DNA of 64,000 nt, taken from Pogonophryne albipinna (taxonomy: Eukaryota; Chordata; Actinopteri; Perciformes; Artedidraconidae). The DNA lies in contig JAPTMU010000036.1 of NCBI GenBank assembly GCA_028583405.1, positions 62,001 through 126,000 on the forward strand, given 5' to 3'. The position numbers were made by a program, and so were the translations under genes. The notes beneath the pieces are model-generated. The model was not told the DNA's origin, made no database searches, and saw only the letters and a list, made by a program, of their open reading frames with translations. Shown piece by piece: positions 1-64,000 of this stretch. The first letter of the stretch is position 1. Each line of letters begins with the position of its first letter.

Positions 1-235
1 AAAAAGAGGACCAAGTAAGTAATTTTAACAAACTTTATTACAATAAATAAACATGCATTACAGAACTATATACATTGACATGGTCGATTTATAACATGCT
101 AACATTATTCACTCATCCAGCACAAGGGGACTGAGTTGAACAACACATTCCATATTTACAAGTTGGTCAGTGGCTTGTGCACTGGTAACATTGTCCGTAT
201 CGGGTGAAGTTGGTGCAGAGTATGGCACCCTCTCT
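1..235. other. 3' flank of the recombinase-like gene; no feature seen
   Basis: AT-rich sequence with no open frame of note. It lies downstream of the minus-strand gene at 236-2546 and may contain its 3' untranslated region. A TTTATT at 33-38 and AATAAA-like strings occur, but nothing decides a polyadenylation site. Confidence 0.3.
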
Positions 236-2546
236 TCACCCATGTCTGAGGGACTGTGTTCGGCCATTGACTGTTACCCTCTTCGCCACTCTCCAAGCGT
301 TGAAGTTTAAGTAGAATTCTTCGTCTGACGTCTCGGCATCGGGGGAGTCTTGGTAGGGAGTGGGGCTATGCACCTCTCCAGAGCTGTCACTGTCAATGTC
401 AATGTCCCCCAAGTTGTCTTCACTCCCCCCTGATGCTGCTGCTGCTGCCGCTGCTTGCAGTGACTCTGTGAAGAGCAGCCGTATTTCCGCAGCCTCCTTC
501 AAAGAAGGATTATTGGCATAAAAGGAAGTAGGCAAGGTTCCTCGACGGGTTCTTCCCCGCTGTGTATAGGAAGTAGCGGTTCTGGGTGCAGGTCAGCGTC
601 CCCTTGATTTCCAGCCACCTCTTCATCCATCCGAATTCTTCTATGGTGAGGTACAGCTGCGCTTCACCAAACGCGTTGGCCGTCTTGTGGTTGCTTACCT
701 GTTATGACAGAGGTAGAGAGCGTCAATACAAATATCAATCATGCACAACATGTTTATCACTGCCAGAATAAACACATTTTGTAATAGCACTCACGTGGAT
801 GAGGTAGCCAAAGGCAGTGCCAGTTGTCTCCGCCTTTCGGACCTCGGCGTTGGTCATGTTGGAGTAGACCCCCGGACGGTGGCCATAAATGCAGCTCCAA
901 TGGAGGGTCATGTACCCATAGAGCAATAGCCGGGTTGCGGTAGTCGGATTGCTGGCCATCACGTCCAGGAGCTGAGGGATGCGAGTGTTGGCCGCAGTCA
1001 AACATGCCATGATGTCTTTATGGCTCGGCAGACCTTCCATCTTGTCCCGCTTCACCTGCATCTGGTGGATAAGCACCTTCTTCCTCAGGGACTTCAGGAT
1101 GGCAACAACTTCCCGTTTGATTACAATCATGTCGTATTGGTTGAGCCAGCTCCCCTTGCCATGTACTTGAGAAAGTGTGATGTATTTTTGATATAGAAGT
1201 CAGAGGTCGTGACCTGTAGGCTTGACTTTATCAGGCTCCGGGACCAGCTGTTGGCAAAGGAAAACGCATCAGTACATCGTATTGCGTTAATGTGGAGAAC
1301 ACACACAATGATGGTAACATCATGGACAGTTTTTTGATGTTACTCACCCACGTATCCTCTTCAGATCCCTCAGAAAGAGCCAGTCAGACAGGCGTTTGAA
1401 ACCGTGTGCCATGAAGCTTAGGAACGATTTCACTCTGCTTAGTTTGGAGACTGCGTTTTCTTGGAGCCTCACTGTTGGGTCGATGCCCTCGTAATGCTCC
1501 CGATATCCTTGCAGATACTCCTCTGTGAAACATAACACAGTACTTTAATGACAACACATTGTGTGTTACAGAAACTGCATTTGTTGTTGTTATTCAACAC
1601 ACTTACCCATGATGGGTGGGAATGTTATTTCCCGCATTATATTCCCCCGGCCCCTGCCGCTGAACCAGGGGGAATTTATGGGAGGAGAGGTTGACGAGGC
1701 CTCTGTATCTATGGATGCCGGTTCAGAGGAGCTGGATACAGGTGTCTGAGAGGCAATGGGGGACTTGCTGCACGAGGGAATGGGAGACTTGCTGCGCGAG
1801 GGAATGGGGGACTTGCTGAAGGAGGGACCTTTGGACTTGGACTGCCTCTTTGGTGTTGCCTCTGTTCGGGGTCGTTTCTTTAGAAACACCCGCTCTTGTT
1901 CCTCCCCATCCTCTTCATCGAACCAATGCATGTCCTCGGCCCTCTGGTTCCTCCTCTGTCGCTTGTGTTTTATCATCTTCTGCAGCTTGCTGCGCAGGGC
2001 TTTCACCCCAGCAGCATACATGTCCCTCTGATTCCTCATGGTGTTTGCCTCCATCCTCCATTCAATACACTCCGGTTTGTGACATGAAATCACTGGGGAC
2101 AAGGGTGGAGGTGGTGACAGGACCTCATCACCCTCATAGTCCACCTCCCAAGAGGTAATCATCGCAACTGGAGGGTCTTTCAATCGAAGTTCATGAAGCT
2201 CCTTCGTTGCTACTGTCATTTTTACTTTATTTACGACCACATGTATCTCCTCTCGGGACAGCTCAACATGGTCTCTGTCCAAGTGCCGGTCCAGCCTTGT
2301 CCTGCTATATTCACATCCTGCAATGGTGCATGGATGGAGCCTAATGTTTGTACGTCCATTGGCCAACAACAGCAGAATTTTTCGTTCAACTAAATTATGC
2401 ACACTATGGTGCCTCTGCAAGTGCTTGCTCAGGGCCCGGTAGGAAGTCTTACAGATCGGACAACCGATCAACATCCTATCTGTATGCATGAGCATTTTGG
2501 TACCGGGAAGTGTACCCAGTATAATGTATAGAACCGGGGGCGACAA
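236..2546 (-). CDS. C2H2 zinc-finger / tyrosine-recombinase-like protein, multi-exon, frame disrupted
   Basis: Exon 1 (2546-1607) starts with two CxxC/CxxxxC...HxxxxH fingers (CPICKTSYRALSKHLQRHH and a second with GCEYSRTRLDRHLDRDH), then an acidic/Pro segment, a basic stretch and a Ser/Lys/Pro-rich tail. Exon 2 (1522-1348) and exon 3 (1247-795) read as an all-helical core-binding-like region, ending in a HRPGVYSNMT motif that resembles the box-I arginine of tyrosine recombinases. Exon 4 (from 698) opens with NHKTANAFGEAQLYL, like the beta-strand lysine segment. Splice borders are good GT/AG. The layout matches a large fish family of zinc-finger proteins with a recombinase-like domain, probably transposon-derived; the family name is from memory. 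Exon 3 needs a frame change near 1135-1160, and the frame is lost again near 490-560. An acidic segment (SEDNLGDIDIDSDSSGE) in another frame runs to 236. So this is a decayed or mis-sequenced copy. Confidence 0.55.
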
Positions 2547-2599
2547 AGAAGGAAAGTTGCACTCAGCGAACTAGGAAGACCCCTGTCAAATCTATCCAG

Positions 2600-2900
2600 T
2601 TTATTTTCAAAACATTGTTTTGTTCATTTGCATCATCGTGCGAAAGGTGTCCCATTTAGGCACTCGTTAGGCGGGCAGAGATCCCTGTCATCTCTCGGTC
2701 CTATCCTCCAGGCAAGGCGGGGGCCAAAACTGCGTGGAAAAGTATCCGAAAATAGTGCATCATAATGCGGGTAGAGTCCCATCAAACTTCCCTTGCAGTC
2801 CTCCAGAGTCTGGAAATACTCTGTTATCTTTTTGGAGTACCATGAAAACCGGCCAAATGTATCCGGAAATAGTGCATCATTATTCCGTGACAACTCTCCT
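2600..2900. repeat. Diverged monomers of the 2.6-5.8 kb repeat region
   Basis: The sequence shares strings such as AATAGTGCATCATAATGCGG, TCCTCCAGAG and CTCTGTTATCTTTTTGGAG with 4980-5110, so the same degenerate module occurs twice about 2.3 kb apart. No gene was found. Confidence 0.6.
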
Positions 2901-3680
2901 TGAATTCCTCCAGAGGCACGTTCAAAAACTTAAAGTTTGTTAAGAACCATGATTCAGGTCCTCCAGGCAACAATTGTATCCGAAATAGTGTCTCATTATT
3001 CTGTAACAACTCTCCTTGAATTCCTCCAGAGGCACGTTCAAAAACTTAAAGTTTGTTAAGAACCATGATTCGGGTCCTCCAGGCAACAATTGTATCCGGA
3101 AATAGTGCATCATTATTCCGTGACAACTCTCCTTGAATTCCTCCAGAGGCACGTTCAAAAACTTAAAGTTTGTTAAGAACCATGATTCGGGTCCTCCAGG
3201 CAACAATTGTATCCGAAATAGTGCCTCATAATTCCATGACAACGGCCCTTGTATTCCTCCAGAGGCACGTTCAAAAACTTGAAGTTTGTTAAGAACCATG
3301 ATTCGGGTCCTCCAGGCAACAATTGTATCCGAAATAGTGTCTCATTATTCCGTAACAACTCTCCTTGAATTCCTCCAGAGGCACGTTCAAAAACCTAAAG
3401 TTTGTTAAGAACCATGATTCGGGTCCTCCAGGCAACAATTGTATCCGAAATAGTGTCTCATTATTCCGTAACAACTCTCCTTGAATTCCTCCAGAGGCAC
3501 GTTCAAAAACGTAAAGTTTGTTAAGAACCATGATTCGGGTCCTCCAGGCAACAATTGTATCCGAAATAGTGCCTCATAATTCCATGACAACGGCCCTTGT
3601 ATTCCTCCAGAGGCACGTTCAAAAACTTGAAGTTTGTTAAGAACCATGATTCGGGTACTCCAGGCAACAATTGTATCCGA
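2830..3680. repeat. Tandem array, 116-117 bp unit, about 7 copies
   Basis: The phrase TAAGAACCATGATTC recurs at 2941, 3057, 3174, 3290, 3406, 3522 and 3638, giving a period of 116 or 117 bp. Each unit also holds CTCCAGGCAACAATTGTATC and CTCCAGAGGCACGTTCAAAA. Copies differ at a few positions (for example CATAATTCCATGACAACGGC versus CATTATTCCGTAACAACTCT), and these variants recur in a mixed order. Open frames across it are only periodic translations of the unit. Confidence 0.93.
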
Positions 3681-3960
3681 GCCAAAGCACTCATGTAGCG
3701 GACACATTCCTCCATGATGTGAAACAGCCGTTTTTTTTCTAAGTGCTCTCAAAAACCGGGTTTCCGATTTCGTGCAGATGGTAGCTTGGAAAAGATGAAT
3801 AGATTTATTTGACGGAGGAAGGGAGGTCTCGAAGCCCCTCTCCCTTGTAAAATGAAACGTGGGGGTGAAAATGTGTCCGGGGCTTCCGCCGGAAGCGCCG
3901 AGTTTGCGGTGCTTTACTGTCCGCCCACTAGCATCCATATTCGGCCTTCTTCACAGCCCC
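3640..3960. repeat. Duplicated block A (partner at 5500-5750)
   Basis: The block begins at the end of the tandem array and runs through GAGCCAAAGCACTC, TAGCGGACACATTCCTCCAT, a T-run, GGAAAAGATGAATAGA, and GTGTCCGGGGCTTCCGCCGG. The same strings in the same order occur at 5515-5740 with about 90 percent identity by eye. Confidence 0.8.
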
Positions 3961-4490
3961 AGCATATATCCCTAACATGCGCACTTCCATAACATCGCAC
4001 ACCGTGAGACCCCGGGCCCCCGGACTTAAGCACTCCACCACGGACTAAACTCAGATGTTCACACCCTACAGAACCTCATGCCCCTGGTACATCACGTTGG
4101 TTAAACGACAGCTCCGTAATGTACTGCACCACATCACATGGGTAAAATGAGCTGCGTGTTGCCCTGCAAAATCACATTTCGTGTATTTCCAGAAAGCTGT
4201 GAAAATACACCTATACCCGTCATGTCCTGTAAAATAGCATTTTTTGTTTATTTCCATCATTCAGGCAAATACACATATATCTGTCCGCTCCAGGAGCTTC
4301 AAAGTGCAGACCCCTGAGCCCTGTAAAATATTATTATTCCGACCGCCAAGCACCGGCATGTGGACCCGGGGAGAAGGCCCTCCGATGGCGGGTCAAACTT
4401 GCTGTTAGCACAGCTGACGGCTGGACACTAGCCGTAGAGGAACACCAGGGCAGGACCAGGCAGTTCCCTCTTTGCAGACAAGCACATATG
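3961..4490. other. Unassigned sequence between the two repeat blocks
   Basis: No gene seen. A short segment near 4340-4395 (CACCGGCATGTGGACCCGGG, GAGAAGGCCCTCCGATGGCG) is repeated near 4888-4930, so this interval and the GC-rich one following are partly a duplication. Confidence 0.5.
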
Positions 4491-4990
4491 GTTGTTACCC
4501 AGGATCAAACAGGTAGCCTGTGATGAAGTAGGGTCGACCCTATATCATGTGAAGCCACCGAACACTGGTCCCCGGGGGAACCGGTGCCCGGAGCAAGGCC
4601 AATTGCTGAATGCCGCAGCCGACGAAGGCCGCTATGCAACAGTGGAGGGTTCGAGAAACATGAGTTTTTGCCGGGCGCAGCGCGGCGGAGGTGGGGTGGT
4701 TCCAGCCCTGGAACCTCCGTCCCGCTGCGGGACCCGTGGTGGGACCCCTGAGTCAGACGGTTCGTCTCGGTCACGCTTCATATCGGGCGGCCCGGGAGGG
4801 AAGAGACACGCAGGGTTACCCCCACACAGCACACCCTCCCGGCCATTAGAGTCGAACCCGCAGTTCGGAGGAACCGACAGCCAAAGCACCGGCACGTGGA
4901 CCGGGGGAGAAGGCCCTCCGATGGCGGGTCGCGTTTACCATTCGATCAGTGAGAAATCAGGAAAAAGTCTGAGTTCACCTTTGGGAGAAC
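4491..4990. other. GC-rich segment, open on both strands, nature unknown
   Basis: This stretch is much more GC-rich than its surroundings, and long open frames exist on both strands (167 aa on plus, about 88 aa on minus) simply because stops are rare. The plus-strand frame has no recognisable domain and runs on into the repeats. It shares a duplicated 45-bp segment with 4340-4395. I do not recognise an RNA gene in it. Confidence 0.4.
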
Positions 4991-5500
4991 CATGAAAAGC
5001 CGCCAAATGTATCCGAATATACTGCTTCATAATGCAGGTAGAGTCCCCTGACAACTCCCCTTACATTCCTCCAGAGTATGGAAATACTCTGTTATCTTTT
5101 TGGAGAACCATAAAAAAGGGGTGAAAATGGATAAAAGTACCCCAAAATAGTGTTCCATAAGGCGGGTAGAGTTCCCTGACAACTCCCCTTACATTCCTCC
5201 AGAGGCAGAAAAAGTTCAAGTTAACTTTTGGAAGAACCATAGAAAAGGGTGAAAATGGATAAAATGTATCCGAAAATAGTGCACCATAATGCAGGTAAAG
5301 TCCCCTGACAACTCCCCTTACATTCCTCCAGAGGCAGAAAAAGTAAGTTAACTTTTGGAAGAACCAGAGGAAGGGGTGAAAATGGATAAATTGTATCCCA
5401 AAATAGTGTCTCATAATTACGTGACAACGCCCCTTGTATTCCTCCAGAGGCACGTTCAAAAACTTAAAGTGTGTTAAGAACCATGATTGGGGGTCCTCCA
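4985..5500. repeat. Diverged tandem monomers (about 110-130 bp)
   Basis: CTTACATTCCTCCAGAG recurs near 5063, 5191 and 5317. ACTTTTGGAAGAACCA and GGGGTGAAAATGGATAAA recur between them. The array ends by rejoining the 116-bp monomer type (GTTAAGAACCATGATT near 5474). Confidence 0.75.
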
Positions 5501-5750
5501 GGCAACAATTGTATCCGAGCCAAAGCACTCTTGTAGCGGACACATTCCTCCATGATGTGAAAGAGCCGTTTTTTTTCTAAGTGCTCTCAAAAACTGGGTT
5601 TCTGATTTCGTGTAGATGGTAGCTTGGAAAAGATGAATAGAAATATTTGACGGAGGAAGGGAGGTCTCGAATCCCCTCTCCCTTGTAAGATGAAAGGTGG
5701 GGGTGAAAATGTGTCCGGGGCTTCCGCCGGAAGCGCCGAAGACTTGAGTT
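5500..5750. repeat. Duplicated block A, second copy
   Basis: Direct repeat of 3670-3900. It ends in GTGTCCGGGGCTTCCGCCGG followed by unrelated sequence, so the duplication stops near 5740. Confidence 0.8.
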
Positions 5751-6185
5751 TTTTTTAGCCCCTCCTCCGTGGGCACTTAGCCGTTTTTTCGAGAATTTTA
5801 AAAAAACTTCATTTTTGACTATTTTAAGATATAATTGACCGTTTTCTTTACTTTTTTTTGCTTTCCACGGGTGGGGGCGCATGGCAGGCCGCCTATGATG
5901 TCCCAAATTCGGCCTGGAACCTCCGGGAATTGTGGACTAAGCTCCATAAACTGACAAAGTCACTCAGAAATGTCATTTTAATAGCCCAAAAATATATAAT
6001 ACAAATACATTTAAATAGTAAAAGGTACAATTGTGCTCCTAATTACCCGGAATTTGATTTATATAGCCCCATGATAGTGATTAAAAATCATTTTCATGGA
6101 AAAAAGTGTTAAAATGCCTGATTAATATGTTTGTAATGCTGGCAGCAGGTTCACTGCTGTAGGCAGGGTCCCACACTCACAGGCA
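5751..6185. other. Non-coding, no feature seen
   Basis: AT-rich sequence between two tandem arrays, with no usable coding frame. The last 60 bp (GCAGGTTCACTGCTG, CAGGGTCCCACACTCACAGG) lead into the 112-bp array. Confidence 0.4.
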
Positions 6186-6635
6186 GAGCTCCAGGGTGAT
6201 GCACATGGCTTTCTTAGCCAGGAAGAAGTGTGTGAAAGCTGGGTAAAGTGTTCATGCAGCCCCTCCATAACGGTAATAATGGTTAGAAGGGCTTACAAAG
6301 AGCTCCAGGGTGATGCACATGGCTTTATTACCCCGGAATGAGTGCTTACAAGCCGGGAAAAGTCTCCCTGCAGCCCCTCCATAAGTAATAATGGTTAGAA
6401 GGGCTTACAAAGAGCTCCAGGGTGATGCACTTGGCTTTATTACCCCGGAATGAGTGCTTACAAGCCGGGTAAAGTCTCCCTGCAGCCCCTCCATAAGTAA
6501 TAATGGTTAGAAGGGCTTACAAAGAGCTCCAGGGTGATGCACTTGGCTTTATTACCCCGGAATGAGTGCTTACAAGCCGGGTAAAGTCTTCCTGTAGCCC
6601 CTCCATAACGGTAATAATGGTTAGAAATCATTTCC
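6186..6635. repeat. Tandem array, 112-114 bp unit, 4 copies
   Basis: GAGCTCCAGGGTGATGCAC begins at 6186, 6300, 6412 and 6524. Units share TTATTACCCCGGAATGAGTG and CCCCTCCATAA. The first copy is the most divergent (TTAGCCAGGAAGAAGTGTG in place of TTACCCCGGAATGAGTG). Confidence 0.93.
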
Positions 6636-6720
6636 AGGGCAGAAAGCTGTTTTGAAAAGTGAAAAAACGATTTAAAACCCTTTGAAATGACTGTCAGGTG
6701 CTGATCACTGCTGTTAGCAG

Positions 6721-7245
6721 GGTGTCAGCTTCGTGGACCCCAAAGTTAAAAGGAAATTTCCAGGATATTGACATAGCATATTTATATACAGAATGATGAT
6801 TATTTTACCCTCAGATCAGCTCTTTTATGCGGGTATCACGGCTGGTGTCAGCTTCGTGGACCCCAAAGTTAAAAGGAAATGTCCAGGATATTGACATAGC
6901 ATATTTATATACAGAATGATGATTATTTTACCCTCAGATCAGCGCTTTTATGCGGGTATCACGGCTGGTGTCAGCTTCGTGGACCCCAAAGTTAAAAGGA
7001 AATGTCCAGGATATTGACAGAGCATATTTATATACAGAATGATGATTATTTTACCCTCAGATCAGCGCTTTTATGCGGGTATCACGGCTGGTGTCAGCTT
7101 CGTGGACCCCAAAGTTAAAAGGAAATGTCCAGGATATTGACATAGCATATTTATATACAGAATGATGATTATTTTACCCTCAGATCAGCGCTTTTATGCG
7201 GGTATCATCAGTGCTGTTAGCAGGGTGTTTGCTTCGTGGACCCCA
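6721..7245. repeat. Tandem array, 123 bp unit, 4 full copies plus a partial
   Basis: GGTGTCAGCTTCGTGGACC starts at 6721, 6844, 6967 and 7090, exactly 123 bp apart. A decayed fifth copy begins near 7224. Neighbouring copies are almost identical, so expansion is recent. It is unrelated in sequence to the 112-bp and 116-bp arrays beside it, although it shares TCACTGCTGTTAGCAGGGTG at its borders. Confidence 0.95.
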
Positions 7246-7249
7246 AATG

Positions 7250-8810
7250 TAATGTCCATGATCCACGGGGTGGACACAGACACATGCGTAGAGCACCCCC
7301 AAGTATGTAGGTACAGTTGGTCAAATTTGTCCTGTCGGTGGCAGGGACTTTGCATTATAAGTTGACGTCACATTTCCATTGTGCGGACATTTGTACATTT
7401 AAACGACAAATCACATGTTAAATCTGTCCATAAGGCAGACCTTTCCCTTCCTTTTCATCGGAACAGCTGTTCCCCACATTCCCTGAAAAGTGTTAGCCAA
7501 AAAATGTCACTTCCTTATAGTACTACTACTGCAATTCATTTACACCTAATTAGTATTAAAATGTCTAATAGATCTATTTCAGAAACTTGTGCACTTAACT
7601 ATTATCTTGTGTCAAAACATTACTTGGATCTGTGTAGCTCTGCATTTCATAGCTCATTATACCCATTTATCTTCAATTCTGGTCTACTTAAAAACAATGT
7701 TAAATTCTTTAGCAGTGTGTGGAACCCTGGGTGTCCGACCATGCAACAATTACTCCCTCCTTTATCAAGGATTTAAAAACAGAAGTCATTTCATATTTCC
7801 ATCTTAAAGCCCTCCTATGGTAATAACCATGGCACAATGGTGAAATCAATAATGTATAGATTGGAATACTATATTTGGCTTGGCACCAGCTCTCCCTTTA
7901 ACCTTATCCATACAAATAAAGATTTGTCTTATAGAGCGGTTCCTAAAACTATCCCTTTAATGGTGTTCAACATTGTAACAACTAAGATCACTACTTTATT
8001 CACAAGTGAATAAAAATCTCTTGAAGAATGATTTGTTAACATGATGAAAAGATTGAAGAATATGGTTATATAATGTCATGTATCCCCCTTTATCCCTCAG
8101 TGTGTTTTAGGATGATTCTCATTTTACTTTAATAATTTCCTCTTTACTGCTATTTTTAATTTACCAATTGATTAATTCATGGTTAATACAACTTTTTATC
8201 TTCACTTATTTATCAAGTCAATTCAAGTTCTTTAAATGTGCGCTTATAAGTGTGTTTATGTGTAAACTCACTCATTCCCGTTGATTCCCTTCTCCTCTCC
8301 TCTGATTTATCTCAAGCCGTGATCCCTGGCCACCTCACATTCTGCTCGACCATCTCCTCTGATTCTGACTCCTCCCCCTTTATCCATCAGCTGTTGTAAC
8401 TCTTTGAGGCAGCCATCTGCCCAGCTACATCTGCAGCCCCCATCATGCCACGGTTCTTGAACTCCTTTGCATTTCATCTCCTCCTTCACAGTCTCTCTGC
8501 TGCTTTATGGAGGGCGGATTCTGCTCTCATGTCCCACACTTTGCTCTTGTGCCAAATCTTGTGGCTCAGCTTGGAACTTCATGCCCTGTCTGAGGGACTG
8601 ATAGATCTCTGCCTGTCAGCAAGCTGTTTGGTTTTGGATGCCACAGGTGGAGATAGTTCTGGATGCAGTTCTTATTGTTGTTGTTGGTTCAGCTCTGGTT
8701 CTCTGTCTGGTCTATTGAGAAGGAGGAGTCTCCTGTTGGGTTAGGCCTTTGATTGCTCAAGCGGATCGGGGTCTTAGCCGTCTGACATGCAGAGAGAGAG
8801 AGTCCAGGTC
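7250..8810. other. Non-coding, no gene recognised
   Basis: Only short frames without domains. The patch at 8300-8760 is richer in C and T and open on plus for 99 aa, but the predicted protein has no recognisable motif. Confidence 0.4.
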
Positions 8811-11447
8811 TCGGGACGCATTACCTATAGAAATTCTAGCACACTGAGGTTAAATAAATCCAACCCTTTCCACTCCGTCTCTTTCTAATCATACTATCTG
8901 TCTTAGTAGTTAAATGCCATCCAAACAACACAATTAATGTCTACTAATGATATTACATAAACTCCCTCTAATAATCGTTTCATCCATTGTGACATATTTA
9001 CCCAAACTACGTTTTTCAACACCCACATGTTTCCAGCATCGCATATTCCACACACTATGAAAGAACCCCTCCGCATTCAAAAATCCCACTGCTATCTAGC
9101 AACAATTGTAAAGTTGCAGAGCACACTAATCAGATCACAGTAATGTAATTTGACCCAAGTGTAGGCCTATTTCGTTCCTAAAAATGTTAGCAAACACCAA
9201 ACTCCATCTACAACATTTATAGATAAATTGATTTAGCTAAATGAAATCTTATGTAATTCAAAATGTGACAAAAGAACAATGATTTGTCTTACACAAGATT
9301 GTGGTCTAACAGAATGACTCTTGACCTCATGTGGCCTGAAGAACAAAAGGAGCTCTTAACATTAACACAATGGACTCTCAGAGATGAGATCTAGCCATAA
9401 GGTGGCTGACTTTAAAATGAACTGTGACAAAGAAACCACATGCGTGTGGGTACATTATAGTTTTAGAAATATAACTCAAAACAACACTACATTAAAACAA
9501 TAACCACTCAAATGAGCCTTGGTAAAAAGCATGAAAAACAAAACAACTTAATCTACTCTCCTTGTTCGTGTACATCTTTACTCCAACTATTTCACCATCT
9601 AGTATGCCAACTTTCTGGCCAACTAGCTTAGCAGTATAGCACTGGCCTCATGTGAGTGGGGGAAGGGGAGGGGATCACTCAACACATGTGCAGATATAAA
9701 CCACACTGCTTGGAGACTGAGTTCAATAAAAATTAAACCATACGACTTGTAGTCTGGCTTCAATAAAAATGTAACACCTCATGTCCTATCATTTGACCAT
9801 AGTTCCTTGTCTCTCTCTGTCTCTCTCTCTGTCTCTCTCTCTGTCTCTCTCTCTCTGCAGCTGCCTGCTCCTGTCAACAAGCTTCTCTCATCAATCACCT
9901 CTGTGTTTTAACATTTAACAGCTTCTCTCTGACTGACAAACTTACAAAACCTTCTGTTTACTTTCTACTCTTTCTTCACAAACTTAAAAACACAATTGTG
10001 GTGAATTGTTTGCGTTTTCAGTTTCCTATCTACATTAAACAACCACCAACTCAGAGTCACTGTGGTATGATCAACACAACTCCTAAATAACATTACAATG
10101 TATATTTCTTACAGTGAGTTTGTTATTTAATGTTTAACAAATTATCCTCTTTTTATGTCTAATCTAGGTGCAATAATCCACTATCATATTTAATTTGAAT
10201 CGAACCTTAACCTCTATGTACTTCATATACTCAGTAAATCTCTTTTTACTTTCCCTCAACGTTTCTGTATGTAATTAAATTCCTCTGAAATATGATTAAG
10301 TACAATTCTCAGTTAATGACAAATACCACGAAATTCACAATGCAATGCAAAAGTAACAACCAGTTCTCAAAACTTCTCATTAAAACCACAATGTGACGTA
10401 ACTGTGTCCCACAAAAACTATGCTAAAAACAACACATTATAGTTTCTTATTTATTTCAATATCTACCACCTCAAATCACACATTGATGTATTAATTTTCA
10501 ATGTTATTCACTCCAACTTCAGATCAGTCGTTGATCTTTCACTCCTTGCTTTAAATTCAACGCTCAGCAGCCATTTTCCAGACATTAACAAGCAGTCTGG
10601 CTCCGGGCTGCTGCACAGCAATTAGAGCAGAAATGTGGAGAAAGGGGGGCTTTCTTAAACCCATGGTATTCTACCATTATGACTTCGCATTTCTTTATCT
10701 GACTTAGGCCATTCTATGTTCAATAATATATTCTATTTATTCAAAAGCACATAAATATATCCTCCACGCTGTCTGTTCAGCTTTTAAGATGCGATATTTC
10801 TTTCAACAGAATGGGCGTTAACCCCACAGAACAAGACAGTGAGAAATCCGTTAATTTCAATGGCTTTTGAAGTTCGCGTATCTCCTCTTGGATTTTCCAC
10901 ATATAACTCACCTCCACTTCTATAAGCCTTGGATTTGTTATTCAGTTTTGTCACGGATAGAGACTCTTATACTCTACTTGACTCCCACCAGCGAAATATA
11001 CCCTGTGGGGACTCGATACCTCCACTAGGCGTAGGGACTGTTATACCCTTCCAGCCGCCAGAGACTCAATACCCTGATGCTGAAATACTCCGCTGCTTCA
11101 CGTGTAGCTAACGAGTCAGCCGTACGATTCTGAAAAATCTACGAAGCTTTTAACCAGTTGCTTTATCTATTTTATAACTTTACCTACCTATACTAAACTA
11201 TGCATTGCATTCTTTACCGTAAATGACACTTGGAAATATCTTTGACAACTCTAAAATTTAGCTTAGCCAATCTACAGACCTTCGATAGAAACAGGCGTCC
11301 GTTTTACCTTTCAATTTTAGGATCCTGGTTTTAGTTGTCACAGATTATTCCAGGCATCTCCCTCCGTCCGCTGGCTGCTAGTGTTTTCCTCTAAAAAACC
11401 TTACTCACGACGTCACCACATCGGCACGTCCTCACGTCATGACGTCA
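8811..11447. other. Non-coding, AT-rich; possible decayed internal part of an LTR element
   Basis: No reverse transcriptase, protease or gag-like frame could be seen on either strand. It lies on the internal side of the minus-oriented LTR at 11468-12397, so it could be a degraded interior, but it could equally be unique sequence. A (CT)n-type tract sits at 9810-9857. Confidence 0.3.
9810..9857. repeat. CT-rich microsatellite with GT interruptions
   Basis: Runs of CTCTCTCTGT repeat four times and then pass into CTCTCTCTCTCTGCAG. Confidence 0.9.
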
Positions 11448-11467
11448 TCACGTCGGGGTCACCAAAT
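11448..11467 (-). promoter_or_regulatory. Primer-binding-site-like sequence next to the LTR
   Basis: Read on the minus strand, the bases just after the LTR end (CACAACA) are TTGGTGACCCCGACGTGATG. TGG followed by a tRNA 3'-end-like complement is the usual layout of a retrotransposon primer-binding site. I do not assign the tRNA. Confidence 0.5.
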
Positions 11468-12397
11468 TGTTGTGGCAGATATCTCTGCTCCACGCCGATC
11501 ATATATGAGTTTGCTTTAAAAGAAGGGAAACCCAAAACAACCAGGATAGGGGTTAAACAATAATCTGCTTTAATGATAAACGGTAAGAATACAAATACAC
11601 TTCTCCAAAGGGGTAGGCCCAACCCCTGCTCCGGTCCAAATGCCGGGAGAACCTTTCATCTTGACGGCAGGAGCAAAAAAGAAAGAACCAACAGATAGAA
11701 CAGGCTTACATGCAGAAAACAAAACAGGAGGGGTTGGGTCAGCTGGTCATCTTTTCAGGTCATCTCATTGGGATATGCAAAAGATGGCTTTTCTTAGCGA
11801 ATCAGCGCGAGCCAGCCAGGATAATAAACAAGTGTCTCTGAGATGGTAGTAAAATATATCTGGCGTCCGTTATCTCACTTTCCTGCATAGACTTCCACAC
11901 ACACACTTTCCTGCACATTCCAGAGACCTGAGTTGGGTCTAAAGAATATTCTCTTGCTCACATCTTACTCCCATTATTTATACAAAGTAATTAAACACAC
12001 ACATATACTATTCAAGATATGTAGACTTCCCTGAAACATGACATACTGGAGATCTTAAGCAGAAGGTACTCTCTTCCAACTAGCCCACTGCCCTGCTTAC
12101 CTACACCTCCCCCACAGAGCAATAACACCTGTTTACTCCAAGCACCCCAGAATGTTTGAGCAAGTTTTAGTCCTCACATTTATGAAAGGATAAAACAGAG
12201 AAATCAATACAAAACACAAACACAGGTACTGTTTAAACAGTATTCACTTAACTGCTACTATTGATAATTTCCAGAGAAAGTGAAGGGGCCTCTTTTAATA
12301 TCTGGAAGTTGCAACAAGACTTTCTGCCATTTCAAATGTAACACACTTCCCAAATATCAGATGATAATAATCTTCAATACATATAATGACTGTCACA
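11468..12397 (-). mobile_element. LTR, about 930 bp, minus orientation
   Basis: On the plus strand the segment starts TGTTGTGGCAG and ends CTGTCACA. On minus it therefore reads TGTGACAG...CTGCCACAACA, with TG/CA ends and short inverted termini. A primer-binding-like site abuts its minus-strand 3' end. The 5-bp flanks do not match (CAAAT versus GAGAC), so it is not a simple solo LTR, and its partner LTR was not found. The right boundary is less certain than the left. Confidence 0.5.
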
Positions 12398-13555
12398 GAG
12401 ACATCATTTTGAGAAAAAGGCCTTTAAAGTTTTCTCTTCTCTGGAATCCATCGATCTGATTGATTATTAGCGGAGCAAATGATCAAAATACTACGGAGGG
12501 AAGACATTTTCGTTTGGATTACTGGTCTGGGGGAAGCCCGCGAGTGTGCGTGCGAGCCCGCGAGTGTGCGTGTGTATAGGCGCTGTGGAAGAGCAGAGTG
12601 GCCAGTGAGAGGCGAGCTGTCATCTTCCCTTTACAAGCTTAAAAAATGCATGTAGCTAGTGAGATTGAATATATATAACAATACAAAATAACAAAATATA
12701 CACAGCTAGATCAGATCGCGTTTTAGATGCGACTTTAGAGTTGACACGAAGGACTCACAAAGACTCAGATGCACGATTCTTTCTTGATTTCCAAGAATGC
12801 CTTTTATTGTACAAAAGGTTTTAGGATCAACTAGGACACTCAAAAGTTCGCTAGGTTCAACTAATAGTATGAAAAGGTTTTAGGATCAACTAGGACACTC
12901 AAAAGTTCGCTAGGTTCAACTAATAGTCTGCTCAATGGTAACACGAGGGAGTACAGACATGGACTTGGTACAGAGACAAGACGAACCGACAAAAGACAAC
13001 AGGAGAACAGGGCTACATATACACAACAGTTAATGAGGCACAGGTGCAAACAATCCAGAACAGGAGATCACCATCAAGCTGGCAAGTGACACACCACTAC
13101 AGGAAGCGATGACACCTGAAACGAGAGGACAGAGCCAACATCAAAATAAACTGCAAGGTCACCAGAATAACACAAAACAATAAGCTCCCAGATTCTAACG
13201 CTGAAACCTTACAAGAGTAGAGGGGAATTATTGAAACGGGATTTGTACAGTGTTCCGCGCCGCGTGTATACGTGTGTGTTTGTGTATTTTTGCGTTTGTG
13301 TGTATTGTGTTTGTTTTCCGGGGAAAACACTCACGAGAAACACCGGCTGTTGTTATGCCTGCAGTGAGGTAAAGTTACTCCGTTCTCTGCTAAAGCAAAC
13401 AGATATTGTTCTAAACTGTATTAAAGTAAACAGGTATTATCTTGAACTGTATTGAAGTGAACATGTATTATTTGGGACTGTTTTAAAGTAATCCTATATA
13501 TATAAACCTTCTTACTTACACTCAATGACCCAGATACCCTGCTACACCAACCCAG
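12398..13555. other. Non-coding; short duplications only
   Basis: A 59-bp direct duplication lies at 12813-12930 (AAAAGGTTTTAGGATCAACT at 12813 and 12872). A smaller one, CCCGCGAGTGTGCGTG, occurs twice near 12538 and 12557. The rest has the look of old retroelement sequence but no decisive motif. Confidence 0.45.
12813..12930. repeat. 59-bp tandem duplication
   Basis: Two copies starting at 12813 and 12872 are nearly identical, sharing CAACTAGGACACTCAAAAG and TTCGCTAGGTTCAACTAATA. Confidence 0.9.
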
Positions 13556-13567
13556 TCTCATGGCATT

Positions 13568-13651
13568 TCGTGTTCACCAACACGATTTTTAATCTATTGA
13601 TTCGTGTTCACCAACACGATTTTCCCCTTTTTTTCGTGTTGCACAGCACGA
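13568..13651. repeat. Three iterated 18-bp palindromes
   Basis: TCGTGTTCACCAACACGA occurs at 13568-13585 and again at 13602-13619. A variant TCGTGTTGCACAGCACGA lies at 13634-13651. Each is a 5-7 bp inverted repeat around a 4-8 bp loop, and starts are 34 and 32 bp apart. Confidence 0.85.
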
Positions 13652-13889
13652 TTTTAAAAGCAATGTATTTCTACTGGTAATGACGCTCATGGAAGCACGG
13701 CATTCGTTTGTGTCGGCTGCCCTTAAAGGCAATGTGAGCGTCCATTCTCATTGGATAACGGAGAATTGTACACCCGGAAGTAAGTATTCCCCTTACTGTC
13801 GATTGATTTTACAGTGATATCTGCACTACTCATCGACTAAAAAACACCAGATTATCCTTGTTAATTACACAACATTGATTGGTTTAAAT

Positions 13890-14718
13890 CAGGGGTGGGG
13901 AACCTCTGGCCCCCTTTTGGTACGGCCCTCGAGGTCATTTATAAACACACGCAAAAAAGAAAAAAATTAAAGAAATCTAGACCGCAAAAAAATTAAACAA
14001 GCGAGTACCTGTTTTTCCTGGCCAAGGTCAGGGTCCTTGAACACAACACGAGCCTAACGTGTCATCACATGGTATATGTCTTGTCTGACAGGGATGCAGT
14101 TCTGACGGAGAGCACCAGAACGCGGCTCCGGGCCGGGACTTCACAAATCGCAGTATCCATAAGGAGCCATACACATGCCGCAGTCTTTGCGTGGCTGTGT
14201 CTTTAGTTGAAAACCCAGTGGCGATCTGTTCGTTCATCTGTCATACTGATCATACAGTCAATAACTTTGTTGTTATTAGCATCTGGTTAGCTAGCTATGC
14301 TAACGAATATAAGAAGCTTTTTCTACAACCAGTGAGGTAAAGGCACATCTTTATATGATCATTATAGTTCTAAAAAAATAAGAGACTAAAGGAAAAACAG
14401 GTATGTCAGTAAAAAAAAGTTGTTATAAATTAACAAGAATACAGTTTGAAAGGGGAGTGATTTGTAAAATATCCATAAAGAAAAATAAATCTGCTTCCAG
14501 TTCTGTTTCATATGGGTGTTGAGAGATGTATCCACAGATCTCTTAATTTTGCTCTCAAAGTGCACCAGATTGGTGCTTTTAACTTCAACATTTAAAAAAA
14601 AAAATTAATGGGCTGTGATTTTAGTATTTTTAAGCAGAGGTCAATAATTTGTACGGCCCTCGGAGGATGGTGAAAAAATGTAAATGGCCCTTGTGAGGGA
14701 AAAGGTTCCCCACCCCTG
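13890..14718. mobile_element. hAT-type element, 829 bp, with 8-bp target duplication
   Basis: The ends are CAGGGGTGGGGAACC and GGTTCCCCACCCCTG, a 15-bp perfect terminal inverted repeat. GTTTAAAT flanks it at 13882-13889 and 14719-14726. The unoccupied site exists in the related copy near 22679 (TTGGTTTAAATTGTGTACAA). CGGCCCTC strings lie close to both ends. There is no transposase, so it is non-autonomous. Confidence 0.95.
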
Positions 14719-15313
14719 GTTTAAATTGTGTGCAATGCTTTTGTATTTTTCCCCTTCGATTCGGAGAAACAAATGTTTTTTCGGAGTAAAGGATAGCAGA
14801 AGCCACTACACTACCCAGAATCCCCAGCTATCGTTTGGACTACACCATGTGCTCTGTTTGACAAACCCCGTTTTTTTTCACCATTCATTCCAATGGCTGG
14901 CGTCTATGACATGTGATCTTCAAATTTCTCCCTGCAGAAAAAAAAACATGGCCGAACTTCGTTTTATTCTCGGAGGAAAATGCCTATTTTAAAGTTAGTT
15001 TGGCCATTAAAATGCGTTTTGATGTCTTTTGATGCGAGAAATATGAGTTGTTATTTCAGATTATGTGTGCAGTGGATGTACATGATCTTTAGTTTGCTAG
15101 TTATTACGAAGATTACTTCAAGAAATCGTGTCCATAGAACGTTTTCATTGTTACCAAGGTGGTTGCTAGGGACGCTGCTATCGATATTATTTCTGTTATG
15201 TTGTGTAACTGTTTAATGGTGTTATCTTTATTGCTACCCCCTTCCCCGTCAATGTATAGTGTTGGTCCACAGCGCAAACATATTAGTTTAACAAAATCCG
15301 CATCTAAAGATAG

Positions 15314-16469
15314 CAGTGGCGAGCGGTCAGGGCCCTCGAGGCCCTCTGTGAGGGCCTAAGATATTCTAAAAAATAATATTTGAAAACATTAAAAAACACA
15401 TTTTTTTTTAAATATTATTTTTTATATATTTTTTTGTTACATTTTTCACTAGTTTTACCAAAATAACTTGATTTAATTGTATTTAAAATAATATTTCCAA
15501 AGAAATAAATCCTTTGAATCTGCCTGTTCAGTTTCTGTTGGAATGTGAAGGGTTAAATGCCGTCTCTGCGAGTTACTGTGAAGACGGGAGAGCTTGTTGG
15601 TCCCTCTCTACATTCACAGAGGGCCAGCTATAGTAACTCAATGAGAGAGTAATGTCAAATGACAGTACAATTGACCAATCATATCTTCCCTCTAAATGGG
15701 CGGGCTTTATTTTCGCGGACTTTATGACAAGTTCCGCCCGCTGTGAGGTCTATGCAAGTGGTTCAGTGACGCGTCCTAAAACCCGGAAGTAAGCTGCGCT
15801 CGGATTCCCTCGACAGAAAGCAATGGGATTTCTCCATAGGATTTTGGAAAATAGCTGGAAATAAGGTCTGTGGAAAACGAACCTGTTAGATAAATGCACG
15901 TTTTGTTCAGCCGGATAATATCCACATGTCTACCCTACTTTTATTATTTTCGAATCATAAATCTAATCGATAGATTTATGATCGATAGATTTATAATTAG
16001 CAGCATAAGTTCGTTCATGATGGCTCACTTCAGTGATAGTGATGACATCGTTGCGAAATTATTAACCGAGTCATTTTCAAGATTGAGTTACAATGATAAA
16101 CTGGAGTGGCAAAGGATCAGCTGAATGACCCGCCATCAAGTGCTTCATCCAAAAGGACAGGAGGATGGACTTTGTGTTTAAGTGATTTGATCATCAAAGG
16201 TAGGCCTAAGTCATTTTCAATGCGGGCCGCCGTGCCGACTTAATTTATTTGTAATTGTTACTTGGCTGTGGGTGCCCTGTCATGATAGGTGTTTATATAA
16301 ATGGTGTTGTTTTGTGTGGTAGAGGGTCGCTGTCATTGATGCGTTTTGCACCCCGGGCCGCTGTTTTGATATTCCGCTGAAGTATACGCGGTGACGTAAT
16401 AACTCTTCTTTTTTTTCGAGGGAAGGGGGGGTCAGAGGGCCTAGGTATAAAAGTCACGGCTCGCCACTG
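15314..16469. mobile_element. hAT-type element, 1156 bp, with 8-bp target duplication
   Basis: The left end CAGTGGCGAGCGGTCAG and the right end (reverse complement CAGTGGCGAGCCGTGAC) form the terminal repeat. AAAGATAG lies exactly on both sides (15306-15313 and 16470-16477). It holds a short frame ending in MAHFSDSDDIVAKLL and following residues (about 16018-16121). This could be the first exon of a transposase source gene; the remainder is deleted. Confidence 0.93.
16018..16124 (+). pseudogene. Possible leftover N-terminal exon of a transposase inside the hAT element
   Basis: The frame reads MAHFSDSDDIVAKLLTESFS and then SYNDKLEWQRIS before a stop. It sits in the middle of the hAT element, and no continuation is found. 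The similarity to transposase N-termini is a guess from composition (acidic, helical); no catalytic motif exists. Confidence 0.25.
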
Positions 16470-16939
16470 AAAGATAGCCTACGTTATTTTCCCCTGTGCA
16501 ATTCCAGTCTCACATCTCACAGCACATCGTCATTAACAAATACCGGAAACAGACCGAAAACATTTTTTTTTTTAAATAATAATGCTTTATTCCGAGTGTG
16601 CTTGCTTTTCTCTTTGAAAGTCATCACATAACGGCATTGTAATACACGGTTCGGCTGCATTAAATATTACATATCTGCCGTAGTTCTGTATTTATAGAGC
16701 CCTGATGAGAAGACTTCTAGACAAACATGAGGAACTGAAAACGTGACGTGGATCATAAATATATCAGCCATTAAACAACATCTTACATTTCTTTTCACTC
16801 AATACGTCTCCTTGCAGTATCAACACTAATTCGGCTGACTTTTATATTTGATCCAATTGGTAGATAGGCTGTATTTACACCATAAAGTTGCACAGCTGAT
16901 ATAAAGGGACACAAAGGGATATAAAGGGACCTAGTGGTT

Positions 16940-17960
16940 AAAGCATGTTATTGAATTTCATTATTTTTATTATTAGATATTAATAGGATCCCTATAAAGT
17001 ATATTCATTACTCGTTATTCTCTACTAATAGTTAATTAAAGACTGTATATAATGACTATTTTGCACATCCCTTTCAAGATTTCAAGATTTTCTAAGGTTT
17101 ATTGACATATCATATAGGCCTACACAACTATGGTGTAGTTATGCATTGAATGAAAAACTTGGGTCGCAGGTTCCTCAATAGTGCATTACAAGACATCTAT
17201 CAATATTTGTGCATACCTCCAGCAATGTTAACTATGTTGAAGCACTTATTTTAACTGATATTATACATAATGTATTATACTCTTATAAGATGTATGTAGA
17301 TATTTCATCTCCGGCCTTGTCAGGTATTGAACAATCAATAAATAAAGAACACAGAATTGTTAAATATAAAACACAGAATTTGTGTGATTATACTAAATGA
17401 TTTACAAATAAACACCACTGCATATTTGCATATTTTATCTAATCGATGGCTACTGCCATATTTGCAAAATGTGCCTCTGAACCTTGACAAGTGCATGTTT
17501 CAGGCTTATCAATTAATGTAATGTAATGTTATCAATTAACAACAGGGGTCACAAACATAAGACCAGCTGTTAAATAAAGCTCTTCTGACCTTAGCTGGCA
17601 TGTGTGTATATATATTAATGCTGCCCATTATGGGCACAAGCAATTTTCACCCATTTATTAATTATATGTTTTAAATTTGAGTGTTTCCTATCCCCTAAAC
17701 CTCCAGGGATGTACACAGTTTAATACTGGCAACTTCTTATTATGGGAAATACGAAAACGTCTTTTAAAACTACAACTCCCAGTAGAGACGTGCCATAGAT
17801 AGAGAACATGTTGCGAAACAGAATAGCCAGCATGTGTAGTTCTGGGGACGGGGTGGGGGAGGGGGGGACGCGGTGGACCCGTTCAAATCCAGTTTTGGAC
17901 AGTCTGCCGTGGTTCCATCCCATTTCAAGTGCTGTTCGAGGCTCGGCGTAACCCTCGGAG
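16940..17960. other. Interior of mosaic element copy 1; non-coding
   Basis: The part starting CCTAGTGGTTAAAGCA corresponds to GCCTAGTGGTTGAAGC at 25407. The segment 17020-17640 has no counterpart seen in the second copy, and no coding frame. Confidence 0.4.
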
Positions 17961-18189
17961 CACACTCCAATCACAGAGCTTGAGGACTATCACGGGGTTT
18001 GTCAAACAGAGCACATGGTGTAGTCCAAACGATAGCTGGGGATTCTGGGTAGTGTAGTGTCTTCTGCTATCCTTTACTCCGAAAAAATATTTGTTTCTCC
18101 GAATCGAAGGGGAAAAATACAAAAGCATTGCACACAATTTAAACCAATCAATGTTGTGTAATTAACAAGGATAATCTGGTGTTTTTTAA

Positions 18190-19795
18190 TGCAAGATTTC
18201 TTTTCAGCACTGTAGCCAGGCTGACAGAGAGGCACAGCTCAATTGAGCCTTCTATTCCCATAGCACTCAGTAGTAATGATTTGATGTGCTTTTTTAACGA
18301 TAAAATTGTTACTCTTAGAAACAAAATTAATGACCTCTTGCCTTTGACCAGTATAGTGTTATCAACAGCTCCCGGAAACGTAAGTTCTAATATTACACTA
18401 GATAGTAAACTAGAATGCTTTTCAGCCATTAACCTTGAACAATTCAATTCAATGATTCTCTCTTCTAAACCATCAACGTGTATGTTAGACCCAATTCCAA
18501 CTAAGCTGTTGAAGGACGTTTTTCCATTAATTAGCACTTCTTTATTAAATATTATGAATATGTCTTTATTATCAGGCTATGTTCCACAATCATTCAAAGT
18601 AGCAGTGATAAAACCGCTTCTTAAAAAGCACAACCTCGATCCAGAGGTTTTAGCCAATTATAGACCTATTTCTAATCTTCCGTTCCTCTCAAAAATTCTT
18701 GAGAAAGCAGTCGCAAAACAGTTGTGTGATTACTTAAAAAACAATGATTTATTTGAAGATTTTCAGTCTGGCTTTAGAACACATCATAGCACAGAGACAG
18801 CTCTGGTTAAAGTCACAAATGACATTCTAATAGCCTCTGACAAGGGACTTGTCTCTATTCTTGTTTTGCTCGATCTCAGTGCTGCATTTGATACTATCGA
18901 TCATGATATCTTATTGCAAAGACTAGAGCACTTAGTTGGCATACAGGGAACTGCTTTAGGCTGGTTTAGGTCCTATCTATCTGAACGCTCTCAGTTTGTA
19001 CGTGTCAATGATGAATCTTCCACGCAAACCAAAGTTAGCCATGGAGTGCCACAGGGCTCAGTGCTCGGACCTATTTTGTTCACATTATATATGCTTCCGT
19101 TAGGCAATATTATAAGGAATCATTCTGTAAATTTTCATTGTTATGCAGATGATACTCAACTATATTTATCAATCAAGCCTTATGAAATTAATCATCTAAA
19201 TAAAATTCAAGACTGCCTCAAGGACTTAAAAACGTGGATGACCTTAAACTTTTTGATGTTAAACACGACCAAAACTGAAGTTATTGTACTTGGCCCGAAG
19301 AATCTACGAAACAAATTATCTAAAGATATACTAACTATGGATGGCATTAATTTGGCCTCCAGTGAGACTGTAAGGAATCTTGGTGTTATATTTGATCAGG
19401 ATTTATCCTTTAACGCCCACATAAAATCAATTTCAAGGACCGCCTACTTCCATCTACGTAACATTGCAAAAATCAGGCATATCTTGCCTCAAAACGATGC
19501 AGAGAAACTAGTCCATGCATTTGTTACTTCAAGGCTGGATTATTGTATCTCCTTATTATCAGGGTGTATCAAGAAGTCAGTCAAGTCGCTTCAGCTGATT
19601 CTAAATGCTGCAGCTCGTGTACTAACCAGAGATAGGGAATAACCCCCATATAAATACGATGTCCTTTTGTGTTCTGTTGTTTTATGTTCATGTTGTAACC
19701 TACTTGCTGCCATGTTGGACAGGTCTCTCTTGAAAAAGAGATCGATGATCTCAATGAGACCATCTGGTTAAATAAATGTTTAAAACAAAAAAAAG
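18190..19795 (+). mobile_element. L2-clade LINE, 5'-truncated, ORF2 reverse transcriptase open for 487 codons
   Basis: A single open frame (18179-19642) holds most of a reverse transcriptase. Motifs in order are [58 protein letters not shown] (catalytic Asp), [13 protein letters not shown] and [11 protein letters not shown] (YADD active site). The endonuclease domain and the N-terminus are absent. The frame stops after [15 protein letters not shown], before the usual C-terminal tail. The 3' end holds CTTGAAAAAGAGATCGATGA and CTGGTTAAATAAATG, the typical fish LINE tail, then an A-rich stretch. It interrupts the right arm of the mosaic element. Confidence 0.88.
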
Positions 19796-19809
19796 TGTTT
19801 TAAAAAATA

Positions 19810-19925
19810 AATATATATATTTTTTAAACTTTTTCTTTTTTTTATCGCGGTAGATTTTGTCAGTCTCACGACGGTATTGGGACATTTATTTACCGCGATA
19901 CCGCGATATTCGGTATATCGTTACA
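19810..19925. repeat. Fragment of a DNA-transposon-type repeat
   Basis: CCGCGATACCGCGATATTCG and GGTATATCGTTACAGCCCTA resemble terminal parts of repeats that are widespread in fish genomes. It is sandwiched between two LINEs. The class is from memory only. Confidence 0.35.
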
Positions 19926-21915
19926 GCCCTACTAGATGCTGAGAAAGCTTTTGACCAAATAGAATGGGCATATCTATTTTACACGCTCAAACAATTTGGC
20001 TTTGGGCCCAAGTTGATTAGCTGGGTAAAGGCTTTGTATAGCGCTCCCTTCTCTTCTGTTAGAACTAATGGATTAATCTCAAAACCTTTCCCTTACACCG
20101 TGGCTTGAGGCAAGGATGTCCTGTTAGTCCCCTACTTTTTATTATGGCTCTAGAACCATTAGCCTGCGCAATTCGCTCTAATGGTGACATACATGGTGTG
20201 AACATTCATGGACACGATTTCAAATTAAATATTTACGCTGACGATATACTTCTTACTTTGAGCAAGCCAGCACTCTCTATACCCGCAGTTCTTGATATGA
20301 TACATTTATTTGGCAGCTTCTCTGGATATAAGATATATTGGAACAAGAGTGAAGCAATCCCACTTAACTCATATACATATAAGCACAACCTAATGAACAC
20401 CCCCTTTATTTGGAAAACAAATGGAATGAGGTATTTGGGAATTAACATCGTCTCTCCTATCTCTAAAATCTTTAGCCTTAACGGCCCTGCTATTTTCCAG
20501 TCCATTAAGGAGGACATCAACAGATGGATGGCCATACCACTTTCTCTATGGGGCAGAGCAGAAACCTTGAAAATGAATGTTCTCCCAAGGCTTTCTCATA
20601 TTATCTCCTCTATCCCTCTTGAATTCCCACTAAAATGGTTTAAAGATATCAAATCCCTATTCACTCAGTTCCTTTGGAATAATAAAAAAAACAGAATCGC
20701 ACATAATAAGTTGATCATTCCAAGATCAATGGGAGGTTTGGGAGTCCCGGATGTATTCCAGTATTATCTGTCCTTCAACGCAAAGTATCCATTATCGTGG
20801 GCATATAAAAGTGCCTCTCCGGTAGGCAGTTGGCAATGGCTGGAGCAATCCATCATGTCTGTAAACCAAAACATATCTCTGGCATCAATGTGGTACTGAA
20901 GACCACCACCCTCAATGGATAATACCATCATCCGCTTTTCATGCTCTATTGTAAAGCAACTACACAGCTCTCTTTACGATCTTGCCCCATTTGGAGTAAC
21001 CCCTGTCTTTCTGCAGGAGGAGGCACTTTAAGTAATAATATCTGGCAGAAGGCTGGTATTACTACAATTGGAAAGATATATATAGAGACCAAACCCTTCC
21101 ATTTCAACAACTCAAAAATCAGTATGGTCTCTCAGACTCATCTTTTCTATCGTATGCACAAATAGCATCTATGATTAGTACAAAATGTAAGGAGGGAGCC
21201 ATGCCTGCTTCATGTATGGAAGAGGACCAGCGCCTCAAGAAAGCAATCATATCATCAGGTGTGGTCTCTGATATTTATAAATTATTATCTAGGGCTGCCC
21301 CAAATACCTATTCTCCTGTCGAACTGTCCTGGGAGTATGCCTTGAATATCTCTCTGTCTGCTTTGCAATGGAACTCCATTTGGAGGTCAGCTATGTTCTC
21401 TTCTAAATGTGCAAGATTCAGGATCATACAGTTCAAAATTCTCAATAGAGCTTACATCACCCCTGTTACAAAATCCAAGATGGACAATAAACACAGAGAC
21501 TTATGCTGGCATGAATGTGGCAAGCGAGGTACATTGTTGCACCGGAATGCCCAGCGGTAAAAAAAACTTTGGTCAGAAGTAATATCCTTAATGTCTGAAT
21601 CTTTAAAAGTTAATTTCCCTACATTTCCCATTGCATGCCTACTGGGTCTCAAGCAAGATGGCAATGTTGCAAGGACTGCCGATCGGCTCTGGACATTGGG
21701 CTGTTTAGCCACAAAAAGACTCATCCTACTAAACTGGAAGGAACGCAAACCAGCCTGCTTTACTAGGGACTCATGGCTGAGGGAGTATCTGGACCTACTG
21801 AACATGGAGCGTGCAGCCTCTCTGCTGGGGGGTTTTGAGGGGAGACAGGAGGATTGCGGTTCACTGTCCGCAGCTCTCCTATCTGACCCTGTCAATATGG
21901 CATCTACTGTGTAAT
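19926..21915 (+). mobile_element. L1/Tx1-clade LINE fragment, reverse transcriptase remnant
   Basis: The frame begins inside the reverse transcriptase (LLDAEKAFDQIEWAYLF), changes frame at the RQGCPVSPLLF box near 20106, continues through NIYADDILLTL (active site), FSGYKI and SMGGLGVPD (20105-20899), and breaks again near 20900. The C-terminal region follows in other frames at 20941-21560 and 21591-21914, including WHECGKRGTLLH. DAEKAFD and YADDILL are L1/Tx1 rather than L2 signatures. At least three frame breaks make it inactive. Confidence 0.85.
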
Positions 21916-22233
21916 GTAAAATGTATTGTGTATGTAATGTCCTGTGTATGTCACAATCAGCTGTCTTATGAAGTCATCCTTGGGTCTTGTAGCTCCTGTG
22001 TGTTATCTGAACTCGCAATCCTAACTTTTCTTCTTCTTGTATTTTGTTCGTTTTGTTGTGTTTTCTTCTTCTTCATTTGTTGTTTAAGGGCGGCTGGCAA
22101 ACAGCTTTTAGGCGCAATACCGGATACTGGATTATATACAGTATAGTGCAGTGGATACTGCCCTGAATGACAGACTTTTTTCCCACTCATCGTGTGACTG
22201 CATGTGCCGAACCCAACAAGTCCTCCAACTCAT

Positions 22234-25200
22234 ACGACCAAATAGGTTGTTTGTTCAAGCGCTTAATACGACCTATAATCACGTTTTAAAGTTTACGACC
22301 TCTAGTGCTCCCGTTGATTGCAAACGTTATAGAGGGTCGTTTATTCACAAATAACCCTGACCATTGTAGGACAGTTTGGCCATTAAAATGCTTTTTGATT
22401 AGATTTCTAGCGAGAAGTGTATATTGTACTTTTAGAATCCACGTCCAGTGGATGTGTAGGATCTATAGTTTGATAGATATTACGAAGATCATTTGAGATT
22501 TCGCCAGGAGAAAGTGTATATGCGGCAGCTTCCATGTAAAGTTAGCGTCAACCCTCACGGGGTGAAAACAGTATTTCCGGTCTCGAAGTTTTCATAATAA
22601 AACCAATGATCAAATGATTTAACAGTGATATCTGCAGTACTCATCAGTTTATCCTTGTTTATTATACGACATTTATTGGTTTAAATTGTGTACAATGCTT
22701 TTGTGTTTTTCCCATAGGTTTTTCACTTTCGATTCTGAGAGACACATTTATTTTTTCAGAGGTTTTGATAGGCTAAAACATCGATTGTTTTAGCCGCAAT
22801 GCACGTCGGGATATGGTCTTTGTGTGATATGAAATCGGAAAACATAAAAAAAAAATGAAATAATACTTTATTCCGAGTGTTCTTGCTTTTCTCTTTGGAA
22901 GTCATCACAAAACGGCATTGTAATACACGGTTCAGCTGCATTAAATATTACACATCTGCCGTAGTTCTTTATTTATAGAGCCCGATGAGAAGACTTCATG
23001 ACGAACTGGAAGAAAGGCCGCCGAAACTGAATACGTGACGTGGATCATAAATATATTAGCAATTAAACAACATCTTCCATTTATTTTCCCACAATACGTC
23101 TCCTTGCAGTATCAACTGACTTTTATATTTGATCCAATTGGTAGATAGGCTGTATTTACACCATAACCATAAGGACAAACTCCATGTCTCCCTAGAAATC
23201 CTTCATGCTTGCCTTGCTGACTACCAGACGGCAGTCAAAGCAGCCAAAACACAGCAGATTTCTCTGTTAATCTCCAAAAACAGCCATAAACCTCAGGTTC
23301 TTTTTAATGTCCTTAACTCGATCATTAATCCCTGTGATGTTTCTCCAATTGTGCCATCGACTACTCTCTGTGATAAGTTTCTTACATTTTTTATTGAAAA
23401 AGTATCTGCTCTTAGGCTAGCCCATACTAGTGCTACCCCAGATCCTGCTCCCTTTCTGTGCCCTGCTGTCCTCTACCACTTTGAGCCTGTATCCCTCTCT
23501 TCTCTCTCGGATGTTGTCATGCACCTGCGGCCGACAAACTGCACCTCAGACAGCATTCCCTCTCGCCTTCTCAGAGACGTTTTCGAATCAGTTGGAGTAA
23601 GTATTTTATTACTTATAAACACCTCTTTTAGCTCAGGATGTGTCCCAGCTATCTTCAAACATGCCGTGGTCAAGCGAGCCACTACTTAAAAATAAAAATC
23701 TTGACCCCTCCATTCTCGCAAATGTTAGGCCCATTTCCCAGCTACCTTTTTTATCTAAAGCCCTGGAGCGAGTAGTCTATGTCCAGCTGCAGTCGTTCTT
23801 AACCACGCATGGCATCCATGAAAAGTTTCAGTCTGGCTTTAAACCCATGCATAGCACTGAAACAGCCAAACAGAGTTTTTAATGATCTGCTCCTAGCCGC
23901 CGACTCAGGTAGCCCAGCTGTCCTGGTGCTGTTAGACCTGACAGCTGCCTTTGACACTGTGGACCATAGCATCCTGTTGTCACGGCTTGAGCAGTCCGCA
24001 GGCATCACAGGCTCTGCCCTTGCATGGTTCAGGTCTTACCTGACAGACCGTAGCTTTTTAGTGCAGCTAGGTGCCTTCTCCTCTGCCAAAGCCCTTCTTA
24101 CCTGTGGGGTCCCCCAAGGCTCAATTCTGGGCCCCATCCTCTTTTTACTGTACATACTGCCCCTAGGTTCAATTCTCACGAAACACAATATTCCCTTCCA
24201 CTGCTACGTGGACGATGTACAGATCTATTTGCCTCTCAAAGCAAATGTCAACTCACTACAGAAGTTGATGGACTGCTTAACAGAGATAAAATCCTGGCTG
24301 AGCAAAAACTTCCTCAACCTCAATGAGAGCAAGACCGAGGTAATCTTTTTTGGACCCCAAACTCCAGCCTCTCCGGTTGATATTCTGGGCTCCCTAAGTA
24401 AAAACATCCTCCCCTCTGTCATGAACCTTGGAGTGACCTTCAATAGCACTTTTAAATTCGACAAGCAGGTCAGCACCGTAGTAAAATCCTGCTTTTTTAA
24501 AATAAGACTATTGGTCAAAACCAAGTCGTATTTATCTTTTAAAGACCTGGAAAGGGTTATTAACGCCTTTGTGACCTCAAGACTGGACTATTGTAACGCT
24601 CTGCATGTGGGTATGGACCAGGCATCAATTAAAGACCTGCAGCTAGTCCAAAACGCAGCTGCACGTCTCCTGACTGGCCACAAAAAGCGTGACCACATCA
24701 CCCCAATTCTGGCCTCACTACACTGGCTTCCAGTCCGGTTCAGAATTGATTTTAAAATCCTTTTATTTGTTTTTAAAGCACTAAATGGGTTGGCCCCGGC
24801 CTATATAGCTGAACTCCTCCAGCGCTACACCCCAGGCAGAGCCTTAAGATCTGCTGACCAGCTGCTGCTGGTAGTGCCTAAGACCAGGCTCAAAACCCGA
24901 GGGCACCGAGCCTTCGCAGCAGCTGGCCCCAGGCTCTGGAACACTCTTCCCCTCCATGTGAGGTCGGCCCAGACCCTAGGGGCTTTTAAATCCACACTGA
25001 AGACACTACTTCTCTCTGGCCTTCTAGTTAGAGTGGGGTCATGACTCCTGACTGTTCCATGTGTTGTTTTTTTATCTGTTGTGATTTATTGTCTTTTATT
25101 GTGATGTAATGTGTTTTTATGTGTTTAAATTACATGTACAGCACTTTGGCTTGACCAAAATCGTTTTTAAATGTGCTCTACAAATAAATTTGTATTTTAT

Positions 25201-26508
25201 TTGATTTGATAACGGTGCACAGCTGATAGGAAGGGACTTGTAGTTTTTAAAGATATTACTGATTTGCTTTGAATTAAAGAATGTAAATACTGAGTTGAGA
25301 GAATAGTCAGGGGTTTTGGGTGATGGGAGACACATCTATGGAATCAGAATTTCAATAGCTGATATTATTATATTTATTAGACCACTGGTTTTTTAACCCG
25401 CACCGCCTAGTGGTTGAAGCACGTTATTGAATTTTGTTGTTGAATGTTATATTTGATGAAAACATTTAAATATTAAGAGTAGCCTACATACTAAATAGGG
25501 GGAAAGTAGAAGGTCAATGATAGAAATATAGAATAGAAAATATCAAGAAGATACTGTAGTGATCTCCACAATAAAACAGTTTTGTGCAGGACGCCCTAAG
25601 ATATGAATAGGAGGATGTGCAAAACAGACAAACTAATAAGGCTTTATTTAAACATTAAAGAATACTTTAAGTCTTCCTAAGACGTCTGGTCTTCTTTTGA
25701 ATAAGAAAAAAAACATTGGGGGTATCAACAGATAAGTATTAAGTCTGACAAAGTACTTTTATTCTGGCACTTTTAAAACTACAGCCTAATCTTGTCGCAC
25801 TGCCACTCCAACATCCAATCACAGAGCTTGAGGACTAATCACGGGGTTTGTAAAGGAAAGCGGATGTTGTAGTCCCAAACGATAGGGGATTCTGGGTAGT
25901 GTAGTGTCTTCGGAAACTCTGTAGTGTCTAAACTCCGAAAAAACTATTTGTTTCTCCGAATCGAAGGTTAAAAACACAAAAGCATTGGACACAATTTAAA
26001 CCAATCAATATTGTGTAATTAACAAGGATAAACTGATGTTTTTTAGTGGATGAGTAATGCAGATATCACTGTGTAATCATTTGACACAGTGAGGGGAATA
26101 CTTCCGGTTTTATTATGAAAACTTCGAGACCGGAAATACTGTTTTCACCCCGTGAGGGTTGACGCTAACTTTACATGGACGCTGCCGCATATACACGTTC
26201 TCCTGGCGAGACCTCAAATCATCTTCGTAATATCTATCAAACTACAGATCCTACACATCCACTGGACACAGATTATAAAAGTACAATATACACTTCTCGC
26301 TAGAAATCTCATAAAAAAGCATTTTATTGGCCAAACTATTGCACAATTTAGGATTTTCCAGAGAGGGTTATTTGTGCATAAAAGAATCTCCGGAGCGTTT
26401 GCAATCAATGGGAGCATGTTGTTTCTTACACGACCACTAGAGGTGCTACACTTTAAAACGTGACTCTGGGTCGTAAAAAGCTGCTGAACAATCGACCTAT
26501 ATGGTCGT
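22234..26508. mobile_element. Mosaic DNA element, copy 2, with long inverted arms and a nested LINE
   Basis: The left arm (22234-22760) and right arm (25797-26508) are inverted relative to each other. ACGACCA is at the outer tips; CACGTTTTAAAG, GATTGCAAACG, CACAAATAACCCT, TTTGGCCA(A/T)TAAAATGC and the CACGGGGTGAAAACAG/CTGTTTTCACCCCGTG pair follow in mirrored order. No clear target duplication was found. The interior up to 23166 matches copy 1 (16560-16890), and 25213-25460 continues that match after a nested L2 LINE. No transposase was seen. Confidence 0.75.
23167..25210 (+). mobile_element. L2-clade LINE nested in the mosaic element, frame broken
   Basis: Comparison with copy 1 (CACCATAAAGTTGCACAGCTG at 16880) shows the insertion point after CACCATAA. 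Pieces in different frames cover the pre-RT region (23167-23689), NVRPISQLPFLSKALER and FQSGFKPMHSTETA (23690-23880), and the catalytic core to the C-terminus (23881-25044; LLDLTAAFDTVDHSIL, GVPQGSILGPILF, HCYVDDVQIYL, LKTRGHRAFAAAGPRLWN). The active site is YVDD rather than YADD. The 3' tail (TGTGCTCTACAAATAAATTTG) is L2-like. Two frame breaks near 23690 and 23880 inactivate it. Confidence 0.9.
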
Positions 26509-26650
26509 TTTTTATAGGAGGACAGGCTGGCCGAACCCTGACGTCCAAACCGTGACGGTAAGGGACGAATACGGATACCGTTACACCCCTAGTAGTAACT
26601 GATATGTTGAGCATGAGTTGAGGTGTGAAGTGTATAGCAACTGGTGTGTT
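26509..26650. other. Short spacer with a DNA-repeat-like end
   Basis: ACGGATACCGTTACACCCCT resembles the terminal string of a repeat family also suggested at 19880-19920. Nothing else was recognised. Confidence 0.3.
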
Positions 26651-26653
26651 TAA

Positions 26654-27200
26654 AGGCCCTGACACACCAAACTGACACCAAAGAACATGTCCCGACGGAA
26701 CACTGGAACACAACGCAAAGACTTCAGCCGACGGCCAAGTAGCACATACCCACTGCGCATGCGTGAGTGGCAATAACTCTCCTTACCAGCATGCGGCGGT
26801 ATGTATTCGTCATTCAAAAGAGGCAACCGGAAGACAGACTGCGTGATATTTACAAACAACAAATAGCGTGTGCGTTCCATTTTCACTCTCGTCCATCACA
26901 GACTGTTTCACAGACTGTTTCACATAGCGACTTATAATCGTATAATTCTTGCGTCCAGGTGAGATGAAAATGAAAAATAATCGTTTGTTTGCTTCCGTTT
27001 CGCTTCTCATGCACTGATTCGCTATGCTGAACAGCCAATCAGAGTGATTTATTTTGCGACAGCCTCCACTGCCGATTCGTGTCGGCACGGCCGAAAAGAC
27101 ACGACGGTGCAGGACACACCAATCTGAGTAGGGCGACAGGACGCTCATCGACGGCCAGACATCTATCGACGGCCGAAATCGGCTTGGTGTGTCAGGGCCT
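26654..27200. mobile_element. Harbinger-like MITE, 547 bp, TAA target duplication
   Basis: The termini are AGGCCCTGACACACCAA at left and TTGGTGTGTCAGGGCCT at right, an inverted 17-bp pair. TAA flanks it at 26651-26653 and 27201-27203. A 3-bp TWA duplication is the PIF/Harbinger habit. A TTAA reading would leave asymmetrical ends. No transposase. Confidence 0.85.
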
Positions 27201-27203
27201 TAA

Positions 27204-27861
27204 TGAACACAAAAGTTTTATAAACAAGAATGATTTTTTTTCTCCTAAGCTGGAACTAATAACTAGTTTACCATTTGAGAAGAGAGATCTCATAAACCGA
27301 GAAGTGACGTTTCAAGCTCAATTCGTAAATAATAAAAATACTTTCTTCACATTGACAACCTCTTGAGCCCGATTGCCCCCGCCGGCGGGGGCAGATGCAA
27401 CATCTTGCAAGAAACAGCGTCTCAAGGCTTCTTAACATTTAACAACCTAGTAATGATGCATACCCACTTAACGGGAAGAAACTTAGCTAACTGACGACAT
27501 TAACTATTTTGACCTAAACGGAACAGAAGTCTAACGCCAAGTGTCTGAATCACAACTTAGCGAAACATGCTAACGCATCATTAGCACATAACTCGGGACA
27601 AAGTCATATTATCTGCACAAACTACATATCATATGAAAGCTGAGATTCCACAGATTCCATTGGTAAAATGGAAAACTCACTGAACTAGCAGCCAGGAAAG
27701 AGCAAGAAGAAAACAACTTCTGTTTACAGAGCCAAGAGGATAATTTTGTCTTACCTTTGCTGTTTTGTGATCAAAAGTTGTGTTCAAGGGCATAAAAACG
27801 CTGATGAAGGTTAATCCAATGTCTCTGTGTCACTTTGAAATGATTACTGATAATCCATCAT
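27204..27861. other. Non-coding spacer between the MITE and the palindromic element
   Basis: No gene. A small CG hairpin (GCCCCCGCCGGCGGGGGC) lies at 27375-27392. The final CATCAT (27856-27861) is the target duplication of the next element. Confidence 0.5.
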
Positions 27862-28035
27862 AGTAGTTATAAGGATGCCGCTTTCGTCTCATTAGTATGC
27901 ATAAAAAAGTGACAGGTGACACGCCCCCGATTATGCAAATGAGCTAAGTCCCGCCTCCATTGTTCGAGACCCTTTGATGTGATTGGGTACAATCATGTTA
28001 ATGAGCTAAGTCCCGCCTCCCATTGTTCGAGATCT

Positions 28036-28445
28036 TTTGATGTGAGATAACAGGTAGGTGTGAAAAGCCCCCCAGGGTAGTGCTTTTGTTGTCTATTTCT
28101 TTGATGTGTTGATTAATGCAGTCTCTTTGAAGTTATGTTGTATGGCCCCTGTCCCCCCTTGTAGTCTAATTCTTTGATGTGAGATAAAAGGTAGGTGTGA
28201 AAAGCCCCCCAGGGTAGTGCCTTTGTTGTCTATTTCTTTGATGTGTTGATTAAGGTAGTCTCTTTGAAGTTATGTTGTCTGGCCCCTGTCCCCCCTTGTA
28301 GTCTAATTCTTTGATGTGAGATAATAGGTAGGTGTGAAAAGCCCCCCAGGGTAGTGCTTTTGTTGTCTATTTCTTTGATGTGTTGATTAATGCAGTCTCT
28401 TTGAAGTTACGCTGTCTGGTCCCCTCAGGGTTGTATAATCTAATT
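28036..28445. repeat. 137-bp tandem repeats in the left arm of the palindromic element
   Basis: TTTGATGTGAGATAA recurs at 28036, 28173 and 28310. Each unit has GAAAAGCCCCCCAGGGTAGT and TTGATGTGTTGATTAA. The mirrored array is at 35800-36235. Confidence 0.9.
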
Positions 28446-28959
28446 AGCCTGTGATGTTATCCCCTTTGAGGTGGTGTGTTATAAGCCTTTTGATGTTAAT
28501 CTAGGTGTGTCTTTTGAAGTTATGTGTGAGACTGTCTAACCCCCTCCCCGCCCAGGCCTCCCCCCCCCCCTTTCTCCACCCCCTTCCTTTAGGGACTGAG
28601 GCTATCAGATAGGGGGAATTAGATGAAAATAGAAATATACTCAAATTAAAAAGACAGTAATTTCCACTTACCAAGTCACCTTGCAAAAAAGAAAAATGGC
28701 CAAGAGACGCCTGTGACAACTTACCGCCATCCGTCCGGAGCGCCAGTCAAGAAACGAATGCCTCAGCGGGGCGGGAGACAGACGCCTACAGCCAGAGATC
28801 TTTGCATAAACTTATCTCGTGCCCTCTTTTTGGTCATGTGGAGCGCGTTCATGTGTGCTGGAGGAGGGGCTATGTGAGGAAGTGGCAGATTTTCGGTTGT
28901 GTACTTTCAAATTCTCGCTCACTGGAGCTGGTTTCTCCAAAATGAACGCACACGCACAC

Positions 28960-28961
28960 GC

Positions 28962-29014
<53 letters not shown>
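28960..29014. repeat. (CA)n microsatellite, left arm
   Basis: A run of about 25 CA units, preceded by three CACACG/CACG variants. Its mirror is the (TG)n at 35252-35308. Confidence 0.97.
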
Positions 29015-29018
<4 letters not shown>

Positions 29019-29359
29019 GGAGTTGGCTTTTGGTGTGGGGGTTAGAGATAAGCCTGGTATGTTAATCTATATGTTGATTAAGACACTCTCTGTGAGGTGA
29101 GAAGCGAGGGGTTGGAGTTAGTCTTTAAAAATAAATACGCTCAAAACTAAATAAAACAGCCATTAATTTTCACTCACTAAGACACCTAAAAACGTTATTG
29201 TCCTCTCTAGATTTGATTCAGGGTTTTGCTTTAAATTATTAGTGCTTGCTAAGGATGTTTTCTTTTCAAGTTTTTGTGAAACTGTTAACTACAAGGAAGT
29301 ATCTGTTTTTGCAAAGAAGGTATTCATATTCATTTAAAAAAGATCTTATTTAGGTTTTT

Positions 29360-30099
29360 GTGTACTACACTCCTTCTAATCCAGGGAGTTTAGGAGGTGT
29401 GGATAAACTCCATAGAGCTGTACAGAATGAAATGGGTAAACAAGTAAATGTAGAGAAAGTCAGAGAATATTTATCTGAGCAGGATGCATATACTTTGCAT
29501 AAGCTGGCTCGGGTGCATTTTGTAAGAAACAGAGTTTTCGTACTCAGACCGCTACAACAATTTCAAGCAGATCTTTGCGATATGCAGTCACTTTCCAAAT
29601 ATAATGATGGTTTTAATTATTTGTTAACAGTCGTAGATGTATTTTCGAACAAAAAGCCTATGCTCAGGCATTAAAGAAGAAGACGGGCATAGAGGTTACC
29701 AAGGCCTTTGATACAATTTTAACACACAGTCAGATGCCCAAAAAGATACAAACAGACGCAGGGAAAGAATTCTTTAACAACGTTTTTCAAACCTTATTGA
29801 AGAAACGAGGTATTGCACATTATGCAACAGCCAGTGATATGAAGGCATGTGTGGTAGAGAGATTTAACCGTACGCTGAAAACTAAAATGTGGCGGTATTT
29901 TACAGCTAAAAACACTCATAGATATATAGACGTCTTACCTGAACTAATTGAAAGTTACAATAATAGTTATCATCGAAGTATTAAAATGACACCAATGCAG
30001 GTGACCAAGGAAAATGCGGCTCAAGTGTTTCGGAACCTGTATACCCCCTCTGGCCTTCCTAAAAAAGCTGCTGCCAAAATGAACTTTAAGGGTATTTGA
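29360..30099 (+). pseudogene. Polinton-type integrase, left-arm copy, one frameshift
   Basis: The first frame (29360-29674) reads YYTPSNPGSLGGVDKL, then a basic helical region, then QADLCDMQSLSKYNDGFNYL and LTVVDVF. This is the retrovirus-like core as Polintons carry it, with the probable first catalytic Asp in QADLCDM. Reading continues in the next frame from about 29655 through KKTGIEVTKAFDTIL to QTDAGKEFFNNVF (second Asp, inside 29734-30099) and VVERFNRTLKTKMW (Glu), then NNSYHRSIKMTPMQVT. The shift is a single-base-type break at about 29645-29660. No chromodomain follows. The region 5' of YYTPS has stops, so the N-terminal zinc-binding part is missing. This arm keeps all three DDE residues. 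Confidence 0.85.
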
Positions 30100-30109
30100 T
30101 AAAAAAATA

Positions 30110-30785
30110 TGAGCAGAGTTATACATGGTAGTGGTCAGCTTTTAAACACAAAAGTGTATCTTTCGGTAACTTTCTGAGAGAATTTAAGCATAAATCTGTC
30201 AAATGTTCAAAACAGCCTTCACTGAAATAGCCTCAAAATCACAAACTGCCATTAAGAGTCAGAATCCTAACAAAATCTACTAAAACAAAGTACTTCATTA
30301 TCTACTTTTTCAGCTTTTAAAAAAGAAAAGTGTATCTTTCGGTAACTTTTTGAGAGAATTAAGCATAATTTTGTCAAATGGTCAAAACAGCCTCTGTTTT
30401 CAAGCCTCAAAATCACAAACTGCCATTAAGAGGCAGAATCCTAACGAAATCTACTGACACAGAGTACTTCATTATCTACTTTTTTCAGCTTTTATACACA
30501 AAAGTGTATCTTTCAGTAACTTTCTCAGAAAATGTAAACATAAATCTGTCAAATGTTCAAAACAGCCTTCACTGACATAGCCTCAAAATCACAAACTGTC
30601 ATTAAGAGTCAGATTCTTAACGAAATCTACTCAGAGTACTTCATGGTAGTGGTCAGCTTTTTTTACACAAAGTGTATCTTTCAGTAACTTTCTGAGAAAA
30701 TTAAGCATAAATCAGTCAAATGTTCAAAACAGCCTTCACTGAAATAGCCTCAAAATCACAAACTGCAACTTTTTAAACAGAGTCA
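30110..30785. repeat. Four 150-190 bp units, left arm (minus-like orientation)
   Basis: Each unit runs from CAGCTTT(T)AAA through GTGTATCTTTC(G/A)GTAACTTT, AAGCATAAAT, CAAATG(T/G)TCAAAACAGCC, CCTCAAAATCACAAACTG and TTAAGAG(T/G)CAGA. The same units occur in the other orientation at 30890-31610, 32690-33320 and 33495-34135. Confidence 0.9.
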
Positions 30786-30889
30786 GACATCGATGGACAT
30801 TATACTGGTGAAAAAGACACTCACTTTTGCAGAGGACTCAGCCTCCAACTCAACATAACAAGTCACACCCTCCTATGTTTTAAAAGCTG

Positions 30890-31615
30890 ACCACTACCAT
30901 GAGATTTCGTCAAGCATCTGACTCTTAATGGCAGTTTGTCATTTTGAGACTATTTCAGTGAAGACCGTTTTGAACATTTGACAGATTTATGCTTAATTCT
31001 CTCAAAAGGTTACCGAAAGATACACTTTTCTTTTTAAAAGCTGTCCACTACCATGAAAGTACTGGAGACTGCCCCTGTCTTGTCACATAGATTATACTAT
31101 CTGTGTCGTAGTAGAAAACTCTGTGCTGTAATTTCTCCAGTTCACTGTACAGTTTGTGATTTTGACGCTATTTCAGTGAAACAAGGCTGTTTTGAACATT
31201 TGACAGATTTATGCTTAAATTCTCTGAGAAAGTTACTGAGAGATACACTTTTGTGTATAAAAGCTGACCACTACCACGAAGTACTCTGTTTGAGTAGATT
31301 TTGTTAGGATTCTGACTCTTAATGGCAGTTTGTGATTTTGAGGCTATTTCAGTGAAGGCTGTTTTGAACATTTGACTGATTTATGCTTAATTTTCTCAGA
31401 AGGTTACTGAAAGATACACTTTGTGTATAAAAAGCTGACCACTACCATGAAGTACTCTGAGTAGCTTTCGTTAAGAATCTGACTCTTAATGACAGTTTGT
31501 GATTTTGAGGCTATGTCAGTGAAGGCTATTTTGAACATTTGACAGATTTATGTTTAAATTCTCTGAGAAAGTTACTGAAAGATACACTTTGTGTATAAAA
31601 GCTGAAAAGTAGGCG
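30890..31615. repeat. Four further units in the opposite orientation, core
   Basis: CTTAATGGCAGTTTG(T)GATTTTGAGG, TTTTGAACATTTGAC(A/T)GATT and GATACACTTT recur about every 170-190 bp. Together with 30110-30785 they form a local inverted repeat centred near 30830. Confidence 0.85.
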
Positions 31616-32515
31616 TTGTAGTTTTTTCATCTATCATTTCCAACCAAGCAGCAATAGGTCAAATTTAAGAATAAGTAATAGTTTGTCAAGATTTTGCAGA
31701 ACAAGTCAAAAGTATAGTTTGTCAGAAAATATGGAAAAGTCATTGTGTACAAAATAGTATGTTGAAAATCAAAAAGAAAAGAAACTCTATTCATTACAAA
31801 TTAATGAATATTTTACCCAGTTCTAAAGTTTTGCACCCCTTAAAGAAAACCCCATTCCTACCAAGTACTTCATATTATACCCTTTGTTATGTGTTGCGTA
31901 CATCAAGGTGTATCTTAAAGTATCTTGGTAGCAGAAAATAACTAAAATATGTAAGGTTATCAGTAAAGAAAAAACCTTGTTTAACTGTATAAGTGTTTTT
32001 ACAGCAATAAAAAAAACCCTGCCATTAAAAGAAAACCAAATTCCTTACAAAAGTACTTCATATTCTACCATGTGTTAAGTGTTGCATACGCCAAAGTGTG
32101 TCTAAAAGTATCTTATTAACATAAGAAAAGAGAAAAAAGTGTTGATGTTAACAAAAACTGGATTGTTCCACTGAAATAATATATAAATAATTTCAAAAAG
32201 TGCGTTTAAAAGAAAATGAATTCAGATAAAGTATTTTGTTAGAATATTAAGTCCAAGATGGTTACATTTTTTACCCCTTAAACCATTTGTATTATATTTT
32301 TGTTTTCCTAATAAAGACAGAGTCACTTGAATTAATTTTATCTCCATACCTTTTTTTATTTTTTACATTTTGTAACAATCTTTAAACATTTGTAGAGACC
32401 AAACACTGTGGTTAAAATGAGTGTCTTTATGACGTCTCTCACACAGTTGGTATTTTTCACAAGATTCATTTTTAAACACATCATCTTGATACAGAGATAA
32501 CACATTTTCGTAAGA
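31616..32515. other. AT-rich unique core of the palindromic element
   Basis: No coding frame above 60 codons and no domain. TTACAAA(A)GTACTTCATATT(A/C)TACC occurs twice (near 31858 and 32053), a small internal duplication. Confidence 0.5.
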
Positions 32516-34137
32516 CCTTTTACATAGGTAGAAAACACAATGCTTTTCTTTTAGGGGTCTTTAGTTTTAAATGATCTGGTGAGGAGGGTGTGACTTGTTA
32601 TGTTGAGTTGGAGGCTGAGTCCTCTGCAAAAGTGAGTGTCTTTTTCACCAGTATAATGTCCATCGATGTCTGACTCTGTTTAAAAAGTTGCAGTTTGTGA
32701 TTTTGAGGCTATTTCAGTGAAGGCTGTTTTGAACATTTGACTGATTTATGCTTAATTTTCTCAGAAAGTTACTGAAAGATACACTTTGTGTAAAAAAAGC
32801 TGACCACTACCATGAAGTACTCTGAGTAGATTTCGTTAAGAATCTGACTCTTAATGACAGTTTGTGATTTTGAGGCTATGTCAGTGAAGGCTGTTTTGAA
32901 CATTTGACGGATTTATGTTTAAATTCTCTGAGAAAGTTACTGAAAGATACACTTTTGTGTATAAAAGCTGAAAAAAGTAGATAATGAAGTACTCTGTGTC
33001 AGTAGATTTCGTTAGGATTCTGCCTCTTAATGGCAGTTTGTGATTTTGAGGCTTGAAAACAGAGGCTGTTTTGACCATTTGACAAAATTATGCTTAATTC
33101 TCTCAAAAAGTTACCGAAAGATACACTTTTCTTTTTTAAAAGCTGAAAAAGTAGATAATGAAGTACTTTGTTTTAGTAGATTTTGTTAGGATTCTGACTC
33201 TTAATGGCAGTTTGTGATTTTGAGGCTATTTCAGTGAAGGCTGTTTTGAACATTTGACAGATTTATGCTTAAATTCTCTCAGAAAGTTACCGAAAGATAC
33301 ACTTTTGTGTTTAAAAGCTGTTATGACCTTTTACATAGGTAGAAAACACAATGCTTTTCTTTTAGGGGTCTTTAGTTTTAAATGATCTGGTGAGGAGGGT
33401 GTGACTTGTTATGTTGAGTTGGAGGCTGAGTCCTCTGCAAAAGTGAGTGTCTTTTTCACCAGTATAATGTCCATCGATGTCTGACTCTGTTTAAAAAGTT
33501 GCAGTTTGTGATTTTGAGGCTATTTCAGTGAAGGCTGTTTTGAACATTTGACTGATTTATGCTTAATTTTCTCAGAAAGTTACTGAAAGATACACTTTGT
33601 GTAAAAAAAGCTGACCACTACCATGAAGTACTCTGAGTAGATTTCGTTAAGAATCTGACTCTTAATGACAGTTTGTGATTTTGAGGCTATGTCAGTGAAG
33701 GCTGTTTTGAACATTTGACAGATTTATGTTTACATTTTCTGAGAAAGTTACTGAAAGATACACTTTTGTGTATAAAAGCTGAAAAAAGTAGATAATGAAG
33801 TACTCTGTGTCAGTAGATTTCGTTAGGATTCTGCCTCTTAATGGCAGTTTGTGATTTTGAGGCTTGAAAACAGAGGCTGTTTTGACCATTTGACAAAATT
33901 ATGCTTAATTCTCTCAAAAAGTTACCGAAAGATACACTTTTCTTTTTTAAAAGCTGAAAAAGTAGATAATGAAGTACTTTGTTTTAGTAGATTTTGTTAG
34001 GATTCTGACTCTTAATGGCAGTTTGTGATTTTGAGGCTATTTCAGTGAAGGCTGTTTTGAACATTTGACAGATTTATGCTTAAATTCTCTCAGAAAGTTA
34101 CCGAAAGATACACTTTTGTGTTTAAAAGCTGACCACT
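32514..34137. repeat. Direct duplication of an 812-bp block, right side of core
   Basis: GACCTTTTACATAGGTAGAAAA occurs at 32514 and 33326. The following 800 bp, including TCCTCTGCAAAAGTGAGTGT and four of the 150-190 bp units, are nearly the same in both. Only the second copy is the mirror of the left arm, so the duplication broke the symmetry after or while the arms formed. Confidence 0.85.
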
Positions 34138-34167
34138 ACCATGTATAACTCTGCTCATATTTTTTTA

Positions 34168-34907
34168 TCAAATACCCTTAAAGTTCATTTTGGCAGCAGC
34201 TTTTTTAGGAAGGCCAGAGGGGGTATACAGGTTCCGAAACACTTGAGCCGCATTTTCCTTGGTCACCTGCATTGGTGTCATTTTAATACTTCGATGATAA
34301 CTATTATTGTAACTTTCAATTAGTTCAGGTAAGACGTCTATATATCTATGAGTGTTTTTAGCTGTAAAATACCGCCACATTTTAGTTTTCAGCGTACGGT
34401 TAAATCTCTCTACCACACATGCCTTCATATCACTGGCTGTTGCATAATGTGCAATACCTCGTTTCTTCAATAAGGTTTGAAAAACGTTGTTAAAGAATTC
34501 TTTCCCTGCGTCTGTTTGTATCTTTTTGGGCATCTGACTGTGTGTTAAAATTGTATCAAAGGCCTTGGTAACCTCTATGCCCGTCTTCTTCTTTAATGCC
34601 TGAGCATAGGCTTTTTGTTCGAAAATACATCTACGACTGTTAACAAATAATTAAAACCATCATTATATTTGGACAGTGACTGCATATCGCAAAGATTTGC
34701 TTGAAATTGTTGTAGCGGTCTGAGTACGAAAACTCTGTTTCTTACAAAATGCACCCGAGCCGGCTTATGCAAAGTATATGCATCCTGCTCAGATAAATAT
34801 TCTCTGACTTTCTCTACATTTATTTGTTTACCCATTTCATTCTGTACAGCTCTATGGAGTTTATCCACACCTCCTAAACTCCCTGGATTAGAAGGAGTGT
34901 AGTACAC
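34168..34907 (-). pseudogene. Polinton-type integrase, right-arm copy, frameshift plus D-to-N change
   Basis: Mirror image of the left-arm integrase, with the same frame break at the same place. The C-terminal part (34533-34168) translates identically to the left copy. The N-terminal part differs at three residues: V to I in GKQINVEK, L to P in LHKPARV, and D to N in QANLCDM (codon GAT to AAT). The last lies at the probable first catalytic Asp, so this copy looks catalytically dead even apart from the frameshift. Confidence 0.85.
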
Positions 34908-35248
34908 AAAAACCTAAATAAGATCTTTTTTAAATGAATATGAATACCTTCTTTGCAAAAACAGATACTTCCTTGTAGTTAACAGTTTCACAAAAACTTG
35001 AAAAGAAAACATCCTTAGCAAGCACTAATAATTTAAAGCAAAACCCTGAATCAAATCTAGAGAGGACAATAACGTTTTTAGGTGTCTTAGTGAGTGAAAA
35101 TTAATGGCTGTTTTATTTAGTTTTGAGCGTATTTCTTTTTAAAGACTAACTCCAACCCCTCGCTTCTCACCTCACAGAGAGTGTCTTAATCAACATATAG
35201 ATTAACATACCAGGCTTATCTCTAACCCCCACACCAAAAGCCAACTCC

Positions 35249-35251
<3 letters not shown>

Positions 35252-35308
<57 letters not shown>
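35252..35308. repeat. (TG)n microsatellite, right arm
   Basis: Mirror of the left-arm (CA)n. It ends in GCGCGCGTGCGTGCG, so the variant bases differ from the left arm. Confidence 0.97.
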
Positions 35309-35318
<10 letters not shown>

Positions 35319-35799
35319 CGTGCGTTCATTTTGGAGAAACCAGCTCCAGTGAGTGAGAATTTGAAAGTACACAACCGAAAATCTGCCACTTCCTCACATA
35401 GCCCCTCCTCCAGCACACATGAACGAGCTCCACATGACCAAAAAGAGGGCACGTGATAAGTTTATGCAAAGATCTCTGGCTGTAGGCGTCTGACTCCCGC
35501 CCCGCTGAGGCATTCGTTTCTTGACTGGCGCTCCGGACGGATGGCGGTAAGTTGTCACAGGCGTCTCTTGGCCATTTTTCTTTTTTGCAAGGTGACTTGG
35601 TAAGTGGAAATTACTGTCTTTTTAATTTGAGTATATTTCTATTTTCATCTAATTCCCCCTATCTGATAGCCTCAGTCCCTAAAGGAAGGGGGTGGAGAAA
35701 GGGGGGGGGGGGAGGCCTGGGCGGGGAGGGGGTTAGACAGTCTCACACATAACTTCAAAAGACACACCTAGATTAACATCAAAAGGCTTATAACACACC

Positions 35800-36235
35800 A
35801 CCTCAAAGGGGATAACATCACAGGCTAATTAGATTATACAACCCTGAGGGGACCAGACAGCGTAACTTCAAAGAGACTGCATTAATCAACACATCAAAGA
35901 AATAGACAACAAAAGCACTACCCTGGGGGGCTTTTCACACCTACCTATTATCTCACATCAAAGAATTAGACTACAAGGGGGGACAGGGGCCAGACAACAT
36001 AACTTCAAAGAGACTACCTTAATCAACACATCAAAGAAATAGACAACAAAGGCACTACCCTGGGGGGCTTTTCACACCTACCTGTTATCTCACATCAAAG
36101 AATTAGACTACAAGGGGGGACAGGGGCCATACAACATAACTTCAAAGAGACTGCATTAATCAACACATCAAAGAAATAGACAACAAAGGCACTACCCTGG
36201 GGGGCTTTTCACACCTACCTGTTATCTCACATCAA
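35800..36235. repeat. 137-bp tandem repeats, right arm
   Basis: Three units with ACTACCCTGGGGGGCTTTTC are the reverse complement of 28036-28445. The left arm additionally has a 54-bp duplication near 27965-28035 (GCTAAGTCCCGCCTCC twice) that the right arm lacks. Confidence 0.9.
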
Positions 36236-36354
36236 AAGATCTCGAACAATGGGAGGCGGGACTTAGCTCATTTGCATAATTGGGGGCGTGTCACCTGTCA
36301 CTTTGTTATGCATACTAATGAGACGAAAGCGGCATCATTATAACTACTCATCAT

Positions 36355-37233
36355 TACATTTATAATTAATAAACGCTTATGATGGTTAGTCGACTGGAGC
36401 TTCTGGTTTAGAAGCGTCTCGTTTTAACTGACCAATAGTCATGTTTACATGGATTTATGAACTACCCCTCCATTCTATTGGCTCTAACGGTTACAAAGAT
36501 GTGTCAATCATCCAAATCGACCAATGGGTTCCAGAGATAGGGCCCTGCATAATGCATGGAATGCACTACTGTTACTAGTGATATTTCAATTAAATAAAAT
36601 GAGTTTTACAGTGTGGCACCTGAGAAAGGTCACATGGTACTGATGGCACCAAATGTACCCAAAGGTTAGTCCGTCTTGACCTACCTTTGCAAAAAAATCT
36701 AGTTTCTTAAAGTACCATCAATCTTGACACAGGGTACTTATGATATATTGTGGTTTGGATCCCTAAAGTTTTGTGTCTACTATTCCATCATTCAAGGGTG
36801 ATTTTCACTTTAAGTAATGGGTTTTTTTTAGGCGGAGATTAGAATTTACATTTTTTTACTATGTTCCATCTGAATTTACTCTGACACAGCAACATCTATA
36901 TTGTATTCTGACACTTCTACAGCCAACTCACAGATGTATCCTTGCTTTGATAAAAAAGATTATTCATATAACCCTTTTAGAAGTGAAGCATGTCATGGGC
37001 ATGTCATTTTCGAGCCTGAGGCATGAAAAATAGGCTCAGGGCTTAACAGTTATGGAAACACGTCTTATGCAGACTTTTAAATGAAAGATAAATCACAGCA
37101 CTTGATCAATTATTCAGTCATTGCTTTATTAAGTATCGATCAGGAGACAGCTGGAATAAGGATGCAAGCCGTTCTGGTTACCCAGTAAAGATAAAAAGCA
37201 TTTCATACAGATATATATTCCGTAATGCATGTG

Positions 37234-37283
<50 letters not shown>

Positions 37284-37990
37284 GTGTGTTACATTATGCC
37301 CATTACATTGCTATCATCCAAACATTTGACTTATTTCCTCTCTTCAAAGAACTTATGAGACAAAGTTTTTCACACCAAAAACTATTTTCCCAGACTTAAT
37401 GTATGCATTGTGCATTGAAAGCACCTCTGCAGGAATTAAAAGAACATGTGACTCATCAACACATTTGAAATGTGCTGTTAGAATTAGAAACACAATACTG
37501 CAGAGTACAAAATCAAAACCAGCCATCTAGCAGAGACAGGCCTGATCTTTTGAAGACCAAAAAAGGAATCAAGTTAATCTGCTAATTTAACATAAAAACA
37601 AGTACATCATATACTCAATGATTGCTCTAATGATTTTATTTTATGATTTAAATGGTAGTCACCAAGGGTTTGCAGTGGTTCTCCGTCAGCAGGTCCACCT
37701 TTTATAATCCTCAGTCATCCAATTAACTGGCCAACTGGGTCAGACAGATACTCAGAGGTGCGAACAGTGAAGGTGTTATAACTGTGTTTATGGCGCTTTA
37801 AACAACACGATCTTCTTACATTTTATTTTGCTGAAAGATCCCTAAGGTCCTCCACAGCTTCTATCTCCCCAAAAAACTGTGAGTAACTATCTATCCATCT
37901 ATAATTATGTTTATGATACACACATACACAGTTAATCATACACATTATGTTTTAAGAAAAGCGAATGTGTCTGGTATATTGTTTACATTG
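36355..37990. other. Intergenic, no gene seen
   Basis: AT-rich DNA between the palindromic element and the first SCPP gene. The only clear feature is an (ATT)n microsatellite at about 37218-37283. Confidence 0.5.
37218..37283. repeat. (ATT)n microsatellite
   Basis: About 21 uninterrupted ATT units. Confidence 0.97.
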
Positions 37991-38119
37991 AAGTTTATTT
38001 TGTAGAAACTACAGAGAATAAATGCAATTCAAGGAAGTAGGGAAATTGTGTAAACAAACATTTTCATCACACATGTACACAACAAATGACATGGTTTTCC
38101 ATCCAACTCAGTGTTCTTA

Positions 38120-38678
38120 TCAAACAGTGGTCCCAACCGGAGGGGTAGTGACCATTGTGGTAGTAGGAGCAGCAGTAGTTGTAGTAGGAGTAGCAGTAGT
38201 TGTAGTAGCAGCTGTAGTTGTAGCTGCAGTGGTCGCTAGCCGGTTTAACAGCTCAAAGATAGCCTGAATCAACTGGGCGTTAATGGCCTGCTGGTTGTTG
38301 TTGTTGTTGTTGTTGTTGTTCTGCAAGAAAATCAGAGAGTCATTGTCAAATAGAAAGCAGAGGAGTAGCTAGGGAATTGTATATAATTTCACAATCAAGT
38401 GTTTGTTGAACTGTAGAGGATAGAGAAAGCAGTCACCTCATTTGAATTTGAGTCAGAGTCAGAGCCAGAGTCAGAGCGAGCAAGTCTTTTGTGCTCGATG
38501 TCCATCTGTAGGGAAAGCCACAATTATGATACTGCCTTCATTTTACTTTTGCAATTTAAATACTTTTATCACGGTATAAGAAGAAAAGTATTGATATTAA
38601 GTTTTAAAATGTTACACTTACAGGCTGAGCCAGAGCCAGGCTCAGGAGGCATCCAAGAACAAGAGCTAGCTTCAGCAT
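38120..38678 (-). CDS. SCPP-family acidic, Asn/Thr-rich secreted protein, 108 aa
   Basis: Three coding exons with phase-0 introns. Exon 38678-38622 encodes the signal peptide MLKLALVLGCLLSLALAQP. Exon 38505-38437 encodes MDIEHKRLARSDSGSDSDSN and ends SNE, with Ser-Asp and SxE-type sites for secretory-pathway kinase phosphorylation. Exon 38320-38120 encodes nine Asn, then QQAINAQLIQAIFELLNRLA, then a Thr/Ala/Pro tail suited to O-glycosylation, ending GTTV and stop. A short signal exon, a small phospho-Ser exon, all phase-0 introns and position in the sparcl1/odam cluster are the SCPP hallmarks. Asn codons are all AAC, a coding microsatellite. A minus-strand AATAAA is at 37994-37999. Orthology (perhaps scpp7) is a guess from gene order. 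The start is fixed by the signal peptide. Confidence 0.85.
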
Positions 38679-38862
38679 GGTTACAGTGATGATCTGTTAG
38701 AAGGAAGAAATAAAGAGTGATGCAGGTTTTCTAAAATATGAGCAAATTCCCACTTAGAAGTATAGAAGGAAAATATATAATTACCTTCAATTCTTCACAA
38801 CTTCAGAAGATTGTCTCGTAGAGAGTCGAGGAGGTTTTTGAGTTTCTCTGAGTGTTGAGCTT

Positions 38863-38872
38863 TGCTTATAAA
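38863..38872 (-). promoter_or_regulatory. TATA box of the Asn/Thr-rich SCPP gene
   Basis: The minus strand reads GTTTATAAGC, followed within about 30 bases by a likely transcription start. A 5' untranslated exon spans roughly 38840-38785 and is spliced (GT at the minus-strand end near 38784) to the signal exon. Confidence 0.6.
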
Positions 38873-39581
38873 CAGGTACAGAAGCGCATGTCATCACATT
38901 AGCAAACAGCGAGGTTGTGAAATTACAAACAAGTTTAGGAAATATTCTACCTCAACATTTCAAGGTGTGTGGCTAATCATCAGAGATGGAAACCACCCTC
39001 GGATCATAGGCAGAAATCATTTCCTAGATTGTATCAGAAATAATAGTCCGTTGGATTTTTCTCAAATGGTAATCATTATATCAATTTAATATAGTCAGAA
39101 AAATGTGTTTCTTACCACCATTATGTACGAACTATTCCTTCTCCTTATTCTCAACCCTTTACTTTTAGCAACAAAAAAACAGACGGTCATAATACCTGGT
39201 CTTATGATTACAAATAAGGTGACTTAAAGGCTTAGACAGGAAGCGGGCGCCACCCAATGATGAAAGCATTTCATTATGCATCTATTTGGTCTAGGAAATT
39301 AAATAACATTTTTCCCTCAATTTCCCGAAAAAGTTTGAAAAGAAAACTGATACAAATCTAAGGTGTATCTAAAGAGATTTTCTGTATATATTATTAATTA
39401 TTGATATCTGACACCAATGTTGTTTTGTTGTATAATGTTGCAAAGAACAGGGATCAAAGTCAATAAGGAAGACATTAGCATCTATTTGTGAGGTAATTGC
39501 TGTTTTGCACATGATTGGGTAATTGTGACTAAGATGTGTTGCTTTGAGAAATGTTTGGTGTGTCTCAATATCTGATGTCTG

Positions 39582-39589
39582 ATATAAGT
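39582..39589 (+). promoter_or_regulatory. TATA-like box of the His/Arg/Gly-rich SCPP gene
   Basis: ATATAAGT lies about 28 bp before a short non-coding exon that ends CTACACG at 39639 with the donor GTAAGG. The next acceptor (TTTCTTTCAG) is at 39720. This is the usual non-coding first exon of SCPP genes. Confidence 0.5.
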
Positions 39590-39734
39590 ATCAATGCATG
39601 AGGGCCCACACACATACTTCTTACAGTAGATGCTACACGGTAAGGGTTCAGCTATGTTAAATGTCTGTTTTAAGGGTGTAAAGTGGCCAAAGTTGAATTT
39701 CAATTCTATATTTCTTTCAGGTTCTTGAAAAGCC

Positions 39735-42700
39735 ATGCAGCTCTTGTGTATTGTAGCTTTACTTTTGGCAGCCGTAGCTGCTCATCCGCCTGCAGGTGGA
39801 CGCAGGCTGGGTGCAGACTCTAAGGTAACAGAGTCAAAATATTAAGAGACACACGGGTCCAAAAGTGCTTTTACCCTCAGCAAGTACTCATGTTTTTAAT
39901 GTATGTGTTTAGCGAGGTGACGATGAGCTATTGGTGACCCAAGCCCCTGAAGATGGATGCGGGTCAGGTGAAGAATCTGGACGGCCATCATGGGTATGTG
40001 TTGTTTCAAAAGCTATACTTATTATTTCATTTTGATGCAATGTTGGTTGCAGATAATCAGTGATTCCGGTCTCATATCTTGTTCCAGTAAACTCGGGAAG
40101 TTAGATGGTGATATATTTTAGTTAATTACTCTTGCTTTATTCAACCTGTAATATTTTTGTAGTATGTGTACATATGTTATTTTAAAACATATATCTTTAA
40201 GGGATGTTATCTTCAAATTAGTCATTGTAATACTCTCCAGTTCAGTGGAATTTAGTGTTTATACATCAAATAAAATACAATATATTTTATTAATTCATAT
40301 CTATTTCCTGAAGGTCTTTACAGAGGGGTTTCTTTATATGGTATTCATAGCCTGGTTTTTACAAACAACTGTATTATTCCTAGATACATGACAAACAACT
40401 GACTGATAACAAAATGACTGTTGTTCAAAAAACATTTGACCCTAATATGTCAACAAAATGAAATACAAATGTTGAACCTTGCTTATTCTAATGTTCAGAT
40501 TTCTCTTTTAAAAATTACAAAAAATTACTTTTATTTATGCTCTGTTACTATTTAAACAGACGTTGAGACTTTCTAGAATCATGGTGTCACAGTGAAGTTA
40601 TTTGGCAACCAGCATACTGTGCAGACAACCTGTGATTAATCAATCAATGTTACACCATCCACCCCTCTCGAAAAACCACAAATTGTTGTTTTTACATTTC
40701 TGTTTGTTTTGGAAATAAAATTTAAAAAAAGTATGCTTACAGCTAATAAACTGGGTACAGGATATTCAATTGTAAAAAACGAAGACATGGAGTGGGCTAA
40801 AATAATTCAATTGCGACCAAAGGAGATCTCGTACTGTAATAAAGAGTTCTCCAGGTAATAACTAGCCTATAATTTGATTTGTTTAGTGTAATTATCTGAA
40901 CAAGAGTTGACCTTACATCTGACCTATTTCACTAAATATGGGCAAGTCCCTACAATTAAAAAGACTACCTAAAAAAATAACAACTTCTATATTCTATATT
41001 TTGCTTAGACATTACCATAGTGGTTATCAAGACCTATTGCAACGTGCCATACTTTACCTTTTCCTTGTACTGTTATCTGTACTCAGCATTGTATCTCTCC
41101 TCGTCACAGGCTCCAGGTTTCATGTCCGATGTCTCTGGAGTCCCTCATCACAGGTTCGGCAGGCATAGGGGACACAGAGGACCTTCAAGAGGCCACAGGC
41201 CCAACAGGAGGAACCCTGTTGAAATGGTAAGCTCACAAAGACACTACAGCTGTACACAAATGGAAAAGTAATACAAAGTGTAATTATTTAAGTCTCTACT
41301 TCATTGAAGTCTTTAGTTCACTCATCACCAGGGTCACTTGGATGTCTTTATACTGTCCCGCCATACTCCCTCTATTACTGTTCTTTTCTATTTTGATAAA
41401 TAATCTATATTTTATGTTAGTTGCTTATGTGTTTTATTCTGAATCAGTATTGGATGTCTGACTTTGAAAGTAGCTTACTATTCAACTTTAACATTGTCTT
41501 GAGTCATGATAAGAAATTAATTACAATTATTTATTTCTGGTTTTAGGTGTTTTCCCCTTCGTTCAAGGTAGGCTTTCTGTCATGTGATTGTATCACACTT
41601 AACAATTTACTAGAGCGTTTGGCAAAAACTCAGATTTTTTTTTATTGTAATTCATTTTAAGGTTGACAACGTGACATTTCAGGTAAGAGTATGACTTTTT
41701 TTATTTTTTTTATGTTTAATACAGTACACTGTATGTTTGACATGAAAGGCCAGATATTTACTTTTTTATGCGTTTCGTTCACAGAACACCACCGATGTCT
41801 CACTGAAAGAGGTACACATTTTAATTAGATAGTTAACTTAAAATATGAAACCCACTCACTGTATGTTGTAAATCACACTATCTTATGAAATGTTAATATG
41901 TTAATGACATTTTGTGTGAAACAGGGGGAGAACATATTTCTGGCACCGAAGGTAATTTTCTGAAGAATCAATTTTGTGTGTGGTTAAATAATTACAAAAA
42001 TGACAATTATGATTTGTTGTATTATCAATACATTCTAATGACTGACACTCCATTCCTAGCAGGGTAGAAGAGGACCTCACCATCATCGGGTATAAATTCT
42101 TATTTAACTCTTTTTAGCAATGGTTGCATTATTAAAGCTCAGACATTCTGACTCAAACTTCTTTTATAGGGAGGAAGACACGGGCCTCCACAGAGTGGGG
42201 TACGCTGGGTTTGTTGAACTTTAATTCTAGTTTAAAAAAATTTTATTCTACATTGTTTACACTTACACTCCAGAATTTAGCTTGATTTTATATTAAATGT
42301 TTTTTAATAAATGTTTCCCTTTTCTGTATTCTGCATTGTGATATATGTTTGTCTTTTCAGCAATATGTGAAGCTAATCTACAATGCCACGCAGCCGGTAG
42401 ATTCCTGATATTCACTATATATCTAACATATTTAATATAATACATATTTCAATCATAATAATAATTTCTCTTTTTCCATTCAAAGAACATGGTCTCCATT
42501 GAGTTTGGGGTTTTGAAACCTGTAAGTACAGACAATATTTATATACAAATTGATTTCTATATATTATGTCATGTTAAAACATGGTAATGAAAAACTCCAA
42601 TTAAATCACCAGTTAATGTCCCAAACATATAATGACTGTTATACTGAACTGGGAAACACAGAACCTTTTGGAAATAAGCTAGTAAAACAAATAAAACTGT

Positions 42701-42824
42701 TCTCACATTTAAAGAAACTTCTGCAAATGGGGATTGACGTTGATTGTTTAATTTGAACTCTTTTTTCAAGATAACCCTTGGTGAATATGCTGGAGAGGAT
42801 GAAAATCCAGAAGACGATTTCTGA
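39735..42824 (+). CDS. SCPP-family His/Arg/Gly-rich secreted protein, 12 coding exons, 188 aa
   Basis: Exons: 39735-39824, 39913-39993, 41110-41226, 41547-41567, 41662-41682, 41785-41811, 41925-41951, 42063-42089, 42170-42199, 42361-42396, 42486-42521 and 42771-42824. Every intron is phase 0, and the model closes exactly. The signal peptide is MQLLCIVALLLAAVAAHP. Exon 2 starts RGDDELL, so an RGD integrin motif arises at the 1/2 junction. It also has CGSGEESG, an SxE-type site. Exon 3 is very basic (HHRFGRHRGHRGPSRGHRPN). Six tiny exons of 7-10 codons follow, with NxT sites (NVTF, NTTD) and GRRGPHHHR. The C-terminus is acidic (GEDENPEDDF). The structure is SCPP-like; the ortholog (scpp9 or another) cannot be fixed without a search. 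The final 3' exon starts at 42940, with AATAAA at 43092-43097. Confidence 0.82.
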
Positions 42825-42939
42825 CAACTTCAACAGGTGAAGGTGTTACTGGAGAGATAATATTTCAAATGAATCACCTGAACATCAATCTTCCACAGTG
42901 ACTTATGCTGACAATGTTCTCCCCTCACACTTTCCTCAG

Positions 42940-43115
42940 GAAGAAAACAACAACAACAACAACAACCACAACAACTAAGTTCGATCAACCAACTTTAAAG
43001 AAGATTGTGGTTTTCTATCCTGTAGTATATTCTGAGAAATGATTTGTGTTATTCAGGTTTTACCTGTAAAATCATAATTTCTGTCTACTACAATAAAAGT
43101 CTTAAACAAATTACT
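42940..43115 (+). other. 3' untranslated exon of the His/Arg/Gly-rich SCPP gene, with (AAC)n
   Basis: It follows the acceptor TTTCCTCAG; the donor of the coding last exon is at 42836 (AACAG/GTGAAGG). The exon holds a run of eight AAC-type units and ends with AATAAA at 43092. An untranslated final exon is normal in this family. Confidence 0.7.
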
Positions 43116-43133
43116 TTAGCAAAGTTCTTTATT
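43092..43133. terminator. Abutting convergent polyadenylation signals
   Basis: AATAAA on plus at 43092-43097 serves the upstream gene. TTTATT at 43128-43133 is AATAAA on minus for odam. Cleavage 15-25 bases after each places both 3' ends within the same 20 or so bases. Confidence 0.7.
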
Positions 43134-43313
43134 CGACATGTTGTGAAAGCGAGGAGCAAATTCCTGAAACAAGCAAGATGATTTCAGTGTAGTATAAAAA
43201 GTATAAATTGCATTTGGGAGAAAGCACACCCCATTACATATTGCAGAAAAATAAGGGATATTGCCGAACACAGAAGTGCATTTTGAATGATTGAATTGTT
43301 GTTTTTTCCCCAT

Positions 43314-45323
43314 CTAAGGCTCAAAAAGGAAGGGGAAGTTGGAGTTACCCTGGAGAAACAAAACAAAACAATTATCAATCCTGCAAAGCTTTGACATTGA
43401 CAAATTACATAACTCATGGTTTTGTTTGCGTGCATACAAATGAAAGTACATAAGCTTTAAAGGCATCAACATTGGAAATTATACCTCATCAATCCCTGGG
43501 CCGGAGGTGTCGCCACGAGGATCAGGAGGAATCATAGTAGACTCTCTCTTTGTCCCCATTGGCCATGTCTGATGTAGAAAATTACAAAAACACAGCAATT
43601 AGTCTAGACTGGTGCACATTTGTCTCCTTGGTTTATTAGTACATTTACAAAAATCAATAGGTTGTACTCACTTTTTCAGTTTGCACCTTAGGCTGGGAAG
43701 GCTGCTGAAAATGGGAAGATATGCAAAGTAAATACATATAAGTATTTTCCTACACATGTCATTACAATTTTCAAATTAGATACACAAATGTAGTCCTGAG
43801 ACACCAACATTTCACAAATTAACAAGGAAACTAGATAATAGTGTTGAGCATGACATATACAAACTGCATAAGGCATCTTTTAACAGTGCAGATATGTAAC
43901 AATTACTTATTCAACACTGGAATGGGACTGAGGTAACATGATTTCAGCAGTGTGTGGTCAAAAGGTAGACAGTCGATTTTGCATCAGAGTCACCGCAGAT
44001 GACTCAGCATCTGCAGCTATGTTATCATCATTAAGTCTTATCTTTAGTGGTTTTTCTAACCCTTAATTAAAGGGGCAAAAGGATGTTGCTACACAATCAC
44101 GTTTTTAAATGTTTTAGTAGTAGCTGTTCTTCGTGTTACTTTATTGAGTAAATATGTAGAAGATATAAGATAAAGACGTCTAGACTGCCCTCTACAAAGC
44201 AAATCTCTATTCAGTTAGGGTGGTTTATTTCATGTCATGTTGCGTGTCTCACCTGCAGAGGGAGCTGTGGTCTCTGTGTGGCTCTCTCCAGCTGCTGCTG
44301 GCCGTTGTTGGGCTGCATCACCACAGTGTTCCTCTGCTGGGGATAGCCGTAGGGAGGCACAAAGTAAGGGTAGCCCTGTGGATAAAGGAATCACTTTAAA
44401 TCTGAAGTCAACATCTAAATAAAGATGTTTAGGTTCGCACACAGGTTAAAACGTTTTCCTACCTGCTGTCTGGGAAACTGAGGAAATCCATAAGATGGGT
44501 ATTGAAATTGTGGAAACATCTAAAAGAAATTAAAAAAAGTTAATAATTGCTCTACATGACTGTGAGAAGCAGCAGGTGAAGCGATAACACTGAGTATTTA
44601 AACAAAAGTATCCGTGTGTGTCCATGCTGTTGCACCTGAAAAGGGTTTTGGGCCTGCTGAGGAACTTCAGGAGCGTTGGGATCCTGTGGAGGTCCAAGCT
44701 GCTCTTGCTGGCCGTTGGGGAACATCATTGGCGTGAGTTGGTTGCCCTGATTGGGGAAAAACAGCTGAGGCCCCTGGGGGCCGAAGGGATTGGCTAATTG
44801 AGGGTTAAAGTTCACCATCTGTGGAAACAGCACCTCGGGCCGCTGCTGCTGGAACACATACTGGGGTAATATGGAAGACCCCTGGAAAATAGAAGATTTA
44901 AATCTTATTACTTGTATTCACAAATTGAAACTCTATCATCTGACATGTGTTGTAACTCAAGGTGGTAAATGGATCGCAAAACCGTTTTCAGTACCTGTGT
45001 TTGTCCCAGAGTTGCAAGAGTTAGTCCATTCAGTCGTAGGATCTGAACACACAAAAGGGTTGTTTTAAACTTGATAACACTATTCATGTGTAACAATTTA
45101 AACTTTATTTAACAGACAAAAACAAAAAGCTATATTTAGGCCTACCTCGTTGCTGTTGCTTGCAATAATTCCAATCTGCAACTGTAAAACACAAAAAATA
45201 ACTCTTTATCTCTGACATTTCAGATCACAACAAATATTTACTTTAGCAAGAGATCCAACTTACTGGTAGAGAAAAGCTAGTCCTGAATAGACAGATCAAC
45301 ACAAGAGCAGTCTGCAGCTTCAT
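43314..45323 (-). CDS. odam: Odontogenic ameloblast-associated protein (ODAM), 240 aa
   Basis: Nine coding exons, all phase 0: 45323-45264, 45181-45146, 45042-44995, 44881-44636, 44519-44463, 44375-44253, 43704-43672, 43568-43485 and 43349-43314. The signal peptide is MKLQTALVLICLFRTSFSLP. The next exons read IIASNSNEILRLNGLTL, the conserved ODAM N-terminal SASNSNELL-type motif that identifies it. A large Pro/Gln/Phe-rich exon (82 aa) and Tyr-rich exons (QYPSYGFPQF, YPYFVPPYGYPQQ) follow. The C-terminus is GNSNFPFLFEP. ODAM is secreted by tooth-forming epithelium and binds other enamel-matrix SCPPs. Exon 8 has PDPRGDTSG, an RGD motif. The neighbours on both sides are SCPPs. A 5' untranslated exon ending AAAAAGAG with donor at 45447 lies upstream. 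Confidence 0.92.
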
Positions 45324-45446
45324 GATGTCCTACAGTCCATAAAAAACACAAAGCATGGTTTAATAAATCCATATCCATAATATACATTTCTCAAAGACAA
45401 AAAACAACTTTCACTAGAAACATGAGCGTTACAAAATCAGCTTACC

Positions 45447-45520
45447 TCTTTTTGTTTCTCTGGTTCTGTTTCTCTTTCTGTTGCCTTTCTCCTCACCCTG
45501 TCGATATTCCTTTTAAATTC
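45447..45520 (-). promoter_or_regulatory. odam: odam untranslated first exon and weak TATA-like promoter
   Basis: Minus-strand exon ending ACAAAAAGAG before GTAAGC. About 30 bp upstream is GAATTTAAAAGG, a weak TATA-like string. Confidence 0.45.
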
Positions 45521-47485
45521 TTCATGTGAGCTGATATAGTCCCCTGCCCACTCCTCCAGACAATGTGTGGTCAGTGACAGACATTTCTCATGGCCTCCGA
45601 CTCAGACACTTGCAACACCGGACAGGTAAGTATGTTATTAGATGTAATTTGTGTCTCTAAACACCATGACACGGTCTCTGCCAAGTTGTTGACAAACCCC
45701 AGAAGTATCTGAATTTAAAATGTCATGTGTTTTCCACGAACCCTATAGCGTATAGGTGAGCGTTTTGCTTTAGCAGGCCAATGACTTTTGGTTTAAAGGG
45801 CTGTTTTAGTAAAGTACACTTCTTTATGTTCTCTTGGGTAAAGTTTATGTGCATAGTTTACAAGTGTGGTGCTTCAGGATTTAATTACAGACATTGAAAC
45901 CCGACATATTTTTTTGGCTTGTCATTAGAAAAAAAAAGCAAACAGGAGCTGGGAGCTTATTGTCAGACATTTGTCACAAGTTGTTTATCATGCACCAACT
46001 GATGTTGCCATCTAATTGGTAAATTATATGTTATAATAATTGACTGAGTTGGAATTTATGTTGAGGATACACAGCAATGAATATATGAATTCAAATATAT
46101 TTAGAATCCAACAACAGCATGACTTTCACATCTCCATAGTTCACAAGGCACAGTAGCAATTTTCTAAAACAGCGTTGATAAATCATTCAAAAACCAGGGA
46201 CTATATTTTTACTGTAATCTATTTTCCATGCACTTTGGATATGTTTGGTTGTATCTTATTTCAGGCTAAAATTAATATTATACTTTAACTTAAACTTGCC
46301 CCTGTTTGCAAACCTGTGACCTACATGCTTTTTGTTTTACAGCTGATATGACGCTTTACAGCAGCAAAAGCACAGGTGGTACTAAAAACATTAGCAATGG
46401 CTGTGTTCTATTCAAGCGTCATGAAAATGATTTACACCTGCACTACAAAAACTCGAAAGGTTGCCAAGTATAATTGTCTAATATCTAATCAGAATATGTC
46501 TTTGCACTTGCTAGCCATAATAACTTCAGAAGTAACAATGCAGTGAGATATCGGGTCTTGTTTTTAGACAATGCATCATCTTGTTAAATCAAATAATCTT
46601 ATTTTGAGTTGTATCTCAGATTAAAAACACTTTTTTCACATATTTATTGGAAAATCACCAACCAACATCAGAAAGCAGAACACTTTTGAGCATTTGAGGC
46701 TTATATTGTAACACAACATTTCCTGATTCTGGTCAAATATAGTTCAAAATAAGTTTTCCCAGCTAATAACAAGATCTGATTTATCTAAATATCCCTTCTT
46801 ATTTCAATAAATCTTACCAAGCAAATTTGTACTTGTTCTATTGGCAGATTTACTTATTTCAAGTGAAAACACCTTGTTTTCATAATTTTTTCAATTCGTT
46901 TTTGGAGCAGCATTTTTTCCAGTGTGATTTTCCCATGTGTGACATCTCAAAATGTCTTGCAAGAAAAAAGCCTTTATGTGATAGCGGTTTTATGTTGCAC
47001 CACCATAGCTCACTCCAGCATTAGCTTCGTAGTGTGTAAGTCCTCACCATATTTTGATTAACCCCAATGCACCAATGAAACCCAAAAAAGCCCATTTAAT
47101 TATTGGCTTTGTTAAAACAATTATTATTTCCTTTTTCTCTTGTCAGCAAAATTCTTCAGCTACCTTCTTTATTAAAGTCATGGTTCTTGAGAAATTGTTG
47201 TTTCATGTGTTTCAGTACTTATTATCCTTTAGATGGCAGCAGAGATCCACTATAAGGTGCAACGATAAGCACAGTTTATTGGTGAGAATGTGTCAATACA
47301 TTGGAGTGAAATCAGTGGATTCAACATCACAAACTTTGATTAAAGAATCGTTTATTTTATTTCACAGTTAACATGCCACACACTTGTTTTTTTACTGAGA
47401 TTCATTAAGTTAGTCTAAAGTCTTATAATAATTAATAAGACAAACAGATTCCATTGTCATTGGTCGAGACAAAATCATACAAATC
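45521..47485. other. Intergenic between odam and the Met-rich SCPP gene
   Basis: No gene seen. A DNA-transposon-like repeat lies at about 46441-46925. The remainder is AT-rich with no domain. Confidence 0.5.
46441..46925. mobile_element. Probable non-autonomous DNA transposon
   Basis: The left end CACTACAAAAACTCGAAAGG and right end TTTTTTCCAGTGTG are roughly inverted. The inside has mirrored strings: AAGTATAATTGTCTAATATC near the left, and TCTTACCAAGCAAATTTGTA and ATTTCAAGTGAAAACACC near the right. This layout is common in fish genomes. No clean target duplication was seen. Confidence 0.45.
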
Positions 47486-47489
47486 AAGT

Positions 47490-47495
47490 TTTATT
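47490..47495 (-). terminator. Polyadenylation signal of the Met-rich SCPP gene
   Basis: TTTATT on plus is AATAAA on minus, 50 bases after the stop codon (47545-47547). Confidence 0.6.
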
Positions 47496-47544
47496 ATAAT
47501 TTTGATACTTCTTGCATATCTGATTAAAATGTATCACTGTCATC

Positions 47545-49278
47545 TTAATAATCTTCATGACGAACTCCCCCCTCACAGGGAGTGGTTGTAGTAGCTTCAA
47601 TGGGAGCTGGAATCTGAGGAAATGAACAAAGAGTGAATAAATGAAACATCTAAAAAAGAGAAGCAATGAAACCAGAGAGTGTTGATGATGTTATCCACCT
47701 AGATCTATTACTTTTTCTTGTAAACTGCATAATATTACCTGGGTATCCACAGTGGCCTTCAAGGTGTTGTCTTGTTTCATATTCTGACGCTGGAGAGTGA
47801 AAAAACAACAGTTAGCAAGAGCAGCTTTCATCAGTATTCACATCGAGGCACAGTTCATTTTGTAACTACCCTGAATCTTCTGAATGGATCAGCCTGAAGG
47901 GGAACCTGCTGTTGCATGGCACCACCTGGGACCCCCTAAACAAAGGCAGCAAGGTTTTGTTATCCAATTGGTTTGTTTTATTGTCATCAAAAAATCATGT
48001 AACCAGTAATAAAGTGTGTTGTGATGAGATGAAAACAAGATTGATTACCATCTGAGGCTGCTGAGGAGGATTCATTTGTGCCCCTTGAGGCACTCCCATG
48101 AAGGGAAACTGCCAGTAAGGAAAGACATAAATCAATGTTGTTGTTTTTTGTGGTACTATAGAGCCCGAAACAATATCAAGTGTGTTGTTATACAATAACT
48201 GTATTTGCAACACTAACCCCATTGACTGCAGGGACAGCGTACACATTGGCAATAGGGGCTGGAGCAGCAAAAGCAGGAACTCGTTGAGCAAACTACAAGA
48301 GAGGGAGAAAGATGTGATTGTTCATGTTGGGGTGTTTGTGTTTAAGTGTTGCTAATGGTGGATCAGATCAGATATTTGTAAATATGGTCATATTGTAACA
48401 CAATTCTGAATTCCACCAATGCCAACTTGTGGTGTAGTTACAGTAAGAGATCAAACGAAACAAATAATTGTTACCAAATGTATTGTTGTACCATGCATGT
48501 ACTGGACATGTTTTGCATTATATATTAACCTTTTTTGTTACAATGCCACATTTGTGTTTTGACACCAAGTTTTGATCTTTCCAGTCTGCTACTAACACCC
48601 AGATTAAGGCAAGGATATAATACACATTTTAAATAACATCTAAGTCATTGACTCTTCTTATGAATTTTGAATTGTATTTGGTAATTTTCTTTGCTGTGGA
48701 ACTGAGATGATCAATGGCAGCTTGAAAGACTCACCTGGACGAACTGCGGCTGCCCGATGAAACCTGCCCCTCCACCAGCTACCATGGCAGGGTTCAGGCC
48801 TCCAGCCATTAACCGGGGGTTCACCACTCCGTTTGCCATTCCTCCAGCCAACATCCCAGGGTTCATACCTGCCATCATCCCCGGGTTCATACCTGCCATC
48901 ATCCCAGGGTTCATACCTGCCATCATCCCAGGGTTCATACCTGCCATCATCCCAGGGTTCATACCTGCCATCATCCCAGGGTTCATACCTGCCATCATCC
49001 CAGGGTTCATACCAAGCATAGCTGCCAACAACTTCTGTGTCTGTGTGAGGGGGAGAAAGCGCATTCTTAATAATACAATCTTATTTTGGAGAATGGCAAT
49101 AATGACACATAAATTATATGTTTTTCTTACCTTGCCTGCATTGACCTGATTTTTGTAAAGAAACAACAGACAGTTACAAGCACTGCTTTGTATGTTAGAT
49201 TGATACATAGATACATATATGGATTGTACTCACACAGCAGATGGTTGCAACAAATGTTGTAAGGAGAAGAAGCTTCAT
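47545..49278 (-). CDS. SCPP-family Met/Pro/Gln-rich enamel-matrix-type protein (scpp5-like?), 228 aa
   Basis: Eight coding exons, all phase 0: 49278-49234, 49145-49131, 49040-48735, 48292-48218, 48108-48049, 47935-47870, 47789-47739 and 47613-47545. The signal peptide is MKLLLLTTFVATICC. A 5-codon exon encodes VNAGK. The large exon 3 holds LGMNPGMMAGMNPGMMA and so on, seven tandem 8-residue units (last one GMNPGMLA), then GGMANGVVNPRLMAGG. Later exons give AFAAPAPIANVYAVPAVNG, QMNPPQQPQM and DPFRRFR; the C-terminus is CEGGVRHEDY. High Pro/Gln/Met content and hydrophobic repeats resemble enamel-type SCPPs. The place next to odam and the same orientation suggest scpp5, but I cannot confirm this. 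It shows no acidic phospho-Ser cluster. Confidence 0.82.
48849..49020 (-). repeat. Coding 24-bp minisatellite, 7 units
   Basis: GGTTCATACCTGCCATCATC, followed by CC(A/C)G, repeats on plus every 24 bp and encodes GMNPGMMA. One unit has CCCCGG in place of CCCAGG, a silent change. The units are almost identical, so the length is likely polymorphic. Confidence 0.93.
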
Positions 49279-49447
49279 TTTGCAGTCTGAGACGTAAGAA
49301 AAAGACCAGAATAGGGGCATTAAGCTCATTAAAAACTAATATTTTTGTAAAATATTAGTTGGAACATGAATACTTTTGTATTTTCATGTGGGATTGTTCC
49401 CACACATTGGGACCACATTGTTAAAAAATCTCAAGAGAGCAATACAT

Positions 49448-49521
49448 ACCTTTTTTTTCCTCTGAAATATTATGTGCCAAGGAGGACTATAGTTGCTCTC
49501 TGAATTTAGAGCACCTTTTAT
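49448..49521 (-). promoter_or_regulatory. Untranslated first exon and TATA-like box of the Met-rich SCPP gene
   Basis: The minus strand has GATAAAAGG (49513-49521), then about 30 bp on an exon ending GAGGAAAAAAAAG before GTATGT at about 49448. Confidence 0.5.
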
Positions 49522-50220
49522 CAGTCTCCGAGATTATTATGAGCCAATTAGAAAGGAGAACACTGACTTGTTCATAACCAATATTTGTCACCTGTGTGTC
49601 ATATACCTTGTGATATGACATATGCTTTTTCTGCAAACCTTGATTTAAAGAATGTAACAGTGAGCTACTTATATTCAAGTCACTTCACCATTCACTTCAA
49701 CCATTTAACATTGTTCTCCACACAGCTGAGTGACCGCAAACAATAACAGAGTGATTCATTGTCTTAGAAAGGTTTTGTGGGGGTTTCTGAAAGCCACTGA
49801 CCAAAATCCACCATGAACCATCAAAATGTTGTGGGTAATTGTCACAGCAGGCAAACAACTGACATCATCTTTGATAAAGCGCTATAATAAATATAAGGAT
49901 TATTATTATTATTATTATCTTTAACTGATTTTATTGAGAAATTAGAAAAAATGTGACTGTATGCTATATGTAATTAAGAAATATACCCTCAAAGCAGCAT
50001 GCTGTTTATCAGAGGATTATTGCGACATCAGGAACACAATTAAGAATAACAACTTCTGTGTTTTTTAATGTCTGTGCAAATATCTATAATAAAATCCAAT
50101 GATTAAATACTAGTCATGTCTGTCGTCGCAGCTTTAAAATCAGCTGTGGTCTAGAGAGAATAATCAGTTAGGTAACAAACGTACAGCAACACAATATTCG
50201 TATTAAAGGCAATAAAGACC
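49522..50220. other. Intergenic, no feature seen
   Basis: AT-rich, with a short (ATT)n at about 49899-49918. No coding frame of interest. Confidence 0.5.
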
Positions 50221-50255
50221 TTTATACTTGCAAGTATGACGGCTCCTCCAAAGGC

Positions 50256-51142
50256 AAGGCAAGGCAAGTTTATTTATATAGCACCTTTCAACACAAGGCA
50301 ATTCAAGGTGCTTTACAAAAATGAAAGACATTCAGACAAAGGCATTTAAAAACAGTCATTAAAAAGAAAAGATAATAAAAGAAACATTAAAAGAAAAAAA
50401 TACATGAATAAAAAGTACATGAATAAAAAGTTATAGTGCAGTTTAAGATATGAATAGTTCACACAGAAGTTCCATTTGACTGATGCCTTTCTAAGGTTTC
50501 CCCGAACATGAGCTGTGTACGCTTGTATGGCACATACGTCCCGAGCAGCATACACAGAGAAAACCAGCCAGGACAAAGTCCCCAGACACTGATTCCCTGG
50601 GGTTACTAGCCCCAAATGTTCATTAACCAAAAACGAAACACAATCACTCAGTTTCAATTAAAAGCAGCGACAAAAAGAAAAGTCTTCAGCCTGGATTTAA
50701 AAGTAGTCAGAGTTGCAGCGGACCTGCAGGTTTCTGGGAGTTTGTTCCAGGTATTTGGAGCATAATAACTGAACGCAGCTTTACCATGTTTACTTCTGAC
50801 TCTGGGGACAGAAAGCTGACCAGTCCCTGAAGACCTGAGAGATCTGGATGGTTCATAATTTAGCAGTAGGTCAGAAATGTATTTTGGGCCTAAACCATTC
50901 AGTGCTTTATAAACCAGCAGCAGTATTTTGAAATCTATTCTTTGACACACAGGAAGCCAGTCATAGTAGGCTGATTTAGTAACTGTTTTAATGTGACTGT
51001 TGAAACTCAGGTCAGAGTCCATGACTACACCTAGATTTCTGGCTTTATCTGTTGTTTTGAACATTGCAGACTGAAGCTCAGCACTCCAAAAGAGAACGTA
51101 CTGTTCTGAGTGAAACGGGCTCTCTTTATAAGAGGACCTCAA
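50256..51142 (-). mobile_element. L2-clade LINE 3' fragment, internal deletion
   Basis: The minus-strand frame (51142-50654) has a piece of reverse transcriptase C-terminus (NLGVVMDSDLSFNSHIKTVT), then jumps straight to WLPVCQRIDFKILLLVYKAL and PNTWNKLPETCR, so a segment between them has been deleted in frame. The 3' end includes the tail TTGTAAAGCACCTTGAATTG and GTGCTATATAAATAAACTTG on minus. Orientation of tail and frame agree. It lies between the Met-rich SCPP and the intronless gene. Confidence 0.85.
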
Positions 51143-52545
51143 AGCAGATTTACATTACAACAACATTCTGGGAGGCCAGCTGATACCCCCTCTGGCTCTG
51201 TATGCAAAACCATCACACCCTACAAGACAATGGGATGTACAGATACCCCTCAGACACAGTATGCAAAAACCTCACCCCCTAAACACGTCTGTTGATCACA
51301 CATACATTTAAGGTTCACTCCTCAGAGAAACTAAGGTTAGCAATGTTAACACATTTGATCGCAAAATGTCCTTAACATGTCTCAAGAGAGCCCTAATGCA
51401 ATTTGTGTCACATGCCTCAAGCTGATTTAACTAACATAATTGTATCACTATGGGGGAGTTAAAGTCCATCTTAAAGGACAGAGAACAAGAAACCATTGGT
51501 CGATGTGATTGCTCTTATATCTCCTAATTTAAGTCGTTTTAAAATTGTGCCCGTTTTTTATGTTGTATAGCAGTTTCTTTTATTTGCATGGTTAATGTGC
51601 CATTTCATTAGTTTTTTACGACAGCTGTATTCGTCTGCCTGTATTGTTTTGTGTTCATTTGTTGTAACTTTGTTCATGCTGCCCTCTTGGCCAAGTCACT
51701 CCTGAAAAAGAGATTTTAATCTCAATGAGACCTGTACCTGGTTAAATAAAGGATAGCTTATAAAACACAAGCCTTAACATAACAACTCATACAGCACAAC
51801 AACTCAGCAGTGATGACACTGTCAGACAGCGTTCATTTGTAAACACTCCATTCTTGCTCATATAAGTTGCAGATATTTTTCATGTTTCATCAGAATATTT
51901 TCTCAAGATGTTTAGGGACGTTAAATGCATCCCCAGTGTGGTTGGCTGGATATGTTGTCACATACTGAGGCTGTCTGGGAAAGTTTTTTTTGCTTTTTCT
52001 GCTGTCTGGGCAGCTCGCAGCCGACCAGGTAAACACCCTCTGTGGAAGTCTGGTCTGGAGCTTTGTGCTAATTACACACTGTCATGTAGTTCAAATGAAG
52101 TAACAGTTTTTCATGTTTGTAGTTTAATGTTGAGAAAAATTGTATTTCCCAATGTAATTATGTAAATATGTAAGATTTATCAATTTAATAAGAATTTATT
52201 TTTCATAGTTCACAGACAGGATTCAATAAACAAGAGTCTGTTCTGCCAAGACTCGAGAAATATGCCTAGAATGGTATTCCTTTTTAGAGACCTTAATCAC
52301 CATGTAGCAAGTAGTTGCAAGCAACGTACTGTAAATAGAAATGTGCGCATATTACCAGTCTCATACGTAAAAATAACATCAGATGAAACACACCCATGAG
52401 GCTGGTTGATGTTGTTCAGTTTTTTTTGCTCAAGTACACTTTGACAGACATATTTTGGGCTCCATGGTAATGTGAAAACAAACATGTATTTTATTGATAT
52501 GTTGGAACTTCGACTCAAGAAAGATTCAGCAATTGACTTCCATCA
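51143..52545. other. Intergenic with a LINE-type 3' tail
   Basis: 51655-51765 (CTCCTGAAAAAGAGATTTTA, AATCTCAATGAGACCTGTAC, CTGGTTAAATAAAGG) is the same tail type as at 19715-19780, in plus orientation and without its coding part. Two related segments at 51175-51200 and 51235-51260 (GATACCCC(C/T)TC, TATGCAAAA) form a small duplication. Nothing else was recognised. Confidence 0.55.
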
Positions 52546-52551
52546 TTTATT
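52546..52551 (-). terminator. Polyadenylation signal of the intronless secreted gene
   Basis: TTTATT on plus, 89 bases beyond the stop codon at 52640-52642. Confidence 0.55.
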
Positions 52552-52639
52552 GGTTATTAGTTATGAGGACAATGATTTATAACATTCAAGCATGAGCAGG
52601 ATTAAGGGAATGAATCATGACATATTGCTGACAGCTGTC

Positions 52640-53287
52640 TCATTTGGCTTGCTTCTCCTCCAAATCTGTCCCAGAGCATTCTTCATCTTCATCGACTGCC
52701 ACCACCTTCATCACAGGAGGCTGTGTCCTCCTGAGGCGAGCTGCAACTGACCGCTGAAACCTCACTCCTTGAGCCGCCCTCCCACCAGCGACACTCGGTT
52801 GTGGCTGGTTGTTCAGCCCGGCCAATGAGATCAGCTGCACCTGGCCGGGAGTCAACAGAGAGCCCTGTGGGAGTCCTCCAGCATTTCTCTGCGGCAGCAC
52901 GGCAAACAATGTGACCGGCCCACCCCCAGCAACCTGAGTCAACTGCCCCTGTGGATTCACATTGGCACCAGCGCCTCCCTGCCCCACAAGGAATGCTCCA
53001 CCTTGTTGGAGAGCTCCGATGGGAATCAGCTGCTGCAGAGGAGGCTGACCTACTTGGTTTCTGACTGGCTGGATAAAAAAGGAGCCACCAAGTTGGACTA
53101 AGTGTCCCAGAAGGGGCGTACCGTTTAGTGGGATCCCATTTGGACCCCCAGTGTTGGCATTGTTGCCAGCTGCTGCTCTATTGTTATTCACTCCCACATT
53201 GGCAAGGGCCTCAGCACTCCCTGAAGACACACCACCCTCCACCACAAGAGCAAAGGTGTAGAAGAGAACCCCCAGTGTGCAGAACAT
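52640..53287 (-). CDS. Intronless secreted Gly/Gln/Pro/Ala-rich protein, 215 aa; candidate SCPP-like gene
   Basis: One uninterrupted frame. The N-terminus MFCTLGVLFYTFALVVEGGV looks like a signal peptide; the mature part would begin around SSGSAEA. The body is rich in Gly, Gln, Pro, Leu and Asn (PLLGHLVQLGGSFFIQPVRN, LQQLIPIGALQQGGAFLVG, GSLLTPGQVQLISLAGLNNQ), reminiscent of amelotin/ODAM-type enamel proteins. A basic patch (RFQRSVAARLRR) with a possible dibasic cleavage precedes an acidic tail (VDEDEECSGTDLEE). A TATA box (53344-53350) about 60 bp upstream and AATAAA 89 bp downstream make a compact single-exon transcription unit. Position beside sparcl1 supports SCPP kinship, but SCPP genes normally have several small exons. 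No phospho-SxE cluster. Function unknown. Confidence 0.7.
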   Translation of the reverse strand: MFCTLGVLFYTFALVVEGGVSSGSAEALANVGVNNNRAAAGNNANTGGPNGIPLNGTPLLGHLVQLGGSFFIQPVRNQVGQPPLQQLIPIGALQQGGAFLVGQGGAGANVNPQGQLTQVAGGGPVTLFAVLPQRNAGGLPQGSLLTPGQVQLISLAGLNNQPQPSVAGGRAAQGVRFQRSVAARLRRTQPPVMKVVAVDEDEECSGTDLEEKQAK

Positions 53288-53343
53288 GTTTAATCTCAGT
53301 CACAGCAGACAGGCGACAGGTACAGAGCTGCTTCTCTCTGTGC

Positions 53344-53350
53344 TTATATA
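53344..53350 (-). promoter_or_regulatory. TATA box of the intronless secreted gene
   Basis: The minus strand reads CTCTATATAAGCACAGAG, about 60 bp before the start codon. Transcription would start about 30 bp before the ATG with no intron needed. Confidence 0.7.
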
Positions 53351-53399
53351 GAGAGTGTCAGATTCAGTGATCACTAACAAAGGTCCAGCCCTTTATCTC

Positions 53400-54234
53400 A
53401 AAACAACAAGTCACTGTCATCATCATGACCATGCTGCAGGCTATTTTTTGCTTTATTACCTTACAGAGGGCCATTATTAAGGGTTAAGTGGCCAAACTCA
53501 ACCAGTTATCAGTGACTTGCATTTCTAAAACTATTGTTGCCATGGTCATATTTTCATGTCATGGTGGCATTGGGGTATTGATCGGTGAAAAAAACATGGT
53601 ATTAAAGCATAAACTGATACATCCAGACCAATATAATGCTATAACTTTATAGTGTAAACAAAGTCATCATTAAAAACATGTGCACTGAACTATTCAAGTC
53701 CTCAGTTGTCAATAAAGCTTTACTTAGATCTACAATGAAACGTGAATGCAAAGACAAACATTTACAGCATTTAGCTACTAAGATAAGAAACACAAGATTA
53801 TATTATCTTGATTTAAAGAGTAAATATTTACTAAATCACTCTTACATACAAACCACAGTTATTATTTTGAAGCCTGGTACTATGTACAACAACTTTTCTA
53901 ATAATGAGCTGATGTAAACTTTTCCCCAATTTGGAATGCATTAGAAATACCTTTCTGGATAAAACCAGCTAAATGAAACAGTTTCTTATATTATAATATA
54001 ATGATTCTAGCTGCTCAGTCTAAATTACAGAAAAAATATCCAAATGTCCAAGCTTAGCTTTACACACGACAACAGGAACTACCACCAACACTTGCCCTCT
54101 GTAGCAGGAAATAAAAAGGAGTTTCTACAATCTGTATCTGTCAGATTTCCTAATGTTACAGAGGTTCATGGATGCTTCAGTCTGTTGGAGCAGCTTAAAC
54201 AGGCTCGTGTTGTAGGTGAGGTACAAAGTGGAGC
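53400..54234. other. Probable sparcl1 3' untranslated region and intergenic DNA
   Basis: No coding frame of interest. The first clear minus-strand AATAAA after the sparcl1 stop is at 53452-53457 (TTTATT on plus), so the untranslated region could be nearly 800 bases, ending close to the promoter of the intronless gene. Confidence 0.4.
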
Positions 54235-57200
54235 TCAGAATAGCAGGTTGACATCCATATCATCTGTGGATGAAAAACATTAGTCATTAATATGTTAAAA
54301 AACTGAAACAGAATTTGCCAACATCAACGGTATTTGCTAAATGCTTTAGAAGTGCATGAGAATCAAAGCAGACAAATATTTTTTTTAAACCTTGGAAAAA
54401 TTTGCAGTTTTCCTTTTACTGGAACCCATTAAAAACTATTTGTATGTATAGTATTGATGTTATGTTATTACCTGACTGAATTAAATTAAAAATAACATTA
54501 AAAAAAGAAATGTCAAGATACTAGTTTACGAATGCTGTCAAAATAACGAGACACAAAGACATGAATTGTCCCTAAATACAGTTTTTAGTTAGTAGTAGTA
54601 CTCATTTATAGTGAAAATGTACAGACTCTCATTCAGAAGGTAGTGTCATATAAAACCAAAGCATAAAAGCCATACTCACTAATTAGAAAAGTGTATAGTA
54701 GCTTAGTGAATATGTGTGGCTCTTACCATTTTTGATACCGAAACAGGAAGTCCACTCTTTAAAGGACACCTGCTTGTCCTTGTCAGCATCGCACTCTTGA
54801 AAGAAGCGGGAGGTGCAGTGCTCCATCGGCACCAGAGGGACTCTAAGTGGGGCCAGCTCTGAGTGGGACAAGATTCTGCACAGGATGGAAAAATACCCAA
54901 TTTGATCATTTTGAGCATCTGATTTATGTAGAGTACAGTATGATTTCCTAGCTTAGTTCTGGCTAGGTTATTGTGATGTATTAGCCAGTCATGCTTTTGG
55001 CATGACAATGATGAGAAAAATCAACAACAAAAGCCACACAATTGTCTTGAATGACTACAGTGCTGTATAAGCGTTCTAACACATAGGCTACAAGTGAAAT
55101 CCTATAGTCATCACTCTATGATCATTTTAAAACTTAATCTAAAAGTTGATAAAAGTTCACTGTAAACACAGAGTGATAAAATGTACCTGTCAGATGGGTG
55201 TTGGTCCAGTTGTGCAAACTGCCAGTGCACTGGGTAGATGTACATGTTGTAGTTCTTCTCAAAGTCCTGCGCCAGCAGCTCAACGGAGTGATCACCAGCA
55301 TGCAGACGCCTCTCACTCTCAAAGATTTTCTTCACCTACAAATTCAGAACATTAAACATCATATTTTATTTTTCCCAACATGCTATATGAAGTTATGGAT
55401 AATTACGTTTTTAATCAAGATTAAAATAGATAGATCTTAATAAACTAGAGAGTCCCACAGCTTGTCTTACTCTAAAACGTTGTTTAGGCGTGAGGAAGCC
55501 AGGAGACATGGAGTCATGTTCAAAAAGCTGCAGGAGAACATTCTTCAGCCAATCCCTCATTCGTAATGGGAACTGGACCAGCTCAGTGTCCACACATTGA
55601 GGGATGACTGAGAGATAAACAGAAAGAAAGATCATGATCAACCATGCACCATACTTCAAATAAAAAAACTGCTTTAATACCAATTATTCTGTAAGTGGAT
55701 AACTCTCACATTTGCATGGCCCAGTGTAGTCCATGTGAAGTCTGTGTCCTCTCTTAGTGCCCTCCAGGTTGCATTTAGTGGCAAAGAGTTCACATGATGT
55801 ATCGTATGTTTTGTTGTTTGTGCCACAAACCTACAGAAATGCACAAGCAAAAGTCTAATAAAATCCAGCAGCTGTTGAAAACAAATCCAGTTTAATTTTC
55901 GACAGATCACAAATACTTACATTATCAAACTGATTGGCACTGTGAGGACAATCTGCCGCCTCTTGACACACGCAGCCTGGCTTTTTGTCCGCATCAAGTT
56001 TACATGTCTTTCCACGTTTGCAGGGGAAGTTGTCACATGGATCTATTAGGGGAAAAAAGCACTGCATGACCTTTGACCTTTGCTCTGTCTGAATCCTAAA
56101 ACCAATGTTATCAGGAATAAGGTTCTGTTTTTTTCCCCAGTGTTTTGTCTGGAAACCAATGAGCAATAATCACTACAGGCCATCCTCTACATTCCACTGA
56201 CATTTGAGTTTGCACAGCGATCAAATCAACTTGATCTCCATTATTCTTTTCTTAATCCCCCAGAGCTGTGTTTTGGTAGTGACCGTGAAAGCAGAGTGAC
56301 ACCATTCATGCGGAAGTTTTAGCTAAATGATCCAGTCAGCAGATTCCCGTGTGAGTTTGTTGGGATAATGCATTAGTCAGTAAGGGGATTGCTAAATAAA
56401 CCAACCGGCAGGGGCTTCTGGGCGATGTATGCCTCCACCAGGAGAGGGCCTGGATCCTGGGTATAGATCCACTGTCGCTCTTATCTGCACTGGATTCATT
56501 CCTACTAGAGGGCCCTAAAAAGGTAAAAGGAAAACGTAATTTGTATTTACCAACTTTGTATCCGATTGCAGCACCACAGCTAAATAAAAAGTCACATATC
56601 CTTAAAGGTCCCATGTCATGGCCATTTCTAATGATCATTGTTGAGGTATACTAAAATACATTTATATTGTGCAATCTCATTGGTTTCTCATACAGCATCT
56701 CTGTATAGTATGTGTATTCACTCTCTGTCCTAAACGGCTTGATGGAGCTCCTGCCCCCCCCCTCCCTATGAGCCCAGTGGCCGTTTGCGAGACAGCGAGA
56801 CACAGCGAAACCCAGCCCGAACACACACACACACCCGCAGCCTGGCTGGGAGTTTGTGTGTGTGCTCACACACCGACTCACAGCCTCGCCGCGTCCCGCC
56901 TGTCTCAGGGAGGAGAAATCGGCGGAGCTGCAGCTGAGAAAAGATTGAGTGTGTGTGTGTGTGAGGAAGTCCGTGGATTGGTCAATTTGGACCAATCCAC
57001 GGACTTAACGTAACGGCTCCACGGATTGGTCCATTTGGACCAATGGGTCCATTGGGTATGGGCACGTCACCATACCCAGGAAGAAAACAATGGAAAAAGA
57101 GAAATCTCCAACGAGGCGTTCTGGGGCAGCATAGACAGGTCTTTTCTGTGTTAGAGTTTTACTCGCTACAGGGTGTACTTTGAAGGTTTGTGACTTTGCA

Positions 57201-59239
57201 GGCCGTTAATATGCATACAAACCTTCATAACACACAAGGGGACGGGTAATAACCGGAAAAGCATGACATGGGACCTTTAATGAAAACATGCAGTTACATG
57301 TTGTGTCCACTTGGAGGTAGCAGAAACAACATGTAAATAATACTCTGACATATTACTAATTCCAGCTCAATATAAAAAGTTTCATAGTAGATGTTACTGA
57401 GAAAATGTAACAGTTTTATGAGTTGAATGTAGTCTCTTGTTTGCTTGACGATTGTGTTTCCTGTTGATTGTATTTTTTTCTAGTCAAACTCTGACTGGTG
57501 TTTATATCTCAAAGCATGTCTTAAATAAAGGTTAAACAAAAAAAACTATAACCTTTGCCTTAAGTGACTTGTTTCTCACAGCATGCACATTAACAGGAAC
57601 CTCAAATAAAGTAAAATGGAATTCAGCCATCCCTTATTGTTTACACCTGTGCTTTTCCTAAGTCAAAATGCCTTCTGTGGGAAACTGTGACAATTTGAGC
57701 AACATTGGAGTCGTGTTTCTGACCATCCAGTATTTGTAAATCAAATATTCTCCTAACTTTTAGCTGCTCAATGAACACCAGTGGGACCAACACATCAATT
57801 GAATGCTAAAAAGCGCTATGGAGGTAAGGGGAACTGCATTGTGGGGGGATCACTTTGCCACTATGTGTGACCAGATTCGCAAGCAGTTTTGTGACCCATT
57901 AAAACATATTGATTATAAAGAAATAAACTGTACAGATGATGCATTACCCATTTTCCTGCCCTTCTCCTCTTTGCCTTTTGAACTGTATTGTCAATGCTGC
58001 TGGCTTCAGACGGCTGAGGATCTTGTTGGCTCTGTTCCTGTCCAGAATGTGTTTCCTCACTCTGTGGAGAGTGCTTCCTCGCACGCTTGTTCTTCTTCTG
58101 CTTCCTTGTCTTTCCCTTGGTGTTGCTTCCACTGTCATTCTTGCTTTTCTCCTCTTCCTTTCCTGCCAGTCGGGACTCTGATTCAAACTCTGTATTGCTC
58201 TTTGGTTCTTCAGGGTCCACTGCTTGAGTGTTTTGGACATCGTCTTCATCTGCAATGGTGGGCAGTGTTTTGTCACTGGTTTCCTTCTCTTTGATGTCTT
58301 CTTTTGAAGGAGGCTGGATGTCATGAGTGTGGGGTTTTATTTTAGCAGATAGAATCTGTAGAGGTAAGATGCCACTATCAGCAGCGTAGTCAAGATCAAC
58401 AGGGATCTCTGACTCGGTGCTACCATCTGTTTCCTCCAGCAACGTCTTTCCGTCTGTTACTATTTCGCCAGACTTTTCCACCTCTTTTTCTTCTTTCTCC
58501 AGCATTTCTGCATCTCCAACACTCTCTTTGTTTACTTCTTTTTCTTCCATCTCTAGTTTGTCCTCTTCCTCCTGTCCCTCATCCTCCTCAATGGTCTCCA
58601 CAGTCTCATCAGACTCCTCCTTGCCTTTGTCCATCTCATCTTCATCTTCCTCTAGCACTCTTTCTTCAGCTTCCTGCTCTTCTTCTGCTTCTTTCTTCAG
58701 GAGGTCCACCAACTCCTCTTCACTAAGCAGGATTGCTGTAGGTTTATCGCTCTTTTCAGTCACCTCAAACTCTTCCTCCTGCTTGCTAGCATTAGCATTA
58801 GCATTGTCTTGGGAGCTCAGTTCCTCATCGTCTTGCTCCTGGCTGCTGGCCTCAAATGTGACTAAAGTTGGTAAGATCTGCGGCTCGTTGGCCTCCTCTG
58901 CGACAATGTCCTTATTTTTGAGGAAAGAGAATATACATTTTACAACAAGGAATCATTTTATGTTTAAAATATAATTTTGAGAAATTAGTTAAGAGGCCTG
59001 CTCTACCTTTTCTTTTGTTTTATGTGAAGTCTTATGCAATCCATGATGTTTTCCATGATGTTTACTTTTGACCTATATGTTATGGGGATAGTTGATTATG
59101 AACATTCATTCAGTTAAGGTCAAAACTCCAAATAACAACAAACCCCCTCACATTTTTCAGTATAAGTAAGAAATATATTACTCACAGACAGAGCAAATGT
59201 TGCTGACAGTAAGCAAAGGAATACTAAGCAGGCCCTCAT
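54235..59239 (-). CDS. sparcl1: SPARC-like protein 1 (hevin), 632 aa
   Basis: Ten coding exons: 59239-59186, 59072-59007, 58910-57948, 56514-56406, 56042-55921, 55830-55710, 55607-55471, 55335-55187, 54875-54727 and 54263-54235. They sum to 1899 bases. The signal peptide is [19 protein letters not shown] His/Lys exon ([14 protein letters not shown]) follows. The 321-residue acidic exon is Glu/Asp-rich ([20 protein letters not shown]) with [20 protein letters not shown] near its end. Then come [20 protein letters not shown], a follistatin-like domain ([53 protein letters not shown]), and an alpha-helical collagen/calcium domain. Its EF-hands are [14 protein letters not shown] and [13 protein letters not shown]. 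The C-terminus DDMDVNLLF is the SPARCL1 type. It is a secreted matrix glycoprotein and, by family knowledge, the sister from which the SCPPs arose. Introns after exon 4 are not all phase 0, unlike the SCPPs. Confidence 0.96.
56606..57276. mobile_element. piggyBac-type MITE, 671 bp, TTAA target duplication, in a sparcl1 intron
   Basis: The termini are AGGTCCCATGTCATG and CATGACATGGGACCT, a perfect 15-bp inverted pair. TTAA lies on both sides (56602-56605 and 57277-57280). It contains a long hairpin at 56971-57002 (CCGTGGATTGGTC...GACCAATCCACGG). It sits in the intron between the acidic exon and the next sparcl1 exon. Confidence 0.92.
56971..57002. repeat. Near-perfect 32-bp palindrome inside the MITE
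   Basis: CCGTGGATTGGTC and its complement GACCAATCCACGG surround AATTTG. A related half-palindrome (CACGGATTGGTCCATTTGG) follows at once at 57018. Confidence 0.9.
57281..57947 (-). other. sparcl1: sparcl1 intron 3, remainder
   Basis: Non-coding sequence from the MITE to the donor of the acidic exon (minus-strand AAAATGG/GTAATG at 57947). No other element was recognised. Confidence 0.6.
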
Positions 59240-60559
<1,320 letters not shown>

Positions 60560-62177
60560 TTTTCTGGGCTTAGGGTGCCAACACTTTTATTTACTTTGGG
60601 AGGGTCTTTGGGCTATAGAGATTCAGAAAGAGGGAGGGCAACATATCCTGTACTGAACGTCAGTTTGGTGCTTTGTTTCAACAATAAAATTAATTTTGTT
60701 ACACTTTTTATTAGAATGTATACAAAACAATAACCACAAAATGAAAATCTGACTATATAATAAGATTAAAGTGTGTTGTTGAGGATAAGCTTATGATATG
60801 TAGACACATTGTTAAATCACACAAAGGATAATATAGAAAAAGATAAATGAGTAATGTAATTTTAACTCTTGCTTTAGTGCTGTTTTCCTTATCGGTGATG
60901 TCTGCAATTTTTGAATGTAATGTCTATCTCTCAAGTTCGATTGATGTTGTGTTTAGTGAATATTTGACTGAAGTTGTTTCGGTAGCTTGTTGATGACAGA
61001 ATAAAACCAAACCAACAAATTATTTTAGCCACTAGATGTCGCTGCTATGCACAGAATGAGTTGCAGTTATGTTCACTATTGCAAGACTTTTTCAAATCTT
61101 CTAATAATAATTCAGTAGTATTAATTGACAGATCATTTTTATGTTAAGTTAGATTTGTAATGAAAATATAGATTTTCTGATTTCAGAAAAGTTAATAAAA
61201 TGGACCTTGAGGTGAGATTTGTTGTCAGCCACTGCTTAATACTTGACACTGAAAAGTAATGGGTTAGGCATAAAATGATAATGGTCAAGTACAGTCCCTA
61301 TATATTGTAATCAAGTACGATACATTTTCAGACTGCCCATAGCTGAGATCAAGACTTAATACTTTCATTACAGTGCGCTAACTAACTTTAGTTGACCAAG
61401 ATGGTGCTCAATAAAAAACAGGAAACAACTAAAACCTGCATCACTTGTCCCTTAAGGATCAGATGTAAATACCACTTCTCTAGTAGTAGTCTTTCTTGGT
61501 GTAAATCTCCAGTTGCAAGCGATAACCTAAACGCATCAGATGTCTGGCTGAATGCATCAATATTTTATAAATACTTGAGTAACCTTTGGGCAGACACTGT
61601 TGACTGCCACAACGAGCATCAGTCGTCCTCTACTCACTCCTCCCTTTTTTCTAAAGCAGGACTTTACAACAACTGGTAGCTGTGGTTTCTGGCAAACAGC
61701 TCCAGACTGCTGAACATCCAGTCTAATTACATGTTTCGTTTGCACGGTTGAAATCCTAAATGAGGTTAAACAAGGAATTCTTTAATCATATTTAAGGCCT
61801 CACCATATATGGAGATCCAGGAAACAATTTTGAGCCTCAGGGAGGAAATATAGAAATCTTTATTTAGCCTTTCTACTGAACATGCCCTATTTCCAAGAAC
61901 GAGGTTTATCCAAAAACATAATATAACTGCTGAGGACAATTCAAGTTTCAAGCCTTTATTGTCTTTTGCACATTAGCTACAGCTACATAAACTTAGGTTA
62001 CAGGCTCCTCCAACAGTGCAACATATACTGTATATATAGAACAAATAAAACAGATACAATAGTGTAAGAGAATGGTTTACAAAATGTGTATTTGTTTTTT
62101 TTCAATCCTTCAAGTCATTCCTCATGTGGTTAATGTGAAAATACTATTCAAGTTGTACAAATATTATAAAAATAATA
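60560..62177. other. Intergenic, no gene seen
   Basis: AT-rich. 61945-62040 (TTCAAGTTTCAAGCCTTTATTG, GCACATTAGCTACAGCTACA) looks like the tail of a dispersed repeat, with low confidence. Confidence 0.45.
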
Positions 62178-62182
62178 TAACT

Positions 62183-62644
62183 TGTGGGGGAAACTTCTGT
62201 GTAGTAGCAATGTAGTGGGAGTCATCGACTCAGGAAAGAGACACGGGAAGAGCAGGAGCTTTGATGTCAAACACTGATGGTTTATTTGGAGCTTCGGCCG
62301 GAGAATTCACATCACAAGTCACAGCAGCCACGATCTGACTGCACGGTAGAGTTGCCACGTCAATTCTGAAGAACTCTACCCCAGACCCGTGTATTTAGCT
62401 AGTTCCGAGAGCATCATCAACATGCTGCATAACAAGATAGAATCATAACACCTCTATCAGCTGACGCTAACAGGCAGGAACATAGAATCATAACACCTCT
62501 ATCAGCTGATCCAACAGGCAGGAACAGGGAGACAGAACACTGAGAGCACAGCAGCCAAGGTTACGAGGTGCTGTGTGCTCAGTCAGGACAGTTTGAACTG
62601 ATAAACTGGGTAAAGTTATGGGCCTTGGAAAATATTCCCCAACA
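62183..62644 (-). mobile_element. Solo LTR, 462 bp, with 5-bp target duplication
   Basis: The plus strand starts TGTGGGGGAAACTTC and ends TTCCCCAACA (inverted termini TGT(G)GGGGAA). TAACT flanks it on both sides (62178-62182 and 62645-62649). A minus-strand AATAAA (plus GGTTTATTTGG at about 62280) suggests minus orientation. It contains a 36-bp direct duplication (ATAGAATCATAACACCTCTATCAGCTGA at about 62437 and 62483, described by its ends). Recombination between two LTRs would have removed the interior. Confidence 0.9.
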
Positions 62645-62988
62645 TAACTAATTGTAGACTAGATAGTATAAGGAGAGAAAAACACCTCACCGGAAACAAG
62701 CATGACCCCATCTGGCCCTCCTTTCCTCTCCGAGTGGGTGAGTTTGTTTTCTCAACAGGCCACAAACCTATGTTTAAGTGCGCTGAACTATATTTCACTA
62801 ACAACTTCAGAGGGGGTGGAGAACTTGTAGTGACTGAATGAAATAACTGTGTGTGCGTGTATTTGCGGTGTGTATGTGCAACCACTATCTTGCCAGTGTG
62901 AGTGGATGTTTTTTTTCACCGGAACAAATACACCTTCATGTGTAGAAAGGAGACATCCGGGAGGAAGTGATGCAATCGTTTTAATTAC

Positions 62989-63168
62989 TTATATAGAGTG
63001 ATCCTTGGAGTTTCCTTCAGCATATCCACACATTGTGCTTTTACTGCCTCAACCACCAGCTCTCCAGCTCAGAAAAGGCTCTGGGTTCTCCTGTTTGCAG
63101 CTACACACACTGAACAAGGACCACTAACAACATTTCTCTCAGCAGCTCTGCAACTAACAAACAAAGAG
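62989..63168 (+). promoter_or_regulatory. TATA box and untranslated first exon of the last SCPP gene
   Basis: TTATATAGAG at 62989-62998 is followed by an exon from about 63020 that ends CAAACAAAG at 63168 before the donor GTACAC. It joins the signal exon whose acceptor is at 63507 (GTTACAG). Confidence 0.6.
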
Positions 63169-63508
63169 GTACACTTTCACATATTATACTTTATTTACTT
63201 CATTTACTTTTATAACTGTTTTTTCTTGCTGGCAATACAACTACAGGTTTATGTTGCTGATGTATTACGATGGGTTAACATTATTTCAAACTGCCATTGC
63301 TTTCATTTGTATTATTTATATATATATATATATTTTAGAGTATGTATTCATTGTTTATTGATTATTTATTAATGTTTCCTTTTCGTGAATTTGGGTTTTT
63401 TACTTGCCCCAAATTTCCTTTTGGGAAACATACAAAGAAGAAGTATTTCAAATGTAATTGAATCAAATGTGTAATAATATTAATCACATACTGTATGTCT
63501 GTTACAGA

Positions 63509-64000
63509 ATGAGGGGTACCGTAGTAATGTTTTGCCTGATTGGAGCCGTTTTTGCCAACCCAGTAAGTAAATAATACAATTAGTGTAAGACGTACTTTTG
63601 GATGAAAACAATATACAATTCAATGCACATTTTGCACACAATATATTCTTTGTTCTACTAAGGAATATGCATAATATACCTATGGCAAACAAATTAGAGA
63701 GTTTACTTTATAACACTTAAGTGTTGCATTTCAGCCCGCAGTAAGAATACGTATATTATATAATAACTATAACTAAATAACAGCAGAGCAGGAAGGCTCA
63801 GTCATTCAAGAAAACATATTAGAGAGTTAAAACACACATTTATCTTTGACTATCAACTGACCTGTTATTTCTCTCCAACAGATTTTTTTCAGTGCCATTT
63901 CGGAATCAAATTCGCTTGACTCAAACTCGGTGAGTGCTTTTCTGAATCGCACTTTCCTAATATCATATTTGACTCTTTGGGTTTCAGCAGAGGAACTCAA
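63509..64000 (+). CDS. SCPP-family acidic protein, 5' part only (scpp1-like), cut by window end
   Basis: The signal exon 63509-63562 encodes MRGTVVMFCLIGAVFANP. Exon 63882-63929 encodes IFFSAISESNSLDSNS, with SxE/SxD-type phosphorylation sites. Both end in phase-0 donors (GTAAGT, GTGAGT). A possible 6-bp microexon (CCCGCA between TTTCAG and GTAAGA near 63735) is in frame, but unproven. The gene continues past the window. Position next to sparcl1 and in divergent orientation fits scpp1 of teleosts; spp1 is the alternative. Confidence 0.8.

What the first reader, a model, noticed from the sequence alone, without database searches (positions are those of the whole stretch)
27862..36348. An 8.49 kb palindromic Polinton derivative with exact CATCAT target duplication
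The sequence shows AGTAGTTATAA ends in mirror image, CATCAT immediately outside both, about 3 kb inverted arms and an integrase in each arm. Known Polintons have AG ends, 6-bp duplications, and terminal repeats of hundreds of bases up to about a kilobase, with a polymerase-capsid core between. Here the arms have grown to include the integrase, and the core genes are gone. It may be a new non-autonomous family, moved by a helper, whose termini have expanded to about 70 percent of its length.
Basis: partly seen in the sequence, partly recalled or inferred. Interest (0 to 1): 0.9.

Follow-up and report, generated by a model that had tools for sequence, protein, structure and literature searches.

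The report
Palindromic non-autonomous Maverick family in fish
A virus-like jumping element (Maverick/Polinton) in what is probably a fish genome has given rise to a family of mirror-image copies, each an inverted double of one end of the parent, and the element in this window looks like a centrally deleted member of that family.

Summary
Window 27862-36348 is flanked by CATCAT, has inverted AGTAGTTATAA ends and about 3-kb arms (99.2% over 2,890 bp), with a broken integrase in each arm. It is not a one-off: a degenerate pattern of its ends matches 113 sites in the host genome. Of 19 end pairs compared (window included), 16 have an exact 6-bp target duplication and 3 have one mismatch. Of 10 elements measured, 9 are 79-100% mirror-paired. 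Two polymerase-bearing Mavericks with the same end motif and exact duplications were checked and are possible helpers.
The reading changes in one respect: these are probably not termini that crept inward. Seven palindromes align at one axis of symmetry with a short asymmetric loop, and a pattern for that axis matches 148 sites. The likeliest history is one fold-back event making an inverted dimer of the integrase side, which then spread as a palindrome. The window element lacks the axis and is best read as centrally deleted. Its integrase is a fragment without chromodomain, so movement needs a helper. Origin by snap-back replication is inferred, not shown. Some relatives also carry an orphan ORF of about 369 aa, often tail to tail.

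The parts
27856..27861 (.). left copy of the 6-bp target site duplication CATCAT
36349..36354 (.). right copy of the 6-bp target site duplication CATCAT
27862..30874 (+). left arm of the palindrome, from the AGTAGT end inward
   Evidence: 27990-30874 pairs with 36282-33393 at 99.2%; 27862-27982 pairs with 36348-36227 at 95%
33393..36348 (-). right arm of the palindrome
28036..28425 (+). 137-bp tandem repeats inside the left terminal repeat (2.8 copies)
35847..36236 (-). 137-bp tandem repeats inside the right terminal repeat (2.8 copies)
29360..30124 (+). broken integrase fragment (rve region, no chromodomain) in the left arm
   Evidence: 98.8% over 732 bp plus a 35-bp piece to the integrase of the Maverick end at C12; same outer boundaries as in 5 other arms compared
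34143..34907 (-). broken integrase fragment in the right arm
   Evidence: end points by mirroring the left fragment on the arm pairing
30135..30766 (+). array of about 174-bp repeats next to the left integrase fragment
33501..34132 (-). array of about 174-bp repeats next to the right integrase fragment
32511..34131 (.). 810-bp tandem duplication in the right arm (32511-33320 and 33322-34131, 99.5%)
30875..32510 (.). core left out of the main arm-to-arm pairing; it holds a further array of 174-bp type repeats (31149-31605). 30874-33145 is colinear (95%) with 3486-5741 of the relative L031 at C3:21576606; the family axis is missing here
   Evidence: axis absence:

Best explanation
This is a non-autonomous derivative of a Maverick (Polinton) and a member of a palindromic family. 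Shown: (AGT)2 ends, 6-bp target duplications and integrase sequence in common with polymerase-bearing Mavericks of the same genome; most of the relatives measured are mirror images of one end, and seven of them align at one axis; the window element itself has only a truncated integrase. Inferred: the founding copy arose when a strand of a deleted Maverick genome folded back on itself at a short hairpin and was copied to its own end, giving an inverted dimer with the integrase-side terminus at both ends. Helper Mavericks supply the polymerase (protein-primed in known Mavericks) and the integrase in trans, so the palindrome is copied and inserted as a unit, and its arms are made alike again at each round because the displaced strand is self-complementary. 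After insertion, deletions near the axis and small duplications break the symmetry. The window element is such a centrally deleted copy.
For: Ends and duplications: 113 matches to a degenerate end pattern, 0 for the reversed control; of 19 end pairs, window included, 16 exact and 3 one-mismatch 6-bp duplications (two rows whose left end lies inside a longer pair were dropped). Outer flanks: of 17 comparisons 13 show no similarity, 3 only a short match of 60-176 bp, and 1 is the internal end at C5:9015595. Palindromy: 9 of 10 measured elements 79-100% mirror-paired; 35 of 37 neighbouring integrase hits under 30 kb face inward, and 0 of 10 long-frame (>=370 aa) integrases are in such pairs. Shared axis in 7 palindromes (sequence printed for 5); 148 axis sites, control 0; 9 C1 axes read in order of the list all have arm-like sequence on both sides, in one (L083) for only 78 bp on one side, and 4 are mirrored without a break over about 350 bp. 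Possible helpers: C18 and C23 elements with PF03175 matches, same end motif, exact duplications TACACC and CTCTCC; C23 also has a long-frame integrase. Integrase fragment boundaries identical in 6 arms compared. Arms of one element are sisters or identical in 6 of 8 elements. The window lacks the axis and its core is colinear with a single-sided relative.
Against: No non-palindromic ancestor carrying the axis was found: the 2.4 kb read from the middle of the C18 Maverick has no axis, and the single-sided type has only 3 junction matches, so it may be derived. The short hairpin at the axis folds no better than shuffles (z -0.62). Of 5 axes picked away from integrase hits, 2 are one-armed, and a further axis at C6 abuts a second terminus. 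In situ gene conversion could also keep arms alike. C11:20593833 has arms only about 91-94% alike, no integrase fragment in either arm, and its axis was not resolved. C6:22586521, 99% mirror-paired, has no matching duplication and lies beside an assembly problem. No reads, transcripts or replication intermediates were seen.
Confidence: 0.7

Rival explanations
1. Stepwise extension of terminal inverted repeats: gene conversion copied one arm's interior onto the other, so the window element is an element with expanded termini.
For: The window and C3:21576606 (38% mirror-paired) are partly palindromic, and recruitment of internal sequence into the repeats is described for Galileo (PMC3573991). 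The C5:9013497 copy shows arm copying that overshoots at least 1.5 kb into host flank. The window itself has no axis, so taken alone it fits this view too.
Against: Seven palindromes share one axis and are mirrored through it; 148 axis sites. Independent extensions would not stop at the same loop.
Confidence: 0.14
2. Assembly artefact: palindromic reads or collapsed repeats were built into the contigs.
For: Two places (C6:22578798 and C14:27216696) have gaps of N that end at the same contig start, and both share the adjoining stretch with C13, which looks like scaffolding of duplicate contigs.
Against: Different outer flanks with matching 6-bp duplications; arms that differ by substitutions and indels (best aligned stretches 98.6-99.9% in most); asymmetric centre and an 810-bp one-sided duplication in the window; no N in the window or in the 16 stretches L021-L036.
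Confidence: 0.06
3. A one-off chromosomal inverted duplication after insertion, unrelated to how the element moves.
For: C5:9013497 shows that fold-back events in place probably do happen: 270 bp of terminus, a GT run, an inverted copy of the right flank, then 12.5 kb with mirrored ends.
Against: The palindrome lies between matching target duplications in several elements, with the same axis.
Confidence: 0.03
4. An unrelated foldback repeat captured by a Maverick explains the axis, and the mirror arms grew around it.
For: Three axis sites (L075, L076 and L077, at C3:2443800, C6:34933900 and C6:15585400) do not continue as arms on one side.
Against: Elements fetched from end to end are mirror images, and 7 of the 9 fetched carry the Maverick integrase fragment in both arms; the 9 C1 axes sit between arm-like sequence.
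Confidence: 0.07

Closest known systems
Vertebrate Mavericks/Polintons (PMC8097293; section 7 and search passages read)
   Same: (AGT)2 ends, 6-bp target duplications, integrase with rve core near one end and read inward, terminal inverted repeats
   Different: Intact ones are 12.7-24.6 kb with terminal repeats of 46-1,447 bp and eight core genes; here the mirror arms are about 3-6.8 kb and in the window only an integrase fragment is left. In that main text 'palindrom', 'non-autonomous' and 'nonautonomous' occur 0 times
Galileo and other foldback transposons (PMC3573991; Discussion part 1 of 2 and search passages read)
   Same: Very long, internally repetitive inverted repeats; the longest repeats are in copies without the transposase ORF; copies made only of repeats outnumber nearly complete ones
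   Different: P-superfamily element, longest repeats about 1.26 kb; no common axis of whole-element inverted dimers in the parts read
Snapback genomes of adeno-associated virus (PMC8235507; abstract and outline read)
   Same: Defective double-stranded genomes in a snapback configuration, holding one end of the virus
   Different: Packaged virus genomes, not germline insertions; a different virus family and replication system (the last recalled)
Symmetric recombinant adenovirus 12 genomes, and Mu killer of maize (both recalled, no call supports them)
   Same: Inverted doubles of one end of a protein-primed virus; an inverted duplicate of a transposon that silences its parent
   Different: Neither is a Maverick; recalled only, and the one search for the adenovirus case found no paper

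Membership tests
Maverick/Polinton (intact) | (AGT)2 or (AG)3 end motif | tested here: met
   AGTAGT at both ends; motif described in PMC8097293
Maverick/Polinton (intact) | 6-bp target site duplication | tested here: met
   CATCAT; 16 of 19 pairs exact, 3 with one mismatch
Maverick/Polinton (intact) | integrase with rve core and chromodomain | tested here: not met
   window has a broken fragment; the full form with Chromo was seen in the C12 Maverick
Maverick/Polinton (intact) | protein-primed DNA polymerase B | tested here: not met
   78 PF03175 matches in the genome, none on contig C58; no ORF of 100 aa or more in the element but integrase pieces
Maverick/Polinton (intact) | capsid, ATPase and protease genes | tested here: inconclusive
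   no ORF of 100 aa or more in the element other than the integrase pieces; no capsid, ATPase or protease profile was run
Maverick/Polinton (intact) | terminal repeats of 46-1,447 bp, length 12.7-24.6 kb | tested here: not met
   arms about 3 kb in 8.5 kb; range
Non-autonomous Maverick derivative | ends shared with polymerase-bearing elements in the same genome | tested here: met
   C18 and C23 elements
Non-autonomous Maverick derivative | moved in trans by helper enzymes | not testable with these tools
   inferred from insertions with target duplications and absence of own intact enzymes
Foldback/Galileo transposons | inverted repeats make up most of the element and hold tandem repeats | tested here: met
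Foldback/Galileo transposons | P-superfamily transposase | tested here: not met
   the only coding remnant found in the element is a Maverick-type rve integrase

The most novel reading that the evidence does not exclude
The family is a set of heritable snap-back defective genomes: inverted dimers of the integrase side of a Maverick that replicate and integrate as palindromes at the expense of the full element, and whose mirrored integrase fragments (98-99.5% identical to the C12 Maverick integrase in 13 of 17 arms compared) could make hairpin RNA that silences their own helper.
Probability: 0.25. Interest if true: 0.85.

Novelty: new variant of a known kind. Interest (0 to 1): 0.66.

Why it matters
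How Mavericks replicate is, as far as I know, inferred from gene content (recalled); whole-element palindromes with one common axis would be a structural footprint of what happens to the DNA while it is copied. It would also mean that long, nearly perfect palindromes, generally regarded as unstable (recalled), persist in number in a vertebrate germline, and that defective-genome parasitism known from viruses may have left an inherited record.

Tried and rejected
Transduction of host DNA by the C6:22578798-22598823 copy: dropped, because N gaps and a shared contig start at C6 and C14 point to assembly duplication. The C3:21576606 copy as the ancestral monomer: not kept; its junction is found at only 3 sites and it may be a deletion product. 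A pre-existing axis hairpin in complete Mavericks: not found in the 2.4 kb read from C18; no other complete Maverick was read there. Selection on the integrase fragment: pN/pS against the C12 integrase 0.20 to 1.05 by arm (one arm has no synonymous change) and 0.49 pooled over pairs of 9 elements, which does not separate selection from inheritance. Hairpin strength at the axis: no better than shuffles. Integrase relatives in viral contigs: none found. Literature searches whose listings showed no palindromic Maverick: 20 of 44 papers listed; 20 of 33; 11 of 11; 11 of 11; 8 of 8; 7 of 7; 12 of 13; one search found no paper; two searches were run for foldback and snap-back comparisons (listings, 10 of 11 and 10 of 12).
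Full report
What is there. The window element is 8,487 bp (27862-36348), bounded by CATCAT on both sides and by inverted AGTAGTTATAA ends. Its arms pair over 2,890 bp at 99.2%. From the end inward each arm has a terminal repeat with 137-bp tandem units, a CA/GT run, a broken integrase fragment and an array of about 174-bp repeats. A core of about 1.6 kb stays outside the main arm-to-arm pairing, though it holds a further array of the same 174-bp type, and the right arm has an extra 810-bp tandem duplication.

A family. The first 169 bp match 40 places of the host genome at 96-100% (only 40 of 1,292 candidates were scored). A degenerate end pattern hits 113 sites and the reversed control none (only the first places are listed). 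I compared 19 inward-facing end pairs, window included, 3.2-27 kb apart: 16 have an exact 6-bp duplication and 3 have one mismatch. Two further rows were dropped because their left end lies inside a longer pair. One of the 19, C6:22578798, contains a run of N. Outer flanks were compared for 17 rows: 13 show no similarity, 3 a short match of 60-176 bp, and 1 is the internal end at C5 described below; the flanks of C16:2245626, C13:16353310, C3:21576606 and C14:12490965 were not compared in this way.

Palindromes. Nine elements fetched, plus the window, were scored for mirror pairing (hits of at least 100 nt and 90%, within 1.5 kb of the mirror position, so internal repeats can add to the figure): 1.00, 0.99, 0.99, 0.99, 0.98, 0.93, 0.91, 0.82, 0.79 (window) and 0.38 (C3:21576606). 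The nine were chosen because both ends matched the window's end well, so the share is not that of all copies. One of the 0.99 values is C6:22586521, which has no matching duplication and adjoins the assembly problem below. Among 151 integrase places (143 and 8 more) there are 37 neighbouring pairs under 30 kb: 35 face inward, 2 run the same way, none face outward, and none of the 10 long-frame integrases is in such a pair. The protein matches were the best 143 of 2,566 candidates, so the 71 unpaired places of the fragment type do not show that those elements are single-armed.

One axis. The centres of seven palindromes align with each other at the axis of symmetry; for the eighth, C11, it was not resolved. 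The axis was printed for five: they share the flanks, and four share an asymmetric loop of about 28 nt, in either orientation; C14:12490965 has lost part of it. A pattern for the axis hits 148 sites, control 0 (50 are listed). I read nine of the first ten listed axes on C1 (the tenth, L074, had been read before). All nine have arm-like sequence on both sides, in L083 for only 78 bp on one side; 4 are mirrored without a break over about 350 bp (90-99%) and 5 have changes near the axis. Of 5 axes chosen away from integrase hits, 3 have mirrored sequence in some form and 2 are one-armed. The site at C6:15585793 runs into another AGTAGT terminus just past the axis. So 148 is a count of axis sites, not of intact palindromes.

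Possible helpers. PF03175 finds 78 matches. The elements at C18:2974012-2993389 and C23:3081139-3109975 contain such matches, have the same end motif, and have exact duplications TACACC and CTCTCC. A Maverick end at C12, near another PF03175 match, has a 385-aa integrase with rve and chromodomain; its own end motif was not recognisable. The palindromes share with it terminal-repeat sequence and only codons about 33-298 of the integrase, with the same boundaries in 6 arms compared, at 97.5-99.5% (90.7% for the window's arms when missing bases are counted). Of the nine fetched elements, 7 carry the fragment in both arms, C3:21576606 in one, and C11:20593833 in none.

Arms evolve together. In a tree of a 1.07-kb arm segment, the two arms of one element are sisters or identical in 6 of 8 two-armed elements and unresolved in 2 (C11 could not be included). 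This fits renewal of identity at each round of copying, but conversion in place would look the same.

Fold-back in place. At C5:9013497-9028119 (duplication AACAGC) a 270-bp terminus and a GT run are followed by an inverted copy of the right host flank (99.2% over 1.5 kb), an inverted AACAGC and 12.5 kb whose ends mirror each other (98.7% over 1.5 kb) and whose midpoint falls on an axis site; its interior was not read. This is what repair of a broken palindrome by folding back and copying past its end would leave; it is one case.

The assembly problem. C6:22578798-22586520 and the stretch before C14:27216696 have gaps of N ending at the same contig start and share the stretch next to the C13:20193077 element. 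I first took this for host DNA carried along by an element and dropped that idea.

The window element. Its core is colinear (95%) with part of C3:21576606. It lacks the axis: no match to the axis flank with up to 2 mismatches, none to the loop with up to 3, and no axis-proximal arm sequence inside the element. I read it as a palindrome that lost its centre, but by itself it would also fit one-sided extension of the repeats.

A second ORF. One axis site lies beside an ORF whose 230-aa part has no Pfam match above a curated cut-off and two relatives in the large protein collection (a word-based search of limited reach). In this genome it has 151 matches, many in open frames of 367-369 aa. After merging split rows (150 rows to 145 places), 24 of 30 neighbouring pairs under 3 kb are tail to tail, 4 head to head and 2 in the same direction; most of the 24 are 200-400 nt apart. 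One such pair lies at the centre of an end pair at C15:33747823-33759898. Of the 50 listed axis sites only 2 have a scored match of this ORF within 2 kb, so it marks a part of the family or a related one.

Print. The vertebrate Maverick survey gives terminal repeats of 46-1,447 bp (section 7 read). Its main text has no 'palindrom' or 'non-autonomous'. The other searches were judged by listings only. Most subscription papers and all repeat databases lie outside what was searched, so a catalogue entry for such a family may exist.

Noticed in passing
L072 (C4:10469394-10470083) and other places: Orphan ORF of about 369 aa with a very basic middle, no Pfam match above cut-off, open in many copies, often tail to tail across a short gap.
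   Followed up: partly
C5:9013497-9028119 (L048, L049, L050): Element with an inverted copy of at least 1.5 kb of its right host flank inside it, as if repaired by folding back on itself.
   Followed up: partly
L077 (C6:15585793): Another Maverick terminus lies directly beside an axis hairpin, possibly a nested insertion near the hairpin.
   Followed up: no
C6:22579751-22586520 and C14:27209926-27216695: Stretches that match where read, next to N gaps at two scaffolds, and near-identical at C13: probable duplicate contigs in the assembly.
   Followed up: yes
window 23809-25044: 411-aa reverse transcriptase ORF (RVT_1, E 7e-22), probably a LINE remnant, upstream of the element.
   Followed up: no
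window 5005-5416: Several short matches (80-85%) to a piece of the family's axis-proximal arm outside the element.
   Followed up: no
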